Shown here piece by piece: positions 1-64,000 of a DNA stretch of 64,000 nt. The notes under the pieces were generated by a model, which was given only the letters and a program-made list of their open reading frames with translations, was not told where the DNA came from and did no database searches. The stretch is from Candidatus Scalindua rubra. GTDB taxonomy: Bacteria > Planctomycetota > Brocadiia > Brocadiales > Scalinduaceae. Position 1 is the stretch's first letter, and each line of letters starts with the position of its first letter. The translations under genes were made by a program, and so were the position numbers. The stretch spans positions 1-64,000 of the forward strand of contig MAYW01000004.1 in assembly GCA_001723765.1 (NCBI GenBank), given 5' to 3'.

Positions 1-199
1 CAAAAGGTATGAAGTAAATTCAAACGTAAAAGTTAAGAAGACCATTAAAAATTGGATTTATTAATCGAAGCAATGTTTAAATCAAAATGAATGCCTTGAA
101 AAGAGGAAAAATATCTAAAAAACAACTTGGGGTAAAAGATATTTAAAAAATAGGATTAGAAACTATGTTGAAGAATCAAACGTTCATTTAACGGGGTAA

Positions 200-437
200 A
201 AGCGTTATGAAGAGGAAATCGTAGCGGTCGGGAGTAGGTTTTTTGTAGAGGAGACGAAATTTAAATTGGGGGTAAAAGTGCGGGGTCGGCGCATAGAAGA
301 GCAGGACAGGCAATGTGTTCTGCATGAGGACGTAGGACGTAACACCTTACAATATCCATTTTGATCCCCAAAAGGAGCTTCTAAGGGCTGAAAACACCTA
401 TTATTGGGAGATAAGTGCCATTAAATCAATGTATTAG
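200..437 (+). pseudogene. Remnant of a REP-associated (IS200-like) transposase C-terminus
   Basis: From 200 one frame reads a basic segment with VGSRFFVEE, a KLG and a GRR, ending at a stop at 362-364. Around 345 the similarity moves to another frame, which reads YNIHFDP and then AENTYYWE to a stop at 435-437. As I recall, this order of motifs is typical of the tail of REP-associated tyrosine transposases. No start codon and no HUH catalytic domain are visible, and at least one frameshift breaks the reading. It is best read as a relic. Bases 1-199 and 438-681 show no gene that I can support. Confidence 0.4.
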
Positions 438-681
438 CTTGGTCCGACCCCCAAGTCCCCACCCAAGTCCCCAAGTCGCAAGTTTTACCCCCAAGTTTAG
501 TAATGTCAGCTTCCAACCGCATAATATCGAAACAGGATGCTGCTCCTGAAAAATAAAGATTTGCTGGCTAATATGAATTCGGCTTGTAGAAAATATGCAG
601 CCTGAAACCATAATATAAATAATACAGTTGAAAAGTATATTAAACTGTAATAAATTTGATTAAGAAAGGAGGTTGTTTTTA

Positions 682-966
682 ATGGATATTGTTACAAAAA
701 AGACAAAGCCTCATCCTTATATTTCTAAGGATAAGGACGTTTGTGGCAATAGAAGCATAGTAACGGGGACAAGGATACCGGTGTGGTCTATTATCAAGTG
801 GTATAAACTTGGTATGTCAGTTGAAGACATAATAAGAGATTTTTCCCAATTAACTCCTTCTCAAGTTCATGATGCATTTTCATATTATTATGATAATCAA
901 GCGGAAATAGAAAATGATATTATAGAAAACGAAGACGAGGCTCATCTTAGAGAATTGATTAAATGA
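682..966 (+). CDS. DUF433 family antitoxin
   Basis: A 94-residue protein of the DUF433 family, the usual partner of DUF5615 PIN-like toxins. The core reads GNRSIVTGTRIPVW followed by a helical segment (SVEDIIRDFSQLTPSQV) and a Tyr-rich helix, as in this small winged-helix-like fold. The start is set at ATG 682 because a strong Shine-Dalgarno (AAAGGAGG, 665-672) lies 9 bases upstream; an in-frame TTG at 673 would overlap it. The stop overlaps the next gene as ATGA, so the two are translationally coupled. It probably neutralises the downstream toxin and represses the operon; that role is inferred from the family. Confidence 0.85.
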   Translation: MDIVTKKTKPHPYISKDKDVCGNRSIVTGTRIPVWSIIKWYKLGMSVEDIIRDFSQLTPSQVHDAFSYYYDNQAEIENDIIENEDEAHLRELIK

Positions 967-1322
967 TAAGGCTATACCTTGATGAAGACGTTCCGGAAAC
1001 AATAGCAATGGCGTTACGATTAAGAGGTTATGATGTGATAACCGTCAAAGAAGCAAGTAAAAAAGGATTTACAGATCTTAAGCAAATTCAATATGCTGCT
1101 TCTGAGAAGAGGGTCCTCTTTACCCACAATATTGCTGATTTCTGTAAAATCCATTCTGATTGTGTTAACAAAGGCTATGAGCATAGTGGTATTATTGTTT
1201 CCAAACAACTTCCAATAGGAGTAATCGTCAAGGCATTGTTGAGATTGCTTTCAAGTGTAAATTATGGAAATATTAGAAACAATGTAATTTGGTTAAGTGA
1301 TTGGATTAAAAAGGAGGAATAG
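963..1322 (+). CDS. DUF5615 PIN-like toxin
   Basis: A 119-residue protein starting on the ATGA overlap with the DUF433 gene. The N-terminus reads LYLDEDVPETIAMALRLRG and is followed by VLFTHNIADF, the two acidic motifs (D-E-D and the later D) expected of the DUF5615 PIN-like fold, a presumed metal-dependent RNase. Length is normal for the family (about 110-125 residues) and no frame break is seen. With its neighbour it forms a complete two-gene toxin-antitoxin module. A second, more divergent copy of the same arrangement lies at 29647-30335. Confidence 0.85.
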   Translation: MIRLYLDEDVPETIAMALRLRGYDVITVKEASKKGFTDLKQIQYAASEKRVLFTHNIADFCKIHSDCVNKGYEHSGIIVSKQLPIGVIVKALLRLLSSVNYGNIRNNVIWLSDWIKKEE

Positions 1323-1375
1323 TCAGTATGTTTCCTTTTCCCCATTCTGATTTTTTAGCGAAGGACCAATGCCTG

Positions 1376-1488
1376 CCCCGTAAGGAGGTACGACTGTACT
1401 GGGGCCTGCCACGCGTGCCTTGTGGAATCAGTATATTCCATCAGGGTGAAATGCGATTTACCCCGTTGAACCAGTTATTCAACTGGGG
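1376..1488. repeat. Cluster of GC-rich hairpin repeats (CCCYGTGGAAT family)
   Basis: Two adjacent hairpins are visible. At 1418-1446 CCTTGTGGAAT pairs with ATTCCATCAGGG, and at 1461-1488 CCCCGTTGAA pairs with TTCAACTGGGG. The leading stretch 1380-1404 (TAAGGAGGTACGACTGTACT plus GGGG) recurs at 6280-6306 and 27723-27746. The reading frame across this block (1328-1516) is read as an accident of the repeat. Bases 1510-1761 show no gene; the phrase ACGGGCGCTGTCCCTATTTT at 1519-1538 recurs on the two flanks of the IS110 element. Confidence 0.7.
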
Positions 1489-1761
1489 AGCTTATTTAAC
1501 TGGGGCCAGTTTGTAAAACGGGCGCTGTCCCTATTTTCCTATTTTGTGAGACGAGTATCGAAACTGGACTCGCTAACATTTGAGTGCAAATTTTACCAAT
1601 GTTAAATATCGTACATCATAACCTGAATCAATTGTACATGTTTGTAATCTATTATTAAAGTAGTGGTAAAGTAACAGTATCTCCCTTACACATTCTGGTA
1701 ACCAATTTAAATATGATTAAATGCTTGTAGATGCGATTATATCTGGAATAAGCGGAGAAAG

Positions 1762-1995
1762 ATGGGAAAGATCAACTATCGTATAGGTAGATTAAGTGAG
1801 GAGGAGCAATTTAAATTAGACTTTACAGATGGTCTTTCACGCTCAGTTTATGAAAGGATTGAATTAGGATTTATAACAATGAAATTACCCGTGATTGATG
1901 ATGAGAGCTATCGGATATTTGATACCATGGAAGAATATCATAAGTGGGCAAATGAAAATATACCGAATTGGTTAGGTTATAATACACATGATTGA
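1762..1995 (+). CDS. Small hypothetical protein paired with a nucleotidyltransferase
   Basis: A 77-residue acidic protein that I cannot assign to a named family. It reads as a compact soluble protein: SEEEQFKLDF near residue 13, an ELGFITMKLPV strand in the middle, and an aromatic EEYHKWANENIP segment near the C-terminus. A Shine-Dalgarno-like GCGGAGAAAG precedes ATG 1762. Its 3' end overlaps the next gene by 8 bases, so the two are co-translated. Two-gene arrangements of a small protein plus a nucleotidyltransferase are often toxin-antitoxin-like, which is the most likely role here but only an inference. Confidence 0.6.
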   Translation: MGKINYRIGRLSEEEQFKLDFTDGLSRSVYERIELGFITMKLPVIDDESYRIFDTMEEYHKWANENIPNWLGYNTHD

Positions 1996-2446
1996 TAAAC
2001 TCATAAGTCTAACAGAAGTTTTCAATAAACGTAGTATAAAATACTTATTTATTGGGAAGGGTGCTGCGATTCTTTATGGTTATACTGGAACGACTCAAGA
2101 TATAGATATATTTCCCAAAAGATCAGAAGAAAATTGTAAGAATATTGTAGAGGCGTTAAAAGAACTTGGGTTCAACATGGACAAGGAACTTGAAGGAGCA
2201 ATAGTTGCAGGAAAAGATTTTATCCAAATCAGGGGTGGGCCATTTCCAATTGATATAATATTTGCGCCTGATGGAATAGAATCATTTAGTGAAGCGGAAA
2301 AACACAAGACACTTATCGGTGATAGATTTCCTTGTGCATCAATTGAAGATATCATTGAGAGCAAAAAGGCGGCTAAAAGACAAAGAGACATGGAAGAACT
2401 GCCACGACTGCAAGCATTTAGGGATGAGTTAAGAAAGAGGAAATAA
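1988..2446 (+). CDS. Nucleotidyltransferase (AbiEii/DUF6036-like)
   Basis: A 152-residue member of the small DNA polymerase beta-type nucleotidyltransferases. It shows FIGKGAAILYGYTGTTQDIDIF near residues 22-44: the Gly-rich helix start and the catalytic D-x-D (DID). A further acidic strand reads PIDIIFAP. The C-terminal ASIEDIIESKKAAKRQRDMEEL helix is typical of DUF6036/AbiEii-type proteins that follow or precede a small partner. It overlaps the upstream 77-residue gene by 8 bases. The probable role is the NTP-transferring half of a toxin-antitoxin or abortive-infection pair. Bases 2447-2730 contain no convincing gene. Confidence 0.7.
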   Translation: MIDKLISLTEVFNKRSIKYLFIGKGAAILYGYTGTTQDIDIFPKRSEENCKNIVEALKELGFNMDKELEGAIVAGKDFIQIRGGPFPIDIIFAPDGIESFSEAEKHKTLIGDRFPCASIEDIIESKKAAKRQRDMEELPRLQAFRDELRKRK

Positions 2447-2755
2447 GTCATAAAATTATATATAGCAGGAATTCCATTGTTGATTTTAATCAAATTCTTA
2501 AAACAATAAATATCAATAGGACTAACTGTTTCAATGAAGGACAACCTATAGATTGGAGAACACAGATGAAGATATTTGAACTATACGATGGTTACAAGAA
2601 GATTGTTTGCAATTGATGAAGGTGATACACATTAGTGGAAGGGAAAGCGAAAAGGAATAAGAAAAGTAGCCTGTCCCCTTTTCTTTGTTCCAAAACGTTA
2701 AACAAACCAAAGAACTAAAACGGGCGCTGTTAGAATGTATAAGTATGTAGCATAA

Positions 2756-2851
2756 GGAAGCCTCCTGTGGTATATGAATTAATATAATTTAATTTGTTGG
2801 GCTGAGCACAGAGCTCACCCAAAATCATACACCACATTAAGGAGGGCTTCC
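2756..2851 (+). promoter_or_regulatory. Nested hairpin covering the transposase ribosome-binding site
   Basis: An outer arm at 2756-2777 (GGAAGCCTCCTGTGG then TATATGA) is complementary, with a small bulge, to 2825-2851, which contains the Shine-Dalgarno AAGGAGG of the transposase. An inner stem pairs TTGGGCTGAGC (2797-2807) with GCTCACCCAA (2813-2822) around a 5-base loop. In a transcript starting upstream, the CCTCCT of the left arm would pair with the ribosome-binding site and hold transposase translation down. The pairing is directly visible; the regulatory effect is inferred. Confidence 0.55.
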
Positions 2852-2853
2852 AA

Positions 2854-3882
2854 ATGAAAGTATATTATATTGGAATGGATGTACACAAGAAGAATATTAG
2901 TTATTGTATCAAGACAAAAAGTGGCGAGATAGTATCTAAGGGCAATATAGCATCAAACCGTGCATCTTTAAGGCGATGGGTTAGGGGGCTTCCCAAGCGT
3001 TGGATAGGAGCTATGGAGGCAACACTTTTTTCAGGATGGATTTATGATTATCTAAAGCCCTACGCATTGGAGTTAAAGGTAGCTAATCCACAGATGCTTA
3101 AAGCTATTATAGCGTCTAAGAAGAAGAATGATAGAGTAGATGCACAAAAGATTGCAGATCTTTTACGTTGTAATCTTTTACCGGAATGCTATATGGCACC
3201 AGAGAAGATTCGAGAGTTGCGACGGGTATTGCGTTACCGCAATCTCATGGTTCGTGAAGCAGTAAGGATGAATAATAAGATGTCCGGGTTGTTTATGGAG
3301 GTTGGTGCAGTATACAGTAAGAAAAGGTTACACGGCAAGAAATACTTTTCAGACTTACTGGAGAGGGTTGAGGATGTACCTGATTCAGTGATAGATTTGT
3401 TGCGTTTATCTAGGGCTAGTTACGAGATGTTTAACAGGGTACAAAAGAAACTGATGGATGCCCTTAATCATGAACCTTTGATTGCAGATCGTGTAAAACG
3501 GCTTATGACAATAGACGGGGTTGGGGAGGTTACAGCACTTACCTGGGTGCTCGAGGTAGGTGATCCTATGAGGTTTGGTGCTACAGGCCAGGCAATCAGT
3601 TATTGTGGGTTATGCAGCGCTCAAAGAGAATCGGCAGGCAAGAATCATCGTGGCCCTATATCCAAACAACGTAACAAACATTTACAAACTGTTCTGATCG
3701 AGGCGGCCAAGCTTGCCCCTCACTGGAATGCACAACTTGCTAAGGTTCATGAACGTGAGGTAAAAAAAGGCAACTGTAATAGAGCCACGCTTGCAGTGGC
3801 AAGAAAGCTTGTTTCTTACATGCTTGCAGTAGACAAACGTGGAACTGAATTTGTACAGGCAGCAGAAGCAAAGGCAGCCTGA
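2854..3882 (+). CDS. IS110-family transposase (DEDD recombinase)
   Basis: A 342-residue, apparently intact recombinase. The N-terminal RuvC-like DEDD domain shows D9 in GMDVHKK, E55 in GAMEAT, and D93/D96 in KKNDRVDAQK. The C-terminal transposase_20 domain begins near MTIDGVGEVTALTWVLEVGD and contains the conserved RESAGKNHRGPI segment with the family's conserved serine. The ribosome-binding site GGAGG (2841-2845) is 8 bases from ATG 2854. Length and the long non-coding stretch downstream fit the IS1111 subgroup better than IS110 proper. The family performs RNA-guided excision and insertion through a circular intermediate. Confidence 0.93.
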   Translation: MKVYYIGMDVHKKNISYCIKTKSGEIVSKGNIASNRASLRRWVRGLPKRWIGAMEATLFSGWIYDYLKPYALELKVANPQMLKAIIASKKKNDRVDAQKIADLLRCNLLPECYMAPEKIRELRRVLRYRNLMVREAVRMNNKMSGLFMEVGAVYSKKRLHGKKYFSDLLERVEDVPDSVIDLLRLSRASYEMFNRVQKKLMDALNHEPLIADRVKRLMTIDGVGEVTALTWVLEVGDPMRFGATGQAISYCGLCSAQRESAGKNHRGPISKQRNKHLQTVLIEAAKLAPHWNAQLAKVHEREVKKGNCNRATLAVARKLVSYMLAVDKRGTEFVQAAEAKAA

Positions 3883-3946
3883 TCTATTCAGTGGGACATA
3901 GCGTTGCATTTGTTGAGAATTTTCCCGCCGGGTTTCACTTAATAGG

Positions 3947-4121
3947 GTCTTTGTAATCTGACTTTAAGAGTCATTGAGACAACGCTGTCGCTGTTTTGAA
4001 ACCGGTGGGTTTGACCCAAACTCAATCTTCTGTAAGGACTTCAAGAAGGGTGATACCTTAAAGAAATCGTATCACCTGGTCCAAGACAGCAAATGGATGT
4101 CTGGTCACAAATGACTGTTGA
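3947..4121 (+). ncRNA. Candidate IS110/IS1111 guide (bridge/seek) RNA region
   Basis: After the transposase stop, the non-coding part of the element holds a row of short hairpins. GTCT/AGAC at 3947-3980 encloses GACT/AGTC at 3960-3972. GGTGATAC pairs with GTATCACC at 4049-4076. AGACA pairs with TGTCT near 4084-4101, and GGTCA with TGACC near 4103-4121. IS1111-type elements are known to encode their guide RNA downstream of the recombinase. The position and dense pairing fit that, but the guide loops were not matched base by base to a target, so this is a candidate only. Confidence 0.3.
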
Positions 4122-4460
4122 CCCATTGACTTGATTAAAAAGATTTAAAAACGATGCAACGGAACAAAAGATACCATCGGAGTAATTCTTAATTCGAGGG
4201 TAAACGGGAAATCTCCATTTTCCCCTTGACATTACTTATCATGGATGTCCCTATTTGTTCCCCAACAAAGAGATGAAAACTGAAAATGATTGATGAAATC
4301 TAAAAAGCCATAATAATACTCAATGGCTACATAAAATATCTAAAGAATAGAAAGAAAGACGTATAACAGTTCTCATAATTTAACTAATCAACCATTTAAC
4401 CATTTGACGAATAACTAAAAATAATAAATCTGTCCCCTTTCTTCGCGACATACAGAAGGC

Positions 4461-4961
4461 ATGTCCAATGAAGGGATTCCTAATCAATGTCTTTATGTAG
4501 ATCTGAAGACATGGTTACCAGAGCAACTTTATTTTACTGATTCTGTATCAATGGCTCATTCCATAGAAAACAGATTACCTTTTCTAGATCATGAACTGGC
4601 TGAATTTGCATTTTCAATTCCTTTTGATATTAAAATGAAAGGTATTAAGTTGAAACATCTACTTAGGTCTGCAGTTGCTCCTATTCTTCCGCAAGAAATA
4701 TTAAAGCAGAAAAAACTTGGTGCGGGATCACCTTTTCCTGTATGGGTTATCAATGAGGCAGAAGTGAAAGAAATGGTGATGGATACTCTCTCAGCAAACA
4801 ACCTGAAGCAAAACGGTTTTTTTAACACTTCTTTTGTATCCAAGCTGATTGAAGATCATCTCAACCTTAAAACTAATAACGGTTATAAGCTGTGGAGTTT
4901 ATTAGCTTTTACAAAATGGCATGAACTATATATCCAGAATAGCCCGGTATTGAGTAATTGA
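4461..4961 (+). pseudogene. C-terminal fragment of an asparagine synthase (AsnB-like)
   Basis: The 166 residues match only the last quarter of glutamine-hydrolysing asparagine synthases: YVDLKTWLPEQLYFTDSVSM, then ENRLPFLDHELAEFAFSIPF, the GIKLKHLLRSA segment and a KLGAGSPFPVW stretch. Full-length enzymes have about 600 residues with an N-terminal glutaminase domain and an SGGxDS ATP-binding loop; both are missing here. The fragment lies about 200 bases beyond the inferred right end of the IS110 element, so deletion or insertion may have removed the rest. A full-length relative is encoded at 17916-19769. Expression and function are unlikely. Confidence 0.8.
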
Positions 4962-5157
4962 TAGTAGGAAATAGATAATAGATAGTGGATAGCAGATAGT
5001 AGATGGATAAAGAAGGATACCAGCCCGACATCGTTCTGGCGGGTAAGAAGCTGAAGATTTGGCAGTTATCAGTTGAAAAAATGCATTCAACAGATATCTT
5101 AAAGAAATAGACATTTATTTTTTGAATCTAATAACTAACATCTATCATCAGTTATCC
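4958..5157. mobile_element. Internally deleted four-helix-bundle cassette (MITE-like)
   Basis: A GATAGTAGATA-type repeat (4967-5006) is followed by a 35-codon mini-ORF (5003-5110). This fuses the first residues of the four-helix-bundle protein at 21036 (KKLKIWQLS) directly to its last residues (VEKMHSTDILKK). Complementary CTATCATC-type repeats follow at about 5124-5157. The intact gene at 21036-21431 has the same ends and flanks, so this copy looks like an in-frame internal deletion of a close relative. It also carries a short insertion (5019-5042) absent from that copy. It separates the asparagine-synthase fragment from the AbrB-like gene. Confidence 0.65.
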
Positions 5158-5196
5158 TGGTAAAAAAATTATGTGGATGTAGGAGGTACTGTTATT

Positions 5197-5751
5197 ATGA
5201 AAAGAGTTGCAGAATATAAAGGAGTTGTTCTGAATGATGGACACCTTTCTTTGCCTAAAGAAATAAAACATTGTTTAGGTATTCAACCTAAAGAATCCTT
5301 AATGATTAAGATATCAATGGAATCTGGTGCAGAACCAGAGGCATATGTAAAGGTTTATCCGGATATGATAAGTTTTGAAACATTAAAAGAAAATTTAATT
5401 GATATACTTTGTCAGTTCAGTGAAGATTTAAAGGCTAATGAGATAACAGTTCGTTATGAAGTGACAGGAAAAATTGGAGAGCTAGCAATTGAAAAAAGGA
5501 AATTCAGGGGAGTTTTAGAGGATATTAAGGAAATCTTATACAACGAAAGTGTCATTATTGAGATAGGAGAAAATACCATTTATTCTAATGGGGGTGGGTG
5601 TATTCTTTTAGAATTGACATCTAACAGGGTTGTACGTAAGAGGCAGATTGTAAAGAATTTTATGGAGATTGTTGGATTTAAGGTTAATGTTAAAACGGAC
5701 AACTTTACTGCATGGGTCAAAGATGGGAAATTGAGGGTGTTAAAAGAATGA
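5197..5751 (+). CDS. AbrB/MazE-like N-terminus protein of unknown function
   Basis: A 184-residue protein whose first about 45 residues (VVLNDGHLSLPKEIKHCLGI) resemble the swapped-hairpin DNA-binding domain of AbrB/VapB antitoxins. The same motif occurs in the relic at 27288-27547 (YLNDGHLSIPKEI). The remaining about 135 residues are mixed alpha/beta with no family I recognise. The start is ATG 5197 because AGGAGG (5181-5186) is 10 bases upstream; an in-frame GTG at 5173 would lie before the ribosome-binding site. It ends with an ATGA overlap into the next small gene, suggesting an operon of 5197-6170. DNA binding is inferred from the N-terminus only. Confidence 0.6.
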   Translation: MKRVAEYKGVVLNDGHLSLPKEIKHCLGIQPKESLMIKISMESGAEPEAYVKVYPDMISFETLKENLIDILCQFSEDLKANEITVRYEVTGKIGELAIEKRKFRGVLEDIKEILYNESVIIEIGENTIYSNGGGCILLELTSNRVVRKRQIVKNFMEIVGFKVNVKTDNFTAWVKDGKLRVLKE

Positions 5752-5969
5752 AGAAATTAGTCAAGGATACTATCGGCCATTTTAGGGTATTGGTGGAACA
5801 TAGTCTGAGGGAATATGAACCATCTCCAGGTCACATTCTAAAAAGGATGATAAAACCTTTGTGTAGAGATATTTCCAGGCTTAAGGCCAATGGCACCAAG
5901 AACGATGCATGGGAGGTGGTTGAGGGTTTTAGTCAAGTATGTAAATGTATTAAAGGGAAAACGTTATAA
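5748..5969 (+). CDS. Small hypothetical protein (73 aa)
   Basis: Starts on the ATGA overlap with the AbrB-like gene. It is a basic, mostly helical protein of 73 residues (VKDTIGHFRVLVEHSLREYEP near the start, CRDISRLKANGT in the middle, VCKCIKGK at the end) with three cysteines. I recognise no family. The tight coupling to the upstream gene and the short gap (6 bases) to the DUF2442 gene suggest co-expression as a three-gene unit, possibly toxin-antitoxin-like. Confidence 0.5.
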   Translation: MKKLVKDTIGHFRVLVEHSLREYEPSPGHILKRMIKPLCRDISRLKANGTKNDAWEVVEGFSQVCKCIKGKTL

Positions 5970-6170
<201 letters not shown>

Positions 6171-6177
6171 ATTAAGC

Positions 6178-6330
6178 TGTACCTTTCTTTGTGTTCTTCG
6201 TGTCTCCGTGTTTGAATTAACTCAAGCACATGTAGCATTGGGCTGTATCTTCCTTCGTGTTCTTCGCCTGCCCCACCTGCCCCGTAAGGAGGAAGACTGT
6301 ACTGGGGTGAAATTCGCAGATATTTAACTG
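6178..6330. repeat. Remnants of dispersed repeats
   Basis: Bases 6178-6215 contain CTTTGTGTTCTTCGTGTCTC, a sequence of the type that flanks GxxExxY-like cassettes (compare 31999-32011 and 32426-32438). Bases 6268-6306 contain the GCCCCGTAAGGAGG to GACTGTACTGGGG unit that also occurs at 1375-1404 and 27723-27746. No gene is present; an apparent reading frame at 6145-6327 is made of these repeats. Confidence 0.55.
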
Positions 6331-6608
6331 GAGGGTTTCTTAGTTCCTAATTAGTTGATTCGATAATTTGGACTGAAGAGTATGATTCATTGATTAGCTT
6401 ATACAATTTGAATGAAAATCAGAAAGAAAGTAGGAAAAAGATGGGAAGCAATAAGGCAGAATTAAGAACGTTTGAAGATCTTGAGTGTTGGAAAGTGTGT
6501 AGAGAGTTGAGAAGATTCGCGGCAATGATTGTCAAACAACTCCCAAGGGAAGAGGACTTTCGTTTGAAGGATCAAATTCTTCGTGCTGCCAGGAACGCAA
6601 CAGCAAAC

Positions 6609-6901
6609 CCTGTGAAGTAGGAACTTATGTATTATGTTTATGTTTTAAGGAATTGCAAAGATGGGAGGTTTTATACCGGTTATACTGCAGATCTCAAAAG
6701 GCGCGTAGCAGAACACAAATCAGGTATTTTAAAGTCAACAAGTTTTCGCTTACCTGTGGAATTGGTATATTATGAATCTTCCCTCAACATAAAGGATGCC
6801 ATGAGGCGAGAGAAATACTTGAAGGCTACATGGGGGAAGCGGTATATTAGAAACAGAATAAAGGAATATCTTAGAGATATCAAGAATATTACTTAACAGG
6901 G
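6609..6901 (+). mobile_element. GIY-YIG insertion unit inside the four-helix-bundle gene
   Basis: This 293-base stretch splits the conserved AN-(I)-AEGYG motif of the host gene. It is almost entirely the 270-base GIY-YIG ORF. CCCTGT at 6608-6613 and ACAGGG at 6896-6901 form a short inverted repeat at its edges. There is too little non-coding sequence for a group I intron, so this is an ORF-sized insertion. Position and host-gene continuity are seen directly; mobility is inferred. Confidence 0.6.
6627..6896 (+). CDS. Small GIY-YIG nuclease family protein
   Basis: An 89-residue single-domain GIY-YIG protein. The GIY-equivalent reads YYVYVLR (residues 2-8) and the YIG-equivalent FYTGYT (15-20). 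The catalytic arginine lies in DLKRRVAEH (22-30), and the metal-binding glutamate is probably E62 in MRREKYLK. A basic C-terminus (KRYIRNRIKEYL) follows. The length matches the abundant stand-alone group often annotated UPF0213-like. It has no DNA-binding module of the kind seen in large homing endonucleases. It lies wholly inside a split four-helix-bundle gene, which suggests it moved there as a unit. Confidence 0.88.
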   Translation: MYYVYVLRNCKDGRFYTGYTADLKRRVAEHKSGILKSTSFRLPVELVYYESSLNIKDAMRREKYLKATWGKRYIRNRIKEYLRDIKNIT

Positions 6902-7230
6902 GCCGAAGGTTATGGTCGTTTTCACTACCAGGAAAATATACAATATTGTCGAAGTGCAAGAGGATCGGTTTACGAGGTATTAGATCACTTTATAACGGGG
7001 AATGACGAGGAACTTCTTACTGCTGAAATGTTAACAGAGTGCAGATCCAAAGTTGAAAAGTCAATTTCTCTTCTCAACGGTTATATCCGATATTTGGCGT
7101 CAAAAAAGCAGTTAGAATAAGTACATGTTCCTTGAAAATATGGACATAGTTTTATATGCTTTTCCAAATTTACGAATTAACTAATTAACGAATTAACGGT
7201 TACTTTCGTGGACAAATGCCTGCCACGCTT

Positions 7231-7295
7231 GCCCAATGGAATACGACCTGTCCCGTGGAACCTATTATTCCACTGGGAAGTCTATTCCTTAAGGG
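7231..7295. repeat. GC-rich hairpin repeat (CCCYGTGGAAT family)
   Basis: CCCGTGGAA (7252-7260) pairs with TTCCACTGGG (7268-7277). An outer pair, CCCAATGGAAT (7232-7242) with ATTCCTTAAGGG (about 7284-7295), makes a nested structure. It is one member of the family also seen at 1418-1488, 7741-7969, 11631-11664 and 27691-27722, and it lies directly upstream of the broken MarR-type regulator. Confidence 0.6.
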
Positions 7296-7333
7296 TGAAT
7301 TGATTTATCTACTTCACCGTGGACAATTGATCA

Positions 7334-8243
7334 ATGCCTGAATACCAAAAAGAAGAACTCACTGACTATCATATACTTAAGACTATAGAGAATGATGCCT
7401 CAATATCACAGAGAAGGCTTTCTTCTCAAATGGAACTTAATGTAGCATCGGTGAATTTCGCATTGAGACGCTTAATCAAGAAGGGCTTTATCAGGATGGT
7501 AGGCGCGAATCCAAGGCGTATTAAATACTATATTACTCCTGAAGGATTAAGGGAAAAGACACAGTTAGCTTACAGTTTCTTTGGTAGAAATTTTCACTTT
7601 TATAAAGAGGTTAGAAATGACATAGAAACCAGGATTATAAAAGCTACTAATGGTTCAAAAACCAGAATAGCCATTTATGGTGTAAATGAACTTTCAGAGA
7701 TTACATATATGTATAGGAATTTCAAAATCATATTTTTTGTGTGCAAGCCCCGTAGAATTAACAATAATTGAATCTTCAAGCAATCCTATAAGTATTATTC
7801 AACGGGGCAAGCACAGGTCCAAACTTGTGCTGAACTTGATTCAGTAATAGCGTGAAGCAGAGACCTGCCCCGTAGAATAGGTCATTTTATGTCATAAGTT
7901 ATGCTAAGCAATAAGAAAAAAGCACTTAACCTCAAACGGCTTTGTATGTTATTATTCGACGGGGCATGGATGTCGTTATAGCCATTTTGAAAGAGTTGGG
8001 CAGGATGCACTTAACTCGATGGTGGTAATGGTGATGGGATGGGAATTTGCAGGGTTTTTTATTGAGGATTCAAAAATCATAAACAAAAAGATATTCAGTC
8101 ACAAGGTTCAAGAACTCGAAGGTCTCAAAAAAGTATATCCGTGTTTACTCCTACTTACAGATGAGCTTTCAAAAGACACGGTTTTTAATAACAACCTGGG
8201 GAAAATGAATACCCTGGAATTATTAGATTATTATAAATATTAG
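7334..8243 (+). pseudogene. EPS-associated MarR-type regulator, interrupted
   Basis: Residues 1-75 form a winged helix (LTDYHILKTIENDASISQRR, SVNFALRRLIKKGF, YYITPEGLREKTQL), as in the MarR-like EPS-associated regulators found beside exopolysaccharide loci. The following segment (TRIAIYGVNELSEITYM) belongs to the C-terminal nucleotide-binding-like part of such proteins. It then runs into repeat DNA and stops at 7769-7771. The missing C-terminus reappears at about 8031-8243 (GWEFAGFFIED, LLLLTDELSKD). About 300 bases containing two hairpin units separate the halves. The regulator of the locus is probably inactive or N-terminal only. Confidence 0.7.
7741..7969. repeat. Two tandem MITE-like hairpin units
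   Basis: Unit 1 runs from 7741 (GTGCAAGCCCCGTAGAAT) to 7814 (ATTCAACGGGGCAAGCAC), ends nearly perfectly inverted. Unit 2 runs from 7864 (CCTGCCCCGTAGAAT) to 7969 (ATTCGACGGGGCATGG). Both have AT-rich interiors without a gene and share the GCCCCGTAGAAT core with other hairpins in the window. They lie within the interrupted MarR-type regulator. Between them is a degenerate GAACTTGATTCAG repeat, a variant of one at 60250-60265. Confidence 0.65.
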
Positions 8244-8261
8244 CGCTATTTCAGTCGCGTA

Positions 8262-8301
8262 ATTTATACACCATAACCATAAGATTAGATGGTGTATAAA
8301 T
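8262..8301. promoter_or_regulatory. 13-bp perfect inverted repeat upstream of the polymerase gene
   Basis: ATTTATACACCAT (8262-8274) and ATGGTGTATAAAT (8289-8301) are exact reverse complements separated by 14 bases. The centre lies about 75 bases upstream of the first gene of the export block. It could be an operator (for example for a MarR-type regulator), a hairpin in the leader RNA, or a solo repeat of the cassette type. There is no U-run after it, so an intrinsic terminator is unlikely. Confidence 0.5.
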
Positions 8302-8356
8302 AAACGGAGAGTGTTAATTCTACTAAAAAATTATCCTCTATCATCATATAATTACC

Positions 8357-10111
8357 ATGGAATATCCCAATAGATTAATCGAGAAAGTATTCAGGCAAAA
8401 ATATGCTAAAAACCTTATCCTTTTTATTCTCATTTGCCTATTTGCTTATTCTTTCGCCGGAGCTCTAAATAAAGTTATGGCTGAAAGAACTCTTGGTAGT
8501 ATCTTCCGCAACTTTTTACAAACAATCCCTTGGCTGTCCTTAATAGTCTTAATCAGTTTGTATGATATAAGAAGGTTTCCCTTTCCCAGCCTTGTTTTCA
8601 ACTTTTCCTCAAATGTTAAGCGAGAACTGAGTTTTGGAAAATTACTATTGATTATTCCACTTGTAGTTATTACTGGGTTGTTTGTTTCTGAATATATTAT
8701 TCATATGGGTCTGTTATATGGGCCTGTAATCTTTGCTGTATTTATATCATTGTTAGTCTCGTGTTATTACGTGGTGACAGAAAGAAAAATCCTTGGTGTC
8801 ATAATATTTCTGTTAGTGCAATCATTTCTCTTTTTCATTCATGTAAATCGAAAAGAAATAGGATTTGAACAGTTAATAATTTACGAAGCACACTTTTCTC
8901 TTTCTGCAATTTATTTATTTACAATCTCAATGTTTTTTTTCTTAGGAAAATATAAAAGTAAAGTCAGTAATGTTGGTGTGAAAGAAAGAATGTTTATTAA
9001 ACTATGTATGGCTTTTGTTTTGATACCTATATTTTCTATAATACTTTCTAAAGATCCAATTTATAGCTTTATTTTTTACCTGATGGATATGGTTCTTCCA
9101 TTCGTCTATTTTCTTATTTTATTAGAATCAATTAAAAATATAGAGGATATAAAAAAGGTCATATTTTATTTTGTTATCTCGATATTTCTGTGGCAAGTAT
9201 TTGGCTTATATCGCCAAGGCCTAATAGGTTCAATAGAAGATATAACACTCGGACTTCATGGATCACGAGCAACACACGTAGGCTTTAAGGTCACATATAT
9301 TTCCTTAACATTACCGTTTGCAGTAACGTTGTACTATTTGATGAGTGGATGGAAAAAGGCATTTATGTTGGTTCTGGTACTATTTTTTCTTGTGTATCTA
9401 ATGCTTTCCAATTCCCGCTCAGTTTTAGTGGGTGCTTTAGGTGGATTTATTATATTTTTTTATTATTACCGTATTAATATTTTCAAGAAACTATATTTCT
9501 TGGTATTAGGATTAGTATGTATGTTTATTTTAATCATTTACTGGGTTGGCTTCTTTGAAATACTTAAATTGCATAGAATTTTTGAATCATGGGAGAATTT
9601 TTTAAGTGGTGAATCATTTAATATCATTTCTTCAAGTAGATTAAAAATATGGCAATCATCTTTAGAAATGGTACGTGATTTTCCGTTCTTTGGGATCGGA
9701 CCTGGTATGTGGCACCAGTATATACCACAATATTCATTATTTATGTATTCTTATATGGATGACTATGGTGATATTGTCAGATACTATCCCAAAGATCCTC
9801 ATAATCTATATTTGCTTATTTGGTTGAATTATGGAATAGCAAGTTTTATATGCTATATAACCATATTATATCTGGCTATTAAGAGAGGGATATGGAATGT
9901 TAAAAAAACCCTACCAGGCATAATGAGGATACTTTCATTAGGTTCGCTCGCTTCCTTTATTACCTGGATTGTTATTAGTTTTTTTACAATAAGATTTTCT
10001 TCTCAGGGAATATTCATATATGCCATTATCTTTTGGTCTATAATCGCGGTCATTTTGAAACTATATGAATTTAACTCAACTTTCAAGGCGCAGAGCACCA
10101 CAGTGGACTAG
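8357..10111 (+). CDS. O-antigen ligase/polymerase-like membrane protein
   Basis: A 584-residue polytopic membrane protein with at least ten hydrophobic segments. A large loop between late segments carries the Wzy_C/O-antigen ligase signature: MLSNSRSVLVGALGGF, then SSSRLKIWQSSLEMVRDFPFFGIGPG and the DPHNLYL histidine motif. Such proteins join polysaccharide units to a lipid acceptor or polymerise them at the periplasmic face. It is first in the export block, ahead of Wzm/Wzt. In ABC-dependent systems a Wzy polymerase is not needed, so a ligase (WaaL-like) role is the better guess. No strong ribosome-binding site precedes ATG 8357. Confidence 0.8.
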   Translation: MEYPNRLIEKVFRQKYAKNLILFILICLFAYSFAGALNKVMAERTLGSIFRNFLQTIPWLSLIVLISLYDIRRFPFPSLVFNFSSNVKRELSFGKLLLIIPLVVITGLFVSEYIIHMGLLYGPVIFAVFISLLVSCYYVVTERKILGVIIFLLVQSFLFFIHVNRKEIGFEQLIIYEAHFSLSAIYLFTISMFFFLGKYKSKVSNVGVKERMFIKLCMAFVLIPIFSIILSKDPIYSFIFYLMDMVLPFVYFLILLESIKNIEDIKKVIFYFVISIFLWQVFGLYRQGLIGSIEDITLGLHGSRATHVGFKVTYISLTLPFAVTLYYLMSGWKKAFMLVLVLFFLVYLMLSNSRSVLVGALGGFIIFFYYYRINIFKKLYFLVLGLVCMFILIIYWVGFFEILKLHRIFESWENFLSGESFNIISSSRLKIWQSSLEMVRDFPFFGIGPGMWHQYIPQYSLFMYSYMDDYGDIVRYYPKDPHNLYLLIWLNYGIASFICYITILYLAIKRGIWNVKKTLPGIMRILSLGSLASFITWIVISFFTIRFSSQGIFIYAIIFWSIIAVILKLYEFNSTFKAQSTTVD

Positions 10112-10131
10112 CCGATACATTCCACGGGTAG

Positions 10132-10158
10132 GCATAGAGCAAAGCGCATGGAGCAAAG
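10132..10158. repeat. GCATAGAGCAAAGCGCATGG repeat
   Basis: This 27-base stretch just upstream of the Wzm gene matches a segment at 11593-11616 inside the Wzt gene (GCATAGCGCAAGGCGCATGG) at most positions. It is a second short dispersed repeat, distinct from the CCCYGTGGAAT hairpins, and occurs here in a non-coding position. Confidence 0.5.
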
Positions 10159-10186
10159 AGTTTTGTGCTACGCAAGGTGATTCATT

Positions 10187-10963
10187 ATGTTTATTAAAAA
10201 CCTTTATATTAATAGAGAACTACTGCTTCAACTAACTTTAAGGCAGATAAAGTCTCGATATAAGCAAAGTGTGTTAGGCGTTTCCTGGGCTCTTATCAGA
10301 CCATTCGGAATGATGATAGTTTTTACCATCATTTTTTCAAAGTTTGTGAAAGTACCTAGTGATGGTATTCCTTATCCAATTTTTTCTTACTGTGCCCTTC
10401 TGCCTTGGACATTTTTTTCTACATCTCTTAATACAGGCATCAATAGTATGACTAGTAGTGTGAACTTGATACAGCAGATATATTTCCCCCGAGAAATCTT
10501 CCCCTTATCTGCAGTGATGGCAAGTTTTGTAGATTTTGGTATCGCCTCAGGCATTTTTGTATGTTTAATGATATTCTACAAAATTCAGATATCGCTATAC
10601 ATCCTATGGATAATCCCCATTCTTTTACTTCAAATAGTGTTTACTATAGCAGTATCTATGTTGGGAGCAGCATTAAATGTATTTTATCGTGATATTGGTC
10701 AAGCACTTGTGTTTATTACTCAATTATGGATGTATGCCTGTCCGATTATTTACCCTGTCAGTGTTGTCCCCGAAGGATATAGACGGCTCTATGCCTTAAA
10801 TCCTATGGCAGGTATTATAGACGGTTACAGAAACGTTATTATACATGGGATTGCGCCTAATTGGGAATATTTATTAATATCATTTGTAATAACTATTCTG
10901 ACGTTTTTTTGTTCTTATAAAATATTTAAAAGACTGGAAATGAGATTTGCAGATGTGATTTAG
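10187..10963 (+). CDS. wzm: ABC-2 polysaccharide export permease (Wzm-like)
   Basis: A 258-residue ABC-2 type permease with six predicted membrane segments. The N-terminus reads LTLRQIKSRYKQSVLGVSWA, the coupling-helix region typical of Wzm/TagG/KpsM proteins, and a YFPREIFPLSAV segment follows. The C-terminus has LYALNPMAGIIDGYRN, the conserved NPMxGxIxxFR-like motif. A ribosome-binding site (AAGGTGA) precedes ATG 10187. It forms the channel of the exporter with the Wzt ATPase at 11484. The two would normally be adjacent but are separated here by a 479-base GxxExxY cassette. Confidence 0.92.
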   Translation: MFIKNLYINRELLLQLTLRQIKSRYKQSVLGVSWALIRPFGMMIVFTIIFSKFVKVPSDGIPYPIFSYCALLPWTFFSTSLNTGINSMTSSVNLIQQIYFPREIFPLSAVMASFVDFGIASGIFVCLMIFYKIQISLYILWIIPILLLQIVFTIAVSMLGAALNVFYRDIGQALVFITQLWMYACPIIYPVSVVPEGYRRLYALNPMAGIIDGYRNVIIHGIAPNWEYLLISFVITILTFFCSYKIFKRLEMRFADVI

Positions 10964-10981
10964 TACGGAATGAATATTGTC

Positions 10982-11460
10982 TAAACCGCAGAATACGCAG
11001 AAGATGTTAAAACGGGGTGAATGAAGGATAAACTAATATACAAAGAAGAATCTTATAAGATTTTAGGAGCATGTTTTGAAGTATACAAGGAAAAAGGGTG
11101 TGGCTTATTGGAAGCAGTTTATCAGGAATGTCTTGAAATAGAGATGAACCTTCGTAACATACCTTTTTCTTCGCAGGCTGTATTGACACTGTACTATAAA
11201 GACCGGAAACTTAAGCAAGCGTATGTTCCTGATTTTGAATGTTATGAAAAAATCATCGTTGAACTTAAAGCTGTTAAGGAACTACGTGATGAACACCGTG
11301 CGCAGATGTTTAATTACCTCCGAGCAACTGGATTTCAACTTGGGCTACTTGTCAACTTCGGTCATTATCCTAAGCTCGAATACGAGCGAATAGTCCTTAC
11401 TCAGCATGCAACAAAAGAATCTTAAATAAATTTAGCTTATTTCGCATATTCCGCGGTTTA
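10982..11460. mobile_element. GxxExxY cassette bounded by inverted repeats
   Basis: The left end, TAAACCGCAGAATACGC (10982-10998), is repeated in inverted form at the right end, GCATATTCCGCGGTTTA (11444-11460), with two mismatches in 17. The only gene inside is the GxxExxY protein. Removing the unit would leave the wzm stop and wzt start about 40 bases apart, the usual arrangement, so insertion into a pre-existing wzm-wzt operon is the simplest history. Confidence 0.65.
11021..11425 (+). CDS. GxxExxY family protein (PDDEXK-like)
   Basis: A 134-residue protein with the signature G28-LL-E31-AV-Y34 (CGLLEAVYQECL). Further on, VPDFECYEKIIVELKAV carries the D and E-x-K of a PD-(D/E)xK nuclease-like fold. 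GxxExxY proteins are abundant in some environmental bacteria and have no established function. ATG 11021 follows GGGGTGA directly. It sits between the two halves of the polysaccharide exporter and is bounded by inverted repeats, so its presence need not relate to polysaccharide export. Confidence 0.9.
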   Translation: MKDKLIYKEESYKILGACFEVYKEKGCGLLEAVYQECLEIEMNLRNIPFSSQAVLTLYYKDRKLKQAYVPDFECYEKIIVELKAVKELRDEHRAQMFNYLRATGFQLGLLVNFGHYPKLEYERIVLTQHATKES

Positions 11461-11483
11461 ATTATGATATTTAGCGATTTGCT

Positions 11484-12821
11484 ATGAGTGATACCGTCAT
11501 AAAATTTGACTCCGTCTCCAAATCCTACAAAATCCATGAACGCGGCTATCGTTCCTTTCGTGGGGAATTTACCAATTGGACTAAGCGTATTGCGCATAGC
11601 GCAAGGCGCATGGCGAACGCTGCCATGCCTGCCCTGTGGAATGCGGAGCCTATTCCACCAGGGCACTCTCTTCAAAACGATTATCTCCTTTGGGCCTTAA
11701 AAAACGTCAGTTTTGAGGTTGGTAAAGGCGAAACCCTCGGCATAATTGGGGCTAATGGTTCAGGGAAGACAACGATTTTACGTCTCTTGGCAAAAGTGAC
11801 TGTCCCAACAAAAGGAAATATAAATGTCTCTGGAAAGGTAGCCCCACTCATTCAGGTAGGAGCTGGTTTTCATCCAGAGCTTACCGGGGGGGAAAATATA
11901 TATTTAAATGCAGCTATTATGGGACTCAATAAAAAAGAGATTGATGAAAGATATAATGATATTGTGTCATTTGCTGAATTGGAAGGATTTATGGACACTC
12001 CCATCAAAAGATATTCTTCAGGTATGTATGTAAGATTAGGTTTTGCTGTAGTGGCTAATATTGATCCAGATATATTTTTGATTGATGAGATTTTATCTGT
12101 CGGAGACTTGAGCTTTCAAAGGAAATGCTTGGACACAATGGGTAAAATCCGAAAAACAAACAAGAGCATAGTCTTTATTTCTCATAATCTTTCTGCAGTT
12201 AAGGGGCTGTGTGATAGAGTTATATGGCTTGATAAAGGAGAAATTCTAAAAGAAGGTAACCCTTCTGATGTGATAGACGCATACGCATCTTATATGGCTT
12301 CAAAATCACAATTTGTAAATGATATTTCTTATGTAGGTGGAAAGACAAGGTGGGGAACGGGAGAAGCTAGATTTACAAGTGTTAAGGTATTGAATTCAAA
12401 AGGTGCGGAAGTAGATAGCTTCACACCTGGAGACAAAGTAACAATTCGATTAGAGTATGAGGCATATAAAGAAATAGTTTCCCCAGTCTTTTGGGTTGGC
12501 TTATTTAACGAAGATGAGGTTAGGATTTTTGGTAGTTATTGTAATAAAGAACGAGTGGGAGAATATTCTATCAATGGTAAGGGGAAATTAGAATGTGTTA
12601 TAGACTCGCTCTTAATGCGACCGGGAAACTACTATGTAATGGTCGGGATTTATGGTGAAGTAGGAAATCTTGCTATTGATAGAATTGGCAGAGCATGCGT
12701 ATTTACAGTTATACATAGAAACGATAGTACTTTTGAAAAATACAATGGCTATGGTGCTCTTGGTGTTGTTAATTTTCAACATACTTGGAGGAAAGGAACA
12801 AGTAAAGATATTAACATGTAA
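11484..12821 (+). CDS. wzt: ABC polysaccharide exporter ATPase (Wzt-like) with C-terminal glycan-binding domain
   Basis: A 445-residue ATPase: Walker A GANGSGKTT (89-97), signature YSSGMYVRLGFAV (177-189), and Walker B DIFLIDE with the following D-loop (196-208). From about residue 270 a beta-sandwich domain of the Wzt_C type follows; in O9a-type systems this domain recognises a terminal modification on the polymer before export. Residues 36-61 (ending PALWNAEPIPPGH) are encoded by a dispersed hairpin repeat and lie between the first strand and the usual WALKNVSF start of the core. This is an in-frame addition. It works with Wzm at 10187. Confidence 0.92.
   Translation: MSDTVIKFDSVSKSYKIHERGYRSFRGEFTNWTKRIAHSARRMANAAMPALWNAEPIPPGHSLQNDYLLWALKNVSFEVGKGETLGIIGANGSGKTTILRLLAKVTVPTKGNINVSGKVAPLIQVGAGFHPELTGGENIYLNAAIMGLNKKEIDERYNDIVSFAELEGFMDTPIKRYSSGMYVRLGFAVVANIDPDIFLIDEILSVGDLSFQRKCLDTMGKIRKTNKSIVFISHNLSAVKGLCDRVIWLDKGEILKEGNPSDVIDAYASYMASKSQFVNDISYVGGKTRWGTGEARFTSVKVLNSKGAEVDSFTPGDKVTIRLEYEAYKEIVSPVFWVGLFNEDEVRIFGSYCNKERVGEYSINGKGKLECVIDSLLMRPGNYYVMVGIYGEVGNLAIDRIGRACVFTVIHRNDSTFEKYNGYGALGVVNFQHTWRKGTSKDINM
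11590..11664. repeat. Dispersed repeat carried in frame inside wzt
   Basis: TTGCGCATAGCGCAA (11590-11604) is a perfect palindrome. It is followed by the GCGCATGG unit related to 10132-10158 and then by the hairpin GCCCTGTGGAAT (11631-11642) with ATTCCACCAGGGC (11652-11664). Everywhere else I see these repeats they are non-coding or in a broken gene. Here they add about 26 codons to an otherwise intact ATPase without a stop or frameshift. Confidence 0.7.
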
Positions 12822-12882
12822 AAGCTCAAATATAAATATGGATTATTATGATAATTTCCAATCATATTAAAGTGGTGCAAAA

Positions 12883-14184
12883 ATGAAAAAGGTATATGTA
12901 GGTATGTCTGTAGATTTATTTCATCATGGACATCTAAATATTATTAATGAAGCTAAGAAGTTAGGTAAAGTTATTGTTGGTTTATTAACTGATGAGGCTA
13001 TTGTTAGTTATAAGCCCCTCCCTTTGCTTACTTATGAGCAAAGAAAATTGATTATTGAGAATATTAAAGGTGTTGATGAAGTTGTTCCTCAAGAAGCTTT
13101 GGATTATGTAGCAAACCTCAGAAGGATAAAGCCGGATTATGTTGTCCATGGTGATGACTGGAAGATGGGAGTGCAGAAAGAAACAAGACAAAGGGTAATA
13201 GAAGTACTAAAAGAATGGGGTGGGCAGTTGGTTGAACCAAAATATACGGAAGGTATTTCGTCTACACAATTAGTTGGTGCTTTGACTGAAAGAGGTATAA
13301 CACCAAGTAAAAGAATGAAAGTATTAAAAAGGTTAATTCATGTAAAACCCATCGTTAGAATTCTGGAAGCGCATAGTGGTATTACAGGACTTATTGTAGA
13401 AAAAACTAGAATAGTTAAAAATTCAGAAATGAGAGAGTTTGATGGAATTTGGTTAAGTAGTTTAACCGTTTGTACATCAAAAGGAAAACCTGATACAGAA
13501 GTGGTAGACTTTACATCGAGATTTCAAACCATAGAAGAAATACTTGAGATAACAACAAAACCTATTATTGTTGATGGTGATACCGGTGGTGAAATAGAAC
13601 ATTTTAGGTTTAGGGTTAGAACATTAGAGCGCCTTGGTATTTCTGCAGTAATTATTGAAGATAAAATTGGGATCAAGCGTAATTCTTTATTTGGTACTTC
13701 TGTGACACAGCACCAGGATAGTATTGAGCACTTTTGTAGAAAAATCAAAGAAGGAAAAAGATCATTGATTACAAATGATTTTCTGATTATAGCAAGGATT
13801 GAAAGCTTGATCCTTGGTAATGGGATGGAAGATGCAATAACAAGAGCAAAAGCTTATATTGCTGCCGGATCGGATGGAATTATGATTCATAGTAAGGAGA
13901 AAGACGGAAGAGAAATAATGGAGTTTTGTAGCAGGTATAAATCGTTTGAAAATAAAGTTCCACTAGTTATTGCTCCATCTACCTTTGCTCATATTACAGA
14001 GGATGAATTTAAGGAATTTGGTGCCAATATAGTTATTTATGGGAACCATTTGTTGCGTAGTGCTTATCCAGCAATGGTTAAGACGGCAGAATCTATTCTT
14101 GAGAATAAATGTTGCAGTAAAGCATCTGATCAATATTGTATGCCGATTAGTGAAATTCTAACGTTAATTCCAGAGGCTTATTAA
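12883..14184 (+). CDS. Cytidylyltransferase-phosphoenolpyruvate mutase fusion
   Basis: A 433-residue fusion. Residues 1-135 are a nucleotidyltransferase of the glycerol-3-phosphate/choline-phosphate cytidylyltransferase type ([13 protein letters not shown] with HxGH at 14-17, ISSTQL at 125-130). Residues 150-433 are a PEP mutase of the isocitrate-lyase superfamily. D231 and D233 lie in IVDGDTGGE, and [12 protein letters not shown] (259-270) is the loop diagnostic of PEP mutase rather than lyase. PEP mutase converts phosphoenolpyruvate to phosphonopyruvate, the entry to phosphonates; the N-terminal domain probably makes a CMP-phosphonate. It is followed after 39 bases by a phosphonoacetaldehyde-reductase-like gene. 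Confidence 0.9.
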
Positions 14185-14223
14185 TAAGATCAATATTAGA
14201 GTTTTGAAACATTCGATGAATCG

Positions 14224-15330
14224 ATGGTTGATAAGAAATACTTCAATCCAGTAAAAATAGTTTATTCCAATAATTGGCTGGCTTCATGTGAAACAGTCCT
14301 GAAACAACTTCATATCAATAACCCTTTGATCATAGCCTCTAACGGATGCATTAGGCAGTTAAACCTTGAATCTATATTTCCTGTGGAATCAATCTGTAGT
14401 AGAGTTAAACCAAACCCGACTGTCGTAAGTACGCAACAAGCTGTTGATTTCAGTCAAAAGCAAGATTTTGATGGGGTAATTGCAATTGGGGGTGGATCTT
14501 CTATGGATACTGGAAAAGCGGTAATGGCTTGTTTAGGCTCAGGCTTGAAGACCATTGGTGAATTATTGAAAATAAAATCCCCATATAAAAATCGTGTTCC
14601 TGCCGTTTTTATTCCAACGACTCATGGTACCGGAAGCGAAGTAACAATGTGGGGTACAATCTGGGATATGAAAGAAAAGGAAAAACATTCCATTTCTCAT
14701 CCTGACTTATATCCTGATATTGCAATTCTAGATGGTTCATTAACTTTAAGCCTACCACTCGATATTTCTATGATTACAACAATGGATGCCTTGAGCCATA
14801 GTTTTGAATCTATATGGAATAAGAATGCCAATCCCAAATCAACTGAGTATGCTATTCAGGCTATTGAATTAATACTGGAAAATTTTCATTGTATAAAAGT
14901 GGATTTGAATAACTTGATTGCCAGACAAAATCTATTGAAGGCTTCTACTCTTGCTGGTTTAGCATTCTCGAATACACGAAATGCTGCAGCTCATTCTATT
15001 AGTTATCCTTTTACAGCGTATTTCAACGTTCCTCATGGAATAGCAGCTTCTTTTGCGCTATTACCCTTGTTAGAGATCAATGGTCCTCTCATTCAAAATG
15101 AAATAAAAAAGATTCAGATGAGACTGAATTTGAAAAATACAGAAGAACTGAAAGAAAAAATAGCTGAAATTCATGACTCTGTACTGAAGTATAAACTTCG
15201 GGAATGGAATGTTAAGTATGAACAGTTAGACTGGCTGGCAGCAAAATCTTTTAAAAAAGGACGGATGGAAAATAATATTGTAGATCTTACGAAAGAGGAT
15301 ATACGGAGAATCCTGGGGGAAATATATTAG
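14224..15330 (+). CDS. Iron-containing alcohol dehydrogenase, phosphonoacetaldehyde reductase-like
   Basis: A 368-residue group III alcohol dehydrogenase. The NAD-binding GGGSSMDTGK lies at 89-98 and TTHGTGSEVT at 132-141. Metal ligands are D188, H192 (TMDALSHSFE), H257 (NAAAHSISYPF) and H271 (NVPHGIAAS). Next to a PEP mutase such enzymes usually reduce phosphonoacetaldehyde to 2-hydroxyethylphosphonate. The enzyme between them, phosphonopyruvate decarboxylase, is not encoded in this window. Either it lies elsewhere or the substrate differs. All metal ligands are present and the gene looks intact. Confidence 0.85.
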   Translation: MVDKKYFNPVKIVYSNNWLASCETVLKQLHINNPLIIASNGCIRQLNLESIFPVESICSRVKPNPTVVSTQQAVDFSQKQDFDGVIAIGGGSSMDTGKAVMACLGSGLKTIGELLKIKSPYKNRVPAVFIPTTHGTGSEVTMWGTIWDMKEKEKHSISHPDLYPDIAILDGSLTLSLPLDISMITTMDALSHSFESIWNKNANPKSTEYAIQAIELILENFHCIKVDLNNLIARQNLLKASTLAGLAFSNTRNAAAHSISYPFTAYFNVPHGIAASFALLPLLEINGPLIQNEIKKIQMRLNLKNTEELKEKIAEIHDSVLKYKLREWNVKYEQLDWLAAKSFKKGRMENNIVDLTKEDIRRILGEIY

Positions 15331-15496
15331 TATCAGACTGTACCAATAGGAAAAGGTATATTATAGCTGCACATTATATCTATTATAAAAATATGTTTAA
15401 ATTAATTTTATCAATTGTTCTCAACAAAAACGATTAGACTAAAAACGCATTAGAAATTTACTAATTACCTGAATCTAATATTGTAGTAAACTATTT

Positions 15497-16747
15497 ATGA
15501 ATGCTTTTATTTGCCACGTTCCATTCCATTACTATTTGTTTAAAAGTACCCACAAACATTTAGAAGAATCTTGTTTTATTATTCCTCCGCTTTCAGATAA
15601 AGTGATGACAGCCGAATATGGAAGTGGAATGAGTGCGAAAGGTCAATATGAGTATCTATTTGATTTTCTCAGGAGAAAAAAGGTAAAGGTAATTGATTAT
15701 GGGGAAAGAACTGCAAAGCATTTGGGTAATTATTTAAATCAAAATGCCAGGAATGTTATTGTTTCCCATTGGTTTAATGGTATTTATTACTTGGAAAATG
15801 TTAGAATAATAGGCCTTACGTTTAGTTTAGCTAGTTTAGCAACTAATGAAAGGAAGAGGCATCATATTGAAAATAATTTCATATTAGATATGTTATTAAC
15901 ATATGGGCCAAATTCAGCAAATAAGTATAAAGACCAAGGGTTGAGGGCACTGCCTGTCGGGAATCCAATATTCGATGATTGGTTTAATAATGACTTAAGT
16001 GAAGATGATATAAAACCAATTGAAAAAAAGCTTGATAGTAATAAACCTACAATTTTATATTTACCTGCCTGGTCACATTATTCATCTATAGACAAATATT
16101 TAAATACTATAAGGTCATTATCAAATGATTATAACATTGTTGTTAAATTACATCATGCTACTTTTAATCAAGAGGCAAATAGATTATGCAAACTATTGTC
16201 TTCCCCAGAATTGATTGTCTTGGGTGACTATTTTGATCCGCTACCACTTTATAAATTAGCCGATATTGTTCTTGTAGACAATGGTGGTGCTATTTATGAT
16301 GCCATTCTATTGGAAAAACCCGTTATTATGTTAAATATTTCGTCGCAAAGTAACGAGTATGATATACTGTACGAACGAAATAGATTTCATCCTGATGCTG
16401 AGGCTGTCATTATCCCAACAATGAACCGACCTGAAGAATTAAAAAGCTTGATTACTAATAACATCTGCAAGAAAGCTCAGCTTGATGATAGTCTGAAGTA
16501 CTCATTGTTTTTTAAAACTGATGGTAATGCTGGAAAACGCATTACCGAGGTAATAATGAATGATAAAGAATATCCTGCCATTCCAGTGAATGAAAAGTAT
16601 GATAGGGCGATTAAGAATGTAAAAGATGAGAAAGCAAGGAAATATATTATGGATTTAAAGGGGTCTTTATTAAAGAATAAACAACCTCTACCATCAAGCA
16701 AGATGGATCGAGTAAAGAGAATTATCAAACATTTATTTAAGCCATGA
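15497..16747 (+). CDS. CDP-glycerol glycerophosphotransferase-like (TagF/TagB family) protein
   Basis: A 416-residue GT-B-like protein. The C-terminal half carries motifs of the CDP-glycerol:poly(glycerophosphate) glycerophosphotransferases: VVKLHHATF near residue 217, and DIVLVDNGGAIYDAILLEKPVIML, the counterpart of the D-Y-S-S-x-x-x-D segment of TagF. These enzymes transfer a phosphoalcohol from a CDP donor to a glycan. Behind a cytidylyltransferase-PEP mutase and a phosphonate reductase, a CMP-phosphonate is a plausible donor (inference). The bases 15331-15496 before it are AT-rich without a gene. Its stop overlaps the next gene (ATGA). Confidence 0.7.
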   Translation: MNAFICHVPFHYYLFKSTHKHLEESCFIIPPLSDKVMTAEYGSGMSAKGQYEYLFDFLRRKKVKVIDYGERTAKHLGNYLNQNARNVIVSHWFNGIYYLENVRIIGLTFSLASLATNERKRHHIENNFILDMLLTYGPNSANKYKDQGLRALPVGNPIFDDWFNNDLSEDDIKPIEKKLDSNKPTILYLPAWSHYSSIDKYLNTIRSLSNDYNIVVKLHHATFNQEANRLCKLLSSPELIVLGDYFDPLPLYKLADIVLVDNGGAIYDAILLEKPVIMLNISSQSNEYDILYERNRFHPDAEAVIIPTMNRPEELKSLITNNICKKAQLDDSLKYSLFFKTDGNAGKRITEVIMNDKEYPAIPVNEKYDRAIKNVKDEKARKYIMDLKGSLLKNKQPLPSSKMDRVKRIIKHLFKP

Positions 16748-17886
16748 TAGTATTAAATGCAGTTGGAGATATAGCCCTTAATAAAAGATTCATCGAAATC
16801 ATAGAAAAGGGGTATGGCGAAAGGATTTTTGAAGATGTTAGATGTTGTTTTGACAAAGCAGATATTAATTTTGGCAACCTAGAGTCAACACTTTCAACAA
16901 GAGGAAAAAGAGATGGTAAGAATCAATTAGTATGGGGTTCCCCTAAAAGTGTTAATGTGCTAAAAGACGTTGGATTTAATGTTTTAAGCTTGGCGAATAA
17001 TCATAGTTTTGATTATGGTTTTGATGGCTGTATTGATACAGTTAAATATCTTGAAGAAAATAATATTCAATGTTTTGGGGTTGGAGATAATTTAAGGAGT
17101 TCAAGAGAAGCATTAATTATAAAACATAATTGTATTGCGGTCGGCTTCTTAGGATATTCATGCAAAACGACTAATGGTAGGAATTCTAATAAAAATTCCT
17201 ACGGTTCTCCTTCTATAGAATATTCATATATTAAAAAAGACTTAAGGGAATTAAGTACTAAAGTAGACATAAAAATAGTATCACTGCACTGGGGCTATGA
17301 GCAGTATAACTATCCTTCTCCACAACAGGTAAAGTTAGCTCACAAGATTATTGACGCAGGTACAGATTTAATTATCGGCCATCATCCTCATGTTCTTCAA
17401 GGATATGAAATATACAAAGACAAGCCTATATTTTACAGCCTGGGCAATTTTATCTTTGATGATGTTGTGTGTCAAAGTGGTGGCTGTCTAAAGTGGAATG
17501 AGGAAAATAAACAATGTATTATCGTTAAAATGAATATTTCTTCTAAAGAAGTATGTGTTTCTGAATTGATACCAGTGAGATTGAATGACGAACTTAAATT
17601 AGAGTTACTTCACGACAACGAGAAAGAAGTTTTATTAAAGAAAATAGATTATTGGTCGCAGATGGGAACTAATAAAGATTATGGTAAGTTTTGGAAAAAT
17701 TTTAGAATAGAGAAAGAGCTTAAGAATTGCAATCCCAAGATAGATTATGGGTATATTCTCAAAAATCTTTACAAAATTAGGCCTTACCATTTAATTTATG
17801 TTTTGGGTCAATTGAAAGTGTCGCTGAGGCCTATTGCTAAATATTTGCTTATCAAATTTGGTTTTAATCCGAGCCAATATCATTAA
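16744..17886 (+). CDS. CapA-like metallophosphoesterase (PGA_cap family)
   Basis: A 380-residue member of the CapA/PGA_cap family, related to calcineurin-type phosphoesterases. Visible motifs are AVGDIALN at the start, NFGNLESTLS, LSLANNHSFDYG, VSLHWGYEQ and the strongly conserved GHHPHVLQG with FYSLGNFIFDD. Start and stop of neighbours overlap (ATGA at 16744-16747), so it is co-translated with the TagF-like gene. CapA proteins take part in poly-gamma-glutamate capsule synthesis, but many homologues sit in other polysaccharide loci. No signal peptide is apparent. A phosphoesterase role on a phosphonate or phosphate substituent is possible. Confidence 0.85.
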   Translation: MIVLNAVGDIALNKRFIEIIEKGYGERIFEDVRCCFDKADINFGNLESTLSTRGKRDGKNQLVWGSPKSVNVLKDVGFNVLSLANNHSFDYGFDGCIDTVKYLEENNIQCFGVGDNLRSSREALIIKHNCIAVGFLGYSCKTTNGRNSNKNSYGSPSIEYSYIKKDLRELSTKVDIKIVSLHWGYEQYNYPSPQQVKLAHKIIDAGTDLIIGHHPHVLQGYEIYKDKPIFYSLGNFIFDDVVCQSGGCLKWNEENKQCIIVKMNISSKEVCVSELIPVRLNDELKLELLHDNEKEVLLKKIDYWSQMGTNKDYGKFWKNFRIEKELKNCNPKIDYGYILKNLYKIRPYHLIYVLGQLKVSLRPIAKYLLIKFGFNPSQYH

Positions 17887-17915
17887 GTTAGATAGTACAA
17901 GACTTAAGAAAAAAC

Positions 17916-19769
17916 ATGCCAGGAGTAATTGGTTTTATTAGCAATAGTAACAAGTTTAACATGAAACAAGTCTTGAGTAACATGATTCAATCTGAAATGC
18001 AAATGCATGAGGATTGGTATCATGTTGATAGATATTTTGATGGAGACATAAACATTTCCCGTATACATCTTGGGATTTTCAATGCTGAATCTCAACCTAT
18101 ATTTAATGAAGATAAGTCAATCTGTATTTTCTTTTATGGTGAAATTTATGATTATAAAGATCTTAAATCTGATTTACAGAGTAAGGGGCACATATTCAGG
18201 ATCAATAACGATGCCGAATTTTTATTGCATTTATACGAGGAGAAAGGGCTAGAATTTCTTGGCAATTTAAATGGTTCTTTTGTTTGTGCGATATGGGATG
18301 TGATGCGTAAAAGATTAGTCATTGCCAATGACAGATATGGACTAAGGCCTTTATATTATACAGAACTTGATAACCAATTTATTTTTGCCAGTGAGGTAAA
18401 ACCAATTATTAATTTCCCTGGTTTTAAAAAGAAAGTTAATTTAAGAGCTATTCCTGATCTGCTGGCTTTTGGCTCAATGCTTGGTGAAAATACACTTTTT
18501 GAGGGCGTATTCTTAATGAAATCTGGTTCCATAATGATTTACGAACAAGGGAGATTAACTGCAAAAAAATACTGGGATTTTGAATATAATGAAGACTATC
18601 ATAAAAAGAGTTTAACTGATTATTGTGAGAAGTTGAATCATTTATTCAAACAGGCTATTAGGCGACAATTAAAAGGAAATTACAAAATTGGTGTCCCCCT
18701 TAGCGGGGGTTTGGACTCACGAGTAGTAAGTGCTTATATCCAAAAAGAGGGTTATCCTTTTTCCACTCATATTTATGGTGTTAAGGGCTGCTACGATTAT
18801 CGTTTTGCAAAGAAAATAGCTCGAACGTTAGGAACCGACCATTATTTTTACAAGACAGATGGAGAATATATTCCTGACTATTATAGAGAATCCCTCAAAC
18901 TAACCAATGGTTTACTTGACGTTTGTGATACTCAGCAAATTATTTTACCAAAGAGAATCAATAACGGTTGTGAAATCCTCTTTATAGGGTTTTTCGCTGA
19001 TGTAATTTTTGGAGGAAGTTATATACGAGAAAATATATTGAATTTATCTTATGAAAGAATGCTTCCATGTTTAGTTTATGACTCTTTTAGTTATTTCATT
19101 AAAGATTGGATGCAAAAGAAGCTTTTCAATAAATCCATTTATGAACAAATTAAAAATGCTTCAATGGATAATATTTTATATAGGTTATCTCAAACAAATG
19201 CTAAGATTCCCGTAAACAAAGCTGATTATGTTTTTTTAAACGAACGAGCAAGGCGATTTACAATAAATGCAAACTTGAAACTTTTAAATCAAAAACTAGA
19301 GTATCGAACGCCAACTTATGACAATGATCTATTAGATTTTGCTTTAACTCTTCCTCCAAGATTGAGAGTGAATTCGTTACTATATAAAGAATTATTGAAA
19401 AGATATTTCCCAAAGCTAGCCAGGATTCCTTGGCAAAAGGATGGCTTACCCATAACTGCAAGCTATGCAAGAAGGCGAATACAAAATAGCATAAGATATC
19501 GATTACGTCATTCATTCAATGGAAGATTTGCAAGATATATTTCCAATAAAGATTGGCATAATTTGGAAAATTGGACCCGTACAATTTATAAAGATTTCTT
19601 TCTTAAGATATTATTAGACAAAAAGACATTGAACCGACCTTACTTCAACCAAGGATATATTAAAGATCACATCATTAAACCGCACATGAGCGGTACAGCT
19701 AATTTATGGCCTACTATTAGCGTACTCACAACATTTGAGTTGTGGCACAGACACTTCTTTGATGAGTGA
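17916..19769 (+). CDS. Asparagine synthase-like amidotransferase lacking the N-terminal cysteine
   Basis: A 617-residue protein with the two-domain layout of AsnB. The class II glutaminase-like domain (residues 1-210) begins MPGVIGF where active enzymes have MCGI, so the catalytic cysteine is absent. The ATP-pyrophosphatase domain has an intact SGGLDS loop at 263-268 (VPLSGGLDSRVV). It may therefore activate a carboxylate and accept free ammonia or another amine, as beta-lactam synthetase-type relatives do, for example to form an amide on a uronic acid. It lies 29 bases after the CapA-like gene and overlaps the next GT4 by 8 bases. Confidence 0.85.
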   Translation: MPGVIGFISNSNKFNMKQVLSNMIQSEMQMHEDWYHVDRYFDGDINISRIHLGIFNAESQPIFNEDKSICIFFYGEIYDYKDLKSDLQSKGHIFRINNDAEFLLHLYEEKGLEFLGNLNGSFVCAIWDVMRKRLVIANDRYGLRPLYYTELDNQFIFASEVKPIINFPGFKKKVNLRAIPDLLAFGSMLGENTLFEGVFLMKSGSIMIYEQGRLTAKKYWDFEYNEDYHKKSLTDYCEKLNHLFKQAIRRQLKGNYKIGVPLSGGLDSRVVSAYIQKEGYPFSTHIYGVKGCYDYRFAKKIARTLGTDHYFYKTDGEYIPDYYRESLKLTNGLLDVCDTQQIILPKRINNGCEILFIGFFADVIFGGSYIRENILNLSYERMLPCLVYDSFSYFIKDWMQKKLFNKSIYEQIKNASMDNILYRLSQTNAKIPVNKADYVFLNERARRFTINANLKLLNQKLEYRTPTYDNDLLDFALTLPPRLRVNSLLYKELLKRYFPKLARIPWQKDGLPITASYARRRIQNSIRYRLRHSFNGRFARYISNKDWHNLENWTRTIYKDFFLKILLDKKTLNRPYFNQGYIKDHIIKPHMSGTANLWPTISVLTTFELWHRHFFDE

Positions 19770-20952
19770 AATACTTAAAATATGCCATATCGGCTGGGCT
19801 CACAGTATACATGTGGAAAGATTAATGCGGTGGTTTGCCAGGAAGGGACATATTATTTCTATCATTACGGATCATCCTAAAAATATCGATGGAGTTGAGG
19901 TCTATGATATACGGAGAAAGCCTGACCCAAGACCACGATTAGAAAGGTATAAAGATTTTCATTTTAATATAAGGTGGAAATGGCTTTATAGATTAAATGA
20001 AATTGTTCGCATCAAAAAATTAGTCGATGAAATATCACCAGATATCATTCATTCACATTCACTGTGGTATCCAGGTTATTTTGGTGTTTATTTAAAAGGC
20101 TATCCTTTTGTTATAACAGTGCTGAATGGAGATATTCTGTGGAAGAAGGATGGTATAGATATTTATACTAGATTAAGAACAAATTGGGCTATGAAAAAGG
20201 CCGACATTATAACGGGTGTGTCGAAAGAATTGGTAAACGCATGTATAAGATATGGGGCAAATAAAGATAGAGTACACGTAATGCGTAGAGGTGTTAATTT
20301 ATCAAAGTTCAATTATGGTGGGAGCAAAGCTGAAATTCGACGTAAACTTGGACTTCCAGAGAGTGCTAAAATAGTTTTGAGTCCTCGCAATATTGGCTCG
20401 TTCTACAATGTAGATAAGATTGTTGAGGCCATACCAAGAATAATAAGAGAAGTAGAAGATGTTAAATTTGTCTTTATCTGGCATGGGCATAATAAAGAAA
20501 GAGAAGAGAAGTTAAATAATCTCGCTTCAAAATTAGGAGTTAAGGAATTCATAAGAAATGATGGTGTTGTTAGTCATGACAAAGTTGCTCTTTACCACAA
20601 GGCTTCAGACGTAATGGTTTCCGTGTCTCAACATGATTCTGGTCCTGTTGCATTACAGGAAGCCATGGCATGTGGGGATGTCCCCGTTATAAGCAATTTA
20701 TCTTGTGTACGTGAATGGATAACTGATGGATGGAATGGGCTATTAGTTGAACCAAATAATGTTAATCAAATTGCTGAATCTACAATTAGACTACTAGAAA
20801 ATGGCCAAATGATAAAAACCTTTGCTGAGAGAAATTGGAAATTAATTCAAGAAAAAGGTAGTCAGGATTATTGGATGGGAAAGATGGAGGAATTGTATTA
20901 CAAACTATTAGCAGGCAAAAGAAACAGGGGATCGCTTGCAGATAGTAGATAG
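19762..20952 (+). CDS. Family 4 glycosyltransferase
   Basis: A 396-residue GT-B retaining glycosyltransferase. The N-terminal acceptor domain begins ILKICHIGWAHSIHVERLMR. The C-terminal donor site shows the E-x7-E type motif in DSGPVALQEAMACGDVPVI, followed by NGLLVEPNN. ATG 19762 is chosen because it overlaps the stop of the asparagine synthase-like gene (ATGAGTGA); an upstream TTG at 19735 has no ribosome-binding site. It closes the block 15497-20952, which reads as one operon. Donor and acceptor sugars cannot be told from sequence. Confidence 0.88.
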   Translation: MSEILKICHIGWAHSIHVERLMRWFARKGHIISIITDHPKNIDGVEVYDIRRKPDPRPRLERYKDFHFNIRWKWLYRLNEIVRIKKLVDEISPDIIHSHSLWYPGYFGVYLKGYPFVITVLNGDILWKKDGIDIYTRLRTNWAMKKADIITGVSKELVNACIRYGANKDRVHVMRRGVNLSKFNYGGSKAEIRRKLGLPESAKIVLSPRNIGSFYNVDKIVEAIPRIIREVEDVKFVFIWHGHNKEREEKLNNLASKLGVKEFIRNDGVVSHDKVALYHKASDVMVSVSQHDSGPVALQEAMACGDVPVISNLSCVREWITDGWNGLLVEPNNVNQIAESTIRLLENGQMIKTFAERNWKLIQEKGSQDYWMGKMEELYYKLLAGKRNRGSLADSR

Positions 20953-21503
20953 AAGATAGAAACAAGAAGGGAAAAGATTGGAGATGGTAGATGGTAGATA
21001 ATGGACAGTAGATGATAGATAGTGGATAGTAGATAATGATTGATAAGGAAGGACATAAGAAACTGAAAATTTGGCAGTTGTCACACAAATTGGGAATTAA
21101 GGTTCATAAGATGTCTTTGGCTTTGCCTAAGTTTGAAATGTTCGAAGAAGGAAGTCAGGTCAGAAGATCATCCAAGTCTGTGTCAAGTAACATTACGGAG
21201 GGTTATGCTTTGAGAAGATATAAAGCAGAGTACATCCACTATTTGTTCAGGGCTTATGCTTCGAGCATGGAAACAGTAGAACATTTGGAGTATCTTTACG
21301 AAACGAACTCTTTAAAAGATAAATCGGCTTTTGATGAAATGATAAATGAATATTCTGAGCTTAATAAAATGCTTTTTTCATTCATAGAATCAGTTGAAAA
21401 GATGCACTCAACAGATATCTTAAAAAAATAGAAATATTTTTGTATCTAACATATAAAATCTATCATCTATTATCTTACATTCTATATCTTATATCTAAGA
21501 AGT
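20939..21503. mobile_element. Four-helix-bundle cassette with GATAGTAGATA-type ends
   Basis: A run of GATAGTAGATA-like units precedes the gene (20939-21037). Complementary units (AATCTATCATCTATTATCTT and related) follow it (21442-21500), so the two sides can pair. The enclosed gene is a complete four-helix-bundle protein. The element at 4958-5157 has the same ends and the same gene start and end, with the middle missing. Further CTATC repeats at 21660-21697 suggest several rounds of insertion here. Confidence 0.55.
21036..21431 (+). CDS. Four-helix-bundle protein (23S rRNA-IVP family)
   Basis: A 131-residue PF05635-type protein: KKLKIWQLSHKLGIKVHKMS (helix 1), EEGSQVRRSSKSVSSNITEG with the conserved N-I-x-E-G motif, then an aromatic-rich third helix (YIHYLFRAYASSMETVEHL) and a fourth helix ending VEKMHSTDILKK. 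It is complete in length. Relatives are encoded in intervening sequences of 23S rRNA in several bacteria and as free-standing genes; biochemical function is unclear. It lies between the GT4 and an epimerase in a polysaccharide locus and is flanked by complementary repeats, so it is probably a passenger. Confidence 0.88.
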   Translation: MIDKEGHKKLKIWQLSHKLGIKVHKMSLALPKFEMFEEGSQVRRSSKSVSSNITEGYALRRYKAEYIHYLFRAYASSMETVEHLEYLYETNSLKDKSAFDEMINEYSELNKMLFSFIESVEKMHSTDILKK

Positions 21504-21515
21504 GGAATACAATAA

Positions 21516-21584
21516 TTTATTAAACAATACAATGAAGTAGGTAAGATCCTAAAAGGTCTTCATGACAATTGGAAAAAGTACTAA
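21516..21584 (+). pseudogene. C-terminal scrap of a second four-helix-bundle gene
   Basis: After a stop codon, a frame reads FIKQYNEVGKILKGLHDNWK and ends with TAA at 21582-21584. This resembles the last helix of four-helix-bundle proteins, which often ends in an E-V-x-K-x-L pattern. No upstream part remains. It lies between the CTATC repeats of the preceding cassette and more of the same repeats at 21660-21697, so this spot seems to have received more than one cassette. Confidence 0.35.
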
Positions 21585-21712
21585 ATCTCACTATTTCTTG
21601 CGCCTCACTTCTAACTTCTTGTTTCTTGAATTATCTAACTTCTCGCAGCTAAGCCCTTCAATTATCTAAAATCTGTCATCTGTTATCTACTATCTAAAAA
21701 AGGAGTTTTACT

Positions 21713-22687
21713 ATGTCGAAAGTATTAGTTACTGGCGGAGCTGGTTTTATTGGATCGCACTTGGTAAAAAAGTTGACCGATGAAGGTCATGAGGTTTTTG
21801 TGTTGGACGCCTTTGAACAGTATATAGAACCCCCGGTTACACCTCTTTATATATACAACTTAAATTACAGGTTTGCGCGTCTGATAAACAGAGCTGAAGT
21901 GATAAGATGTAATACCAAGAACAAGGATGATATAAGAAGAAAAGTCTCTAGTATAAAACCAGAGCACATCGTTCACTTTGCCGCTTTACCTTTATCAAAT
22001 ATAGCAATTGAGTATAGCGAGGATGCGTTTAACACAATCGTGGGGGGCACTGTGAACCTTCTTGAAATATTGCGTGACGGAGATTATTTATCCAGATTTG
22101 TGTATATATCCTCAAGCATGATATATGGAGATTTTAAAAAGATACCCGTCCCCGAAGATTCCGAGAAAGAACCCAAGGAAATCTATGGGGGTATGAAACT
22201 GGCGGGTGAATATATGGTGAAAACTTATTCTCAACGTTACAATATCCCTTATTCAATTGTAAGGCCCTCAGCCGTTTATGGTCCTACAGATAATAATAGA
22301 AGGGTGCTTGGTCTATTTCTAATGAATGCCATATTGGGTAAGAGAATCAGAGCAAAAAATGCAGAGAGTACAGTACTAGATTTTTCTTATGTCGATGATG
22401 TGGCTGAAGGCATAAAATTAGCTACCTTTTATGAGAATGCGCATAACGAATCTTTCAACTTAACCAGGGGAAGGGGAAGATCTCTTAAAGAAGTAGTTGA
22501 TATCATTAAGTTGCATTATCCCGGTACAGAGGTTGAATATGTTGAAGGTGATTCTTTCAGACCTAAAAGAGGTGCGTTGGATATTACCAGAGCCAGGAAA
22601 CTTTTAGGCTATTCTCCAAAGTTTGATATTGAAGAAGGAATACAAGTTTACTCTCAATATTTACAAGAAGCCTTAAGTTCTATTTAG
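21713..22687 (+). CDS. NAD-dependent nucleotide-sugar epimerase/dehydratase (extended SDR)
   Basis: A 324-residue extended SDR. It has a Rossmann motif TGGAGFIGSHL (residues 7-17), the catalytic Ser region YISSSMIYG, Y-x3-K as YGGMKLAGEY, and VRPSAVYGP after it. This fold interconverts or dehydrates nucleotide-linked sugars (GalE/RmlB/WbpP group); the exact reaction is not decidable by eye. AGGAG (21701-21705) precedes ATG 21713. It begins a three-gene block with an acetyltransferase (14-base gap) and a sugar aminotransferase, as expected for making an N-acylated amino sugar. Confidence 0.88.
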   Translation: MSKVLVTGGAGFIGSHLVKKLTDEGHEVFVLDAFEQYIEPPVTPLYIYNLNYRFARLINRAEVIRCNTKNKDDIRRKVSSIKPEHIVHFAALPLSNIAIEYSEDAFNTIVGGTVNLLEILRDGDYLSRFVYISSSMIYGDFKKIPVPEDSEKEPKEIYGGMKLAGEYMVKTYSQRYNIPYSIVRPSAVYGPTDNNRRVLGLFLMNAILGKRIRAKNAESTVLDFSYVDDVAEGIKLATFYENAHNESFNLTRGRGRSLKEVVDIIKLHYPGTEVEYVEGDSFRPKRGALDITRARKLLGYSPKFDIEEGIQVYSQYLQEALSSI

Positions 22688-22701
22688 GAGTATACACTAA
22701 A

Positions 22702-23385
22702 ATGCAGGATCTATTAATTATTGGTTGCGGTTCGCAAGCTCGTTATGTAATTGATATTATTAGTAACGAAAACTGTAATATTATTGGCGCAGTTGATCTA
22801 GAAGCCGGGAACATGGTCGGAAAAATAATTAATGATGTAAAAATCATTTGTAAATTGCAGGAGGTTCCTCAACGCTTTGATTCTGGAAATATAAAGGTAA
22901 TCCTCGCACACGGAGATATAGCTATAAAAGTTGCTGCTATTAATTTTTTACACAGCTACGGATTCGGATTTGGCAGAGCTATTAGTTCACATTCAATTAT
23001 TTCACCTTTTTCTAAAGTTGGAGTAGGATGTATCATTAATCCAAATGTTGTCATAATGCCTAATGCAGTGATCGGTAATCATGTAATTATTCACTCTCAG
23101 TCAGTAATCGAGCATGATAATAAAATAGGTGATCTTAGCAACGTTGCACCTGGTGTTTCCTTTGGGGGAAATGTTATTGTTGGGGAAAGAACTTATATTT
23201 ATACCGGAGCATCCATTATCCCTGGAGTATGTATTGGTAATGATTGTATTTTAGGATCGGGTGCCGTTGTTATTAAAGATGTAAAAGACAATGAGGTTGT
23301 GGCTGGGGTACCTGCAAGAACCATTCGTATAAATGACCCTGTCGATTTATCATTTCTTCGCGAAAAGCCCAAATTTTCAGTCTAG
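22702..23385 (+). CDS. NeuD/PglD-family sugar acetyltransferase
   Basis: A 227-residue acyltransferase. The N-terminal Rossmann-like part begins LLIIGCGSQARYVIDII. A left-handed beta helix of hexapeptide repeats follows from about residue 95 (GVGCIINPNVVIMPNAVIG, then ERTYIYTGASIIPGVCIG) and ends GSGAVVIKDVKDNEVVAGVP. The presumed catalytic histidine lies in VIEHDNKIGD. Members acetylate amino sugars using acetyl-CoA. A Shine-Dalgarno AGGAG overlaps the stop of the epimerase upstream, indicating coupled translation. Its neighbour downstream is a DegT-type aminotransferase, as in bacillosamine- or perosamine-type pathways. Confidence 0.88.
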   Translation: MQDLLIIGCGSQARYVIDIISNENCNIIGAVDLEAGNMVGKIINDVKIICKLQEVPQRFDSGNIKVILAHGDIAIKVAAINFLHSYGFGFGRAISSHSIISPFSKVGVGCIINPNVVIMPNAVIGNHVIIHSQSVIEHDNKIGDLSNVAPGVSFGGNVIVGERTYIYTGASIIPGVCIGNDCILGSGAVVIKDVKDNEVVAGVPARTIRINDPVDLSFLREKPKFSV

Positions 23386-23467
23386 TAATAAAGACTTACG
23401 GTAAGGGTTTTTCAAAAATGGGCTAAAATTGAAGTAAATCAACAGAATCATAAATTGGTAATAGAAT

Positions 23468-24577
23468 TTGGGAACTAATAAAAAAATACCGTTTTTTGGA
23501 TTAAATAGAGAGGTTGCCGTACACAGAGAAACTTATCTTAATATTATCGAGAAAGTATTTTCACATAGTAAGTTTTTACAGGGAGACGAAGTAAAACAAT
23601 TTGAAGAAAATGTAGCTAATTTATGTGGTCGCCGTTATGGCGTGGCAACTAATTCATGCACCGATGCTTTATATTATTCGCTTGTTGCCGCAGGTATAGA
23701 ACCTGGAGATGAAGTTCTTGTTACAGACTTTTCATTTGTGCCTTCTGCTTCCTGTATTGTCAGGCTTGGCGCAAAACCGGTATTTGTAGATATAGATGAT
23801 CATTTTCTTATGGATCTAGATAAAGCTGCTCTATCCTTGAATAATAAGACCAGGGCAATAATCTTTGTTCATCTTTTTGGACAAATGGGCAACCCAAAAG
23901 AGATAGAAAATTTTGCCAGGTTGCATGATTTAATCTTAATTGAAGATGCAGCTCAGGTTTTTGGCGCTTCTTATAACGGAATAAGAGCGGGGTCTACAGG
24001 ACTACTGAGTTGCCTTAGTTTTGACCCAACCAAAGTGATCAGCGCACCTGGGAGTGGTGGAATGGTATTAACTGATGATGAAAATCTGGCTCAAGAGATT
24101 GCTAGGTTGCGTTATCATGGAAAAAATGAAAAAGGTGAATTTGTTTCTCTTGGTTTTAACTCCCAAATGCCAAGCCTGACGGCAGCAATATTGGATTATA
24201 AGTTAGGCCAGAATGAGAAGTGGTTAGCAATAAGACGAGACATCGCAAAATATTACCTAGAAAATGTCGTGGGAGAATACATTTTGCCGTTTGAGATTGA
24301 AGGTAGTTGTCACATATATCATAAGTTTGTAATAAGATCGCAAAACCGTGACCATCTTAGACTTTTTTTAGATGATAACAATATTCAAACAATGGTTCAT
24401 TATCCTATACCTTTGCACAAACAGCCTTGTTTTAAGTGTTATAAATATAAAGACGCAGACTATACTAAATCTGTTGGCGTATCAAAGGAAGTATTATCTT
24501 TACCGATTCATCCTTTTTTAGATCAATATGAAGTCGAGTATATTGTTCAAAAGGTTAATTGTTTTACCAGCGAATGA
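23468..24577 (+). CDS. DegT/DnrJ/EryC1-family sugar aminotransferase
   Basis: A 369-residue PLP-dependent aminotransferase. FLQGDEVKQFEENVA is the usual N-terminal segment, the cofactor-binding GVATNSCTDALYYSL follows, and EDAAQVFGASYNG leads to the Schiff-base lysine in SFDPTKVIS. The C-terminus has VHYPIPLHKQPCF. The enzyme would aminate a keto sugar made elsewhere, since no 4,6-dehydratase of the PglF type is seen next to it. The only in-frame start near the N-terminus is TTG 23468, with no ATG within the first residues. Its ribosome-binding site is poor. Confidence 0.9.
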   Translation: MGTNKKIPFFGLNREVAVHRETYLNIIEKVFSHSKFLQGDEVKQFEENVANLCGRRYGVATNSCTDALYYSLVAAGIEPGDEVLVTDFSFVPSASCIVRLGAKPVFVDIDDHFLMDLDKAALSLNNKTRAIIFVHLFGQMGNPKEIENFARLHDLILIEDAAQVFGASYNGIRAGSTGLLSCLSFDPTKVISAPGSGGMVLTDDENLAQEIARLRYHGKNEKGEFVSLGFNSQMPSLTAAILDYKLGQNEKWLAIRRDIAKYYLENVVGEYILPFEIEGSCHIYHKFVIRSQNRDHLRLFLDDNNIQTMVHYPIPLHKQPCFKCYKYKDADYTKSVGVSKEVLSLPIHPFLDQYEVEYIVQKVNCFTSE

Positions 24578-24632
24578 AACAAGAACTTCCATCCCTGTCT
24601 GGGAGGAATAAAGAGCATGGAGTAACGATACT

Positions 24633-24925
24633 TCCCCTCTAAAAAGAGGGGATCAAGAGGTGTGTTAGATAAGATGAAAGTTAATTATCATCCAAAACTC
24701 AAAGAGCTTGCACGAAAACTGAGAAAAAACAGTACAAAATCAGAAATAAAACTATGGCATCATTTAAAAGGCAAGAAAATGAGGGGATACGACTTTCATC
24801 GACAAAAACCAATTGATCGCTTTATCGTAGATTTTAAAGAAAAACAGAAGATACACACCCCCTGGCCCAGACCGCAGGGCGGGTCGCACCAAGGCAGGCC
24901 TTAGTCCCCTCTTTTTAGAGGGGAA
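24633..24925. mobile_element. DUF559 cassette bounded by palindromic inverted repeats
   Basis: The left copy at 24633-24666 contains the palindrome CCCCTCTAAAAAGAGGGG followed by AGAGGTGTGTT. The right copy, inverted, starts ACACACCCCCT at 24853 and ends with CCCCTCTTTTTAGAGGGG (24906-24923). The right copy carries an extra GC-rich stretch of about 40 bases in the middle. The only gene inside is a DUF559 N-terminus, so the unit looks like an internally deleted endonuclease cassette between the aminotransferase and the GT2. Confidence 0.6.
24662..24904 (+). pseudogene. Truncated DUF559 (Vsr/endonuclease-like) protein
   Basis: The first about 58 residues are a clear DUF559 start: NSTKSEIKLWHHLKGKKMRG, then FHRQKPIDRFIVDF. 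The family normally continues with the rest of a Vsr-like nuclease core (an E-x-D-G-x-x-H-type motif) to about 110-125 residues. Here the frame runs from KEKQKIHTP into GC-rich repeat DNA and stops. The start is GTG 24662 or, giving the usual N-terminus, ATG 24674. The catalytic part is missing, so it cannot be active. Confidence 0.75.
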
Positions 24926-25016
24926 ATAATGTATAATTAATTCGTTCTCTTTCCTTATAAGTAAGATGTGGGTAAGGTTAAGCCCCCAGGAGGAGAGGGA
25001 AGGGTGAGAGCCTTAC

Positions 25017-25967
25017 ATGGACTTAAGCGTAGTAATTCCGGTTTATAATGAAGAGATGGCGGTTCGTCCAACTATTCTTGAGATTCAAAAAGAACTGGAT
25101 AAATTAGACATAGAATATGAGATTATTATTGTCGATGATAATTCTACGGATTCAAGCATTGAAAGAATAAAAGAGCTAGATGTGAAGATTATTAAACACC
25201 GGAGGAATTTCGGCGGAGGAGTTGCGCGGGTTAATGGTATGAAGTATGCAGCAGCACCAATAATTTTACAGACAGATGCAGATGGCACTTATCCATGTGA
25301 TAAAATTCCTGAAATTCTGAAAGAGATGGAAACTGCAGATATGGTTATTGGTGCAAGGAAATATGAAAAAGCAAAAGGTTTCAGACCAATAAGAGTGTTG
25401 GTGAAGTGGCTAATAAAAAAATTTGCATCATATCTGTCAAATGCAGACATACCGGATCTAAATACCGGACTGAGAGCATATAGAAAAGACGTCGCTTTGC
25501 GCTATGAATATTTATATCCTTCCACACACTCGATTATGAGTACAATGACACTCGCTTTCTTGATTGATAAAAGAAGGGTTAAGTTTGTGGATATAGATTA
25601 TCGTAAAAGAAGAGGTGAATCGTCTTTTCACCCGATAAGAGATACGTATAATTACATTCTTGCAACGGTGAGGTCGATAACGTATTTTTATCCACTTAAG
25701 ATTACCACGCGCTTGACATTTCTATTTTTATTGTTTGGACTAATATTATTTGTACGCGATGTTTTTATCTTTAATTTAAGAGATACTACTGTCTTACTGC
25801 TTGTTGTTGCCGTAATAGTATTTTTATTTGGGACGATGTTTGATCTTTTAGTGAGTATCAGGAGAGAAATTAATATCGGAATGGAAAGAATTCGCAACTA
25901 TGATGAAAAAAAAACTCAAAAAGATTTACTTGAATCGGATCCAAACATTGAAATTATAAAGGAATAA
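25017..25967 (+). CDS. Family 2 glycosyltransferase, DPM/ArnC-like with C-terminal membrane anchor
   Basis: A 316-residue GT2. The GT-A domain starts LSVVIPVYNEEMAVRPTILE, has IIIVDDNSTDSS and then the DxD region LQTDADGTYP. Acceptor-side motifs PDLNTGLRAYRKD and YRKRRGESSFHP follow. Two hydrophobic segments (about 230-250 and 257-278) anchor it to the membrane. Enzymes with this layout usually transfer a sugar to undecaprenyl phosphate. It follows the amino-sugar genes across the DUF559 cassette, so it may have been continuous with them. Confidence 0.9.
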   Translation: MDLSVVIPVYNEEMAVRPTILEIQKELDKLDIEYEIIIVDDNSTDSSIERIKELDVKIIKHRRNFGGGVARVNGMKYAAAPIILQTDADGTYPCDKIPEILKEMETADMVIGARKYEKAKGFRPIRVLVKWLIKKFASYLSNADIPDLNTGLRAYRKDVALRYEYLYPSTHSIMSTMTLAFLIDKRRVKFVDIDYRKRRGESSFHPIRDTYNYILATVRSITYFYPLKITTRLTFLFLLFGLILFVRDVFIFNLRDTTVLLLVVAVIVFLFGTMFDLLVSIRREINIGMERIRNYDEKKTQKDLLESDPNIEIIKE

Positions 25968-25999
25968 GTGAGAGCAAAAATATAGGAGGGTAAAACGAA

Positions 26000-26212
26000 A
26001 TGGTTAACATAAGAAAGATTGTTAAAGATATGGTTGATGCTGTTCCAGAGGAGAAGCTAAAAAAAGTCTTGGAAACGTTAGAAGGTATCATGGAAAAGGA
26101 TACTAAAGAAGCATGGTCGGTATGGGAAGAATTTGGTAAAGATGCAATCGAAGGTAAGTGGGAAGATGCTTCAGAAAGACACGACTTTTACTTATATGGG
26201 ATAAAGAAGTGA
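26000..26212 (+). CDS. Small antitoxin-like protein of a PIN toxin pair
   Basis: A 70-residue acidic helical protein (IVKDMVDAVPEEKLKKVLET at the start, SVWEEFGKDAIEGKW later), of the kind encoded immediately before PIN-domain toxins. AGGAGG (25984-25989) lies 10 bases from ATG 26000. Its stop overlaps the GTG start of a severely truncated PIN gene. With the toxin gone, this is an orphan. Confidence 0.6.
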   Translation: MVNIRKIVKDMVDAVPEEKLKKVLETLEGIMEKDTKEAWSVWEEFGKDAIEGKWEDASERHDFYLYGIKK

Positions 26213-26274
26213 AGATCTTCATGGATACCAGTGCGTGGGTAGCATTAGAAATTTCGAACAGATGGGCTTGGTAA
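26209..26274 (+). pseudogene. Truncated PIN-domain (VapC-like) toxin start
   Basis: GTG 26209 overlaps the stop of the preceding small gene and opens with KIFMDTSAWVALEI, the first strand and catalytic Asp of PIN-domain RNases. After about 16 residues the similarity ends and a stop follows at 26272-26274. The remaining three acidic residues are lost. A GC-rich hairpin region follows, which may mark the deletion or insertion point. Confidence 0.65.
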
Positions 26275-26365
26275 AAAACCCTTAGCAATGACGAGGAGAT
26301 TTAATAAGTCAACTGATTGCAGGGCCGAGACCATAGCCGTGGTGGATTTAGCTGGTAATGCCTGC

Positions 26366-26401
26366 GCCTGTGCGTTGCCTGTCTGCATGTGACGCACAGG
26401 C
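26366..26401. repeat. 10-bp perfect inverted repeat
   Basis: GCCTGTGCGT (26366-26375) and ACGCACAGGC (26392-26401) are exact reverse complements with a 16-base spacer that itself contains a GCCTGTCTGCATGTG-type variation. It lies between the truncated PIN gene and the coiled-coil gene. No U-tract follows, so it is not an obvious terminator. Confidence 0.5.
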
Positions 26402-26432
26402 AGGATGCGGTTAACTTATTGGAGTGAAAAAA

Positions 26433-27167
26433 ATGCAATATACAGCAGATAGAAAGAGAAAATTAGAGAAGGTATTTGATAAGAAGCAGGTGACAGCGCT
26501 TGTAGAAGTAATAGAGGAGGCATATAGTGAGCTTGTAAAATCGGGTGATTTCAATGAACTCAAGGGAATAGTAAAAGATCTGGCAGAGGCTCAGAAAAGA
26601 ACTGAAATTAAGGTAGAAGAGCTTGCAGAGGCTCAGAAAAGAACTGAAATTAAGGTAGAAGAGCTTGCAGAGGCTCAGAAAAGAACTGAAATTAAGGTAG
26701 AAGAGCTTGTAGAGGCTCAGAAAAGAACAGAAACAGAACTTTACAAACTCATTCAAGAGCATAAAAAGACAAGGGAACAAGTAGGCGGATTATCAACAAC
26801 AGTTGGATATACCATTGAGAATGAATCTTATAAGGCATTGCCAGGTCTGTTGAAAAGAGATTATGGAATAGTGATAAGAGGCAGGCTGAAGAGGCAATAC
26901 ATAAAATACAATAAGGGGAAATATATTGAGATAAACATTATTGGAGAAGCGTCAAGAAATGGCAAAGGTATTACAATAATAGGAGAAGGAAAGAGTCAAC
27001 TTTCAAAGAAGGGTGTAAATGAGTTTATAAGAAAGAAATTAGAGAGGGTTGAAGGTGTGTATAAGGACATATTTCCAATTTTAATTACCCACATGATTTC
27101 TGAACCAGATGTAGAAGAATATGCAAAGAAGAAGGGTATTACGCTATACTATTCCTATGATTTTTAA
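26433..27167 (+). CDS. Coiled-coil protein with PDDEXK nuclease-like C-terminal domain
   Basis: A 244-residue protein. Residues 50-100 are a coiled coil built from a 14-residue repeat ([14 protein letters not shown]) present three times plus a shorter fourth copy. After a linker, residues about 130-244 look like a PD-(D/E)xK fold: [11 protein letters not shown], then [19 protein letters not shown] with the E-x-K, and [10 protein letters not shown]. Relatives are usually annotated DUF3782 or similar, without known function. ATG 26433 is preferred because GGAGTGA lies just upstream; an in-frame GTG at 26424 sits inside that site. It shares no operon with polysaccharide genes. Confidence 0.7.
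26580..26730 (+). repeat. 42-bp tandem repeats encoding the coiled coil
   Basis: Units at 26580-26621, 26622-26663 and 26664-26705 are almost identical, followed by a partial unit from 26706 to about 26730. Each encodes 14 residues (two heptads). The near-identity at DNA level suggests recent copy-number change by slippage or unequal recombination, always in multiples of 14 residues, so the frame is kept. Confidence 0.85.
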
Positions 27168-27287
27168 GAGGTTAGGGATGTTAAATTACCTCACTATAAA
27201 TGCACTAATAACTTTTCATCGTTTGGTTGTCTTTTTTTGATAGTTTAGTGTTTAACCTTATTTATCTTTTATACCAGGAGGTTAAAA

Positions 27288-27547
27288 ATGGGTGCGCCAA
27301 GGAAACATACACAGCAGAATATTTAAATGATGGTCACCTGTCAATACCCAAAGAAATTGCAGACAGGTTATCCCTTAAGACGGGGAAAAAACTTCGTGTG
27401 ATTGTAGAAGCATCACGATTTGACAAAAATGATATTTTAGGTCTTTTTGGCATCTGGAAAGATAAAAGTGCTGAAGAGATTAAAATCTTCAGGGATATTA
27501 TCAAACAAAGAAGGGCATTTCAAAAGAATATATGGACTGAGAATTGA
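27288..27547 (+). pseudogene. AbrB/VapB-type antitoxin with frameshifted start
   Basis: The frame ending at 27545-27547 encodes TYTAEYLNDGHLSIPKEIAD, a good AbrB/VapB DNA-binding motif, and then the DILGLFGIWKDKSAEEIK tail typical of antitoxins that bind PIN toxins. A strong ribosome-binding site (AGGAGG, 27277-27282) and ATG 27288 stand where the gene should begin, but that ATG is out of frame and hits a stop after 12 codons. A missing base just after the start would explain it. The only in-frame alternative is a TTG at 27227 without a ribosome-binding site. No toxin gene follows. Confidence 0.6.
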
Positions 27548-27690
27548 GAATTGGCTGAAAACATAAACCTGGGGTATGATAAAAGTGTGTAAAGAGCATG
27601 GCTTAACCTCAGCTGTGTCGTGTAAAAGTAGCCTATTAATTCGCATAGTGGTGAAAATATTTAATAGGGCCTGCCCTACCTACCCACTTG

Positions 27691-27746
27691 TCCTATGGAA
27701 TGCGAAAGCTATTCCATCTAGGTAAGGAGAAACGACTGTACTGGGG
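27691..27746. repeat. GC-rich hairpin repeat (CCCYGTGGAAT family)
   Basis: TCCTATGGAAT (27691-27701) pairs with ATTCCATCTAGG (27711-27722), followed by the shared tail GACTGTACTGGGGTGAAATG (27734-27753). The interval 27548-27875 otherwise holds no gene; the frame at 27688-27876 is an accident of this repeat. Confidence 0.6.
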
Positions 27747-27875
27747 TGAAATGAGAATATATTTAATAGGGTTGAAAGCCTGTCCCCGAAAGATTTGGTC
27801 GAGGGGGGTGATTTTTAGGGAGTTGGAGATATTAAATTACCTCATGTTAAGGTTTAGAGATTACGAAAGAAACTG

Positions 27876-29378
27876 ATGCGTGTGCTGTTCGTATATCCTA
27901 ATGTGACTAGGGCTAAGACACCTCAAATAGGCATAGCCTCCCTTTCTGCTGTGCTTAAACAGGCTGGACATCAGGTAGATTTGTTTGACTTTACCTTCAT
28001 AGAGAATGCACAAATCTACACTTCTTTTAAAAGCAGAATTAAAGAATTCTGCCCTGATCTTATAGCAGTATCCTGTCGAAGTCTGGAGTTTCCATATGTA
28101 AAACAATTATTGAGCTCACTCGATAGAAAGGATAAAAGTGTATTCGTTGTTATTGGCGGTGTACACGCGACCGTTGCTCCAGATGAAGTTATCGCTTTTG
28201 ACTCAGTAGATTCTATAATAAGAGGGGAAGGTGAATATCCTTTACTGGAATTGGTTAATAATCTGGAAAATGGACACGCTATTAACAATATTCAAAATCT
28301 GTGGTTAAAAAGAAACGGTCGAGTTATAAAGAACGAGATTAGGCCTTTGTTAGATAATCTAGATGTTCTTCCGTATCCAGACTTTGAACGCTTTGACGAT
28401 AGACACTTTTTTTATGAATCTCATTTCAATAGAAAATTCACGATGAAGAGGGTGGGTGCTTTTGAGACAAGCCGGGGATGTCCCTATAGCTGTTCATACT
28501 GTGTGAATGCTTATTTGCAAGAGCTTACCCGGGGAAAATCCAGATATCATCGAGAGAAAAGTGTGCAACGGGTAATAGAGGAACTAGCCTTCTTTACTGA
28601 GAAATTACAACTTGAATATGTTTACTTGATAGACGAAACTTTTTTATTAAAGATGACCCGCCTGAAGGAGTTTATTGAAGCATATATGCAACGGGTGAGA
28701 TTGCCGTTCAGCTTTATGACGCATCCACAAACCGTAACTGACAAGAAGATCGAATTAGTAGCAAAAGCAGGTGCAGATCTTGCTTTAATTGGTATTGAGT
28801 GTGGAGATGAGGAATTCAGAAAAAATGTTTTGCGCAGACCAGTGAAGGATAAAGACATTAAAAGAGCTTTCCAAATTGTAAAGAAGTATGGTATATCAAC
28901 TTATTCATTCAACCTGATAGGCTTTCCGGGAGAAAACAGGAAGCTGATCGGAAAGACTATAAAATTCAATCGTGAGGTTAAGCCAGACGTTGTTCAGGTA
29001 ACGATGTTCTATCCATTTCCAGGGACCGAACTACTAAAGACATGTATAGAACAGGATTTAATTGACAGCAATGTCAAGGTTATTTCTTACTATGAGGACA
29101 CGATTCTGAAACTACCAAGATTCGGTAAAGGACAGCTATTACGCATTTACAGGTTGTTCCATTACTACGTTAATGCCTCTTTCTTTACGTTACCGTTCTT
29201 GTTGATAATGGAAAGAGTTCCATTTCTGTTCGACATGTTCTTCCTCACTCAGAGATATCTTGAGAGATATCTTGATGAAATAAAATACCTTCCTTACTTG
29301 TTGAGAAAATATGGTCTACTTGGTTTGGTTAAAAAAATCATTAAGCGTTCACCAGGAGGAAAATATTTGACAGGATAA
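27876..29378 (+). CDS. B12-binding domain radical SAM enzyme
   Basis: A 500-residue class B-like enzyme. The N-terminal cobalamin-binding fold (residues 1-130) shows GIASLSAVLKQAGHQVDLFD and later VFVVIGGVHATVAPDEV. The radical SAM core has the cluster motif SRGCPYSCSYCVN (C-x3-C-x2-C) near residue 200, SAM-binding ALIGIECGDEEF, and FNLIGFPGE. A hydrophobic basic C-terminus follows. Family members perform methyl transfers or rearrangements on unreactive carbons; in a glycan locus a C-methylated sugar or lipid is plausible but unproven. It is the first of four such enzymes in the window. Its ribosome-binding site is weak. Confidence 0.88.
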   Translation: MRVLFVYPNVTRAKTPQIGIASLSAVLKQAGHQVDLFDFTFIENAQIYTSFKSRIKEFCPDLIAVSCRSLEFPYVKQLLSSLDRKDKSVFVVIGGVHATVAPDEVIAFDSVDSIIRGEGEYPLLELVNNLENGHAINNIQNLWLKRNGRVIKNEIRPLLDNLDVLPYPDFERFDDRHFFYESHFNRKFTMKRVGAFETSRGCPYSCSYCVNAYLQELTRGKSRYHREKSVQRVIEELAFFTEKLQLEYVYLIDETFLLKMTRLKEFIEAYMQRVRLPFSFMTHPQTVTDKKIELVAKAGADLALIGIECGDEEFRKNVLRRPVKDKDIKRAFQIVKKYGISTYSFNLIGFPGENRKLIGKTIKFNREVKPDVVQVTMFYPFPGTELLKTCIEQDLIDSNVKVISYYEDTILKLPRFGKGQLLRIYRLFHYYVNASFFTLPFLLIMERVPFLFDMFFLTQRYLERYLDEIKYLPYLLRKYGLLGLVKKIIKRSPGGKYLTG

Positions 29379-29646
29379 CAGGATTAACATGATACTTGTC
29401 CTGGACTTGTTTCAGGATAAATCCAGCATAACTGTAACTAGATGTTAAGGAATTTCAATGGGATATATATGATATTGTTGTTTTAGACTGCAAGTTCAGT
29501 GGTACTACTTGGCAGCATTTGTGAGATGATTGACGTAAGTCATTTTCGCAGTGATTTTCTATTTGACTTGCTCGCAATCATTGACTAAATTCTAATCGGA
29601 ATTTGGCCCTATTGAAAGTAGTTCCGTTTCATAAGGAGAATTTTTG

Positions 29647-29928
29647 ATGTCCGAACTTATTACAGAAATTGTCAGCGGAGAACCTTACCAATATTATCCA
29701 CTTGGTGAACACGTGGTGCGAGCAGTTGGAGTTTGTGGAGGACGGCCCACTTTCAAGTATACCCGCATCGAAATAACAGGGACACTTGAACGCTTAGCAG
29801 CAGGTGAAAGTATTGATGAAATTGTCAAGGGGTACCGTGGTCGAGTCTCACGGGAAGCAATTAATGAAGCAGTGAGATTGGTTACGTCTGAATTCATCAG
29901 AACACTGCCCGAATTAGAGCCCGCTTGA
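29647..29928 (+). CDS. DUF433 family antitoxin (second module)
   Basis: A 93-residue DUF433 protein: VRAVGVCGGRPTFKYTRIEI, then LERLAAGESIDEIVKGYRGR and VSREAINEAVRLV, the helix-turn-helix-like region. AAGGAG (29633-29638) is 8 bases from ATG 29647. Its stop overlaps the ATG of the next gene by one base (TGATG). The interval 29379-29646 before it contains only a degenerate ACAGGATAACAGGATTAACA repeat. It is probably the DNA-binding antitoxin of the downstream PIN-like toxin. Confidence 0.8.
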   Translation: MSELITEIVSGEPYQYYPLGEHVVRAVGVCGGRPTFKYTRIEITGTLERLAAGESIDEIVKGYRGRVSREAINEAVRLVTSEFIRTLPELEPA

Positions 29929-30335
29929 TGATTGTTTTGGATGAACAGTTGCTGGGGCGTAACATTGAGGTAGAAATTGCAAAGTGGTATCGAGGTGCCG
30001 TCCAATTTATTTCTGATTTGCGTCCAAATACTGTTATCAAAGATGATGCTATTCCCGAGTTGCTTCGCCAGCAGAACCAGCCCTCGTTTGTGACTATCAA
30101 TGAAACCGATTTTTGGCGAAAAGTGACGATAGACAAGCGGTATTTTATAATTTGCTTTGTTTTGTCCGATTCGCGTGCAGGAGAAATCCCACATTCGTTG
30201 AGGTCGCTGCTTCGTCGTTCAGAGTTTAATACCAAAGCTAAAAGAATGGGCAAGGTTACTCGAGTTAAAAGTGAGGAAATTGACTATTACACTTTCGATG
30301 ACAGAAGCGTAAGGACGATTTCGTTATTAGATTAA
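29928..30335 (+). CDS. DUF5615-like PIN toxin (second module)
   Basis: A 135-residue protein beginning MIVLDEQLLGRNIEVEIAKW. The early acidic motif (L-D-E), PSFVTINETDFWRK with the later acidic residues, and YFIICFVLSD match the PIN-like fold of DUF5615 relatives, though it diverges clearly from the copy at 963. It starts on the TGATG junction with the DUF433 gene. The two modules share only gene order and fold, so they were probably acquired separately. Confidence 0.65.
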   Translation: MIVLDEQLLGRNIEVEIAKWYRGAVQFISDLRPNTVIKDDAIPELLRQQNQPSFVTINETDFWRKVTIDKRYFIICFVLSDSRAGEIPHSLRSLLRRSEFNTKAKRMGKVTRVKSEEIDYYTFDDRSVRTISLLD

Positions 30336-30549
30336 TTGGTTGTTATTGTCTATCAGCAGCGGCCACGTCTGTATAAAATCAGCAAATTTTTGTAACCAAT
30401 GATGCTAGTCTCAAGAAAGTGAAAGAAATACGAGTCGTAGTTCTTGATGATCTTATCAAGAGGTAGAGGAGAAGCAGGAGTGAAAAACTGTTGAAGATGT
30501 GCTACGCCAGAAAAATTGATGATTTGAAATTACTTACTGGAGATTGTGG

Positions 30550-31987
30550 ATGAAAATCTTATTAATATCCCCCCCATGGGGAAATATTTATGGAAAATAT
30601 CATGATGTTGCACGGATAGGATCAACATATCCTCCCTTGGGCTTATGCTATTTGAGTGCTGTTTTGAAAAAGGAAGGCCATGATGTAAAAATAATTGATG
30701 CTGAAGCCGAAGGCTTTAATATTGAAATGATTATCAAGAAGTTTAAAGCCTATAATCCGAACATAGTTGGGATTCAAGGAAGTTCCCCACTGATGGATCA
30801 AGCGTCAGGCATCGCAAAAGAAATTAAAAGAGTAAAAAATGTTCCAATTGTTTTGGGTGGTGTCCATGTAACTGTCCTTAGAACCGAAGTTTTGCGTGAA
30901 CACGAGTGTTTTGATTATGGGATGGTGGGAGAAAGTGAGTTTCTTTTTCGGAAGTTTATCGACGCCTTAGAAAAGAATCAAGAATTTGATTCAATTCCCG
31001 GATTAATTTATAGAAAAAATGGAAAAATAATCTTCACAGGGGAAAGACCAATAATACAAAATTTGGATGAATTGCCGTTTCCTGACAGGACTTCATTGAA
31101 CTTTGATAAATACCTTTGGAGTGTTCGTAAAAAGGGTATCGTAAAATTAGCTACTATCCAGACTTCCAGGGGTTGCCCATATAAATGTGTATTTTGTACG
31201 CAGGCTTGGACATTTTCCAATTCACTTAGATTTAGAGATCCAATTCTTGTAGTTGATGAAATTGAGGAAATCGTTAAAAATACTCCTGCGACTCATATTG
31301 TTTTTATCGACGATACAATCGCCATAAAAAAAATCCCATTTAAAGGCGATATGCAGTGAAATTATCAGAAGAAACCTGGATATAACTTTGGAAGGATGGT
31401 TAGTAGCCAAACAATTAACAGAGGATTTGATAGCGTTAATGAAAAAAGCGGGCCTTGTTAGGATTTCTTTTGGAATTGAAAGCGGAAATCCTGATGTTTT
31501 AAAGGTTGTAGGTAAAGGCGTTACAATGGACGAGATAAGAAGCGCATATAAAATAACTAAAAAATACGCCATTGAAACGCGGGGATCGGCTATCTTGGGA
31601 CTGCCGACGGATACGAAGAAGTCGGCCTGGGATACCATAAAATTCTTGAGGAGCATTAAAGAGCTAGATCATCCATATATCCTTATCGCGGCCCCTTATC
31701 CGGGAACCAGGATGAGGGAAATGGCGTTAAAAGGGGAGGCTGGAATAACATTGCATGAAAAAGATTATACAAGGTTAAGCCGTTATAAACCGGTCATGTC
31801 AGTTAATGATTTGACAAGAAAAAGCCTTGTCAGATACCAATATTGGGGCATTATTTATAATTATCTTACCCCTAGAAGGTTGTGGTACAATCTTACCAGA
31901 GCCGGACTCAAGGCAGCAGTCAGGAATGGATGGGCTTTTGGAAAAAGCCTGTTTCTCAAAAAGCACGATTTTAAGGCCAGGGAATAA
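30550..31987 (+). CDS. B12-binding domain radical SAM enzyme (frameshifted)
   Basis: The first part encodes the cobalamin-binding domain (YPPLGLCYLSAVLKKEGHDV, VPIVLGGVHVTV) and the radical SAM motif SRGCPYKCVFC near residue 210. It stops at 31357-31359 just after IVFIDDTIAIKK. The other frame continues at once with KSHLKAICSEIIRRNLD, RISFGIESGNPDVLK and APYPGTRM to 31987. Eight A residues at 31326-31333 sit at the break; seven would restore one reading frame of about 478 residues. ATG 30550 has GGAG 7 bases upstream. It may be an assembly error or real slippage. Confidence 0.82.
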
Positions 31988-31998
31988 AAAACAATAAT

Positions 31999-32438
31999 CA
32001 CACAAAGACACGGAGGCACAAAGTAATGATGCCCGCCTAGGCGGGTAGGACTGAAAATGAGACCTGTCCTGACGACAGGTCAGGATTGGGAAAGTTGTAG
32101 TTGGACTTTATTTCTCACACGAAGCCCCGCTGAGCGTGGCGAAGTCACGAATTCACCCTGTTAGATAGAACTTATCCAACAATCAACTCCTGACCTGTTC
32201 CAAACGATGGTCTTAGCTACACCCACGGGATCGATCAGGACAGGTACGTTTATCGTGATTAATGTGTGCTTATCGTACAAATAACGGTTATTTTACATAT
32301 CTAACAGGGGAACCACAAAGGGTAAAAACTATTATTTTTTGTTTTATTTTTTTAAATTTCGTTTTCTTAGTGCTCTCTACTTCGGCAAGCTCAGTATTTA
32401 GCTAAATGGTGAGCCAGCGAACCATGTGTCTTTGTGTG
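31999..32438. mobile_element. Decayed cassette bounded by CACACAAAGACAC inverted repeats
   Basis: CACACAAAGACAC (31999-32011) and GTGTCTTTGTGTG (32426-32438) are exact reverse complements enclosing about 410 bases without a gene. Inside are short GC-rich hairpins (CCCGCCTAGGCGGG at 32031-32044) and a CCTGTCCTGACGACAGG palindrome. Similar cacaaagacacggaggcac-type ends often flank small-ORF cassettes of the GxxExxY kind, in my experience. The whole gap 31988-32454 is covered by this unit. Confidence 0.45.
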
Positions 32439-32454
32439 AGGATTAGTAATTTAA

Positions 32455-33433
32455 ATGAAAAATATCTTCCAATTTATAAAAAAAAATTCCAGATATATAA
32501 GAATTTTTTTTAAGTGTTGCTTTTATCGGAATGCTTTTTTTTGTTCCAAAAATAAATTTTTCTGATGTGTTGAGAATATTTTCCGAACTTGGTTATAAAT
32601 TTATAATTCTTTTTTTAATACTTAAATCCTTTAGTATTATTTTAATGAGTTATAGATTGAAATACATATTGGGCATACAAAAATTTAACTACAATTTGAG
32701 ACAATTAATCAAGCTTTATTTCCTGGGGATATTTTATAATAATTTCTTGCCGACCCAATATGGAGGCGATATTTTTAAGGCATATATTCTTTCTTATGAG
32801 CAAAAGGATAAGTTTCCAATTTATTATTCGATACTTGCTGACCGTATAATAGGGTTTAGTTCCATAATATTTATTGGCTTTATTGCCGCGATTATTTCTT
32901 TTGAATCTTTAGAGTTTCTTGGCAATGCAAAATATATCTATCTTGTTTTCCCCATTTTATTTTTTTTGTTGCTTTATTTTCTTTCATCTTCCTGGTCTAA
33001 GAAAACGATTAATTTTTACCTGACGACATTTGGATTGAAAAATCTCCAGGATAAGATAAACTTAGCAAATGATTCTATAACTCCCATTAAAAATAACAAA
33101 ATGGAACTTTTTATTGTAATTTTTATATCGTTTTTAGTGCAAACAAATATATACCTCGCTTTCTACGCAATATCTTTAGCTTTGCATATGGATGTTATTT
33201 TATTTTATTTTTTTCTTTTCTTTCCTGCCATTGCAATGATCTCCGCTATTCCAATATCCATTAATGGAATTGGGGTTAGAGAATCCGGAATTGTGTTTTT
33301 CTTCATTAATGCAGGGGTTACAGCCAACATGGCCTTAAGCCTTTCCCTTTTAATTTTATTCTTTTTGGTCATTGATGCGCTAATAGGGGGAATAATTAAC
33401 ATTAAAGGAGATTACAAATTCCAGGAAAAATAA
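32455..33433 (+). CDS. UPF0104 (lysylphosphatidylglycerol synthase-like) membrane protein (frameshifted)
   Basis: About eight membrane segments. NNFLPTQYGGDIFKAYIL and SILADRIIGFSSI are the hallmark region of the UPF0104/LPG synthase transmembrane domain family, often found in glycolipid and polysaccharide loci. The C-terminus has SINGIGVRESGIVFFF. The natural start, ATG 32455, reads MKNIFQFIKKNSRYIRIFF and shifts frame at a run of eight T (32504-32511); with seven T it continues LSVAFIGMLFFVPKINF. Without the repair the frame opens only at ATG 32531. About 325 residues in all, normal for the family. Confidence 0.78.
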
Positions 33434-33619
33434 TACATATGTTTTAAATTCGCGACCATCTCTGTATTGTAGCTTGTCGGTCTTCCGTTTCCTTCCAAAT
33501 CCTGTAAGAATATTGAAATGTCTGAGGATGATGGGTTGATACTGAAAGGACTATAGAACTTTGGATATATTAAAAAAAGATTATCAATACAGTCTATTCA
33601 AAAATTATTATTTAGAATT

Positions 33620-33848
33620 ATGGTGTTGTCCAGCGTGTTTAAAAGAATTAAAAGTGTTTGCTGTAATTGGTTAAATCAAAAATTTTCCAGGATTAGTAGG
33701 TTTTGTCTGATCCTTTTGTTATTTTACTATAGGGGGTGAAGGATATATTCAATATTTGGCTTTTCCTGCTATTATTCTAAATATTGGATCATTGTTTTTT
33801 TGTTTTGAATTGTTTTCTGTTCAATTAGCAATAGTAGTAAATCAGTAG
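33620..33848 (+). pseudogene. Possible remnant of a small membrane protein
   Basis: ATG 33620 opens a frame MVLSSVFKRIKSVC ending hydrophobic (RFCLILLLFYY) at a stop near 33740. The neighbouring frame continues with GGEGYIQYLAFPAIILNIGS and FELFSVQLAIVV to TAG at 33846-33848. One base fewer near 33720-33727 would join them into about 75 residues with two hydrophobic stretches. I do not recognise it. The rest of 33434-33893 contains nothing I can name. Confidence 0.2.
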
Positions 33849-33893
33849 AAAAATTTTATATAAGATAAGGAAAATTGAGCTAAGGAAGAAGTG

Positions 33894-35327
33894 ATGAAAG
33901 TATTACTCCTTGAACCGAATCTTTCGCTAGAGGACAGGTATGGTAAAGCGCTTGGTAAGGTAGGCCCTACCAGCGAGCCATTAAGTCTGGCATATCTAGC
34001 TGGTGCTATAAAGAGGGAAGGCATTGACTACGTATCTATACTAGATGCAGCAGCACTCAAGCTTAACCAATCACAGATTGAAACATACTTGATCAATTAT
34101 GAGCCTGAAGTAGTAGGGGTAAGGATAGTTACTCCTATGTATATAATTGCGAAGAAGACTATAGCCACTGTCAGAAAGACTGTTCCAACAGCCAAGATAA
34201 TCGTTGGAGGCCCACATGTATCTATCTTTCCGAAAGAGACGATGCTTGAAAATCCAATGATTGATATGGGGGTTGTAGGTGAAGGAGAGATAACTATAAT
34301 AGAGTTATTAGATGCCTTAAGGAATAACAACCCGCTAGATAAGATTGATGGTATAGTATATAGAAAGGGTGGTACTGTAAGAATCACCTCACCCCGTTCC
34401 TATCTAAAAGATATAGATAAAGCGCCCCTTCCTGCTAGAGAACTCTTGCCGATGGATAAATATATACCAAATCCAACATATTATAAAAAGCTACCATGCT
34501 ATATACTACTTACATCAAGAGGATGTCCTTTCAGTTGTACTTACTGTTGCAAGACGTTTGGTGATACATATAGATATCATTCATCAGAGAGGGTGCTCGA
34601 AGAGATTAATATTCTTATCAAGGATTATAATGCACGAGAGATTTTGTTCAGAGACGATTCATTTACGTTAAATAAAAAAAGGATTACGGATTTGTGTGAA
34701 AAGATGATAAAGGATAATTTGCATAGGAAGATACAGTGGGCATGTTCAACTAGGGTAGATATTGTGAGTAAGCCTTTATTGAAATTGATGAAGAAAGCAG
34801 GGTGTTGGAGTATACATTATGGGGTTGAGAGTGGTTCTCAGAGACTTTTAGATGTAATTGATAAGAAGATAACTCTACAGCAGGTCAGGGATGCAGTTGA
34901 ATGGACAAAAGAGGTAGGCATTGAGGCTAAGGCTTATTTTATGATAGGGTTGCCTACAGAGACATATAAGGAGACACTTAAAACTGTCAAGTTTGCAAAA
35001 GAAATTGATCCGGATGGGGCGCAGTTTACAATTACAGTTCCCTATCCAGGGACGAGATTATTTGAGTTGGCAAGAAAGAATGGAACATTGAAATCTTTCA
35101 AATGGGAGAATTATCAGACATGGGGCTCTTGGTCAAATAAAGAACTTGTGTATCTTCCAGAAGGGAGAACCGAGGAGGAAATTAAATTTCTACAAAAAAA
35201 GGCATTAAGGGATTTCTATTTCAGGCCAAAAATTATAGTAAGGCAACTTGCAGGATTGAGGTCTTTTAGTATATTTAAGAAACAATTATTTGCTGCATAT
35301 TCTATTATCCAGGGTACCACTAGGTAA
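33894..35327 (+). CDS. B12-binding domain radical SAM enzyme
   Basis: A 477-residue intact enzyme: N-terminal cobalamin-binding fold (SLAYLAGAIKREGIDYVSIL, KIIVGGPHVSIFPKE), radical SAM motif SRGCPFSCTYC near residue 210, WSIHYGVESGSQRLLD for SAM binding, FMIGLPTET and VPYPGTRLFELA. A short basic C-terminus follows. ATG 33894 is used because AAGGAAG precedes it; a GTG at 33891 is equally placed. It is closely similar in layout to the enzyme at 30550, from which it is separated by the UPF0104 gene. Reaction unknown; modification of a lipid-linked sugar is possible. Confidence 0.9.
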   Translation: MKVLLLEPNLSLEDRYGKALGKVGPTSEPLSLAYLAGAIKREGIDYVSILDAAALKLNQSQIETYLINYEPEVVGVRIVTPMYIIAKKTIATVRKTVPTAKIIVGGPHVSIFPKETMLENPMIDMGVVGEGEITIIELLDALRNNNPLDKIDGIVYRKGGTVRITSPRSYLKDIDKAPLPARELLPMDKYIPNPTYYKKLPCYILLTSRGCPFSCTYCCKTFGDTYRYHSSERVLEEINILIKDYNAREILFRDDSFTLNKKRITDLCEKMIKDNLHRKIQWACSTRVDIVSKPLLKLMKKAGCWSIHYGVESGSQRLLDVIDKKITLQQVRDAVEWTKEVGIEAKAYFMIGLPTETYKETLKTVKFAKEIDPDGAQFTITVPYPGTRLFELARKNGTLKSFKWENYQTWGSWSNKELVYLPEGRTEEEIKFLQKKALRDFYFRPKIIVRQLAGLRSFSIFKKQLFAAYSIIQGTTR

Positions 35328-35468
35328 CGAAGAAAGGTAAAAAAATACCAGGTAGGACAGAAATAAATATGATTTATAGTCAATATAGTAAGAAAAGATA
35401 GAAATATCTTTAATAAGTATGAGACACGTGGATTACAAAAAAAAAAGATTTATTATTATCAGTGGATA

Positions 35469-35582
35469 ATGGCTGTATGGGTACTATTCATTTTGACGTA
35501 TTATCATCGTGATTATCTTGCGGTTTTACTGAAAGCTATGAAAAGATTTATTTTATGTTTTCTTGGGATAGACAATGATTGA
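35469..35582 (+). CDS. Possible small single-span membrane peptide
   Basis: ATG 35469 opens a 37-residue frame (MAVWVLFILTYYHRDYLAVL, then a basic segment KAMKRFILCF) that ends overlapping the start of the next gene by 8 bases. No ribosome-binding site is seen and the run of ten A residues at 35437-35446 upstream could hide a longer, frameshifted N-terminus. Overlap with a membrane glycosyltransferase gene is the main reason to mention it. Confidence 0.25.
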   Translation: MAVWVLFILTYYHRDYLAVLLKAMKRFILCFLGIDND

Positions 35583-37429
35583 CATCTTACTTCTCATTAT
35601 ATTTATGATATTGGCTATTTCTATTGGAGCTTATTTCTTTGACTTTTATAAGTTGGAATTCAGCTCTAGAATGGAATTTTTGCTATTCTCTTTAGCCATT
35701 GGCCTTGGGATAATCTCTTATACTATTTTTTTCCTTGCAGTTATGGGAATTTTGTATAGTTGGACTATTTATATTTTCTTGATTCTATTACTCTTATTTT
35801 CCATTCCAAAGATTTATAGGAGCACAAGACAGTTTAGATATAAGTCATTAAAGGTTACACATCAGCCATTTATAAATTATTTATTATTTTTTATTATAGG
35901 AACTTATATTGGATTAACTTTTATTGATGCCCTGGTGCCTCCAACGGAAGCTGATTCTTTGGTTTATCATTTAGCTGACCCCAAGAAGTTTCTTAAATAC
36001 CACAGCTTGATCCATACCCAAATTCCTGGAATTGATCTCAAGACAAGCAAAATCATGCCTTTCAACTTTGAGATGTTATACGTTATTCCACTGACTTTTG
36101 ATAGAGACATTTTTGCGAAGCTTATACAGTTTGGGACAGCTCTTTGTGCAGGACTGGTCCTTTACATGCTTTCGGCTAGATTTTTTTCAAAACTAGCAGG
36201 TTTATTTGCAGTAGCAGTCTTTCTTATACAGCCATTTGTATTTAACTATGTTTCTACTCCAAAGGTAGATACTGCGATTGTATTGTATGCAATTTTATCT
36301 CTCTATACCTTTTTGGTCTGGTATGATAACCAGGAAAGTAAGTGGCTCATCCTTTGTGGTATATTCTCAGGGCTGTTTTTTGCCTGTAAATTGAGTGGGC
36401 TTTTTTTAATGATTATTCTATCAGTATTGATTTTTTATAAATTATTTTATGAGAAAAAGTTTGATTTTAAATATTCAGGATTCTACTTAATAAAATATTT
36501 AGTTCCAGCATTTATTATTACAGCTCCCTGGTTGTTAAGGTCCTGGGTAGTTATTGGTGATCCTCTTTATCCTTATATTATTAAATTAACAGGAGATCAT
36601 TTTAAAACAAACCTTATCCACCATAAAAAGAGCGTAATTGATTTTATAACGTATCCGTGGAATTTGACATTAGATCCTGGGCAACTTATGCGTAGGGGTA
36701 GTATCTATAAAGAAAAAAATATCTCCTTTGTTTCTTGCCATTATTCCCGGGTTACTTTTACTAAAAACGTGTGATCGAAAGATCAAATATTTATTGTTAT
36801 TTGGTGTTATATCTGTGTACATCATTTACCCTTTTCATATTCGGATGAGATATTGTATCGGAGGTATTGCTGCCTTAAGCGTGGTTGTTGGTTATGTTAT
36901 AGATCAATTTTATTTGAGCCGTAGGAATGTTTTTCTTAAAAATATAATTATGGTATTTTTATGTATGCCTTTTATTGTAAATTTATATCAATTATGCCGT
37001 GTAAATGTTCCTAAAATCAACGTTGCCTTGAAAAGAGTATCCAGGGATGACTATCTTGAGAAGCAATACAGGGATTTATTTCTGATGGAGAAATATGTAA
37101 ACAAAGAATTGCCAGAGGATGCTGTTATCTTTGCACCATGGGAAAACAGTAGTTATCGTTTTGATAAACAGTTTTTGACTGGTAACCATATAGTAAAAGC
37201 AATGCTGGAGATAAGATCGCCGGGAGAATGGGTGAATGTATTGAAAGGGACTTATAAAGTAGATTATCTGTTACTAAATAGAAATTATCACGAAATACTT
37301 ATAAAAAGGTATGAAAACGGTAGCTTAGGGTATGATCCATGTAATAATATTTTATTTAGTAAAAAAATGAAAAAATATCTTAAACACGTATATTCGAGTG
37401 GTAAATGTAGTTTATATAAACTACCTTAA
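35575..37429 (+). CDS. GT39/PMT-like membrane glycosyltransferase (frameshifted)
   Basis: A polytopic membrane protein of the ArnT/PMT type. An acidic motif lies in the first periplasmic loop (ALVPPTEADSLVYHLADPKK), and many hydrophobic segments follow, with VDTAIVLYAILSLYTFLVWY among them. The first frame stops at 36774. The second picks up LFLAIIPGLLLLKTC in a different frame and runs to 37429. Seven A residues at 36713-36719 lie at the break; six would join the frames (EKISPLFLAII). Such enzymes use a polyprenyl-phosphate sugar. About 617 residues when joined. Confidence 0.75.
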
Positions 37430-37564
37430 TGTGTAATCATGAATTCCAAATACGAATTACTGCCAAATATATAAGTCAAAAGTGCCGGAACAAACTGGAT
37501 AACCTTTTCCCCAGATTTCAACCAATATTCTCACCAGGAAGTCTATGGATACAAAGAAAATAAA

Positions 37565-39328
37565 GTGAATATTTTAGGAATCTATTATAGGCATGGAAGA
37601 GAATACGGATCTGAATCATCCGCATGCCTTGTCAAAGATGGAAAATTAGTTGCTTTCGCTGAGGAAGATAAGCTTACTCGCATAAAAAGGGTAAATGGAG
37701 TCTTTCCAGAGAAGAGTATTGCATATTGTATCAAACAGGGAAATATTTCTCTTAAAGATATTGATATAGTTGCCATTCCCTGGGATTCTACTTGCTTTGA
37801 CAATGAGATGGCGGGATTTTATTTGAAATACTTTTATCAGTATTATCCAATGGACAAAGGTTCTATCAGTTGGTGTATAAAACAATTAGAGAATATGAAT
37901 AGTAACGTGCATATGCAGGATTTGCAAAGCTATTTTAATAAGCATAGGTGTGATGTTCCAAGAGTTGAGTTTGTCGGACATCATCTTGCCCATGCAGCTT
38001 CAACATTTTTTATGTCAGGTTTTGATAAGGCTTCGATTATGGTAGTAGATGCTCATGGCGAAAAGGAATGTACTTCTTTTTGGAGGGGAGAAGGTCGCAA
38101 TATAGAGGAAGTTTATCGAGTTGAAATGCCTAATTCTTTGGGTTGGTATTACGTAGCCTTTACGCATTTTTGTGGTTTTGAACCGAAATTTGGTGAAGGC
38201 AAGTTAATGGGGTTGGCGGCTTATGGTCAATATGATAAAGAGATAGGAAAAAAAGTTTCAGAGATTTTAAGGATGGAAAACGGGTTGTATGAATTAAATC
38301 CAAAGTTAATTTTCGGTGAACATAATAAAAGCAAATTTTACGCAGATTGGTTTGAGAATATAATGGGTAAGCCGAGAAAATCGGATATAAAGGTCTTTTA
38401 TGACGATGAAGGTTGTATAAGTGGAGTTAAATTTGGAAAGATAGACCAGTATTATAAAGACGTGGCTTTTATGGCACAAAAGTATTTGGAGAAGGCATTA
38501 CTAAATTGCTTAAATTCATTATACAAAAAAACAGGTATTGATAAATTTTGTTTGGCTGGGGGGGTACATCTGAACTGCAAGGCAAATGGGGTATTGGCAG
38601 AACAACCATTTGTGAAGGATTTATTCGTGATACCATCTACTTCAGACAGTGGTTCAGCTTTAGGATCTGCGCTTTGGGTTGGTAGAGATAGTTTGGTTAA
38701 AGGCTGTAAAACATCAACGGTGTATTGGGGACCAGAATATGATAATGAATCTATTGAGTATTCCCTGAAAAAAAACCATTTGACATTTGAAAAAAGAGAT
38801 GATGTTGCTGAATTAACCGCTGATTTAATAGCAAAAGAGAGAGTTGTGGGTTGGTTTCAGGGAAGACTTGAAGCAGGTCCTCGAGCCTTGGGTGGCCGCT
38901 CTATTTTGGGAAATCCGGTATCTCCACATACAAAAGATATTGTCAATCAGAAAGTTAAGTACAGGGAGAAATGGCGTCCCTTTGCACCTAGTGTGCTGAA
39001 AAGCCGAAGTAAGGATTACTTTGAAAATAAGGTGGATAGCCCGTTTATGATTGTTGCCTGTCAAACAAAGGAGGAATTTAAAAGACATTTTCCATCGGTG
39101 GTACATGTGGATGGAACAGTTAGAATACAGGAGGTGGACAAAGAGAATGAGAAGTACGCTACTCTTTTGCAGGAGCTCGAAAGAAAAACAGGATACCCGA
39201 TTGTTTTGAACACCTCTTTTAATGTAAAAGATGAGCCGATTGTTTGTGGGCCGGATGACGCAATTAGATGCTTTTTAAAATCTGGTATGGATGCGCTTTG
39301 TATTGGGGATTATATTGTGAAGAAATAA
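37565..39328 (+). CDS. Carbamoyltransferase (NodU/CmcH/TobZ family)
   Basis: A 587-residue O-carbamoyltransferase. The YrdC-like/Kae1-like N-terminal part contains ESSACLVKDGKLVAFAEEDK and the metal-binding VGHHLAHAASTFF near residue 138, then MVVDAHGEKE. The C-terminal domain has FQGRLEAGPRALGGRSILGN and YPIVLNTSFNVKDEP, both diagnostic. The enzyme carbamoylates a hydroxyl using carbamoyl phosphate and ATP; on polysaccharides it decorates sugars. The start is GTG 37565, since no ATG lies near the conserved N-terminus (MNILGIYYRHG). It opens the large decoration block. Confidence 0.92.
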   Translation: MNILGIYYRHGREYGSESSACLVKDGKLVAFAEEDKLTRIKRVNGVFPEKSIAYCIKQGNISLKDIDIVAIPWDSTCFDNEMAGFYLKYFYQYYPMDKGSISWCIKQLENMNSNVHMQDLQSYFNKHRCDVPRVEFVGHHLAHAASTFFMSGFDKASIMVVDAHGEKECTSFWRGEGRNIEEVYRVEMPNSLGWYYVAFTHFCGFEPKFGEGKLMGLAAYGQYDKEIGKKVSEILRMENGLYELNPKLIFGEHNKSKFYADWFENIMGKPRKSDIKVFYDDEGCISGVKFGKIDQYYKDVAFMAQKYLEKALLNCLNSLYKKTGIDKFCLAGGVHLNCKANGVLAEQPFVKDLFVIPSTSDSGSALGSALWVGRDSLVKGCKTSTVYWGPEYDNESIEYSLKKNHLTFEKRDDVAELTADLIAKERVVGWFQGRLEAGPRALGGRSILGNPVSPHTKDIVNQKVKYREKWRPFAPSVLKSRSKDYFENKVDSPFMIVACQTKEEFKRHFPSVVHVDGTVRIQEVDKENEKYATLLQELERKTGYPIVLNTSFNVKDEPIVCGPDDAIRCFLKSGMDALCIGDYIVKK

Positions 39329-39476
39329 GTAATTTCAAAGGATTTTTAATCAACCCATAAGGTGATAATAAACATCCGCCAAGGCGGGCGGCTACAACAG
39401 ATTGTCCAGGTAAATCGATCAATTTAAATAACAGTAAGATAATCATCCACAAATAAAAGATAAAAAAGAGTGTTCT

Positions 39477-39932
39477 ATGAAAGATGCTTTATATGAACGA
39501 GTGAGAAGTGAACTCAAATTAGCCGTATACTTTGCCAAAGAAATGATTGGGGACTTGGGCAAAGAACAAGCGCTTAAAATTATTGAGAAAGCTTACCAAA
39601 AATACTCCAATGACATTTTTTCAGAACCCTACATTGATGTTCCGATGGAGGAACGGTTTATAAAACTTAAGGAAAACTTAAAGGCCGAGTCCGAGCGAGA
39701 TAAAAGCTTTACAATTGTTGAAGAATCAGACAAACATATCAAGGTGAGATTCCATCGATGTCCATATTTTGAAGTTTATCAAGACTATGGTATTCCAGAG
39801 GTTTGCCAGAAATTTTGTAGCGGAGATTTTGAAGCCTTTCGAAAAATTCATCCCAAATTGAAAGTTACACGTAATCATGAAATCGCCCATGGTGATGCCC
39901 TTTGTGATCATTGCTGGATTTTGGAAGATTAA
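39477..39932 (+). CDS. L-2-amino-thiazoline-4-carboxylic acid hydrolase-like protein
   Basis: A 151-residue protein. The second half has the cysteine pattern of the ATC-hydrolase family: FHRCPYFEVYQDYGIPEVCQ, FCSGDFEAFRKIHPKLKV, and RNHEIAHGDALCDHCWI. The first half is helical and acidic. The family name comes from a cysteine-biosynthesis enzyme, but most members are uncharacterised and often lie beside metabolic enzymes. It lies 148 bases after the carbamoyltransferase; that gap holds a CCGCCAAGGCGG hairpin (39376-39387). A link to polysaccharide modification is not evident. Confidence 0.7.
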   Translation: MKDALYERVRSELKLAVYFAKEMIGDLGKEQALKIIEKAYQKYSNDIFSEPYIDVPMEERFIKLKENLKAESERDKSFTIVEESDKHIKVRFHRCPYFEVYQDYGIPEVCQKFCSGDFEAFRKIHPKLKVTRNHEIAHGDALCDHCWILED

Positions 39933-40026
39933 GGTATATTGCCAAACCCTCAAAAAGCACAATAATTAAAAAAAAATCTAAAGCTCCAAAAGAGTTCTTG
40001 ACCAACAGTTTTGTAAATGTATAGCT

Positions 40027-41097
40027 ATGTCTAAAACCATATTAATAACAGGTGGGGCTGGTTTTGTTGGATCCAATCTTGCCGTATTGCTAAAGGCGAG
40101 ACACCCTGATTTTTCTGTAATTGCTTTGGATAATATGAAGCGCCAAGGGTCAGAATTAAACCTTGAGCGTTTGAGAAAACACGAAATAATATTTATGCAC
40201 GGCGATATTCGTAACAAAGAAGATCTTTCATTTGATGACAAGGGTATTTCTCTGATTATAGAAAGCTCTGCCGAGCCATCTGTACTTGCTGGATATAATA
40301 GTTCAACAGAATATGTAATTAACACAAATCTAATGGGAACTGTTAATTGTCTTGAATTAGCCAGAAAAAAGAAGGCGGATATTATCTATTTATCAACCAG
40401 TCGTATATATCCAATTAAACAACTAAGTGAAATAAATATCAATGAGGAAGAAACACGTTTTACAATAGCTGATGACCAGGATATAAGTGGTGTGACCTCT
40501 AAAGGCATATCTGAAACGTTTCCATTAGACGGAGCGAGGTCATTGTATGGCACAACAAAATTGGCTTCAGAGCTAATAATCCAGGAGTATATTGAGATGT
40601 TTGGTCTTAGGGCTACTATAAATAGGTGTGGAGTTATTGCAGGGCCCTGGCAAATGGGAAAAATTGATCAGGGTGTTTTTACTTATTGGATGTTTGGTCA
40701 TTATTTTAATAAGAGTTTAGATTATATTGGTTTTTGCGGTATGGGTAAGCAAGTTAGGGATTTAATCCATATTGAAGATTTGTTTGAACTTATTGACTTG
40801 CAATTATGTAGAATGTCAGATTTTAATGGTAACATATATAATGTTGGAGGTGGCAATAAATGCAGTCTGTCTCTTTTAGAAACTACACAATTATGCAGAG
40901 AGATAACGGGCAATAAAATTGAGATGGGAAAGATTGAAGAAAATAGAGAAATGGATGTAAGAATATACATTTCAGATAACAGTAAGGTACAAAAGGATAC
41001 TGGATGGCTTATCAAAAAAGCACCACGTGATATTCTTTGTGATATTTATACATGGATACGTGACAATGATAGAATTTTGGAAAAAGTATTATTGTGA
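40027..41097 (+). CDS. CDP-paratose 2-epimerase-like SDR
   Basis: A 356-residue extended SDR. TGGAGFVGSNL is the cofactor loop, STSRIYPI holds the catalytic Ser/Thr region, YGTTKLASE the Y-x3-K, and INRCGVIAGPWQMGKIDQGV followed by GMGKQVRDLIH is very close to what CDP-paratose/CDP-tyvelose epimerases (RfbE/TyvE) show. It would invert C2 of a 3,6-dideoxyhexose on CDP or act on a relative. A second SDR of the same subgroup follows. The CDP-glucose 4,6-dehydratase and 3-dehydrase needed to make such sugars are not visible in this window. Confidence 0.85.
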   Translation: MSKTILITGGAGFVGSNLAVLLKARHPDFSVIALDNMKRQGSELNLERLRKHEIIFMHGDIRNKEDLSFDDKGISLIIESSAEPSVLAGYNSSTEYVINTNLMGTVNCLELARKKKADIIYLSTSRIYPIKQLSEININEEETRFTIADDQDISGVTSKGISETFPLDGARSLYGTTKLASELIIQEYIEMFGLRATINRCGVIAGPWQMGKIDQGVFTYWMFGHYFNKSLDYIGFCGMGKQVRDLIHIEDLFELIDLQLCRMSDFNGNIYNVGGGNKCSLSLLETTQLCREITGNKIEMGKIEENREMDVRIYISDNSKVQKDTGWLIKKAPRDILCDIYTWIRDNDRILEKVLL

Positions 41098-41162
41098 ATT
41101 AAGTTTTATAGGATTTTAATTTTGGACACAAATGCACACAGATCATCAACAATTTAAAATTA

Positions 41163-41209
41163 ATTAGACAGGATAAATACAAAAGAATATCATGTAAATC
41201 CTGTCTAAT
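41163..41209. repeat. 12-bp perfect inverted repeat upstream of the second epimerase
   Basis: ATTAGACAGGAT (41163-41174) and ATCCTGTCTAAT (41198-41209) are exact reverse complements around a 23-base AT-rich spacer. The stem lies 25 bases upstream of the GTG start at 41235, so it could affect translation of that gene or be a solo repeat. A related CAGGATAACAGGATTAAC phrase occurs at 29370-29387. Confidence 0.5.
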
Positions 41210-41234
41210 AAATTAATTTAATGTGGGTTATTAA

Positions 41235-42299
41235 GTGGGGATAGTTTTGGTAACTGGTTCTACCGGGCTTGTTGGTTCTGAGTCTGTGAGTTTCTTTTGT
41301 GAGAAGGGTTTTGATGTTGTTGGCATCGATAACGATATGCGAGCAGATTTCTTTGGAGAAGAAGCGTCAACCAAGCGGAATCAAAAAATACTTGAAGAGA
41401 AATATCCGAAATATAAGCATTATGATGTTGATATAAGAGAACAAGAATCTATTAAAAATATTTTTAAAGAATACAATCAAGATATTTCTCTTATTATTCA
41501 CTGTGCTGCGCAACCTTCACATGATTGGGCTGCTAAAGACCCTTTTACTGATTTCACGGTAAATGCAAATGGAACGCTTAATATACTTGAGAATGCACGT
41601 AATTATTGCCGGGAAGCAGTTTTTATCTTCTGTTCCACTAATAAGGTTTATGGAGATACACCAAACTCTCTTCCATTAGTAGAATTAAATACTCGTTGGG
41701 AAATAGAGGAAAATCATGATTATTATGATGGTATAGATGAAACCATGAGTATAGATAATTCTAAACATTCACTTTTTGGTGCATCAAAAGTTGCTGCTGA
41801 TGTTTTAGTTCAGGAGTATGGTTTTTATTTTGGTATGAAGACAGTTTGTTTTCGTGGGGGGTGTTTAACAGGCCCAAACCATTCAGGAGCCGTGCTTCAT
41901 GGTTTCCTATCCTATCTTATGAAATGCTGTATGACTGGAGAACATTATACAGTTTTTGGATATAAGGGAAAACAGGTGAGAGACAATATTCACAGTTATG
42001 ATTTGGTTAATGCCTTTTATCATTATTATGATAGTCCCCGTGAAGGTGAGATTTATAACATAGGTGGTAGTCGATTCAGTAATTGCTCAGTGCTAGAAGC
42101 CATTAAGTTTTGTGAAGGGATTACGGGGAAAAAGTTAAATTGGGCTTATTCTGAAACAAATAGGATTGGGGACCATATCTGGTACATTAGTGATGTGAGT
42201 AAGTTTAAGTCTCATTATCCAAAGTGGGAATATAGTTATAATTTGATCGACACTTTAGAACAAATCTTTAAAACAATTAAGGAATTGTGGATAAAATAA
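41235..42299 (+). CDS. CDP-tyvelose/paratose epimerase-like SDR (second copy)
   Basis: A 354-residue extended [19 protein letters not shown] at the N-terminus, [33 protein letters not shown], the catalytic region [40 protein letters not shown] and [14 protein letters not shown]. These features place it with CDP-sugar 2-epimerases. The pair 40027 and 41235 occurs as neighbours with different sequences, suggesting they act in series or as a complex. It begins with GTG 41235, as no closer start agrees with the Rossmann motif. Its ribosome-binding site is weak. Confidence 0.82.
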
Positions 42300-42323
42300 C
42301 ATTAAAAAAGTTACCTTATCAGA

Positions 42324-43520
42324 ATGAGTGTGAATATTAAAACTAAAAAAATTCTTCTCGTTTCTCATACTATTTCTCGACCTGCACATGGTGCGGGAGC
42401 AATTGTAAAACGATTGTTTGAATATTTTCCAAAAGGTAGTTATATTGCTTTTACTAGTCGATATGACAGGAATGATAAAATTGTGCAGGAGAAACAAAAA
42501 CTCTTCTGCCGCTACTATTTTGCTAATCTACATTCGATTCTTAGATCATACACTCGTAGAGTGGCAATTATTGAATGGTTAGAAGTTTTACCGGCGGCTT
42601 TACAAGGATTAAATATTATTAGGAAAGAAAAGATAAGTGATATTATCGTGATTCCCACATGTGGAAACTTCTTATTAACGGCATATATCATGCATTTGTT
42701 AAGTAGAAAACCACTTTCGATATATTTTCTCGATTTGTTTGCTGGAAACAAATCTATTAGATTGAGACAATGGCTATCTGTTCCAGTTGAATATTTGGTA
42801 GTTTACGCCTCTTCAAACATTTTTGTTATGAGTGAAAACCTTCAAGAACATTATGATAAAAAATATAACATCAAAACCATTTTACTTCCACACCCTATAA
42901 ACCTTTCTAACAATATCAAGCAAACAAAAGATGAGAATTTAACAAAAAGGGGTAAGTATGATGGTTCAGCTAATATTGTTTTTACAGGGCATATTTATGA
43001 TTGTCAAATTGACTGTCTTCAAAATTTAGCTAAAGCCATAAACCATATGAACGGGGTTCAGCTTCACATTTATACTCCAAGACCTAAAACTCATCTTGAC
43101 AAAGTGGGAGTTACAGGAGGAAATGTTATATATTATGGGTTTGCTGAACAAACAAGAATTTATGACATACAAAGAAATGCTGATATTTTATTTTTGCCTC
43201 ACACTTTTAGTTTGAATCCAATATTAAAAAATGTTACCAAAACTGCTTCGCCAGCAAAACTACCAGAATATCTTAATTCTGGCACTCCTATATTAGTACA
43301 TGCACCTGAGTATGCATATATCTCGTGGTATGCCAGAAAATATGGATGGGGGGTTGTAGTGGATAAACCGGTACCAAAATTGTTAAAAGAAGTTATTTTG
43401 AAACTATTATGTAATAAGACTCTTAAAGAAAGTTTAGTTGAAAATGCTTTGAATACAGTTCAAATGCATGAAGTCTCCAAAGTTGCAAATATTCTTAAAA
43501 AGGGTCTTGGATTAATTTAA
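42324..43520 (+). CDS. GT-B glycosyltransferase
   Basis: A 398-residue GT-B-type protein. ILLVSHTISRPAHGAGAIVK is the usual N-terminal Gly-rich segment, an inter-domain ILLPHPI follows, and the C-terminal domain has IVFTGHIYDCQ and KTASPAKLPEYLNSGTPILV, the donor-binding region of GT4-like enzymes. It begins 24 bases after the second epimerase, consistent with one transcript. Substrates unknown. The 43521-43695 gap holds a degenerate AAAACACAAAGACAG repeat but no gene. Confidence 0.82.
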   Translation: MSVNIKTKKILLVSHTISRPAHGAGAIVKRLFEYFPKGSYIAFTSRYDRNDKIVQEKQKLFCRYYFANLHSILRSYTRRVAIIEWLEVLPAALQGLNIIRKEKISDIIVIPTCGNFLLTAYIMHLLSRKPLSIYFLDLFAGNKSIRLRQWLSVPVEYLVVYASSNIFVMSENLQEHYDKKYNIKTILLPHPINLSNNIKQTKDENLTKRGKYDGSANIVFTGHIYDCQIDCLQNLAKAINHMNGVQLHIYTPRPKTHLDKVGVTGGNVIYYGFAEQTRIYDIQRNADILFLPHTFSLNPILKNVTKTASPAKLPEYLNSGTPILVHAPEYAYISWYARKYGWGVVVDKPVPKLLKEVILKLLCNKTLKESLVENALNTVQMHEVSKVANILKKGLGLI

Positions 43521-43695
43521 TTAAAAAGAATTATCATGAAGTATAAAAACATGTGCTATTTCGATTTCAAGAAACCGTTTCAAACAGAAGATGGAAATCC
43601 TTATAGTTCACTTAGAAATTTATAGCCTGCCTTAAAACACAAAGACAGTATAGTGTCAACATATTGATGAGGTAAATAGGTGATTGTGACCATAC

Positions 43696-44913
43696 GTGAC
43701 TTGCATTAAAGAAAGAATAAGAATCCTTGTTTTGCTTGATGATATGCCTTCTAAAGAAAGACCTCAGCTCTGGAGTCATGCACTGAATCAAATTTACGAG
43801 TTGTCAGAGAAATGTGATATTAAGATAGTATCTCCTGTACGTTTGTCAATAAGTTTAAGAAGACATGAGGAAAACAAGGAACGGGCTAAAAGTTTACCAC
43901 CATACGAATATAAGATAAGAGCCATTCCTTGTTGGCGTCCAATTTATATTGATTTTTCATTCCTTCCTTGTAAATACAGGAAATACTATTTCCAGATAGT
44001 TTCAATGATTGCTTCATTACTATTAGTTATATTTCGAAAAAGGATTAAATTTGACATTATTCATGCACATTTCGTATATAGGCCCGGATACGTTGCTGCA
44101 GTTCTAGGTAGGATATTTGGTAAACCAGTTGTCATAACCGCCCATGGTACAGATATACATCATAATTTGTATAAAGAGAATATTGTTTATAAAAAAAGGA
44201 CCATTGATGCATTGAGGCGGAGTAAGAAGATCATTGCTGTCTCTGAATTCCTTAAAAGAAAGATTGCTAATGAAGGATTTGGGAAGAAAACATGTGTGAT
44301 ACCCTGTGGCTTTTCAGAAAGTGAATTTTATCCCATGGATAAAAAAAAGTGTCGCACCAAATTATCATTAGAAACGAGTAAAAAAAATCTTTTATTTATT
44401 GGTAATTTAATAACTGTTAAAGGGGTCGATATCTTAATTGAAGCATTTAAAATAGTTCTAGATAAGGATACTAATGTAGTATTGATTATTATTGGTGAGG
44501 GTACTGAGAAAATTACGCTTGAGCAGCAAGCGCGTGATTGCAAGATTGATAAAATGGTTCATTTCTTAGGGAGTAAAAATAATAATGAGATTCCCCTTTA
44601 TATTAATTCTTCCGACGTCATTGTACTTCCCAGCCGCGATGAAGGAAGGGGGTTAGTGATTTTTGAAGCCTTGGCGTGTGGAAAACCTGTTGTTGCTTCT
44701 CGAGTAGGAGGAATTCCTGAAACGGTTGTTAATGATAAGTTAGGAATATTGGTTGAGAAGGAAAATCCAATTGATCTTGCGGATGGTATATTGAAAGCTC
44801 TGGCGAGTTCATGGGATAGCTTATATCAATGCAATTATATTAATCAATATTGTAACACTAAATTGGTTGCTAAAGTATTAAAGGTTTATGATAAAGTGCT
44901 TAATCGTGCATAA
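43696..44913 (+). CDS. Family 4 glycosyltransferase
   Basis: A 405-residue retaining GT4. The N-terminal domain contains HAHFVYRPGYVAAVLGRIFG and VITAHGTDIH. The C-terminal domain has LLFIGNLITVKGVDILIEAF, then SRDEGRGLVIFEALACGKPV (E-x7-E) and VGGIPETV. The start is taken as GTG 43696; the first conserved strand begins near residue 10, so a short uncertainty remains. No partner for polymerisation is evident; it is one of several GT4s that would extend the repeat unit. Confidence 0.9.
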   Translation: MTCIKERIRILVLLDDMPSKERPQLWSHALNQIYELSEKCDIKIVSPVRLSISLRRHEENKERAKSLPPYEYKIRAIPCWRPIYIDFSFLPCKYRKYYFQIVSMIASLLLVIFRKRIKFDIIHAHFVYRPGYVAAVLGRIFGKPVVITAHGTDIHHNLYKENIVYKKRTIDALRRSKKIIAVSEFLKRKIANEGFGKKTCVIPCGFSESEFYPMDKKKCRTKLSLETSKKNLLFIGNLITVKGVDILIEAFKIVLDKDTNVVLIIIGEGTEKITLEQQARDCKIDKMVHFLGSKNNNEIPLYINSSDVIVLPSRDEGRGLVIFEALACGKPVVASRVGGIPETVVNDKLGILVEKENPIDLADGILKALASSWDSLYQCNYINQYCNTKLVAKVLKVYDKVLNRA

Positions 44914-44970
44914 TGCATCTGTTTCTAATTAGGGTCTTTCGATGTATTCATAAAGCGGAAAGATCAGGAG

Positions 44971-45759
44971 ATGTTAAAAGCAATAAGTAAAGGAAAACAG
45001 ATTACAAGAGCATTAACAAAACGTCTGATCCTTTCAATCCCGGTATTAGCATATCTAATTCGCAGATTCCTTTACGGTCGAAAAATATTCGAAAGACTTG
45101 AGTCCTCTGAAGCATTATATTTACTAGGCTTGGATTTTCATGGTAAGATAGTGTTTGACATCGGTAGCTATATAGGGGAGATAACCCAATTCTTTGCCTC
45201 ATCTGTAGGTAAAAAGGGATATGTAGTAGCGTTTGAAGCGAATCCCGATACATATAAACGGTTGACACAGCGTATTGGCAGGGATATCGACCCCAATGTC
45301 TTGGCGGTGAACATGGCTGTCGGCTTGACGTCCGGAACTTGTCACTTGACAGTTAGGAATCTTGAAGCTGCAACCGCTACTTTTGACTTAAATATTCAAG
45401 CTCAGATAATTGCTGAAGGTAACTATTATGAATGTAATGTTCCAATGTGCTCTTTGGATGACTATGTTGCATCTGGTGAGTGTGATGTCATACCCCACTT
45501 CATCAAGATAGACGCTGAGGGAGCAGAGTTTGATATCCTAAGGGGCGCCATTCGACTCCTTAAGATGTATCATCCTGAATTATTCATAGAAATCCATGGG
45601 GCTACGCAAGCGTTGAAGGAAAAGAACATAGAAAACATTATTGGATTTCTGGAATCACTTAATTACTCAATCTACCATGTGGAATCACATCAAGAAATAT
45701 CGTTGAGAAATTATCGACTAGCAAGAGAAGGACATATATACTGCAAATGGAACCTTTAA
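44971..45759 (+). CDS. FkbM family SAM-dependent methyltransferase
   Basis: A 262-residue protein with an N-terminal hydrophobic segment (RLILSIPVLAYLIRRFL) that may anchor it. A class I methyltransferase fold follows: VFDIGSYIGEITQFF (motif I), VVAFEANPDTYKRL, NMAVGLTSG and IKIDAEGAEFDILRGA, the FkbM hallmark D-x-E-G-x-E. FkbM enzymes O-methylate hydroxyls on sugars or antibiotics. AGGAG touches the ATG 44971 with no spacer, so a site further upstream (GCGGAAAG) may serve. A second FkbM gene lies at 61508. Confidence 0.88.
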   Translation: MLKAISKGKQITRALTKRLILSIPVLAYLIRRFLYGRKIFERLESSEALYLLGLDFHGKIVFDIGSYIGEITQFFASSVGKKGYVVAFEANPDTYKRLTQRIGRDIDPNVLAVNMAVGLTSGTCHLTVRNLEAATATFDLNIQAQIIAEGNYYECNVPMCSLDDYVASGECDVIPHFIKIDAEGAEFDILRGAIRLLKMYHPELFIEIHGATQALKEKNIENIIGFLESLNYSIYHVESHQEISLRNYRLAREGHIYCKWNL

Positions 45760-45842
45760 GGATATGTTTACTTGCAATGTGTGGAGAAAGTGTGAGAGAA
45801 AATCGGGTTTCTTGAATTAAAGCACCACTGAAAGACAACAAA

Positions 45843-47147
45843 ATGAATATTTCTATCTTTGGACTGGGTTATGTTGGATGTGTTAGTACGGGATGCTTAG
45901 CGCAAAATGGACACCGCGTTATTGGTGTTGATGTGATTGATTTTAAAGTTGATTTAGTAAATAATGGTAGACCTACAATTATAGAAAAGGATATCGACAA
46001 AATACTTTATGAACAATGGAAAAATGGAAGAATTTCCGCTACAAAGGATTATGTACAAGCCGTAATGTATACTGAAGTTTCAATGATATGTGTTAAAACT
46101 CCCTCAACAAATAATGGGCATTTAGACCTTAGTTATGTTTACAATACTTCAAAGCAAATTGGAGAAGGATTAAGAAAAAAAGATGGCTATCATGTAATTG
46201 TTATCAGAAGTACTGTTTTGCCTGGCACAAATCAAAAAGTTGGAGAAATTGTTGAAAAAATTTCTGGTAAGAGAAGAAATACGAATTTTGCTATTGTTTC
46301 TAATCCTGAATTTTTACGTGAAGGGTCTGCTGTTGAAGATTATAACAATCCAGCAATAACTTTACTAGCAAGTGATAATTTAGAAGCTATTCAGATAATG
46401 AAAGATGTTTATAAAGACATAAATGCCCCCATTGAAGAGACAGAAATTGAAGTTGCAGAAATCATTAAATTTGTAAATAATTCTTTTCATGCTTTAAAGA
46501 TATCATTTGCAAATGAAGTTGGAAATATTTGTAAAAAAATGAATATTGATTCACATAAAGTGATGTCACTCTTTTGTAAAGATACTAGCCTTAACATTTC
46601 ACCGTATTACTTTAAATCTGGATTTGCTTATGGAGGTTCGTGTTTGCCTAAGGATTTAAAGAGTTTAGTGACATTGTCTCATGATTTATATTTGAACTCT
46701 GCGATACTTGAAGCAATAGTAATGTCAAATGAAAACCAGAAAAAGATAGCACTTGATATGATTGTTAGTAAGGGGAAAAAGAAAATAGGTATACTTGGAT
46801 TAAGCTTTAAAAAAGGGACTGATGACTTAAGGTTCAGTCCAACTGTAGAAATCACTGAAAATCTATTAGGAAAAGGCTACAGTATACTTATATATGATTC
46901 AAAAGTTAGTTTGTCTAGACTTACTGGAACAAATAGGAAATACGTTGACAAACATATTCCTCACCTATCAAAATTAATTTCAGATGATTTGGGTTTTGTA
47001 ATTTCAAATTCAGACTTACTTGTTATTTCACACAATGAGGATAAATTCAGACATTTAGAAGATAACTACCCTGATAAGATTTTTATAGATTTAGTTAGAA
47101 CAAGCAATAAGCAAAGCAATGATAATTACGAAGGAATTTGCTGGTAG
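45843..47147 (+). CDS. GDP-mannose 6-dehydrogenase (AlgD-like)
   Basis: A 434-residue three-domain UDP/GDP-sugar dehydrogenase. NISIFGLGYVGCVSTGCLAQ is the NAD site, VSNPEFLREGSAVEDY the signature, FANEVGNICKKMNID follows, and the catalytic cysteine is in YFKSGFAYGGSCLPKD. The wording SPYYFKSGFAYGGSCLPKDL is that of AlgD rather than Ugd, so GDP-mannose to GDP-mannuronate is the likely reaction. The uronate could be the carboxylate for the AsnB-like enzyme at 17916 (inference). The gene is intact. Confidence 0.87.
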   Translation: MNISIFGLGYVGCVSTGCLAQNGHRVIGVDVIDFKVDLVNNGRPTIIEKDIDKILYEQWKNGRISATKDYVQAVMYTEVSMICVKTPSTNNGHLDLSYVYNTSKQIGEGLRKKDGYHVIVIRSTVLPGTNQKVGEIVEKISGKRRNTNFAIVSNPEFLREGSAVEDYNNPAITLLASDNLEAIQIMKDVYKDINAPIEETEIEVAEIIKFVNNSFHALKISFANEVGNICKKMNIDSHKVMSLFCKDTSLNISPYYFKSGFAYGGSCLPKDLKSLVTLSHDLYLNSAILEAIVMSNENQKKIALDMIVSKGKKKIGILGLSFKKGTDDLRFSPTVEITENLLGKGYSILIYDSKVSLSRLTGTNRKYVDKHIPHLSKLISDDLGFVISNSDLLVISHNEDKFRHLEDNYPDKIFIDLVRTSNKQSNDNYEGICW

Positions 47148-47199
47148 TTGATACCGTGACTATGAAAAAGAATGTGATTAAAAATATGGGTTTAAATAA

Positions 47200-48414
47200 A
47201 TGTCTAAACACGATATTATTTTTATAGCAGCTGATCCCTGGGAGTATTACAGGTGGCGAAGACGGCATCACATAGCGTGGAATTTAGCTAAGAATAATAA
47301 AGTTTTATTTGTAGAACCGCCACTAACTGTCATACAACCTTTCCGGGATATTGATCTGAATTGGAAGCATCTACTGAACCTGGGAAGATTGAAATATAAG
47401 GGTGGAAATCTTTATTCTTACTCCCCAGTTAGATTTTTTCCTTTATCACTTCCCGGTTCTGAGCGATTCGGTTACTATGAAAGGGACAAGAAGAGAATCT
47501 TTAAAATTTTAAAAAATATTATCAGAAAATTGGAATTCAAGAACCCTATACTCTGGGTTTATTTTAGTGAATATCAATATGAATATTATGGATTATTCAA
47601 TGAGAAAATAACAGTAGCTGATTGGTTTGACAAATATACAGCACCAGCACAAAGAAAACCATTACAAAGCTTTGTAGATAAACAAAGAGACAGAGAAGAT
47701 CGAATACTCAATGAGGCAGACATTGTTTTTGCTGTTTCAGAAGCACTAGCAGCAGATATCGAGCCTAGAAATAATAATGTTCATGTGATTCATCAAGGAG
47801 TGGATTTTAATAAGTTTAATATAGAAATTGATGAAAATGATAAGAGATTAAAACAAATAGGATATATAAAGCGTCCGACCATGGGTTTTTTAGGAATTAT
47901 GCATTTTACTGTTGATTATGATTTATTAAATCACATAGCCGAAAAGAAGCCGCAGTGGTCAATTATGTTGATAGGAAGAAAATGGTTGGGGGACAAAGTA
48001 GATATTGACTGTTTTCAGAAACTTGTAAACAGAAAAAATGTTTTTTATATGGGAGAATTGGAGGATGATTTAGTTTCAATATATATGAAACACGTTGATG
48101 TTTGTTTGATGCCAATGAAAAAGATAGAATTTAATCGTTGTGCCGCACACCTTAAGATTTGGGACTATATGGCTTTGGGCAAGCCAATTGTAGCAGTGAA
48201 TCAAGGGATAAAGTTTGACTGCAATGAATTCATAAAAGTTGCTAATACTAAGGAACGTTTTGTCGAGGCTATAGCTGAAGTTCTAGAAGAGGAAAGACAA
48301 AATGGAGAATTGTTGGTGAAGACACGAAAAGAAATAGCTATGCATAATTCATGGGAAAATCGTGTTAATCAAATGATGGAAATCATCGATTCACACCTAA
48401 ATGATAAACATTAA
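47200..48414 (+). CDS. GT-B glycosyltransferase (TuaH-like)
   Basis: A 404-residue protein. The start DIIFIAADPWEYYRWRRRHH with VLFVEPPLTV is the pattern of TuaH-type GT1/GT4 enzymes. ADIVFAVSEALAADIEP and HVIHQGVDFNKF mark the end of the N-terminal domain, and the C-terminal domain has MGFLGIMHFTVDYDLL and RCAAHLKIWDYMALGKPIVA. The last 14 bases overlap the next gene, so they are probably co-translated. Substrate unknown. Confidence 0.85.
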   Translation: MSKHDIIFIAADPWEYYRWRRRHHIAWNLAKNNKVLFVEPPLTVIQPFRDIDLNWKHLLNLGRLKYKGGNLYSYSPVRFFPLSLPGSERFGYYERDKKRIFKILKNIIRKLEFKNPILWVYFSEYQYEYYGLFNEKITVADWFDKYTAPAQRKPLQSFVDKQRDREDRILNEADIVFAVSEALAADIEPRNNNVHVIHQGVDFNKFNIEIDENDKRLKQIGYIKRPTMGFLGIMHFTVDYDLLNHIAEKKPQWSIMLIGRKWLGDKVDIDCFQKLVNRKNVFYMGELEDDLVSIYMKHVDVCLMPMKKIEFNRCAAHLKIWDYMALGKPIVAVNQGIKFDCNEFIKVANTKERFVEAIAEVLEEERQNGELLVKTRKEIAMHNSWENRVNQMMEIIDSHLNDKH

Positions 48415-49489
48415 AGCAATAACACGAATTGACTGTTTTAAAGAATTAGGCTCTATTTGGAATTCTCTCCTTCAACAAAGTGAATCTAACACTATTTTTT
48501 CTACATTTGAGTGGCTATATACATGGTGGGAACATTTTGGTCAGGATAAAAGGTTGTTTATTCTTTTGGCACAAGAAGGAAAAGATATTATTGGGATTGC
48601 GCCTTTGATGATAGGAAAAAAAAGAATCCTTAGATGTGTTCCGATAAGGGTGATTTCTTTTATAGGAGCAGGTATCTCTGATTATGCTGATTTTATTATT
48701 GTGAAGGAGAGAGAAAGAGTTATAAGCCTTTTTTTTGAATATCTTCTTAAAAAAAAAAATTTATGGAATAAAATAGAATTGAGAGATATAAAAATGGGTT
48801 CTCCAAATTTGGATGTTGTTCAAAAAGAATTAGGGAAGTTAGGTTATTTTTCAAATGTATGTTCTGTTGAAAAATGTCCTTACATTGAAATAAATGGTGA
48901 TTGGAATAAGTATTATTCATCATTGAGCAAGAATTTCAGGCAGGATATAAGAACACAATATAATCGCATCAAGAAAAATGGTTTTATACATAGATTTTCA
49001 TCGAAAGAAAAGGATGTAGACGACATATTCTTAAACAATCTAATTGATATGCATTTAAATGGTATTGCTGGTAAAAACAAGGTTAGTTTCTTAGAAACGG
49101 AAAAGGGGCAAGGATTCTTTAAGAAAATCGTCCAAAAATTTGAAAAACAGGGATGGGTTACTATCAATGTTATGAATATCAATGATAAAGTTGCATCCTA
49201 TGCCTTGGGATTCCGGTACGGGAACAAATTTTATTACTGGAATGTAGGAAAAAACAATAAGTATGATAATTATTCACCGGGAAAACTATTATTACAGCAC
49301 ATGCTTAAAGAGTCTTTTTTTAATATTAATATTGAAGAATTTGACTTGTTAAGGGGTGAAGAAAACTATAAATTTCGCTGGACGAAATTAGAACGAAAGA
49401 ATTATCAAATTACTATTCTGAGTGACACCCGATACTCTATGGTAGTATTTAAAGCTTATGACTTTTATCACTCCATATTAAAGAAATAA
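48401..49489 (+). CDS. GNAT/FemAB-like acyltransferase (CelD-like)
   Basis: A 362-residue protein of the Acetyltransf_6 (BioF2-like) group. NTIFSTFEWLYTWWEHFG and LAQEGKDIIGIAPLMIG lie in the first half, then SKNFRQDIRTQYNRIKKNG, the central basic motif, and ASYALGFRYGNKFYYWNVG with YSPGKLLLQHMLKE near the end. Members are common in exopolysaccharide loci and are thought to acylate sugars or amino sugars. It overlaps the TuaH-like gene by 14 bases. The 49490-49671 gap is AT-rich and has no gene. Confidence 0.82.
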   Translation: MINIKAITRIDCFKELGSIWNSLLQQSESNTIFSTFEWLYTWWEHFGQDKRLFILLAQEGKDIIGIAPLMIGKKRILRCVPIRVISFIGAGISDYADFIIVKERERVISLFFEYLLKKKNLWNKIELRDIKMGSPNLDVVQKELGKLGYFSNVCSVEKCPYIEINGDWNKYYSSLSKNFRQDIRTQYNRIKKNGFIHRFSSKEKDVDDIFLNNLIDMHLNGIAGKNKVSFLETEKGQGFFKKIVQKFEKQGWVTINVMNINDKVASYALGFRYGNKFYYWNVGKNNKYDNYSPGKLLLQHMLKESFFNINIEEFDLLRGEENYKFRWTKLERKNYQITILSDTRYSMVVFKAYDFYHSILKK

Positions 49490-49671
49490 TGGGTATCTCC
49501 ATTAACAAATGACTATGTGAAAAAAACAATTATTTGAGATTTAGATATTTTCCGGAATCAATATTCTTGTGACTTTGCTAAAAGACACCCATTTCTCCTC
49601 TCTATAATTTTTGCTGAATGTTGGTATATTAGAAATGTAATGTTGTAGGCTATTATTATGATAATAAATAG

Positions 49672-50697
49672 ATGATATATATATGTCCTAAATGTAAGTC
49701 TAGTAAGCTAAGGCATTCATTAGAATCGTATGAATGTATGAATTGTAAATCTGAATATAATATAATTGCAGGTATTCCAGATTTTAGGATTTTTAGAGAT
49801 GATATATATTCCCATTCTATTAACGAGCCTGAAATGGTAAAAAATCTTTTACAAAATTATGTTTCAAAACCATTTGAACAACTATTAGAAATATGCAGTG
49901 GGATTAAAAAATATAGAGATAAGAATAATTATACTGCTGTGAACTTAATACATAAAAACACAAAAAATATTATAAGTAATTTGAATAAGAAAAGCGATCT
50001 ATGGTATTTGTCGGATCGTTCTGGTATAAAAAAAAATGAATTATCTGAAGATACCATTTTAGATCTGGGTTGTGGATTCTGTAATGATACGATACCAATC
50101 TCAAAGTATTGTAAAAACATAGTGGCAATTGATATATCATTATCACATTTAGTTATTGCAAAAAAGTTACTTCAAGAACAAGGCATAAATAATATCACAC
50201 TTATATGTGCATGTTCTGAGGGATTACCCTTCTCTGATAATCAATTTAATTTTATATTTTCTTCTGGGGTTATTGAACATGTTAAGTATCAAAATGAATA
50301 TTTATCAGAAACCTTTCGGGTTTTAAAGGATGATGGAAGTTTCTTTTGTAGTTCTCCAAATAGGTTTTTTGTTGGTAAAGAACCACATGTAGATATTCCT
50401 TTGGTTGGTTTTTTACCGCGAAAATTGATGAAGATGTATGTTTATGTGCTTTCTGGTGGAAAGCTAACTTATGAAGGAAAAAGGATTCTTTCGTTCGGAG
50501 AACTTGCAAAACTATTAAGAAAATATTACAAAGACAATTGGGAATGTTGGACATATCTAAATGTCGATATTTCAAGTCCACCAAGATCAATCTTAGGAAG
50601 ACTCTATCGAAAGTTTGTATTTTTTAGAAAAACAGTTGCCCTGTTCGACAAAATATTTTGTAAAGCTCATTTAATCAGGGCTACCAAGAGAAGTTAA
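49672..50697 (+). CDS. Class I SAM methyltransferase with N-terminal zinc ribbon
   Basis: A 341-residue protein. Residues 1-35 carry two C-x2-C pairs (ICPKCKSSKL and YECMNCKSEYN), a Trm112-like zinc ribbon. The methyltransferase fold follows, with motif I ILDLGCGFCNDTIPI, then NIVAIDISLSHLV, GLPFSDNQFNFIFSSGVIEH and FRVLKDDGSFFCSSPNR. Such two-part proteins are frequent in glycan loci, where they methylate sugar hydroxyls or phosphates. The gene is complete. It is followed by about 200 bases of repeat-rich DNA before the next gene. Confidence 0.88.
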   Translation: MIYICPKCKSSKLRHSLESYECMNCKSEYNIIAGIPDFRIFRDDIYSHSINEPEMVKNLLQNYVSKPFEQLLEICSGIKKYRDKNNYTAVNLIHKNTKNIISNLNKKSDLWYLSDRSGIKKNELSEDTILDLGCGFCNDTIPISKYCKNIVAIDISLSHLVIAKKLLQEQGINNITLICACSEGLPFSDNQFNFIFSSGVIEHVKYQNEYLSETFRVLKDDGSFFCSSPNRFFVGKEPHVDIPLVGFLPRKLMKMYVYVLSGGKLTYEGKRILSFGELAKLLRKYYKDNWECWTYLNVDISSPPRSILGRLYRKFVFFRKTVALFDKIFCKAHLIRATKRS

Positions 50698-50726
50698 ATG
50701 GAAATCTCGTTCATGCCTTCAAATCT

Positions 50727-50875
50727 TTACCCCGTAGGAAATGCCCCGTGCGGAAGCATGAGGATAATAAGATTAGATAACTTCCGCTTTTTCGCACGAG
50801 ATTTAATGCCCCATGCGCCCGTCCGAACGGCTTGACCAGGCGGGAAATTCTAATGGGGTTTACTACCGCCCCAAG
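50727..50875. repeat. Dispersed GC-rich hairpin repeat
   Basis: The left side begins TTTACCCCGTAGGAAATGCC (50727-50746) and the right side TTCTAATGGGGTTTAC (50847-50862) gives an imperfect inverted end. Within, CCCCGTGCGGAAG faces CTTCCGC and CGCACGAG. The CCCCGTAGGAA core is that of the units at 7741 and 7864. No gene is present between 50698 and 50915. Confidence 0.45.
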
Positions 50876-50915
50876 CATTATATGATGATTTTTTGTCACG
50901 CTAAGATAAAGGAAA

Positions 50916-51564
50916 ATGTCTGATATAGAAGATCACAAATATCTTAATTTTAAAAGGTATTGGAATCAGTATCTGGATGGTTTTCCTGAAAAACATATTG
51001 ATTTTGATTCGGAACAATTTGTCTCATACTGCAATATCCGATCAGATGAGAAGGTTTTAGAAATTGGTATTGGGGGGCTCATGCAGGTTTATTTCAGAAA
51101 AGACCATCAATTGTACTTTTATCGATTTCAACTGGAAAGCTGTTTTTGCACAGAAAAGACGGTTTCCCTATCTTAATATAGTATGTGCAGATGGGATTAA
51201 ATTGCCGTTTAAACCTAAATCATTTGATAAAGTTATGGCTAGATACGTTATACATAATTTTCCTGACCATGGTTTTAGGACATTATTTTATAAAGAATCT
51301 GAGAGTGTCATTAAGGATAATGGTGAATTAATCTTAGGCATGGTTCCTAATAAAGTAGGCATGTTTTTTGATCTAAAGAACTATATTGATCCAAAACTCA
51401 GGCACAAGTTGGCTAAAGGGCATGGTATATTCTGGCCACTGTCTATTAAAAAGATGATAGAAGAATTATATCATTTAGGTTTTGAATTTGTGGAAATAAG
51501 AAAAATGCCAGAACAGTTTGAAAAAGAACAACTATCATGTACTACAAAATTTGCCGCTTTTTAA
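50916..51564 (+). CDS. Class I SAM methyltransferase (frameshifted)
   Basis: ATG 50916 opens a frame with SDEKVLEIGIGG (motif I) that then leaves the fold and stops at 51174-51176. The shifted frame continues correctly: GGSCRFISEKTINCTFIDFN, then CADGIKLPFKPKSFDKVMAR, the usual post-motif region, and ESVIKDNGELILGMVPNK. Six G residues at 51072-51077 lie at the break and five would restore one frame of about 215 residues. It is probably a sugar or phosphate methyltransferase. The stop lies within the upstream part of the sulfotransferase gene. Confidence 0.78.
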
Positions 51565-51620
51565 AAGAGGTGCAGCACAAGGTAGTGCTTCATGCTCCAC
51601 TAATGCTCAAGAATAGAAAT

Positions 51621-52211
51621 ATGAATAATAAAATTCTTATTGCGAGTATACCAAGAAGTGGTTCTACTTATTTACTAAGAGTTTGTATGGGAATTAATTT
51701 GGCATCAGATTTTCCTAAAAGTTCATTTTCTAAGTTTGTAGTAACAATTACAAGAGATTCTTTTAACGGTTCAGAATTATTTTATAAAACCCATGATTTT
51801 GCGCCAGACTATCTTCCAGACAATGTAAAAGCCTTGTTTTTATTTTCCAACCCAATTGATGCAGTATTGTCTACTTTAGAAAACAGATTTGATAGTACTA
51901 CATTTATTCTTTGTCATTGTAGCAGAAAAGACGTTAATATAGTAGATAGGGACGATATGAATTACGAAAAAATGTTTAATACCTGGACAAGACCCAATAA
52001 GCAATACCCTGTATTAGCTATTAGGTATGAGAAGTTAAGTGAAAACATAAAAACTATATCTGATTTTATAGGAAAAAATATTGTTCTGCCTAAGTGGAAA
52101 ATTAGGAAGCCGTATCAGCCTCCTCCAGATATAGAGCAGAGACTTAAAAATACTTATAGCTCTCTTATAGACAAAATAGAGAAATTTCCAGATATTAAAG
52201 AAATACATTAG
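51621..52211 (+). CDS. Sulfotransferase-like protein
   Basis: A 196-residue protein with the 5'-phosphosulfate-binding loop ILIASIPRSGSTYLLR at its start. A 3'-phosphate-type segment FLFSNPIDAVLSTLENR follows, then VLAIRYEKLSENIKTI, the R-Y-E motif before the last helices of PAPS-dependent sulfotransferases. It would add sulfate to a hydroxyl or amine of the glycan. An in-frame ATG at 51537 would add 28 residues overlapping the preceding gene; the shorter start is preferred because the fold begins at once. PAPS synthesis genes are not in the window. Confidence 0.75.
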   Translation: MNNKILIASIPRSGSTYLLRVCMGINLASDFPKSSFSKFVVTITRDSFNGSELFYKTHDFAPDYLPDNVKALFLFSNPIDAVLSTLENRFDSTTFILCHCSRKDVNIVDRDDMNYEKMFNTWTRPNKQYPVLAIRYEKLSENIKTISDFIGKNIVLPKWKIRKPYQPPPDIEQRLKNTYSSLIDKIEKFPDIKEIH

Positions 52212-52343
52212 CAGTTAATGGGTGTGAATAATATTCTACTATATAGAGCAGTATTTGGGTATAAGAGTGTAAAGTTAAGTTTATTGATTTGGTTCCAATC
52301 ATGCAAGAAATGACCAACAGATGACCAACAGATATAGGTGTAA

Positions 52344-52472
52344 AAAGATTTAGTGGCCAGCAAGTATGATTTTTATCCTAGTAAACTGATGCACCGTGTT
52401 TATGGTAAGGTAATATTTAGTAATCTTTCGAGAAAAGACTTTTTGCCATATGGTGATGGTCAACTCAAGTAA
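52344..52472 (+). pseudogene. Unidentified C-terminal fragment
   Basis: After a stop, one frame reads DLVASKYDFYPSKLMHRVYG and SRKDFLPYGDGQLK and ends at TAA 52470-52472. It looks protein-like (mixed, aromatic) but has no start except GTG 52353 and no family I recognise. A tandem 11-base duplication (ATGACCAACAG twice) lies just upstream near 52310-52331. The interval 52212-52480 holds nothing else. Confidence 0.2.
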
Positions 52473-52480
52473 ATGCATAG

Positions 52481-53545
52481 ATGAGCTTCTTATCTTTTCT
52501 TAGGTTTAAAATACAAACCTATACGTCTCTCCCATATGTTTCATTGCTCAGATACCAAAGAAGAATAGCTAATAACAATGATTTTGTTATCCTTTGTTAT
52601 CATCGAGTTAGGGAGAGGACAGGGATATTCTACGACAACAATATTAGTGCTTCCTCATTAGAATTTAGAAAGCAGATGTTATATATTAATAAGCATTTTA
52701 ATGTAATTTCCATCGATCAACTTACTGAACATTCTAAAGGAAATTCGAAACTCAAACCCAATTCTATAATGATTACATTTGATGATGGATATAAAGACAA
52801 TGCTATAAATGCATTTCCTGTCTTGGAAGAGTTGTGTATGTCGGCAGTTGTTTTTGTAACTACAGGGTATATTGATAGCGATAGCATTCCATGGGAAGAT
52901 CAGGTGTCTTATCTTTTCAGTAAAATTTCCGCGAAAAAGGTGGAAATAGAAGATAAACGGGTTTATCCTCTTGAAACCCAGGATCAAAAAGAAAAATCAA
53001 TTTGGCACTTTTGCAAGAAGTTGAATTTGTTTACTCCTGTCAAGCGAAATGAAGTTATCAGAGGGCTTTATGATAAATATCAAATTGATGAAGAAGAAAT
53101 GCACAAAGCAGCCCATGGCATTTCCATGGGATATATGAGCAGAAAAGATATTCGGTATTGGGATGACCATGGGATAGTTTATGGTATTCATACGGTTACC
53201 CACCCGTGTCTTACAACATTGACTGAAGAAAAGATGTACAGTGAAATTTCGGAGTCAAAGAGGGCGTTGGAAGACATACTTGGAAAACCAGTAAATGCAT
53301 TTGCATATCCGTATGGCAGAAAAGGTGATTTTAATAATGCAACTACGCAGATTGTAAAAAATGTTGGCCTCAGAATTTGTATGATTTGTGAGCCGGGGAC
53401 CAACCATCTTGATTGTAATTATCTTGGGTTAAAAAGGATAAGCATGGATGGTGATACAAATTTTGAGTTAGCCTGTCACGGCATCTTAAATTTTTTTGAC
53501 TTGTTTAAAGAAATAAGAAAGTTGATAGAACTTAGGAGGAAATGA
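52481..53545 (+). CDS. Polysaccharide deacetylase (CE4 family)
   Basis: A 354-residue CE4 esterase. FVILCYHRVRERTG near residue 30, motif 1 SIMITFDDGYKDNA (catalytic and metal-binding aspartates), motif 2 GIHTVTHPCLTTL (two histidines), and NAFAYPYGRKGDF with its Arg/Pro pattern. The first about 20 residues are basic and hydrophobic without a clean cleavage site. It would remove N-acetyl groups from amino sugars of the polymer or its lipid-linked precursor. Its stop overlaps the next gene (ATGA at 53542). Confidence 0.9.
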   Translation: MSFLSFLRFKIQTYTSLPYVSLLRYQRRIANNNDFVILCYHRVRERTGIFYDNNISASSLEFRKQMLYINKHFNVISIDQLTEHSKGNSKLKPNSIMITFDDGYKDNAINAFPVLEELCMSAVVFVTTGYIDSDSIPWEDQVSYLFSKISAKKVEIEDKRVYPLETQDQKEKSIWHFCKKLNLFTPVKRNEVIRGLYDKYQIDEEEMHKAAHGISMGYMSRKDIRYWDDHGIVYGIHTVTHPCLTTLTEEKMYSEISESKRALEDILGKPVNAFAYPYGRKGDFNNATTQIVKNVGLRICMICEPGTNHLDCNYLGLKRISMDGDTNFELACHGILNFFDLFKEIRKLIELRRK

Positions 53546-54555
53546 GAGTGAAGAGGAAGCAGGGAGTAGAGAGAGCTTTGATTACAGGCGGAGCGGGATT
53601 TATCGGTAGTCACCTTGCTGAGAGATTGTTGGAGGATGGTTATGAAGTAACTATTATAGATGATTTATCCACTGGTAGTATGCAGAATATTGAGCATTTG
53701 AGAGTTCACCATCGGTTTTCTTTCGCTATAGAGACTATTCTCAACCTCACGGTAATGGATCGCCTGATCAGTGAGTGTGACATTGTGTTTCACTTTGCAG
53801 CGGCGGTTGGGGTACGCCTTATTGTTGAAAACCCTGTAGGGACAATCGAGACAAATGTTCTAGGTACAGAGATAGTTCTAAAAATTGCCAACCGGTACAG
53901 AAAAAAGGTGATCTTACCATCTACTTCTGAGATCTATGGAAAGGGAAATAGTATTCCGTTTTCGGAGGAGAGTGATCGGGTTTTAGGATCTATGACAAAG
54001 AGCCGATGGAGCTATTCATCCTCGAAAGCAGTCGACGAGTTCTTGACACTTGCCTATCATAGTATGTATAAATTGCCTGTCGTGATAATACGTCTCTTTA
54101 ACACTATTGGACCAAGGCAGACAGGCAGCTACGGGATGGTCGTTCCACGATTTATTAAACAAGCATTGAGGGGAGAACCAATTACAGTCTATGCTGATGG
54201 AAAACAATCCCGATGTTTCGCTGACGTCAAAGATGTGGTAGATGCAATTGTGAAACTGGCCAATTGTCCGGAGGCAAACGGTCAGATATTCAATGTAGGT
54301 AAAGACGAGGAAATTACGATTGAGAATTTGGCGAGGAAGATCAAGCATAAGATAGAGAGTTCTTCGGAAATATGCTATATTTCTTATGAGAAGGCGTACG
54401 TATTGGGATTTGAGGATATGAGGAGACGGGTGCCTGATCTAACGAAGATCAGAAAGTTCATAGACTATAAGCCACAGATTAGTCTTGATCAATCGCTTAT
54501 GGATATAATCAAGGATATGAGAAAGAATATGGCAAATGGCAGAGACAAGAAATAG
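53542..54555 (+). CDS. NAD-dependent sugar epimerase/decarboxylase (UDP-glucuronate decarboxylase-like SDR)
   Basis: A 337-residue extended SDR: ITGGAGFIGSHLAERLLEDG, HFAAAVGVRLIVENPVGTIE, STSEIYGKGNSIPFSEESD, catalytic YSSSKAVDEFLTLAY, VIIRLFNTIGPRQTGSYGMV and QSRCFADVKDVVDAIV. The AAAVGV...NPVGTIETNVLGTE series is shared with UDP-xylose synthase-type enzymes, but close relatives have other activities. It begins on an ATGA overlap with the deacetylase and overlaps the next GT4 by 20 bases, so 52481-55636 is one translationally coupled unit. Confidence 0.87.
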   Translation: MRVKRKQGVERALITGGAGFIGSHLAERLLEDGYEVTIIDDLSTGSMQNIEHLRVHHRFSFAIETILNLTVMDRLISECDIVFHFAAAVGVRLIVENPVGTIETNVLGTEIVLKIANRYRKKVILPSTSEIYGKGNSIPFSEESDRVLGSMTKSRWSYSSSKAVDEFLTLAYHSMYKLPVVIIRLFNTIGPRQTGSYGMVVPRFIKQALRGEPITVYADGKQSRCFADVKDVVDAIVKLANCPEANGQIFNVGKDEEITIENLARKIKHKIESSSEICYISYEKAYVLGFEDMRRRVPDLTKIRKFIDYKPQISLDQSLMDIIKDMRKNMANGRDKK

Positions 54556-55636
54556 TTTTGGTGTTTTGTGGACTATCGGTAGAAATCAAATGTATCCTTC
54601 TATAACAGGAGGTCAACTTATCGTGTCAAAGCATTATGAGTATTTGAAAGAGAAAGGTGTGGATGTTGATATCTTGGAGAATCATTCAGTTTCAAATGAA
54701 AACATCTGGCTATGGAGTTTGTCTAATCTCTGGTATCTAAGGCAATTCTTAAGATATGCTGGAAAAATCATTGTAGAAAATAACACTCACCGCAACTATT
54801 TTTTTCTAGCTAATTGGCTTATAAGGCTTGTAAAACGGGTTAAAATAGTGGTCTTTGCTATCGAGATTTATGACTATGATACCATGTCTAAATGGAAAGC
54901 TTGGTTGAGTTGGTTGCTGTTTTTTTCCTTTTATCGTACTGCTGATAGGATCATCGTACTCAGTCATTCCAGTAAAGATTGGGTAGCCTGTCATAAAGTT
55001 GATCAAAATAGGATTATTGTTATTCCCCCATCAGCTCAGTCATTAAACCGACATATTAGTCCAATAGTCGAAATACAGGAAGAGGAAGTTAGAATCCTTT
55101 GTGTATCACACATCCGTCATGATAAAGGACAGGAGTATCTTATTAAGGCGTTGCCTTGTATGAATTATAAGCATTTTGCGGTATTCTTTGTGGGGTTAGT
55201 AAAAGAAGAGATGTATCTTAAGAAACTTTATGAATTAATCGAAGGGTATAATCTGGGCGATCGCATTAATTTCACAGGTCGACTGGTGGGTGATGAATTA
55301 GCCAGAGTATACGCCAAGGCAACAGTCTTTGTCTTCCCAACACTACGAGAAGCCTATGGGATGGTAATACATGAGGCTATGTCGTTTGGTCTCCCTATCA
55401 TCGCCTCTGATGTGGGAGGGATTCCTGAGATAATTACAGATGGGGCAGACGGTATTCTTGTGCCACCTGCTGATTACAGAACATTGGCCAGTGCTCTAGA
55501 CCATGTTATTTACAATCAAGTGTTGAGGAAAAAGTTAAGACAAAACGCCTATTTGAAGTCAAGGGAATTACCTTCGTGGGATGATGGTTGCGAGCAGTTT
55601 TATAACGAAGTGGCAGGCCTTTCACGTAATGGATAA
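54536..55636 (+). CDS. Family 4 glycosyltransferase
   Basis: A 366-residue GT4. The N-terminal domain has QMYPSITGGQLIVSKHYEYL and RIIVLSHSSKDWVACH. The C-terminal domain has ILCVSHIRHDKGQEYLIKAL, FPTLREAYGMVIHEAMSFGL (E-x7-E) and SDVGGIPEIITDG. It starts inside the preceding SDR gene (20-base overlap). Specificity unknown. Confidence 0.9.
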   Translation: MAETRNSFGVLWTIGRNQMYPSITGGQLIVSKHYEYLKEKGVDVDILENHSVSNENIWLWSLSNLWYLRQFLRYAGKIIVENNTHRNYFFLANWLIRLVKRVKIVVFAIEIYDYDTMSKWKAWLSWLLFFSFYRTADRIIVLSHSSKDWVACHKVDQNRIIVIPPSAQSLNRHISPIVEIQEEEVRILCVSHIRHDKGQEYLIKALPCMNYKHFAVFFVGLVKEEMYLKKLYELIEGYNLGDRINFTGRLVGDELARVYAKATVFVFPTLREAYGMVIHEAMSFGLPIIASDVGGIPEIITDGADGILVPPADYRTLASALDHVIYNQVLRKKLRQNAYLKSRELPSWDDGCEQFYNEVAGLSRNG

Positions 55637-55745
55637 ATGATAAATATTTGAAATTGAAAGTGAGCAAGACATGTGCTGATGTAGGTAATAATGCCTTTAA
55701 ATTTAGGTTATCAGTTTGTCTTTATTTGTCGAAAAGAGAAATAAA

Positions 55746-56882
55746 ATGCAAATTCTGTGTGTGACTCAAGATTTTCCCCCTAACTCCGGTGGAATTGCCG
55801 TTTTCTTGCATAACTTATGCGTTCAACTCTCTAGGCTTGGACACCTTGTGGATGTAGTAACACCGACAAGAAAAGGGTGTGTAGAAGTAGATGTCAGTCA
55901 ACCATACCGTGTATATCGCTATGATTGTTTCAGATGGCTTTCATGTATTGTCCCATTTTGTCGCATGATGATCATGCATAAACAACGTCATTACGATGTG
56001 ATATTTATCGGACAATTTATGACCACTCATGCTATGGGAGCATTAGTATTACGTAGGCTGTTGAGAGTGCCATACGTTATCCTCTCTCACGGTAATGACA
56101 TGCATTATTGCATAAGTAACTGGATAGATAAGCCAGTTGCTTACATGATTCTCCACAATGCTTCATTAATATTAAGTAACAGCCATACTACTGCAAAGCA
56201 TATTCAACAAAGAGGTTATCAAGGGCCAATACAAATCCTGCATCCAGGTGTTAAAGCGGATGAGTTTAGACCTAATATGGATACCTTAGAAGTTGTCAAG
56301 AAATATAAACTTAATGGTAGAAGAGTAGTATTGTCAGTATCAAGGCTAGTTGCTCGAAAAGGACATGATAGTGTTTTGAGAGCATTACCGAATGTAGTTA
56401 AACAAATTCACAACGTCCTTTATTTAATAGTGGGACAAGGCAAGGAAGAAACTCGTCTTAGAAGGTTAGTGACTGAATTGAATCTTGATAAATATGTTCT
56501 TTTTGCTGGCTATGTTGAGCAGAAAATTCTACCTGCTCTTTATTGTATTTGTGATGTTTTTGTAATGCCCTCTTTTGCCCTAGATGGTGGACACGATTAT
56601 GAGGGTTTTGGTATTGTATATATAGAGGCTAATGCTTGTGGAAAACCAGTTATTGGTGGGAAATCAGGTGGAATTGAAGATGCAGTGATTGATGGAATCA
56701 CAGGTCTTTTGGTTAATCCTGATGATGTAGAAAAAATTTCGAAGACTATTACCATGCTATTAAAGGATAAAAAATATGCTAGTGAATTAGGTAAAAATGG
56801 TCGTAATAGAGTCGAGTGCGAACTTGACTGGGAAATAGTGGGAAAGAAAATTGAAGAGATTTTGGTAAATATAGTTTCTTAA
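55746..56882 (+). CDS. Family 4 glycosyltransferase
   Basis: A 378-residue GT4. QILCVTQDFPPNSGGIAVFL gives the Gly-rich acceptor-site loop, YVILSHGNDMHYC and ASLILSNSHTTAKHIQQRGY follow, then VVLSVSRLVARKGHDSVLRA and GGHDYEGFGIVYIEANACGK with the E-x7-E motif. ATG 55746 is preferred because the conserved strand starts directly; an in-frame TTG at 55716 adds ten residues without support. It is separated from the previous GT4 by about 110 bases of AT-rich sequence. Confidence 0.9.
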   Translation: MQILCVTQDFPPNSGGIAVFLHNLCVQLSRLGHLVDVVTPTRKGCVEVDVSQPYRVYRYDCFRWLSCIVPFCRMMIMHKQRHYDVIFIGQFMTTHAMGALVLRRLLRVPYVILSHGNDMHYCISNWIDKPVAYMILHNASLILSNSHTTAKHIQQRGYQGPIQILHPGVKADEFRPNMDTLEVVKKYKLNGRRVVLSVSRLVARKGHDSVLRALPNVVKQIHNVLYLIVGQGKEETRLRRLVTELNLDKYVLFAGYVEQKILPALYCICDVFVMPSFALDGGHDYEGFGIVYIEANACGKPVIGGKSGGIEDAVIDGITGLLVNPDDVEKISKTITMLLKDKKYASELGKNGRNRVECELDWEIVGKKIEEILVNIVS

Positions 56883-57252
56883 TGACGCAGAAGAGTATTG
56901 TAAATTATAAAAGATTATCAAGTGGAAAGAGCTAGTTCATGATTGAAACGGTAATTACAATGATTAAAAATATTTGAAAAGGTTCCAGGATTTAACATTT
57001 GTTTGAAATCAAACTTATTAAGCTAATTTTATGGAAAAACTTTAAATGTGGCATTCCGGTTTGACAATGCATTAAAGATCTGTTTGGCTATTCAAAAAAC
57101 TAATTTTATATCGTAATGATAAATCAGTGACAACTAGCTAATCTCTTGACTAGAAAACTGCAGATTTGAGATTGAATTTGAGTTATCAGAGAATCTAGAA
57201 TAACTTAACTTTTTAAATCTAATTTACTAGTCAGTTGAAGGGTTCATCAATT
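56883..57252. other. AT-rich intergenic region, no gene seen
   Basis: No reading frame with coding character on either strand. A TTGACA at 57061-57066 stands out, but no good -10 box at the right spacing is visible, so I do not call a promoter. No hairpin or dispersed repeat of the families described was found. Confidence 0.6.
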
Positions 57253-58806
57253 ATGAAAGTAGTCCTTGTTTCAACTGATTACACCAAAGTAGCTATGGGT
57301 GTGAGGACATTGTCTTCATGTTTGTTGGAGCAGGGGTTTGCAACCTCCATAGTACTTATGCAAGATGAAAACTATAAAAAATTTCAATGGGAAGGACTAT
57401 ACAGTGTTTGTAAAGATGCCGATTTAATTGGTATTTCCTGTATGACCCATAGCGTGAAAAAAGCAATAGAAGTTAAGCAAGCACTTGAAAGTAGGACTTC
57501 GGCTAAATGTGTAATTGGAGGAATTCATGCCTCATTGGATCCAGAAAGTCTGCTAGAATATTTTGATTTAGTTTGCCATGGCGAAGGAGAAGATGTAATT
57601 GTTGAGTTGGCAAGATGTTTAAGCAATATGGAGCGATATGATGACATACAAGGTCTATGGATTAAGAATGCCAGTAAAGTTACAAGAAATCAGAGTATAC
57701 CATTGCAGAGAAACATAGATAAGTATCCTCTCCCTGATTACGATTTAAAGCACCAGTTTATTATTGAAGGAAATCATCTTGTTCCAATGAAGCCGGTACC
57801 ACTACATATAGAAGTCGATAGTTTTGTAGTGCTTGGGTCAAGAGGATGTCCTCATCATTGTAACTACTGCAGTAACCAAAAGTTAAAGCAGGATTTTGCA
57901 TGGCGAAAACGTGTTAGACATTACTCGATAGACTATCTTATTAACCATTTAAAATCCGTATGTAGGACATTTCCTATGGTAAGAAGTTTCTGGATTGAAG
58001 ATGATACTTTTTTTGCTAAAAAAATCGAAAATATTGAAGAGTTTGCCCAACGATATAAGAAAGAGATTGGCAAGCCCTTTAAAGTTCTTATTTCACCTTG
58101 GACTTACAAGGAGGAAAAAATCAAGCCCCTTATCGATGCAGGTATGAACGAACTTATTATGGGAATTCAAAGTGGCAGTGAAAACGTTAATAAGAATATT
58201 TACGGACGCAATTTATCAAATGATAAAATTCTGAAGATTGCCTATTCACTACATAAGTATTCACCTATGACCATTTATTATGATTTTATCGTATTGAATC
58301 CTTTTGAAACTGTAGATGATCTTGTAAGTACGATTAGATTTATGAAAAAACTGCCAACACCCTTTTTCATTTTTAATAATAGCCTTGCTTTCTATCCCAA
58401 GACACAGCTTTATGAGTGGGCTGTTAAAGAGGGTTTGGATGTAAGTAGGCGAGTGCAACATTTTCCTTCATACATTGGCTACGATGTACTTAGATATGAG
58501 AATATACATCACAAGATCTTGCATTTTGTATTACTACTTATGGCAGGTAAAGCAAGTAGTTTTCGTATTGGGAAAATACCTCGCGTTCTGACTTCAGAGC
58601 CATTTATATATTTTTATAAACTAATCGACACAAAGACAACTAATAGGGTAGTTACAATCTTGTGCTCATTGTTGGTTTATGTACGGTGGAAAATGATAAT
58701 TAAAAAACTTTTGGGTCCTAAGCTTACTCGAAAATTAATGCTTATGTCATATAAGTTGAGAGACCTTAAAGAAGACTTAATGGCCATGAGGGTTATGGTA
58801 AAGTAA
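57253..58806 (+). CDS. B12-binding domain radical SAM enzyme
   Basis: A 517-residue enzyme, the fourth of its kind here. The cobalamin-binding domain (residues 1-130) has GVRTLSSCLLEQGFATSIVL and CVIGGIHASLDPESLLEYFD; the radical SAM motif is SRGCPHHCNYC near residue 200, followed by FWIEDDTFF, ELIMGIQSGSENV and YDFIVLNPFET. The basic, hydrophobic C-terminus is typical. ATG 57253 is used because GAAGGG precedes it by about 10 bases and the TTG at 57235 overlaps that site. It lies alone between GT4 and GT-B genes. Substrate unknown. Confidence 0.9.
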   Translation: MKVVLVSTDYTKVAMGVRTLSSCLLEQGFATSIVLMQDENYKKFQWEGLYSVCKDADLIGISCMTHSVKKAIEVKQALESRTSAKCVIGGIHASLDPESLLEYFDLVCHGEGEDVIVELARCLSNMERYDDIQGLWIKNASKVTRNQSIPLQRNIDKYPLPDYDLKHQFIIEGNHLVPMKPVPLHIEVDSFVVLGSRGCPHHCNYCSNQKLKQDFAWRKRVRHYSIDYLINHLKSVCRTFPMVRSFWIEDDTFFAKKIENIEEFAQRYKKEIGKPFKVLISPWTYKEEKIKPLIDAGMNELIMGIQSGSENVNKNIYGRNLSNDKILKIAYSLHKYSPMTIYYDFIVLNPFETVDDLVSTIRFMKKLPTPFFIFNNSLAFYPKTQLYEWAVKEGLDVSRRVQHFPSYIGYDVLRYENIHHKILHFVLLLMAGKASSFRIGKIPRVLTSEPFIYFYKLIDTKTTNRVVTILCSLLVYVRWKMIIKKLLGPKLTRKLMLMSYKLRDLKEDLMAMRVMVK

Positions 58807-58931
58807 TATCTGTATGAAAGTTTTCAATAGTTAATTTAAAAAAGCATGTAATAGACACAAAATAAATAAGGTTATGATATGTTACCTTAATTCGGACAAA
58901 CCATGAGTACTAAGGCTAATTTGAATTAAAC

Positions 58932-60108
58932 ATGAACAAAAACATCTTTATGATAACCAATCATTTCTGGCTTGCGAAAAGAAAGGGAGGACTCCATTAT
59001 TTTGCTGAAGAATTTTGTAGAATGGGATACAACATTGACTTTGTTTTTCCTCATTATCCAATTTTTTCAATCATAAGACATAAAGATGAGGACAGATATA
59101 ATTTAAAAAGAGTTATTGAGTTAATTTTAGGGAAAACCTTTAAATGTGGTAATGGGATAGTAAAGAATTTTGGTTTTCCAGCAGTAATTATTCCACCAAG
59201 GTTTGAAAAATATAAGCTTCACATAATTAGTATAATATCATTATATTTTTCATTATTAATACTATATCCAAGATTTAAAAAAAAGATATGAGTTTGCAAT
59301 TGTTGAATCTTCTGAGGCAGTAGCCGTATTTCCTCTGATAAAAATGCTATTTCCAAAGTCCAGAATTATTTATCGACAGTCAGATCCTGTTTATCCTTTT
59401 ACTAATAGCAAATGTTTTGAAAAATATGAAGAGAGGATTATTAAAAACTGTGATCTCAGTTTATTTGTAAATAAGTTAAGATTAAAATATTCAATAAAAA
59501 ATATTAACAATACTAAGCTCAACTATAAAATTTTAGGAAATGGCATTAATATTAATAATTTAAAGAATGAATTAGCAAAGCCTAAAGAGTATGGTCAATT
59601 AAAGAAAATTGCACTTTACATCGGGGCAATCGGGATTGATTGGCCTTTATTATTTTATGTGGCAAGAAAGTTGCAAGATATTAACTTTTTTGTTGTTAGC
59701 CCTATACGTGTAAACAAGAAGATATACGAACAGATTAATGATTGCCGAAATGTTTGTTTTATAAACGGGGTTAAGCCTGATAAGGTGTTTAAGTTTATTA
59801 AGTATTGTGATATCGGAATCATCCCATATAATTTGCCTGATGTTGTTAGAGAGATGTATGGAATGCATGCCAAGATTTATCAGTTTATGTATGCAAAAAA
59901 ACCAATAGTGACATATAAGATCTGGCTTGAAAAAAACTTATTTGGAATATTTGAATCACATAGCGAACTTGAATTTCTAAATAATATTAAGAAAGCATTT
60001 AGGTTGAAGAGGGTAAATTATAATTTTAATTTCAATGAAATAACCTGGGAAAATCGAACAAGAAAAATGCTTGATTACATAAATAAATTAGCTCCCTCCG
60101 TTCACTAA
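58932..60108 (+). CDS. GT-B glycosyltransferase (frameshifted)
   Basis: ATG 58932 opens with IFMITNHFWLAKRKGGLHYF, a typical N-terminal segment, and stops at 59289-59291 after YPRFKKKI. The shifted frame continues FAIVESSEAVAVFPLIKMLF, then RIIYRQSDPVYPF, KILGNGINI, IALYIGAIGIDWPLLFYVAR and GMHAKIYQFMYAKKPIVTYK to 60108. Eight A residues at 59277-59284 lie at the break and seven would join the frames into about 391 residues. It has the GT1/GT4-like fold of TuaH relatives. The frame after 59344 alone lacks the acceptor domain. Confidence 0.78.
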
Positions 60109-60149
60109 TTTATTCCTTTTTGCTATGAAAATAGATTCCCGATCAAGGT

Positions 60150-60270
60150 AGGAAATGACAATGATTCGTACTTTATGTCATTCCCGTGGCATTGCCTGCT
60201 TGGTAATGCAAACAGGGAATCTGATTCTGACTTTCGTCAGTGCCTGTCCTGAACTCGATTCAGGGACTAC
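60150..60270. repeat. Degenerate dispersed repeats
   Basis: This stretch holds a GTCATTCCCGTGGCATTGCC phrase, a TGCAAACAGGGAATCTG phrase and CCTGAACTCGATTCAGG (a near-palindrome, 60250-60266), typical low-copy repeat remnants. A degenerate version of the last occurs near 7831-7848. It precedes the GT9 gene and contains no gene itself. Confidence 0.4.
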
Positions 60271-60326
60271 ACGCTGCCGACTGCTTACTGTCAACTGCCT
60301 ACTTTTGGTTGCAGCTATGCCGTGCT

Positions 60327-61307
60327 ATGAATAGGGTGCTAATTGTTCACACATGGGGAATTGGAGACTGGCTATATTTTACTCCAGTGCTAAAGGGCTT
60401 AGTGGCGAAATATCCTCATGCCCAGATAGATGTATTACTAGGAACTCCCATGGCCAGAGCTATTATGGATTATTATCCCGAAGTCCGCGTGGTTGGAGTT
60501 GGCGATGTGACAAAAGGTTTCTGGAGTGTGGTTTATCATGTGTTGAAATCACGAAGGAATAAATATGATCTTCTCCTTTTTTCTGCTGGTGTATCCAGTA
60601 GAAAGGCGGACCTCTTAAGCTTATTGATACGCGCAGAACAGAAAGTTGCTTTAAGAACCGTTTCTCACATTCCTCTATTTCTAACTGCATGGAAAAATTA
60701 CGATTACAAAAAGCATATTTTAGAGAACAACCTACAGTTAAGGTCGTTGATTGGATTAGAGATTACGGAAAAGGTTTGTACTTATCTCCCCCATGAAAAA
60801 AGCGTTGAAATTATGCCTAATAGTTTGCTGATTCATCCGGGTTGCAACAGTACTCATAGCTACAAGCGCTGGCCAGTGAAAAGGTTTGTTCAGGTTGCAA
60901 ACAATTTATTAAATGGGGGACGATCTGTTTCTGTGGTTTTAGGACCTGATGAACTGGAGATGAAAGACGACTTTTCTTCATTGCAAAAATTCAGCTCATT
61001 TAGGCTTTTGATGAACCTTAGTTTTGCGAATCTTCTGGAAGAGATTTCAAAACACGAACTTTTCTTTTGCAGTGACTCCGCTTTGGGACATATAGCCGCG
61101 GCTCTGGACAAATTAGTGGTAACCATTCTTGGACCGGGTGATCCTGTGATTACTCGTCCTTATTCAAAAAAAACACGGGTATTAAGAACTGAGAGGAACT
61201 TGAATTGTATGCCCTGTATGAGACCAGGAGGAAAACATGGTTGTCATGAAAGATCCTGCCTGACAGATATTACGGTAGAAAAAAGTCGTAGATGTGATGA
61301 AAAGTGA
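60327..61307 (+). CDS. Family 9 glycosyltransferase (heptosyltransferase-like)
   Basis: A 326-residue GT9. RVLIVHTWGIGDWLYFTPVL is the ADP-heptose:LPS heptosyltransferase N-terminal motif, and SLLIHPGCNSTHSYKRWPVK with RFVQVANNLL is the classical GT9 donor-site segment. The C-terminus has ELFFCSDSALGHIAAALDKL and VTILGPGDP. ATG 60327 is chosen because the conserved strand starts immediately; a GTG at 60240 would translate repeat DNA. A cysteine-rich tail (CMPCMRPGGKHGCHERSC) is usual in some members. It supports an outer membrane and LPS-like acceptor. Confidence 0.9.
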   Translation: MNRVLIVHTWGIGDWLYFTPVLKGLVAKYPHAQIDVLLGTPMARAIMDYYPEVRVVGVGDVTKGFWSVVYHVLKSRRNKYDLLLFSAGVSSRKADLLSLLIRAEQKVALRTVSHIPLFLTAWKNYDYKKHILENNLQLRSLIGLEITEKVCTYLPHEKSVEIMPNSLLIHPGCNSTHSYKRWPVKRFVQVANNLLNGGRSVSVVLGPDELEMKDDFSSLQKFSSFRLLMNLSFANLLEEISKHELFFCSDSALGHIAAALDKLVVTILGPGDPVITRPYSKKTRVLRTERNLNCMPCMRPGGKHGCHERSCLTDITVEKSRRCDEK

Positions 61308-61507
61308 AATAACTTAATTTCTATCCATGTTAAAATGAATATGAGAAGTCATTAAATTACGCCATAATTAATATATAAGTTACCACCCGGATATCATCAT
61401 ATTGTTTACGTATTTTTAATATTTTGCAAAAAACGTAAGATTACGGCTTTTGTTGAATATAAGCTCTATCAGGGTTCTTAAATTGGCATATTATAAGTGA
61501 GAGAATC

Positions 61508-62263
61508 ATGAGAGGATCCAAAGTAATGAGAGAAAAAATCAAGAACCTAGTTAATTTTCATCTAAGTCTTATAGGGCTAAAACTCATTAAAAAAAGTCGA
61601 GATGCTTTGTTAAGTGAAAGACTTATGCACATGAAAAATTTAGGTTTTTCTCCTCAGGTTATTTTTGACTGTGGAGCTTATATTGGAGAGTGGACATTAA
61701 AGGCATCAGAGATTTTCCCCAAAACGCAATTTTTACTAGTAGAGCCTAATACAATGGTAATAAATAGAACTAAAGCTAATATATCAGATATAAGACCTAA
61801 ACCTATTCTCTTAGAAGCCACTGCAGTCGGAGATAATCTTGGATCAGGTTATTTAAATATTTGGGCAAATGAACATACTTCGATAGAGGGATCATCTCTA
61901 TTGTCTCATGTTCAGGGTGAACCGAAACGTAAAATAGCTATTGAAATTCTCACATTAGATTCGGTTTCTGAGAAGTACAATCTTAAACCTGATTTGGTAA
62001 AATTAGATTTGCAGGGAACAGAACTTTCTGCATTAAAAGGCACGAATAACATTATGAGGACAACCACATTGTTTATCATAGAATTTGGTTGTTTGGAGGC
62101 ATATGTAAATAGAACAACACCTAGAGAACTGATGGATATAATGTATGATAATAATTATTGTCTTTATGATGTTGTAGATTTGGTGTATAGACCATATGAT
62201 AGGGCGTTATGTGGAGGAGATTTCTTCTTTATAAAAAAAAGACAGTCCTTTAAGAAAATATAA
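61508..62263 (+). CDS. FkbM family SAM-dependent methyltransferase
   Basis: A 251-residue methyltransferase. Motif I is VIFDCGAYIGEWTLKASEIF, then FLLVEPNTMVINRTKANI, ATAVGDNLGSGYLNIWAN, VSEKYNLKPDLVKLDLQGTE and ELSALKGTNNIM, the FkbM D-x-Q-G-x-E variant. It is divergent from the copy at 44971. The ribosome-binding site GTGAGAG lies upstream of ATG 61508. The 200-base gap before it (61308-61507) has no gene. It probably O-methylates a sugar of the same polymer. Confidence 0.88.
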   Translation: MRGSKVMREKIKNLVNFHLSLIGLKLIKKSRDALLSERLMHMKNLGFSPQVIFDCGAYIGEWTLKASEIFPKTQFLLVEPNTMVINRTKANISDIRPKPILLEATAVGDNLGSGYLNIWANEHTSIEGSSLLSHVQGEPKRKIAIEILTLDSVSEKYNLKPDLVKLDLQGTELSALKGTNNIMRTTTLFIIEFGCLEAYVNRTTPRELMDIMYDNNYCLYDVVDLVYRPYDRALCGGDFFFIKKRQSFKKI

Positions 62264-62288
62264 AGGGTTTATTTAAATAAGGAAACTA

Positions 62289-63335
62289 GTGAAAGCAAAT
62301 GAAATCACACTTGAAAAATGGAGTCAAAAGCAAGAATTCTATATTGTAAATTCAATAATAAATGCAATCAAAAGGACTTTACGTTTTCTTTCAATTAAAT
62401 ATATAGCCTGGAAAACAAGAATATTTGCTTTCAGATCACCTAACTATGAAGGCAGAAATTTTTCTTTATTAATAGTGTGGGACGTTATGCATATTTCTAA
62501 TACATACTTACCATTTTCTAATATATTTTATAAATTAATTTATTTTAGACGAAATCCTAGGAGAGTGCTAGATGCTGCAAAATATTTATTTTTGATTAAT
62601 TCATGGCGATGGAAGGAAATACCCAAGATATATTTAACGCTAAAGTGCAATTTAAATTGTCCATATTGCTCTAACGGGATATTTTATGATCAATCGAATA
62701 TGGGTTATTCTATTCTTTCAACTGACGAATGGATTGAAATAATAAATGGTTTAAAGAGCAAAACAATTATACTTACCGGAGGAGAACCCTCATTATATCC
62801 CAATTTACAAAAGATTATTAATGCTGTTGATAAACATTTTATGATATTTACAAATTTGCCACTTCACTTCATTAAATTGCTAAACAGTTTGAATAGACCT
62901 GTTTCCGTTTTTGGTTCAATCCATATTTATGATGGATTGGATGTAAGAGAAAGTGTGATTAAAAATCTAATGGTGTTGGAAACATCTAAAAACCTGTATT
63001 ACTCGGCTCATATGGTTGATGTTGAAAGTAATAGGAAGGTTATGGCTGATTACGTAGATTTTCTTAAAACGAATAAAATTCCAGTAACGATTAATAGAAA
63101 TCAGATTGTGGATAATGGAGCCTGTAAAGGTGAGTTTAAGAAAAAGGTTAAATGTAGTTATAATGAATTTTATATTGGACCAGACGGGAATAGATATATT
63201 TGTGTTTCAAAGTTAGTAAGAAAAGCTAAAGAAGGGATTATAGATTATAACGTAAAAAATCCGGAGATAATATGTCATGAATATGGTTTATGTTCCCCTT
63301 GCGACGAAATTGCCAAAGTTGAAATTATAGCGTAG
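62289..63335 (+). CDS. Radical SAM enzyme with C-terminal cysteine cluster
   Basis: A 348-residue radical SAM protein without a cobalamin domain. About 110 N-terminal residues are basic and partly hydrophobic. Then IYLTLKCNLNCPYCSNGIF gives the C-x3-C-x2-C cluster near residue 122, KTIILTGGEPSLYPNLQKI the SAM-binding GGEP motif, and FGSIHIYDGLDV follows. The end holds five cysteines (KKVKCSYNEFYIGPDGNRYI, CVSKL, GLCSPCDEI), resembling a SPASM/twitch auxiliary cluster. The start is GTG 62289 with AAGGA upstream. It is the last clear gene of the locus. Confidence 0.85.
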   Translation: MKANEITLEKWSQKQEFYIVNSIINAIKRTLRFLSIKYIAWKTRIFAFRSPNYEGRNFSLLIVWDVMHISNTYLPFSNIFYKLIYFRRNPRRVLDAAKYLFLINSWRWKEIPKIYLTLKCNLNCPYCSNGIFYDQSNMGYSILSTDEWIEIINGLKSKTIILTGGEPSLYPNLQKIINAVDKHFMIFTNLPLHFIKLLNSLNRPVSVFGSIHIYDGLDVRESVIKNLMVLETSKNLYYSAHMVDVESNRKVMADYVDFLKTNKIPVTINRNQIVDNGACKGEFKKKVKCSYNEFYIGPDGNRYICVSKLVRKAKEGIIDYNVKNPEIICHEYGLCSPCDEIAKVEIIA

Positions 63336-63502
63336 AAGTTTGTTATTTTAAACTTTCTTCTACTTTGCCATTCAAACATACCTACTTTGTGGTCGGTTTC
63401 TGTTTTTTTACCCATCTCTTTTGCGCTTTTGTACTCACATAGTTACTTCAGTAAAAAAAATACTAAAACCCAAAGCTTAAGATTCAAGTTTAAAACTGAA
63501 AG

Positions 63503-63564
63503 TCCACATGTAAAATACTTCGGATCATAACTAAAACGGGAGGGAAAAAGAATTTACATGTGGA
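63503..63564. repeat. 12-bp perfect inverted repeat
   Basis: TCCACATGTAAA (63503-63514) and TTTACATGTGGA (63553-63564) are exact reverse complements around 38 bases. No U-tract follows, so it is not an obvious terminator. It lies in the middle of the non-coding stretch 63336-63714, where I see no other feature. Confidence 0.45.
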
Positions 63565-63714
63565 ATCAAATTAAAAGATTTTCCAGTTAGCCATAATATG
63601 CTTTTGATGCTCGCGAACTTATGAAAAACAGTGCTTATTGTGAAGGTATTTTTTGAATTGATTAAGTCCAGAGGATAAATGTCAGATATCTTTCGGAATC
63701 CATAGTTACAAATT

Positions 63715-64000
63715 ATGCCAGATCTAACCCGAAAAAAAGACCTTGAACCGCTTTTTCTACATCAAAAGATAATCGTAGGTACTTTTGGGTTGAGTTTAAG
63801 GATTTTAGGACTTTTGGGCTGGCGTGGTAAACCGGTTAGCAAAGAGCGTGTAGATGAAGTAACCAATATATTGAAAAAAGGATATCAAAGTATTGCCTCA
63901 GGTTTAGTAAGAGCAGCGGATAGAGGGTTAGTATGCGTAGGACCACAATGGGTATTCGAAGTCCTTAAAGCTATAGGCATAAGGCTCTATGGTTTTAATT
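63715..64000 (+). CDS. Unidentified protein, 5' part (runs off the window)
   Basis: ATG 63715 opens a frame with no stop for 95 codons to the window edge. It reads MPDLTRKKDLEPLFLHQKII, a hydrophobic LSLRILGLLGWRGKPVSKER, then VTNILKKGYQSIASGLVRAA and VCVGPQWVFEVLKAIGIRLY. The composition is protein-like and mixed; I do not recognise a family. No strong ribosome-binding site is seen, so the true start may differ. Confidence 0.5.
   Translation, partial: MPDLTRKKDLEPLFLHQKIIVGTFGLSLRILGLLGWRGKPVSKERVDEVTNILKKGYQSIASGLVRAADRGLVCVGPQWVFEVLKAIGIRLYGFN

Follow-up and report, generated by a model that had tools for sequence, protein, structure and literature searches.

The segment at positions 4958-5157 is most probably (a probability of about 0.75) a decayed copy of an insertion unit that resembles the intervening sequences (IVSs) of 23S rRNA and that carries an S23p gene between heptad arms. 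It lies in a stretch of 64,000 nucleotides from Candidatus Scalindua rubra (contig MAYW01000004.1), here called the window, in which an intact sister unit is found around a gene at 21036-21431. Both copies, and all the features described below for the window, are on the forward strand.

The intact gene at 21036-21431 is a member of the PF05635 family (23S rRNA IVP / S23p), with a Pfam E-value of 6.7e-25 and 87.8 bits against a curated cut-off of 33.8 bits. Its product is predicted to be a four-helix bundle (AlphaFold pLDDT 90) and matches the S23p structures 2gsc (TM 0.82) and 2rld, which share its fold and its sequence family and are silent on the flanking arms. No function is known for S23p proteins. 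Upstream of the gene, outer and inner left arms were recognized at 20940-21035 by sequence, fold, and duplex. Downstream of it are the right arms at 21444-21697, the inner one at 21444-21499 and the outer one at about 21585-21697. The fold of this unit has a z-score of -2.9, and the arm duplexes have z-scores of -5.0 (inner) and -4.0 (outer). The two arm pairs are nested, as though an older unit had received a second one within its hairpin; a further segment, 21504-21580, lies between the right arms.

When 4958-5157 was searched against its own genome with BLAST, the right half matched 21389-21474 (83%, E-value 1.6e-19), and a second match was found at 21009-21053 (87%, E-value 7.6e-8). No place in the genome except the 21036 locus shares both ends. 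An earlier note on this DNA had proposed such an alignment as a check, and the similarity does run beyond the coding ends into both outer flanks. The remnant ORF (5003-5110, 35 codons) is translated as MDKEGYQPDIVLAGKKLKIWQLSVEKMHSTDILKK. In it, KKLKIWQLS and VEKMHSTDILKK correspond to residues 8-16 and to the last 12 residues (120-131) of the 131-residue protein encoded at 21036-21431, and the start is also common to the two (MDKEG and MIDKEG). Thus, the note correctly stated that the mini-ORF joins the coding ends of the intact gene and erred in taking KKLKIWQLS for the first residues. Its statement that the flanking repeats are alike holds for the right side, where ATCTATCATC is present at 5140 and at 21458. 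On the left, the mini copy is flanked by sequence with GATAGTAGGA and GATAGTAGATG; the exact 11-mer GATAGTAGATA, which occurs at 20941 and 21025, was not found there.

Comparison with the intact sister revealed that the deletion fused two TCA triplets (5069-5071), TTGTCA^CAC and GAATCA^GTT of the sister being joined as TTATCAGTT in the mini copy. The remnant at 5003 lacks the family core and gives no match to the PF05635 profile. The left arm of the gutted unit (4960-5006), made of degenerate GATAGTA-type heptads, aligns with 21009-21053. The right arm (5126-5157) is complementary to this left arm and aligns with sequence flanking the 21036 gene. RNA folding predicts that the left arm pairs with 5140-5157 over 17 bp with two mismatches, the z-scores being -3.1 for the whole fold and -3.0 for the composition-normalized arm duplex; the shortness of these arms counts against the reading preferred here. 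The neighbors of the two copies in the window are protein genes (asparagine synthase; glycosyltransferase and epimerase). Judged by these alignments, 4958-5157 is an internally deleted copy of an S23p four-helix-bundle unit that has kept both of its ends.

Complementary heptad arms around S23p genes

Is this arrangement common? S23p genes were sampled from the own genome, from its relatives, and from 80 loci of many phyla including archaea. The flanks of the 80 related loci have a lag-7 autocorrelation of 0.40 on the left and 0.38 on the right (control, 0.26), corresponding to degenerate tandem heptads. The right and left arms are complementary to each other: with the cut-off set at the 99th percentile of 286 control ORFs, 63 of 74 units score higher. 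Of 36 loci sampled in the own genome and in the order to which the window belongs, 27 pass this cut-off, which leaves about a quarter of the order loci, and 11 of the 74 in the broad set, without complementarity above it. Raw RNA duplex energies failed to separate the units from the controls because their GC contents differ. Composition-normalized z-scores did separate them: the median for the arms is -3.4 (control, -0.1), and 67% of the units have a z-score below -2 as compared with 5% of the controls.

The heptad word differs by locus, with GATAGTA, GGCAGTAA, GGGTTGC, and GGATGCT among the examples. The coupling between arm word and protein lineage is moderate (Spearman 0.37, calculated from non-independent pairs). 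When arms were paired across loci, 42 of 74 had their own partner among the five best; this control is weak because words such as GGATGCTGGATAC recur at many loci. Two loci in the same metagenome-assembled genome (MAG), L095 and L098, have nearly perfect left arrays of at least ten GATGCTC and of ten GATGCTG, respectively, and their S23p proteins are 87% identical. The one-base difference is homogenized along the array, which hints at turnover of the word.

The orientation of the units is biased. Of 69 units, 64 share their strand with the gene upstream, and 53 with both neighbors. Several units lie inside recognizable gene pairs, for instance just before pheT in Verrucomicrobia (gene names were read from the translation). 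Carriers of intergenic units include Fulvivirga (L115), Niabella (L112), and Rhodohalobacter (L137). When 437 kb of the own genome were scanned for more heptad hairpins, the 21036 unit was the only convincing one; the second detector recovered two of seven positive controls, a yield too low for the scan to indicate absence.

Duplication, loss, and gutting of the units

Two places in the own genome (L002 and L004) hold one and the same unit beside different neighboring genes; the two copies have related arms, and their 442-bp cores are 96% identical. Similarly, two archaeal loci (L079 and L091), which come from MAG or draft records whose taxon labels need care, are 92% identical from arm to arm and have unrelated flanks. 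An orthologous site in the genus g2 was found in several states. Three species (G009, G010, and G012) have a full unit, and G015 has a full unit of another lineage. In G008, a unit of the G015 lineage has been gutted with both arms kept, leaving a 37-bp stem (fold z-score, -4.1; arm z-score, -7.1). Only a left-arm remnant is present in G001, and the site is empty in G003 and G016. G008 is therefore an independent second case of the gutted structure seen at 4958-5157. Among the wider relatives, in-frame stops are present in more than twenty of the listed matches, indicating that decay is common. Neither a clean target-site duplication nor a fixed terminus was found for the units. The presence/absence comparison suggested in the earlier note thus yielded full, gutted, arm-only, and empty sites, and these results support its view that the gene and its ends are one entity: the four-helix-bundle gene and both arms appear, are lost, are duplicated, and are gutted together at different sites. 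The same g2 site also holds toxin-antitoxin genes, namely HicA/HicB by the gutted hairpin in G008 (L146) and a PemK/MazF-type toxin in G011 (L149); this intergenic site looks like an insertion hot spot.

Might S23p be an ordinary host gene with a regulatory hairpin, so that the mini copy is a pseudogene of a tandem paralogue and nothing is mobile? A microhomology deletion and subsequent decay require no element, and the purifying selection on the S23p protein fits a host function. However, units at unrelated sites share arms but not flanks (L002/L004 and L079/L091), and the unit is present or absent at one site within the genus g2. Furthermore, there are 10 divergent copies per genome, and one S23p protein has 76% identity with that of a record labeled Gemmatimonadota, although both cross-phylum examples as well as the window come from MAGs, whose contigs can be misbinned. 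A host gene is therefore an improbable explanation, though the best of the alternatives.

The earlier note saw in the mini copy the relation of a MITE to its parent element and regarded it as the best evidence that the unit moves. Indeed, the coding interior has been lost, both ends are retained as in MITEs, and an intact relative exists in the same genome, whose protein might act in trans on a multiplying non-autonomous unit. However, neither the own genome nor 62 genomes of the order contain another copy with the same ends and a different interior length, and the deleted form has therefore not multiplied. Unlike at a MITE, no target-site duplication is visible at 4958/5157, and the related ORF encodes a non-transposase protein. 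Among the 21 codons common to the mini copy and the 21036 gene, there are six differences, all of which are synonymous third-position transitions (the chance of all six being synonymous is about 0.001-0.002). This implies that the two had diverged as working proteins before the deletion. On this codon comparison, the mini copy descends from a sister of the 21036 gene, not from the 21036 gene, and is to be regarded as a decayed paralogue. The gutted copy of G008, at a site that is full in a sister species, likewise points to deletion in place. A true MITE is thus very unlikely; taken by itself, the mini copy speaks for decay, and it is the other loci that speak for movement. It is hardly credible that the 35-codon ORF is a working fusion micro-protein, since its open frame across the deletion and the 24-bp insertion described below amounts to a one-in-nine chance for two in-frame events, selection before the deletion accounts for the fact that every difference from the sister gene is synonymous, and the family match and the four-helix core are gone.

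Likeness to rRNA intervening sequences

The reading of 4958-5157 as a decayed insertion unit likens it to rRNA IVSs, whose origin and mobility have been open questions for decades (PMC4990558). In the 23S rRNA of Coxiella burnetii, the IVS contains an S23p ORF and is closed by a 28-bp terminal stem that RNase III cuts; the ORF is preceded by tandem GACAGAT heptamers, two or three of them according to strain, and one strain has a 176-bp deletion in the ORF (PMC4990558). In the units described here, too, complementary ends close a loop that contains a PF05635 ORF with tandem heptamers ahead of it, and the ORF can be deleted while the stem stays. The closing stem is found in both window copies and across loci, whereas the long-form S23p ORF is present in the intact sister and lost in the mini copy. 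In contrast to rRNA IVSs, the units lie between protein genes and have their own heptad word at each locus, and the window contains no rRNA and hence no insertion in a 23S rRNA helix. By this comparison, the unit is not an rRNA IVS itself and likely works like one. In the literature covered, heptamers beside S23p were found only in the Coxiella paper (PMC4990558), most subscription journals lying outside the scope of the search. Intergenic TAACTGA arrays in Beggiatoaceae are also heptamer arrays shortly upstream of start codons, but they are direct repeats of one fixed word (PMC4679880), whereas the word of the present units varies by locus and two complementary arms enclose a PF05635 gene. 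Avd of diversity-generating retroelements (4dwl) has a similar four-helix fold (TM 0.82 by target, the fold alone being compared), although its match to the 21036 protein is weak (E-value 0.21, 11% identity).

An intact unit is a small PF05635 gene between degenerate heptad arms, the right arm being the reverse complement of the left. It is oriented in the sense direction, and the genes on either side of it are probably cotranscribed. Transcription would then run across the unit, and its RNA would fold as in a 23S rRNA IVS, the arms forming a long stem and the gene occupying the loop. The stem may insulate the insertion in the mRNA and may be cut by a double-strand-specific RNase such as RNase III. 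An S23p pentamer may bind the nucleic acid of the unit and help it to spread, perhaps with a reverse transcriptase or a recombinase acting in trans. In the mini copy, a deletion between the two TCA triplets removed most of the gene, and a dispersed 24-bp palindrome entered its 5′ coding end, leaving a stem-loop without a working protein.

A broader reading is more tentative and perhaps somewhat less likely to be true than false. PF05635 units outside rRNA may be very widespread small mobile elements of bacteria and archaea that are inserted in the sense direction in operons and whose complementarity outlasts the word. The 23S rRNA IVSs would be the special case of insertion into rRNA, and from gutted copies like 4958-5157 it would follow that the stem, not the protein, is what persists at a site. 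If units with the same protein, heptad stem, and manner of gene loss occur frequently between ordinary genes, they offer many independent insertions, empty sites, and stages of decay for comparison, and their movement, the role of the stem in mRNA, and the role of the protein become directly testable.

A palindromic repeat nested in the remnant ORF

The earlier note had missed a 24-bp palindromic repeat at 5020-5043 (CCAGCCCGACATCGTTCTGGCGGG), which makes up 24 bases of the mini-ORF and is foreign to the four-helix-bundle gene. Allowing up to 3 mismatches, 15 copies were found in the genome, as compared with none for a reversed control pattern. In variants, for example CCTGCCCGAC..GTTCAGGCGGG, the two halves of the stem change together. 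Homologues without the repeat read GYKKLKIY where the mini-ORF reads GY-QPDIVLAG-KKLKIW, which places the repeat between TA and TA of GGATATAAG.

Like REP/RAYT palindromes, the insert is a short, GC-rich, imperfect palindrome that is dispersed and has a covarying stem. Unlike them, it exists in about 15-30 copies, lies inside an ORF, and has no Y1 transposase partner among ten genes checked. The own genome (G000, one 5.2-Mb assembly) has 25 matches to Y1_Tnp (PF01797), comprising HuH transposase genes and fragments. At the 10 of these 25 loci that were checked, no RAYT gene flanked by the same repeat was found. The repeat belongs to a dispersed family of GC-rich palindromes of 24-30 bp (CCAGCCCGAC..GTTCTGGCGGG and covarying variants), often located between TA and TA. 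The family is present in at least two genera (5020-5043 and L040-L064; G008, C157:3562-3592), and G008, which belongs to another genus, has an identical 31-bp copy.
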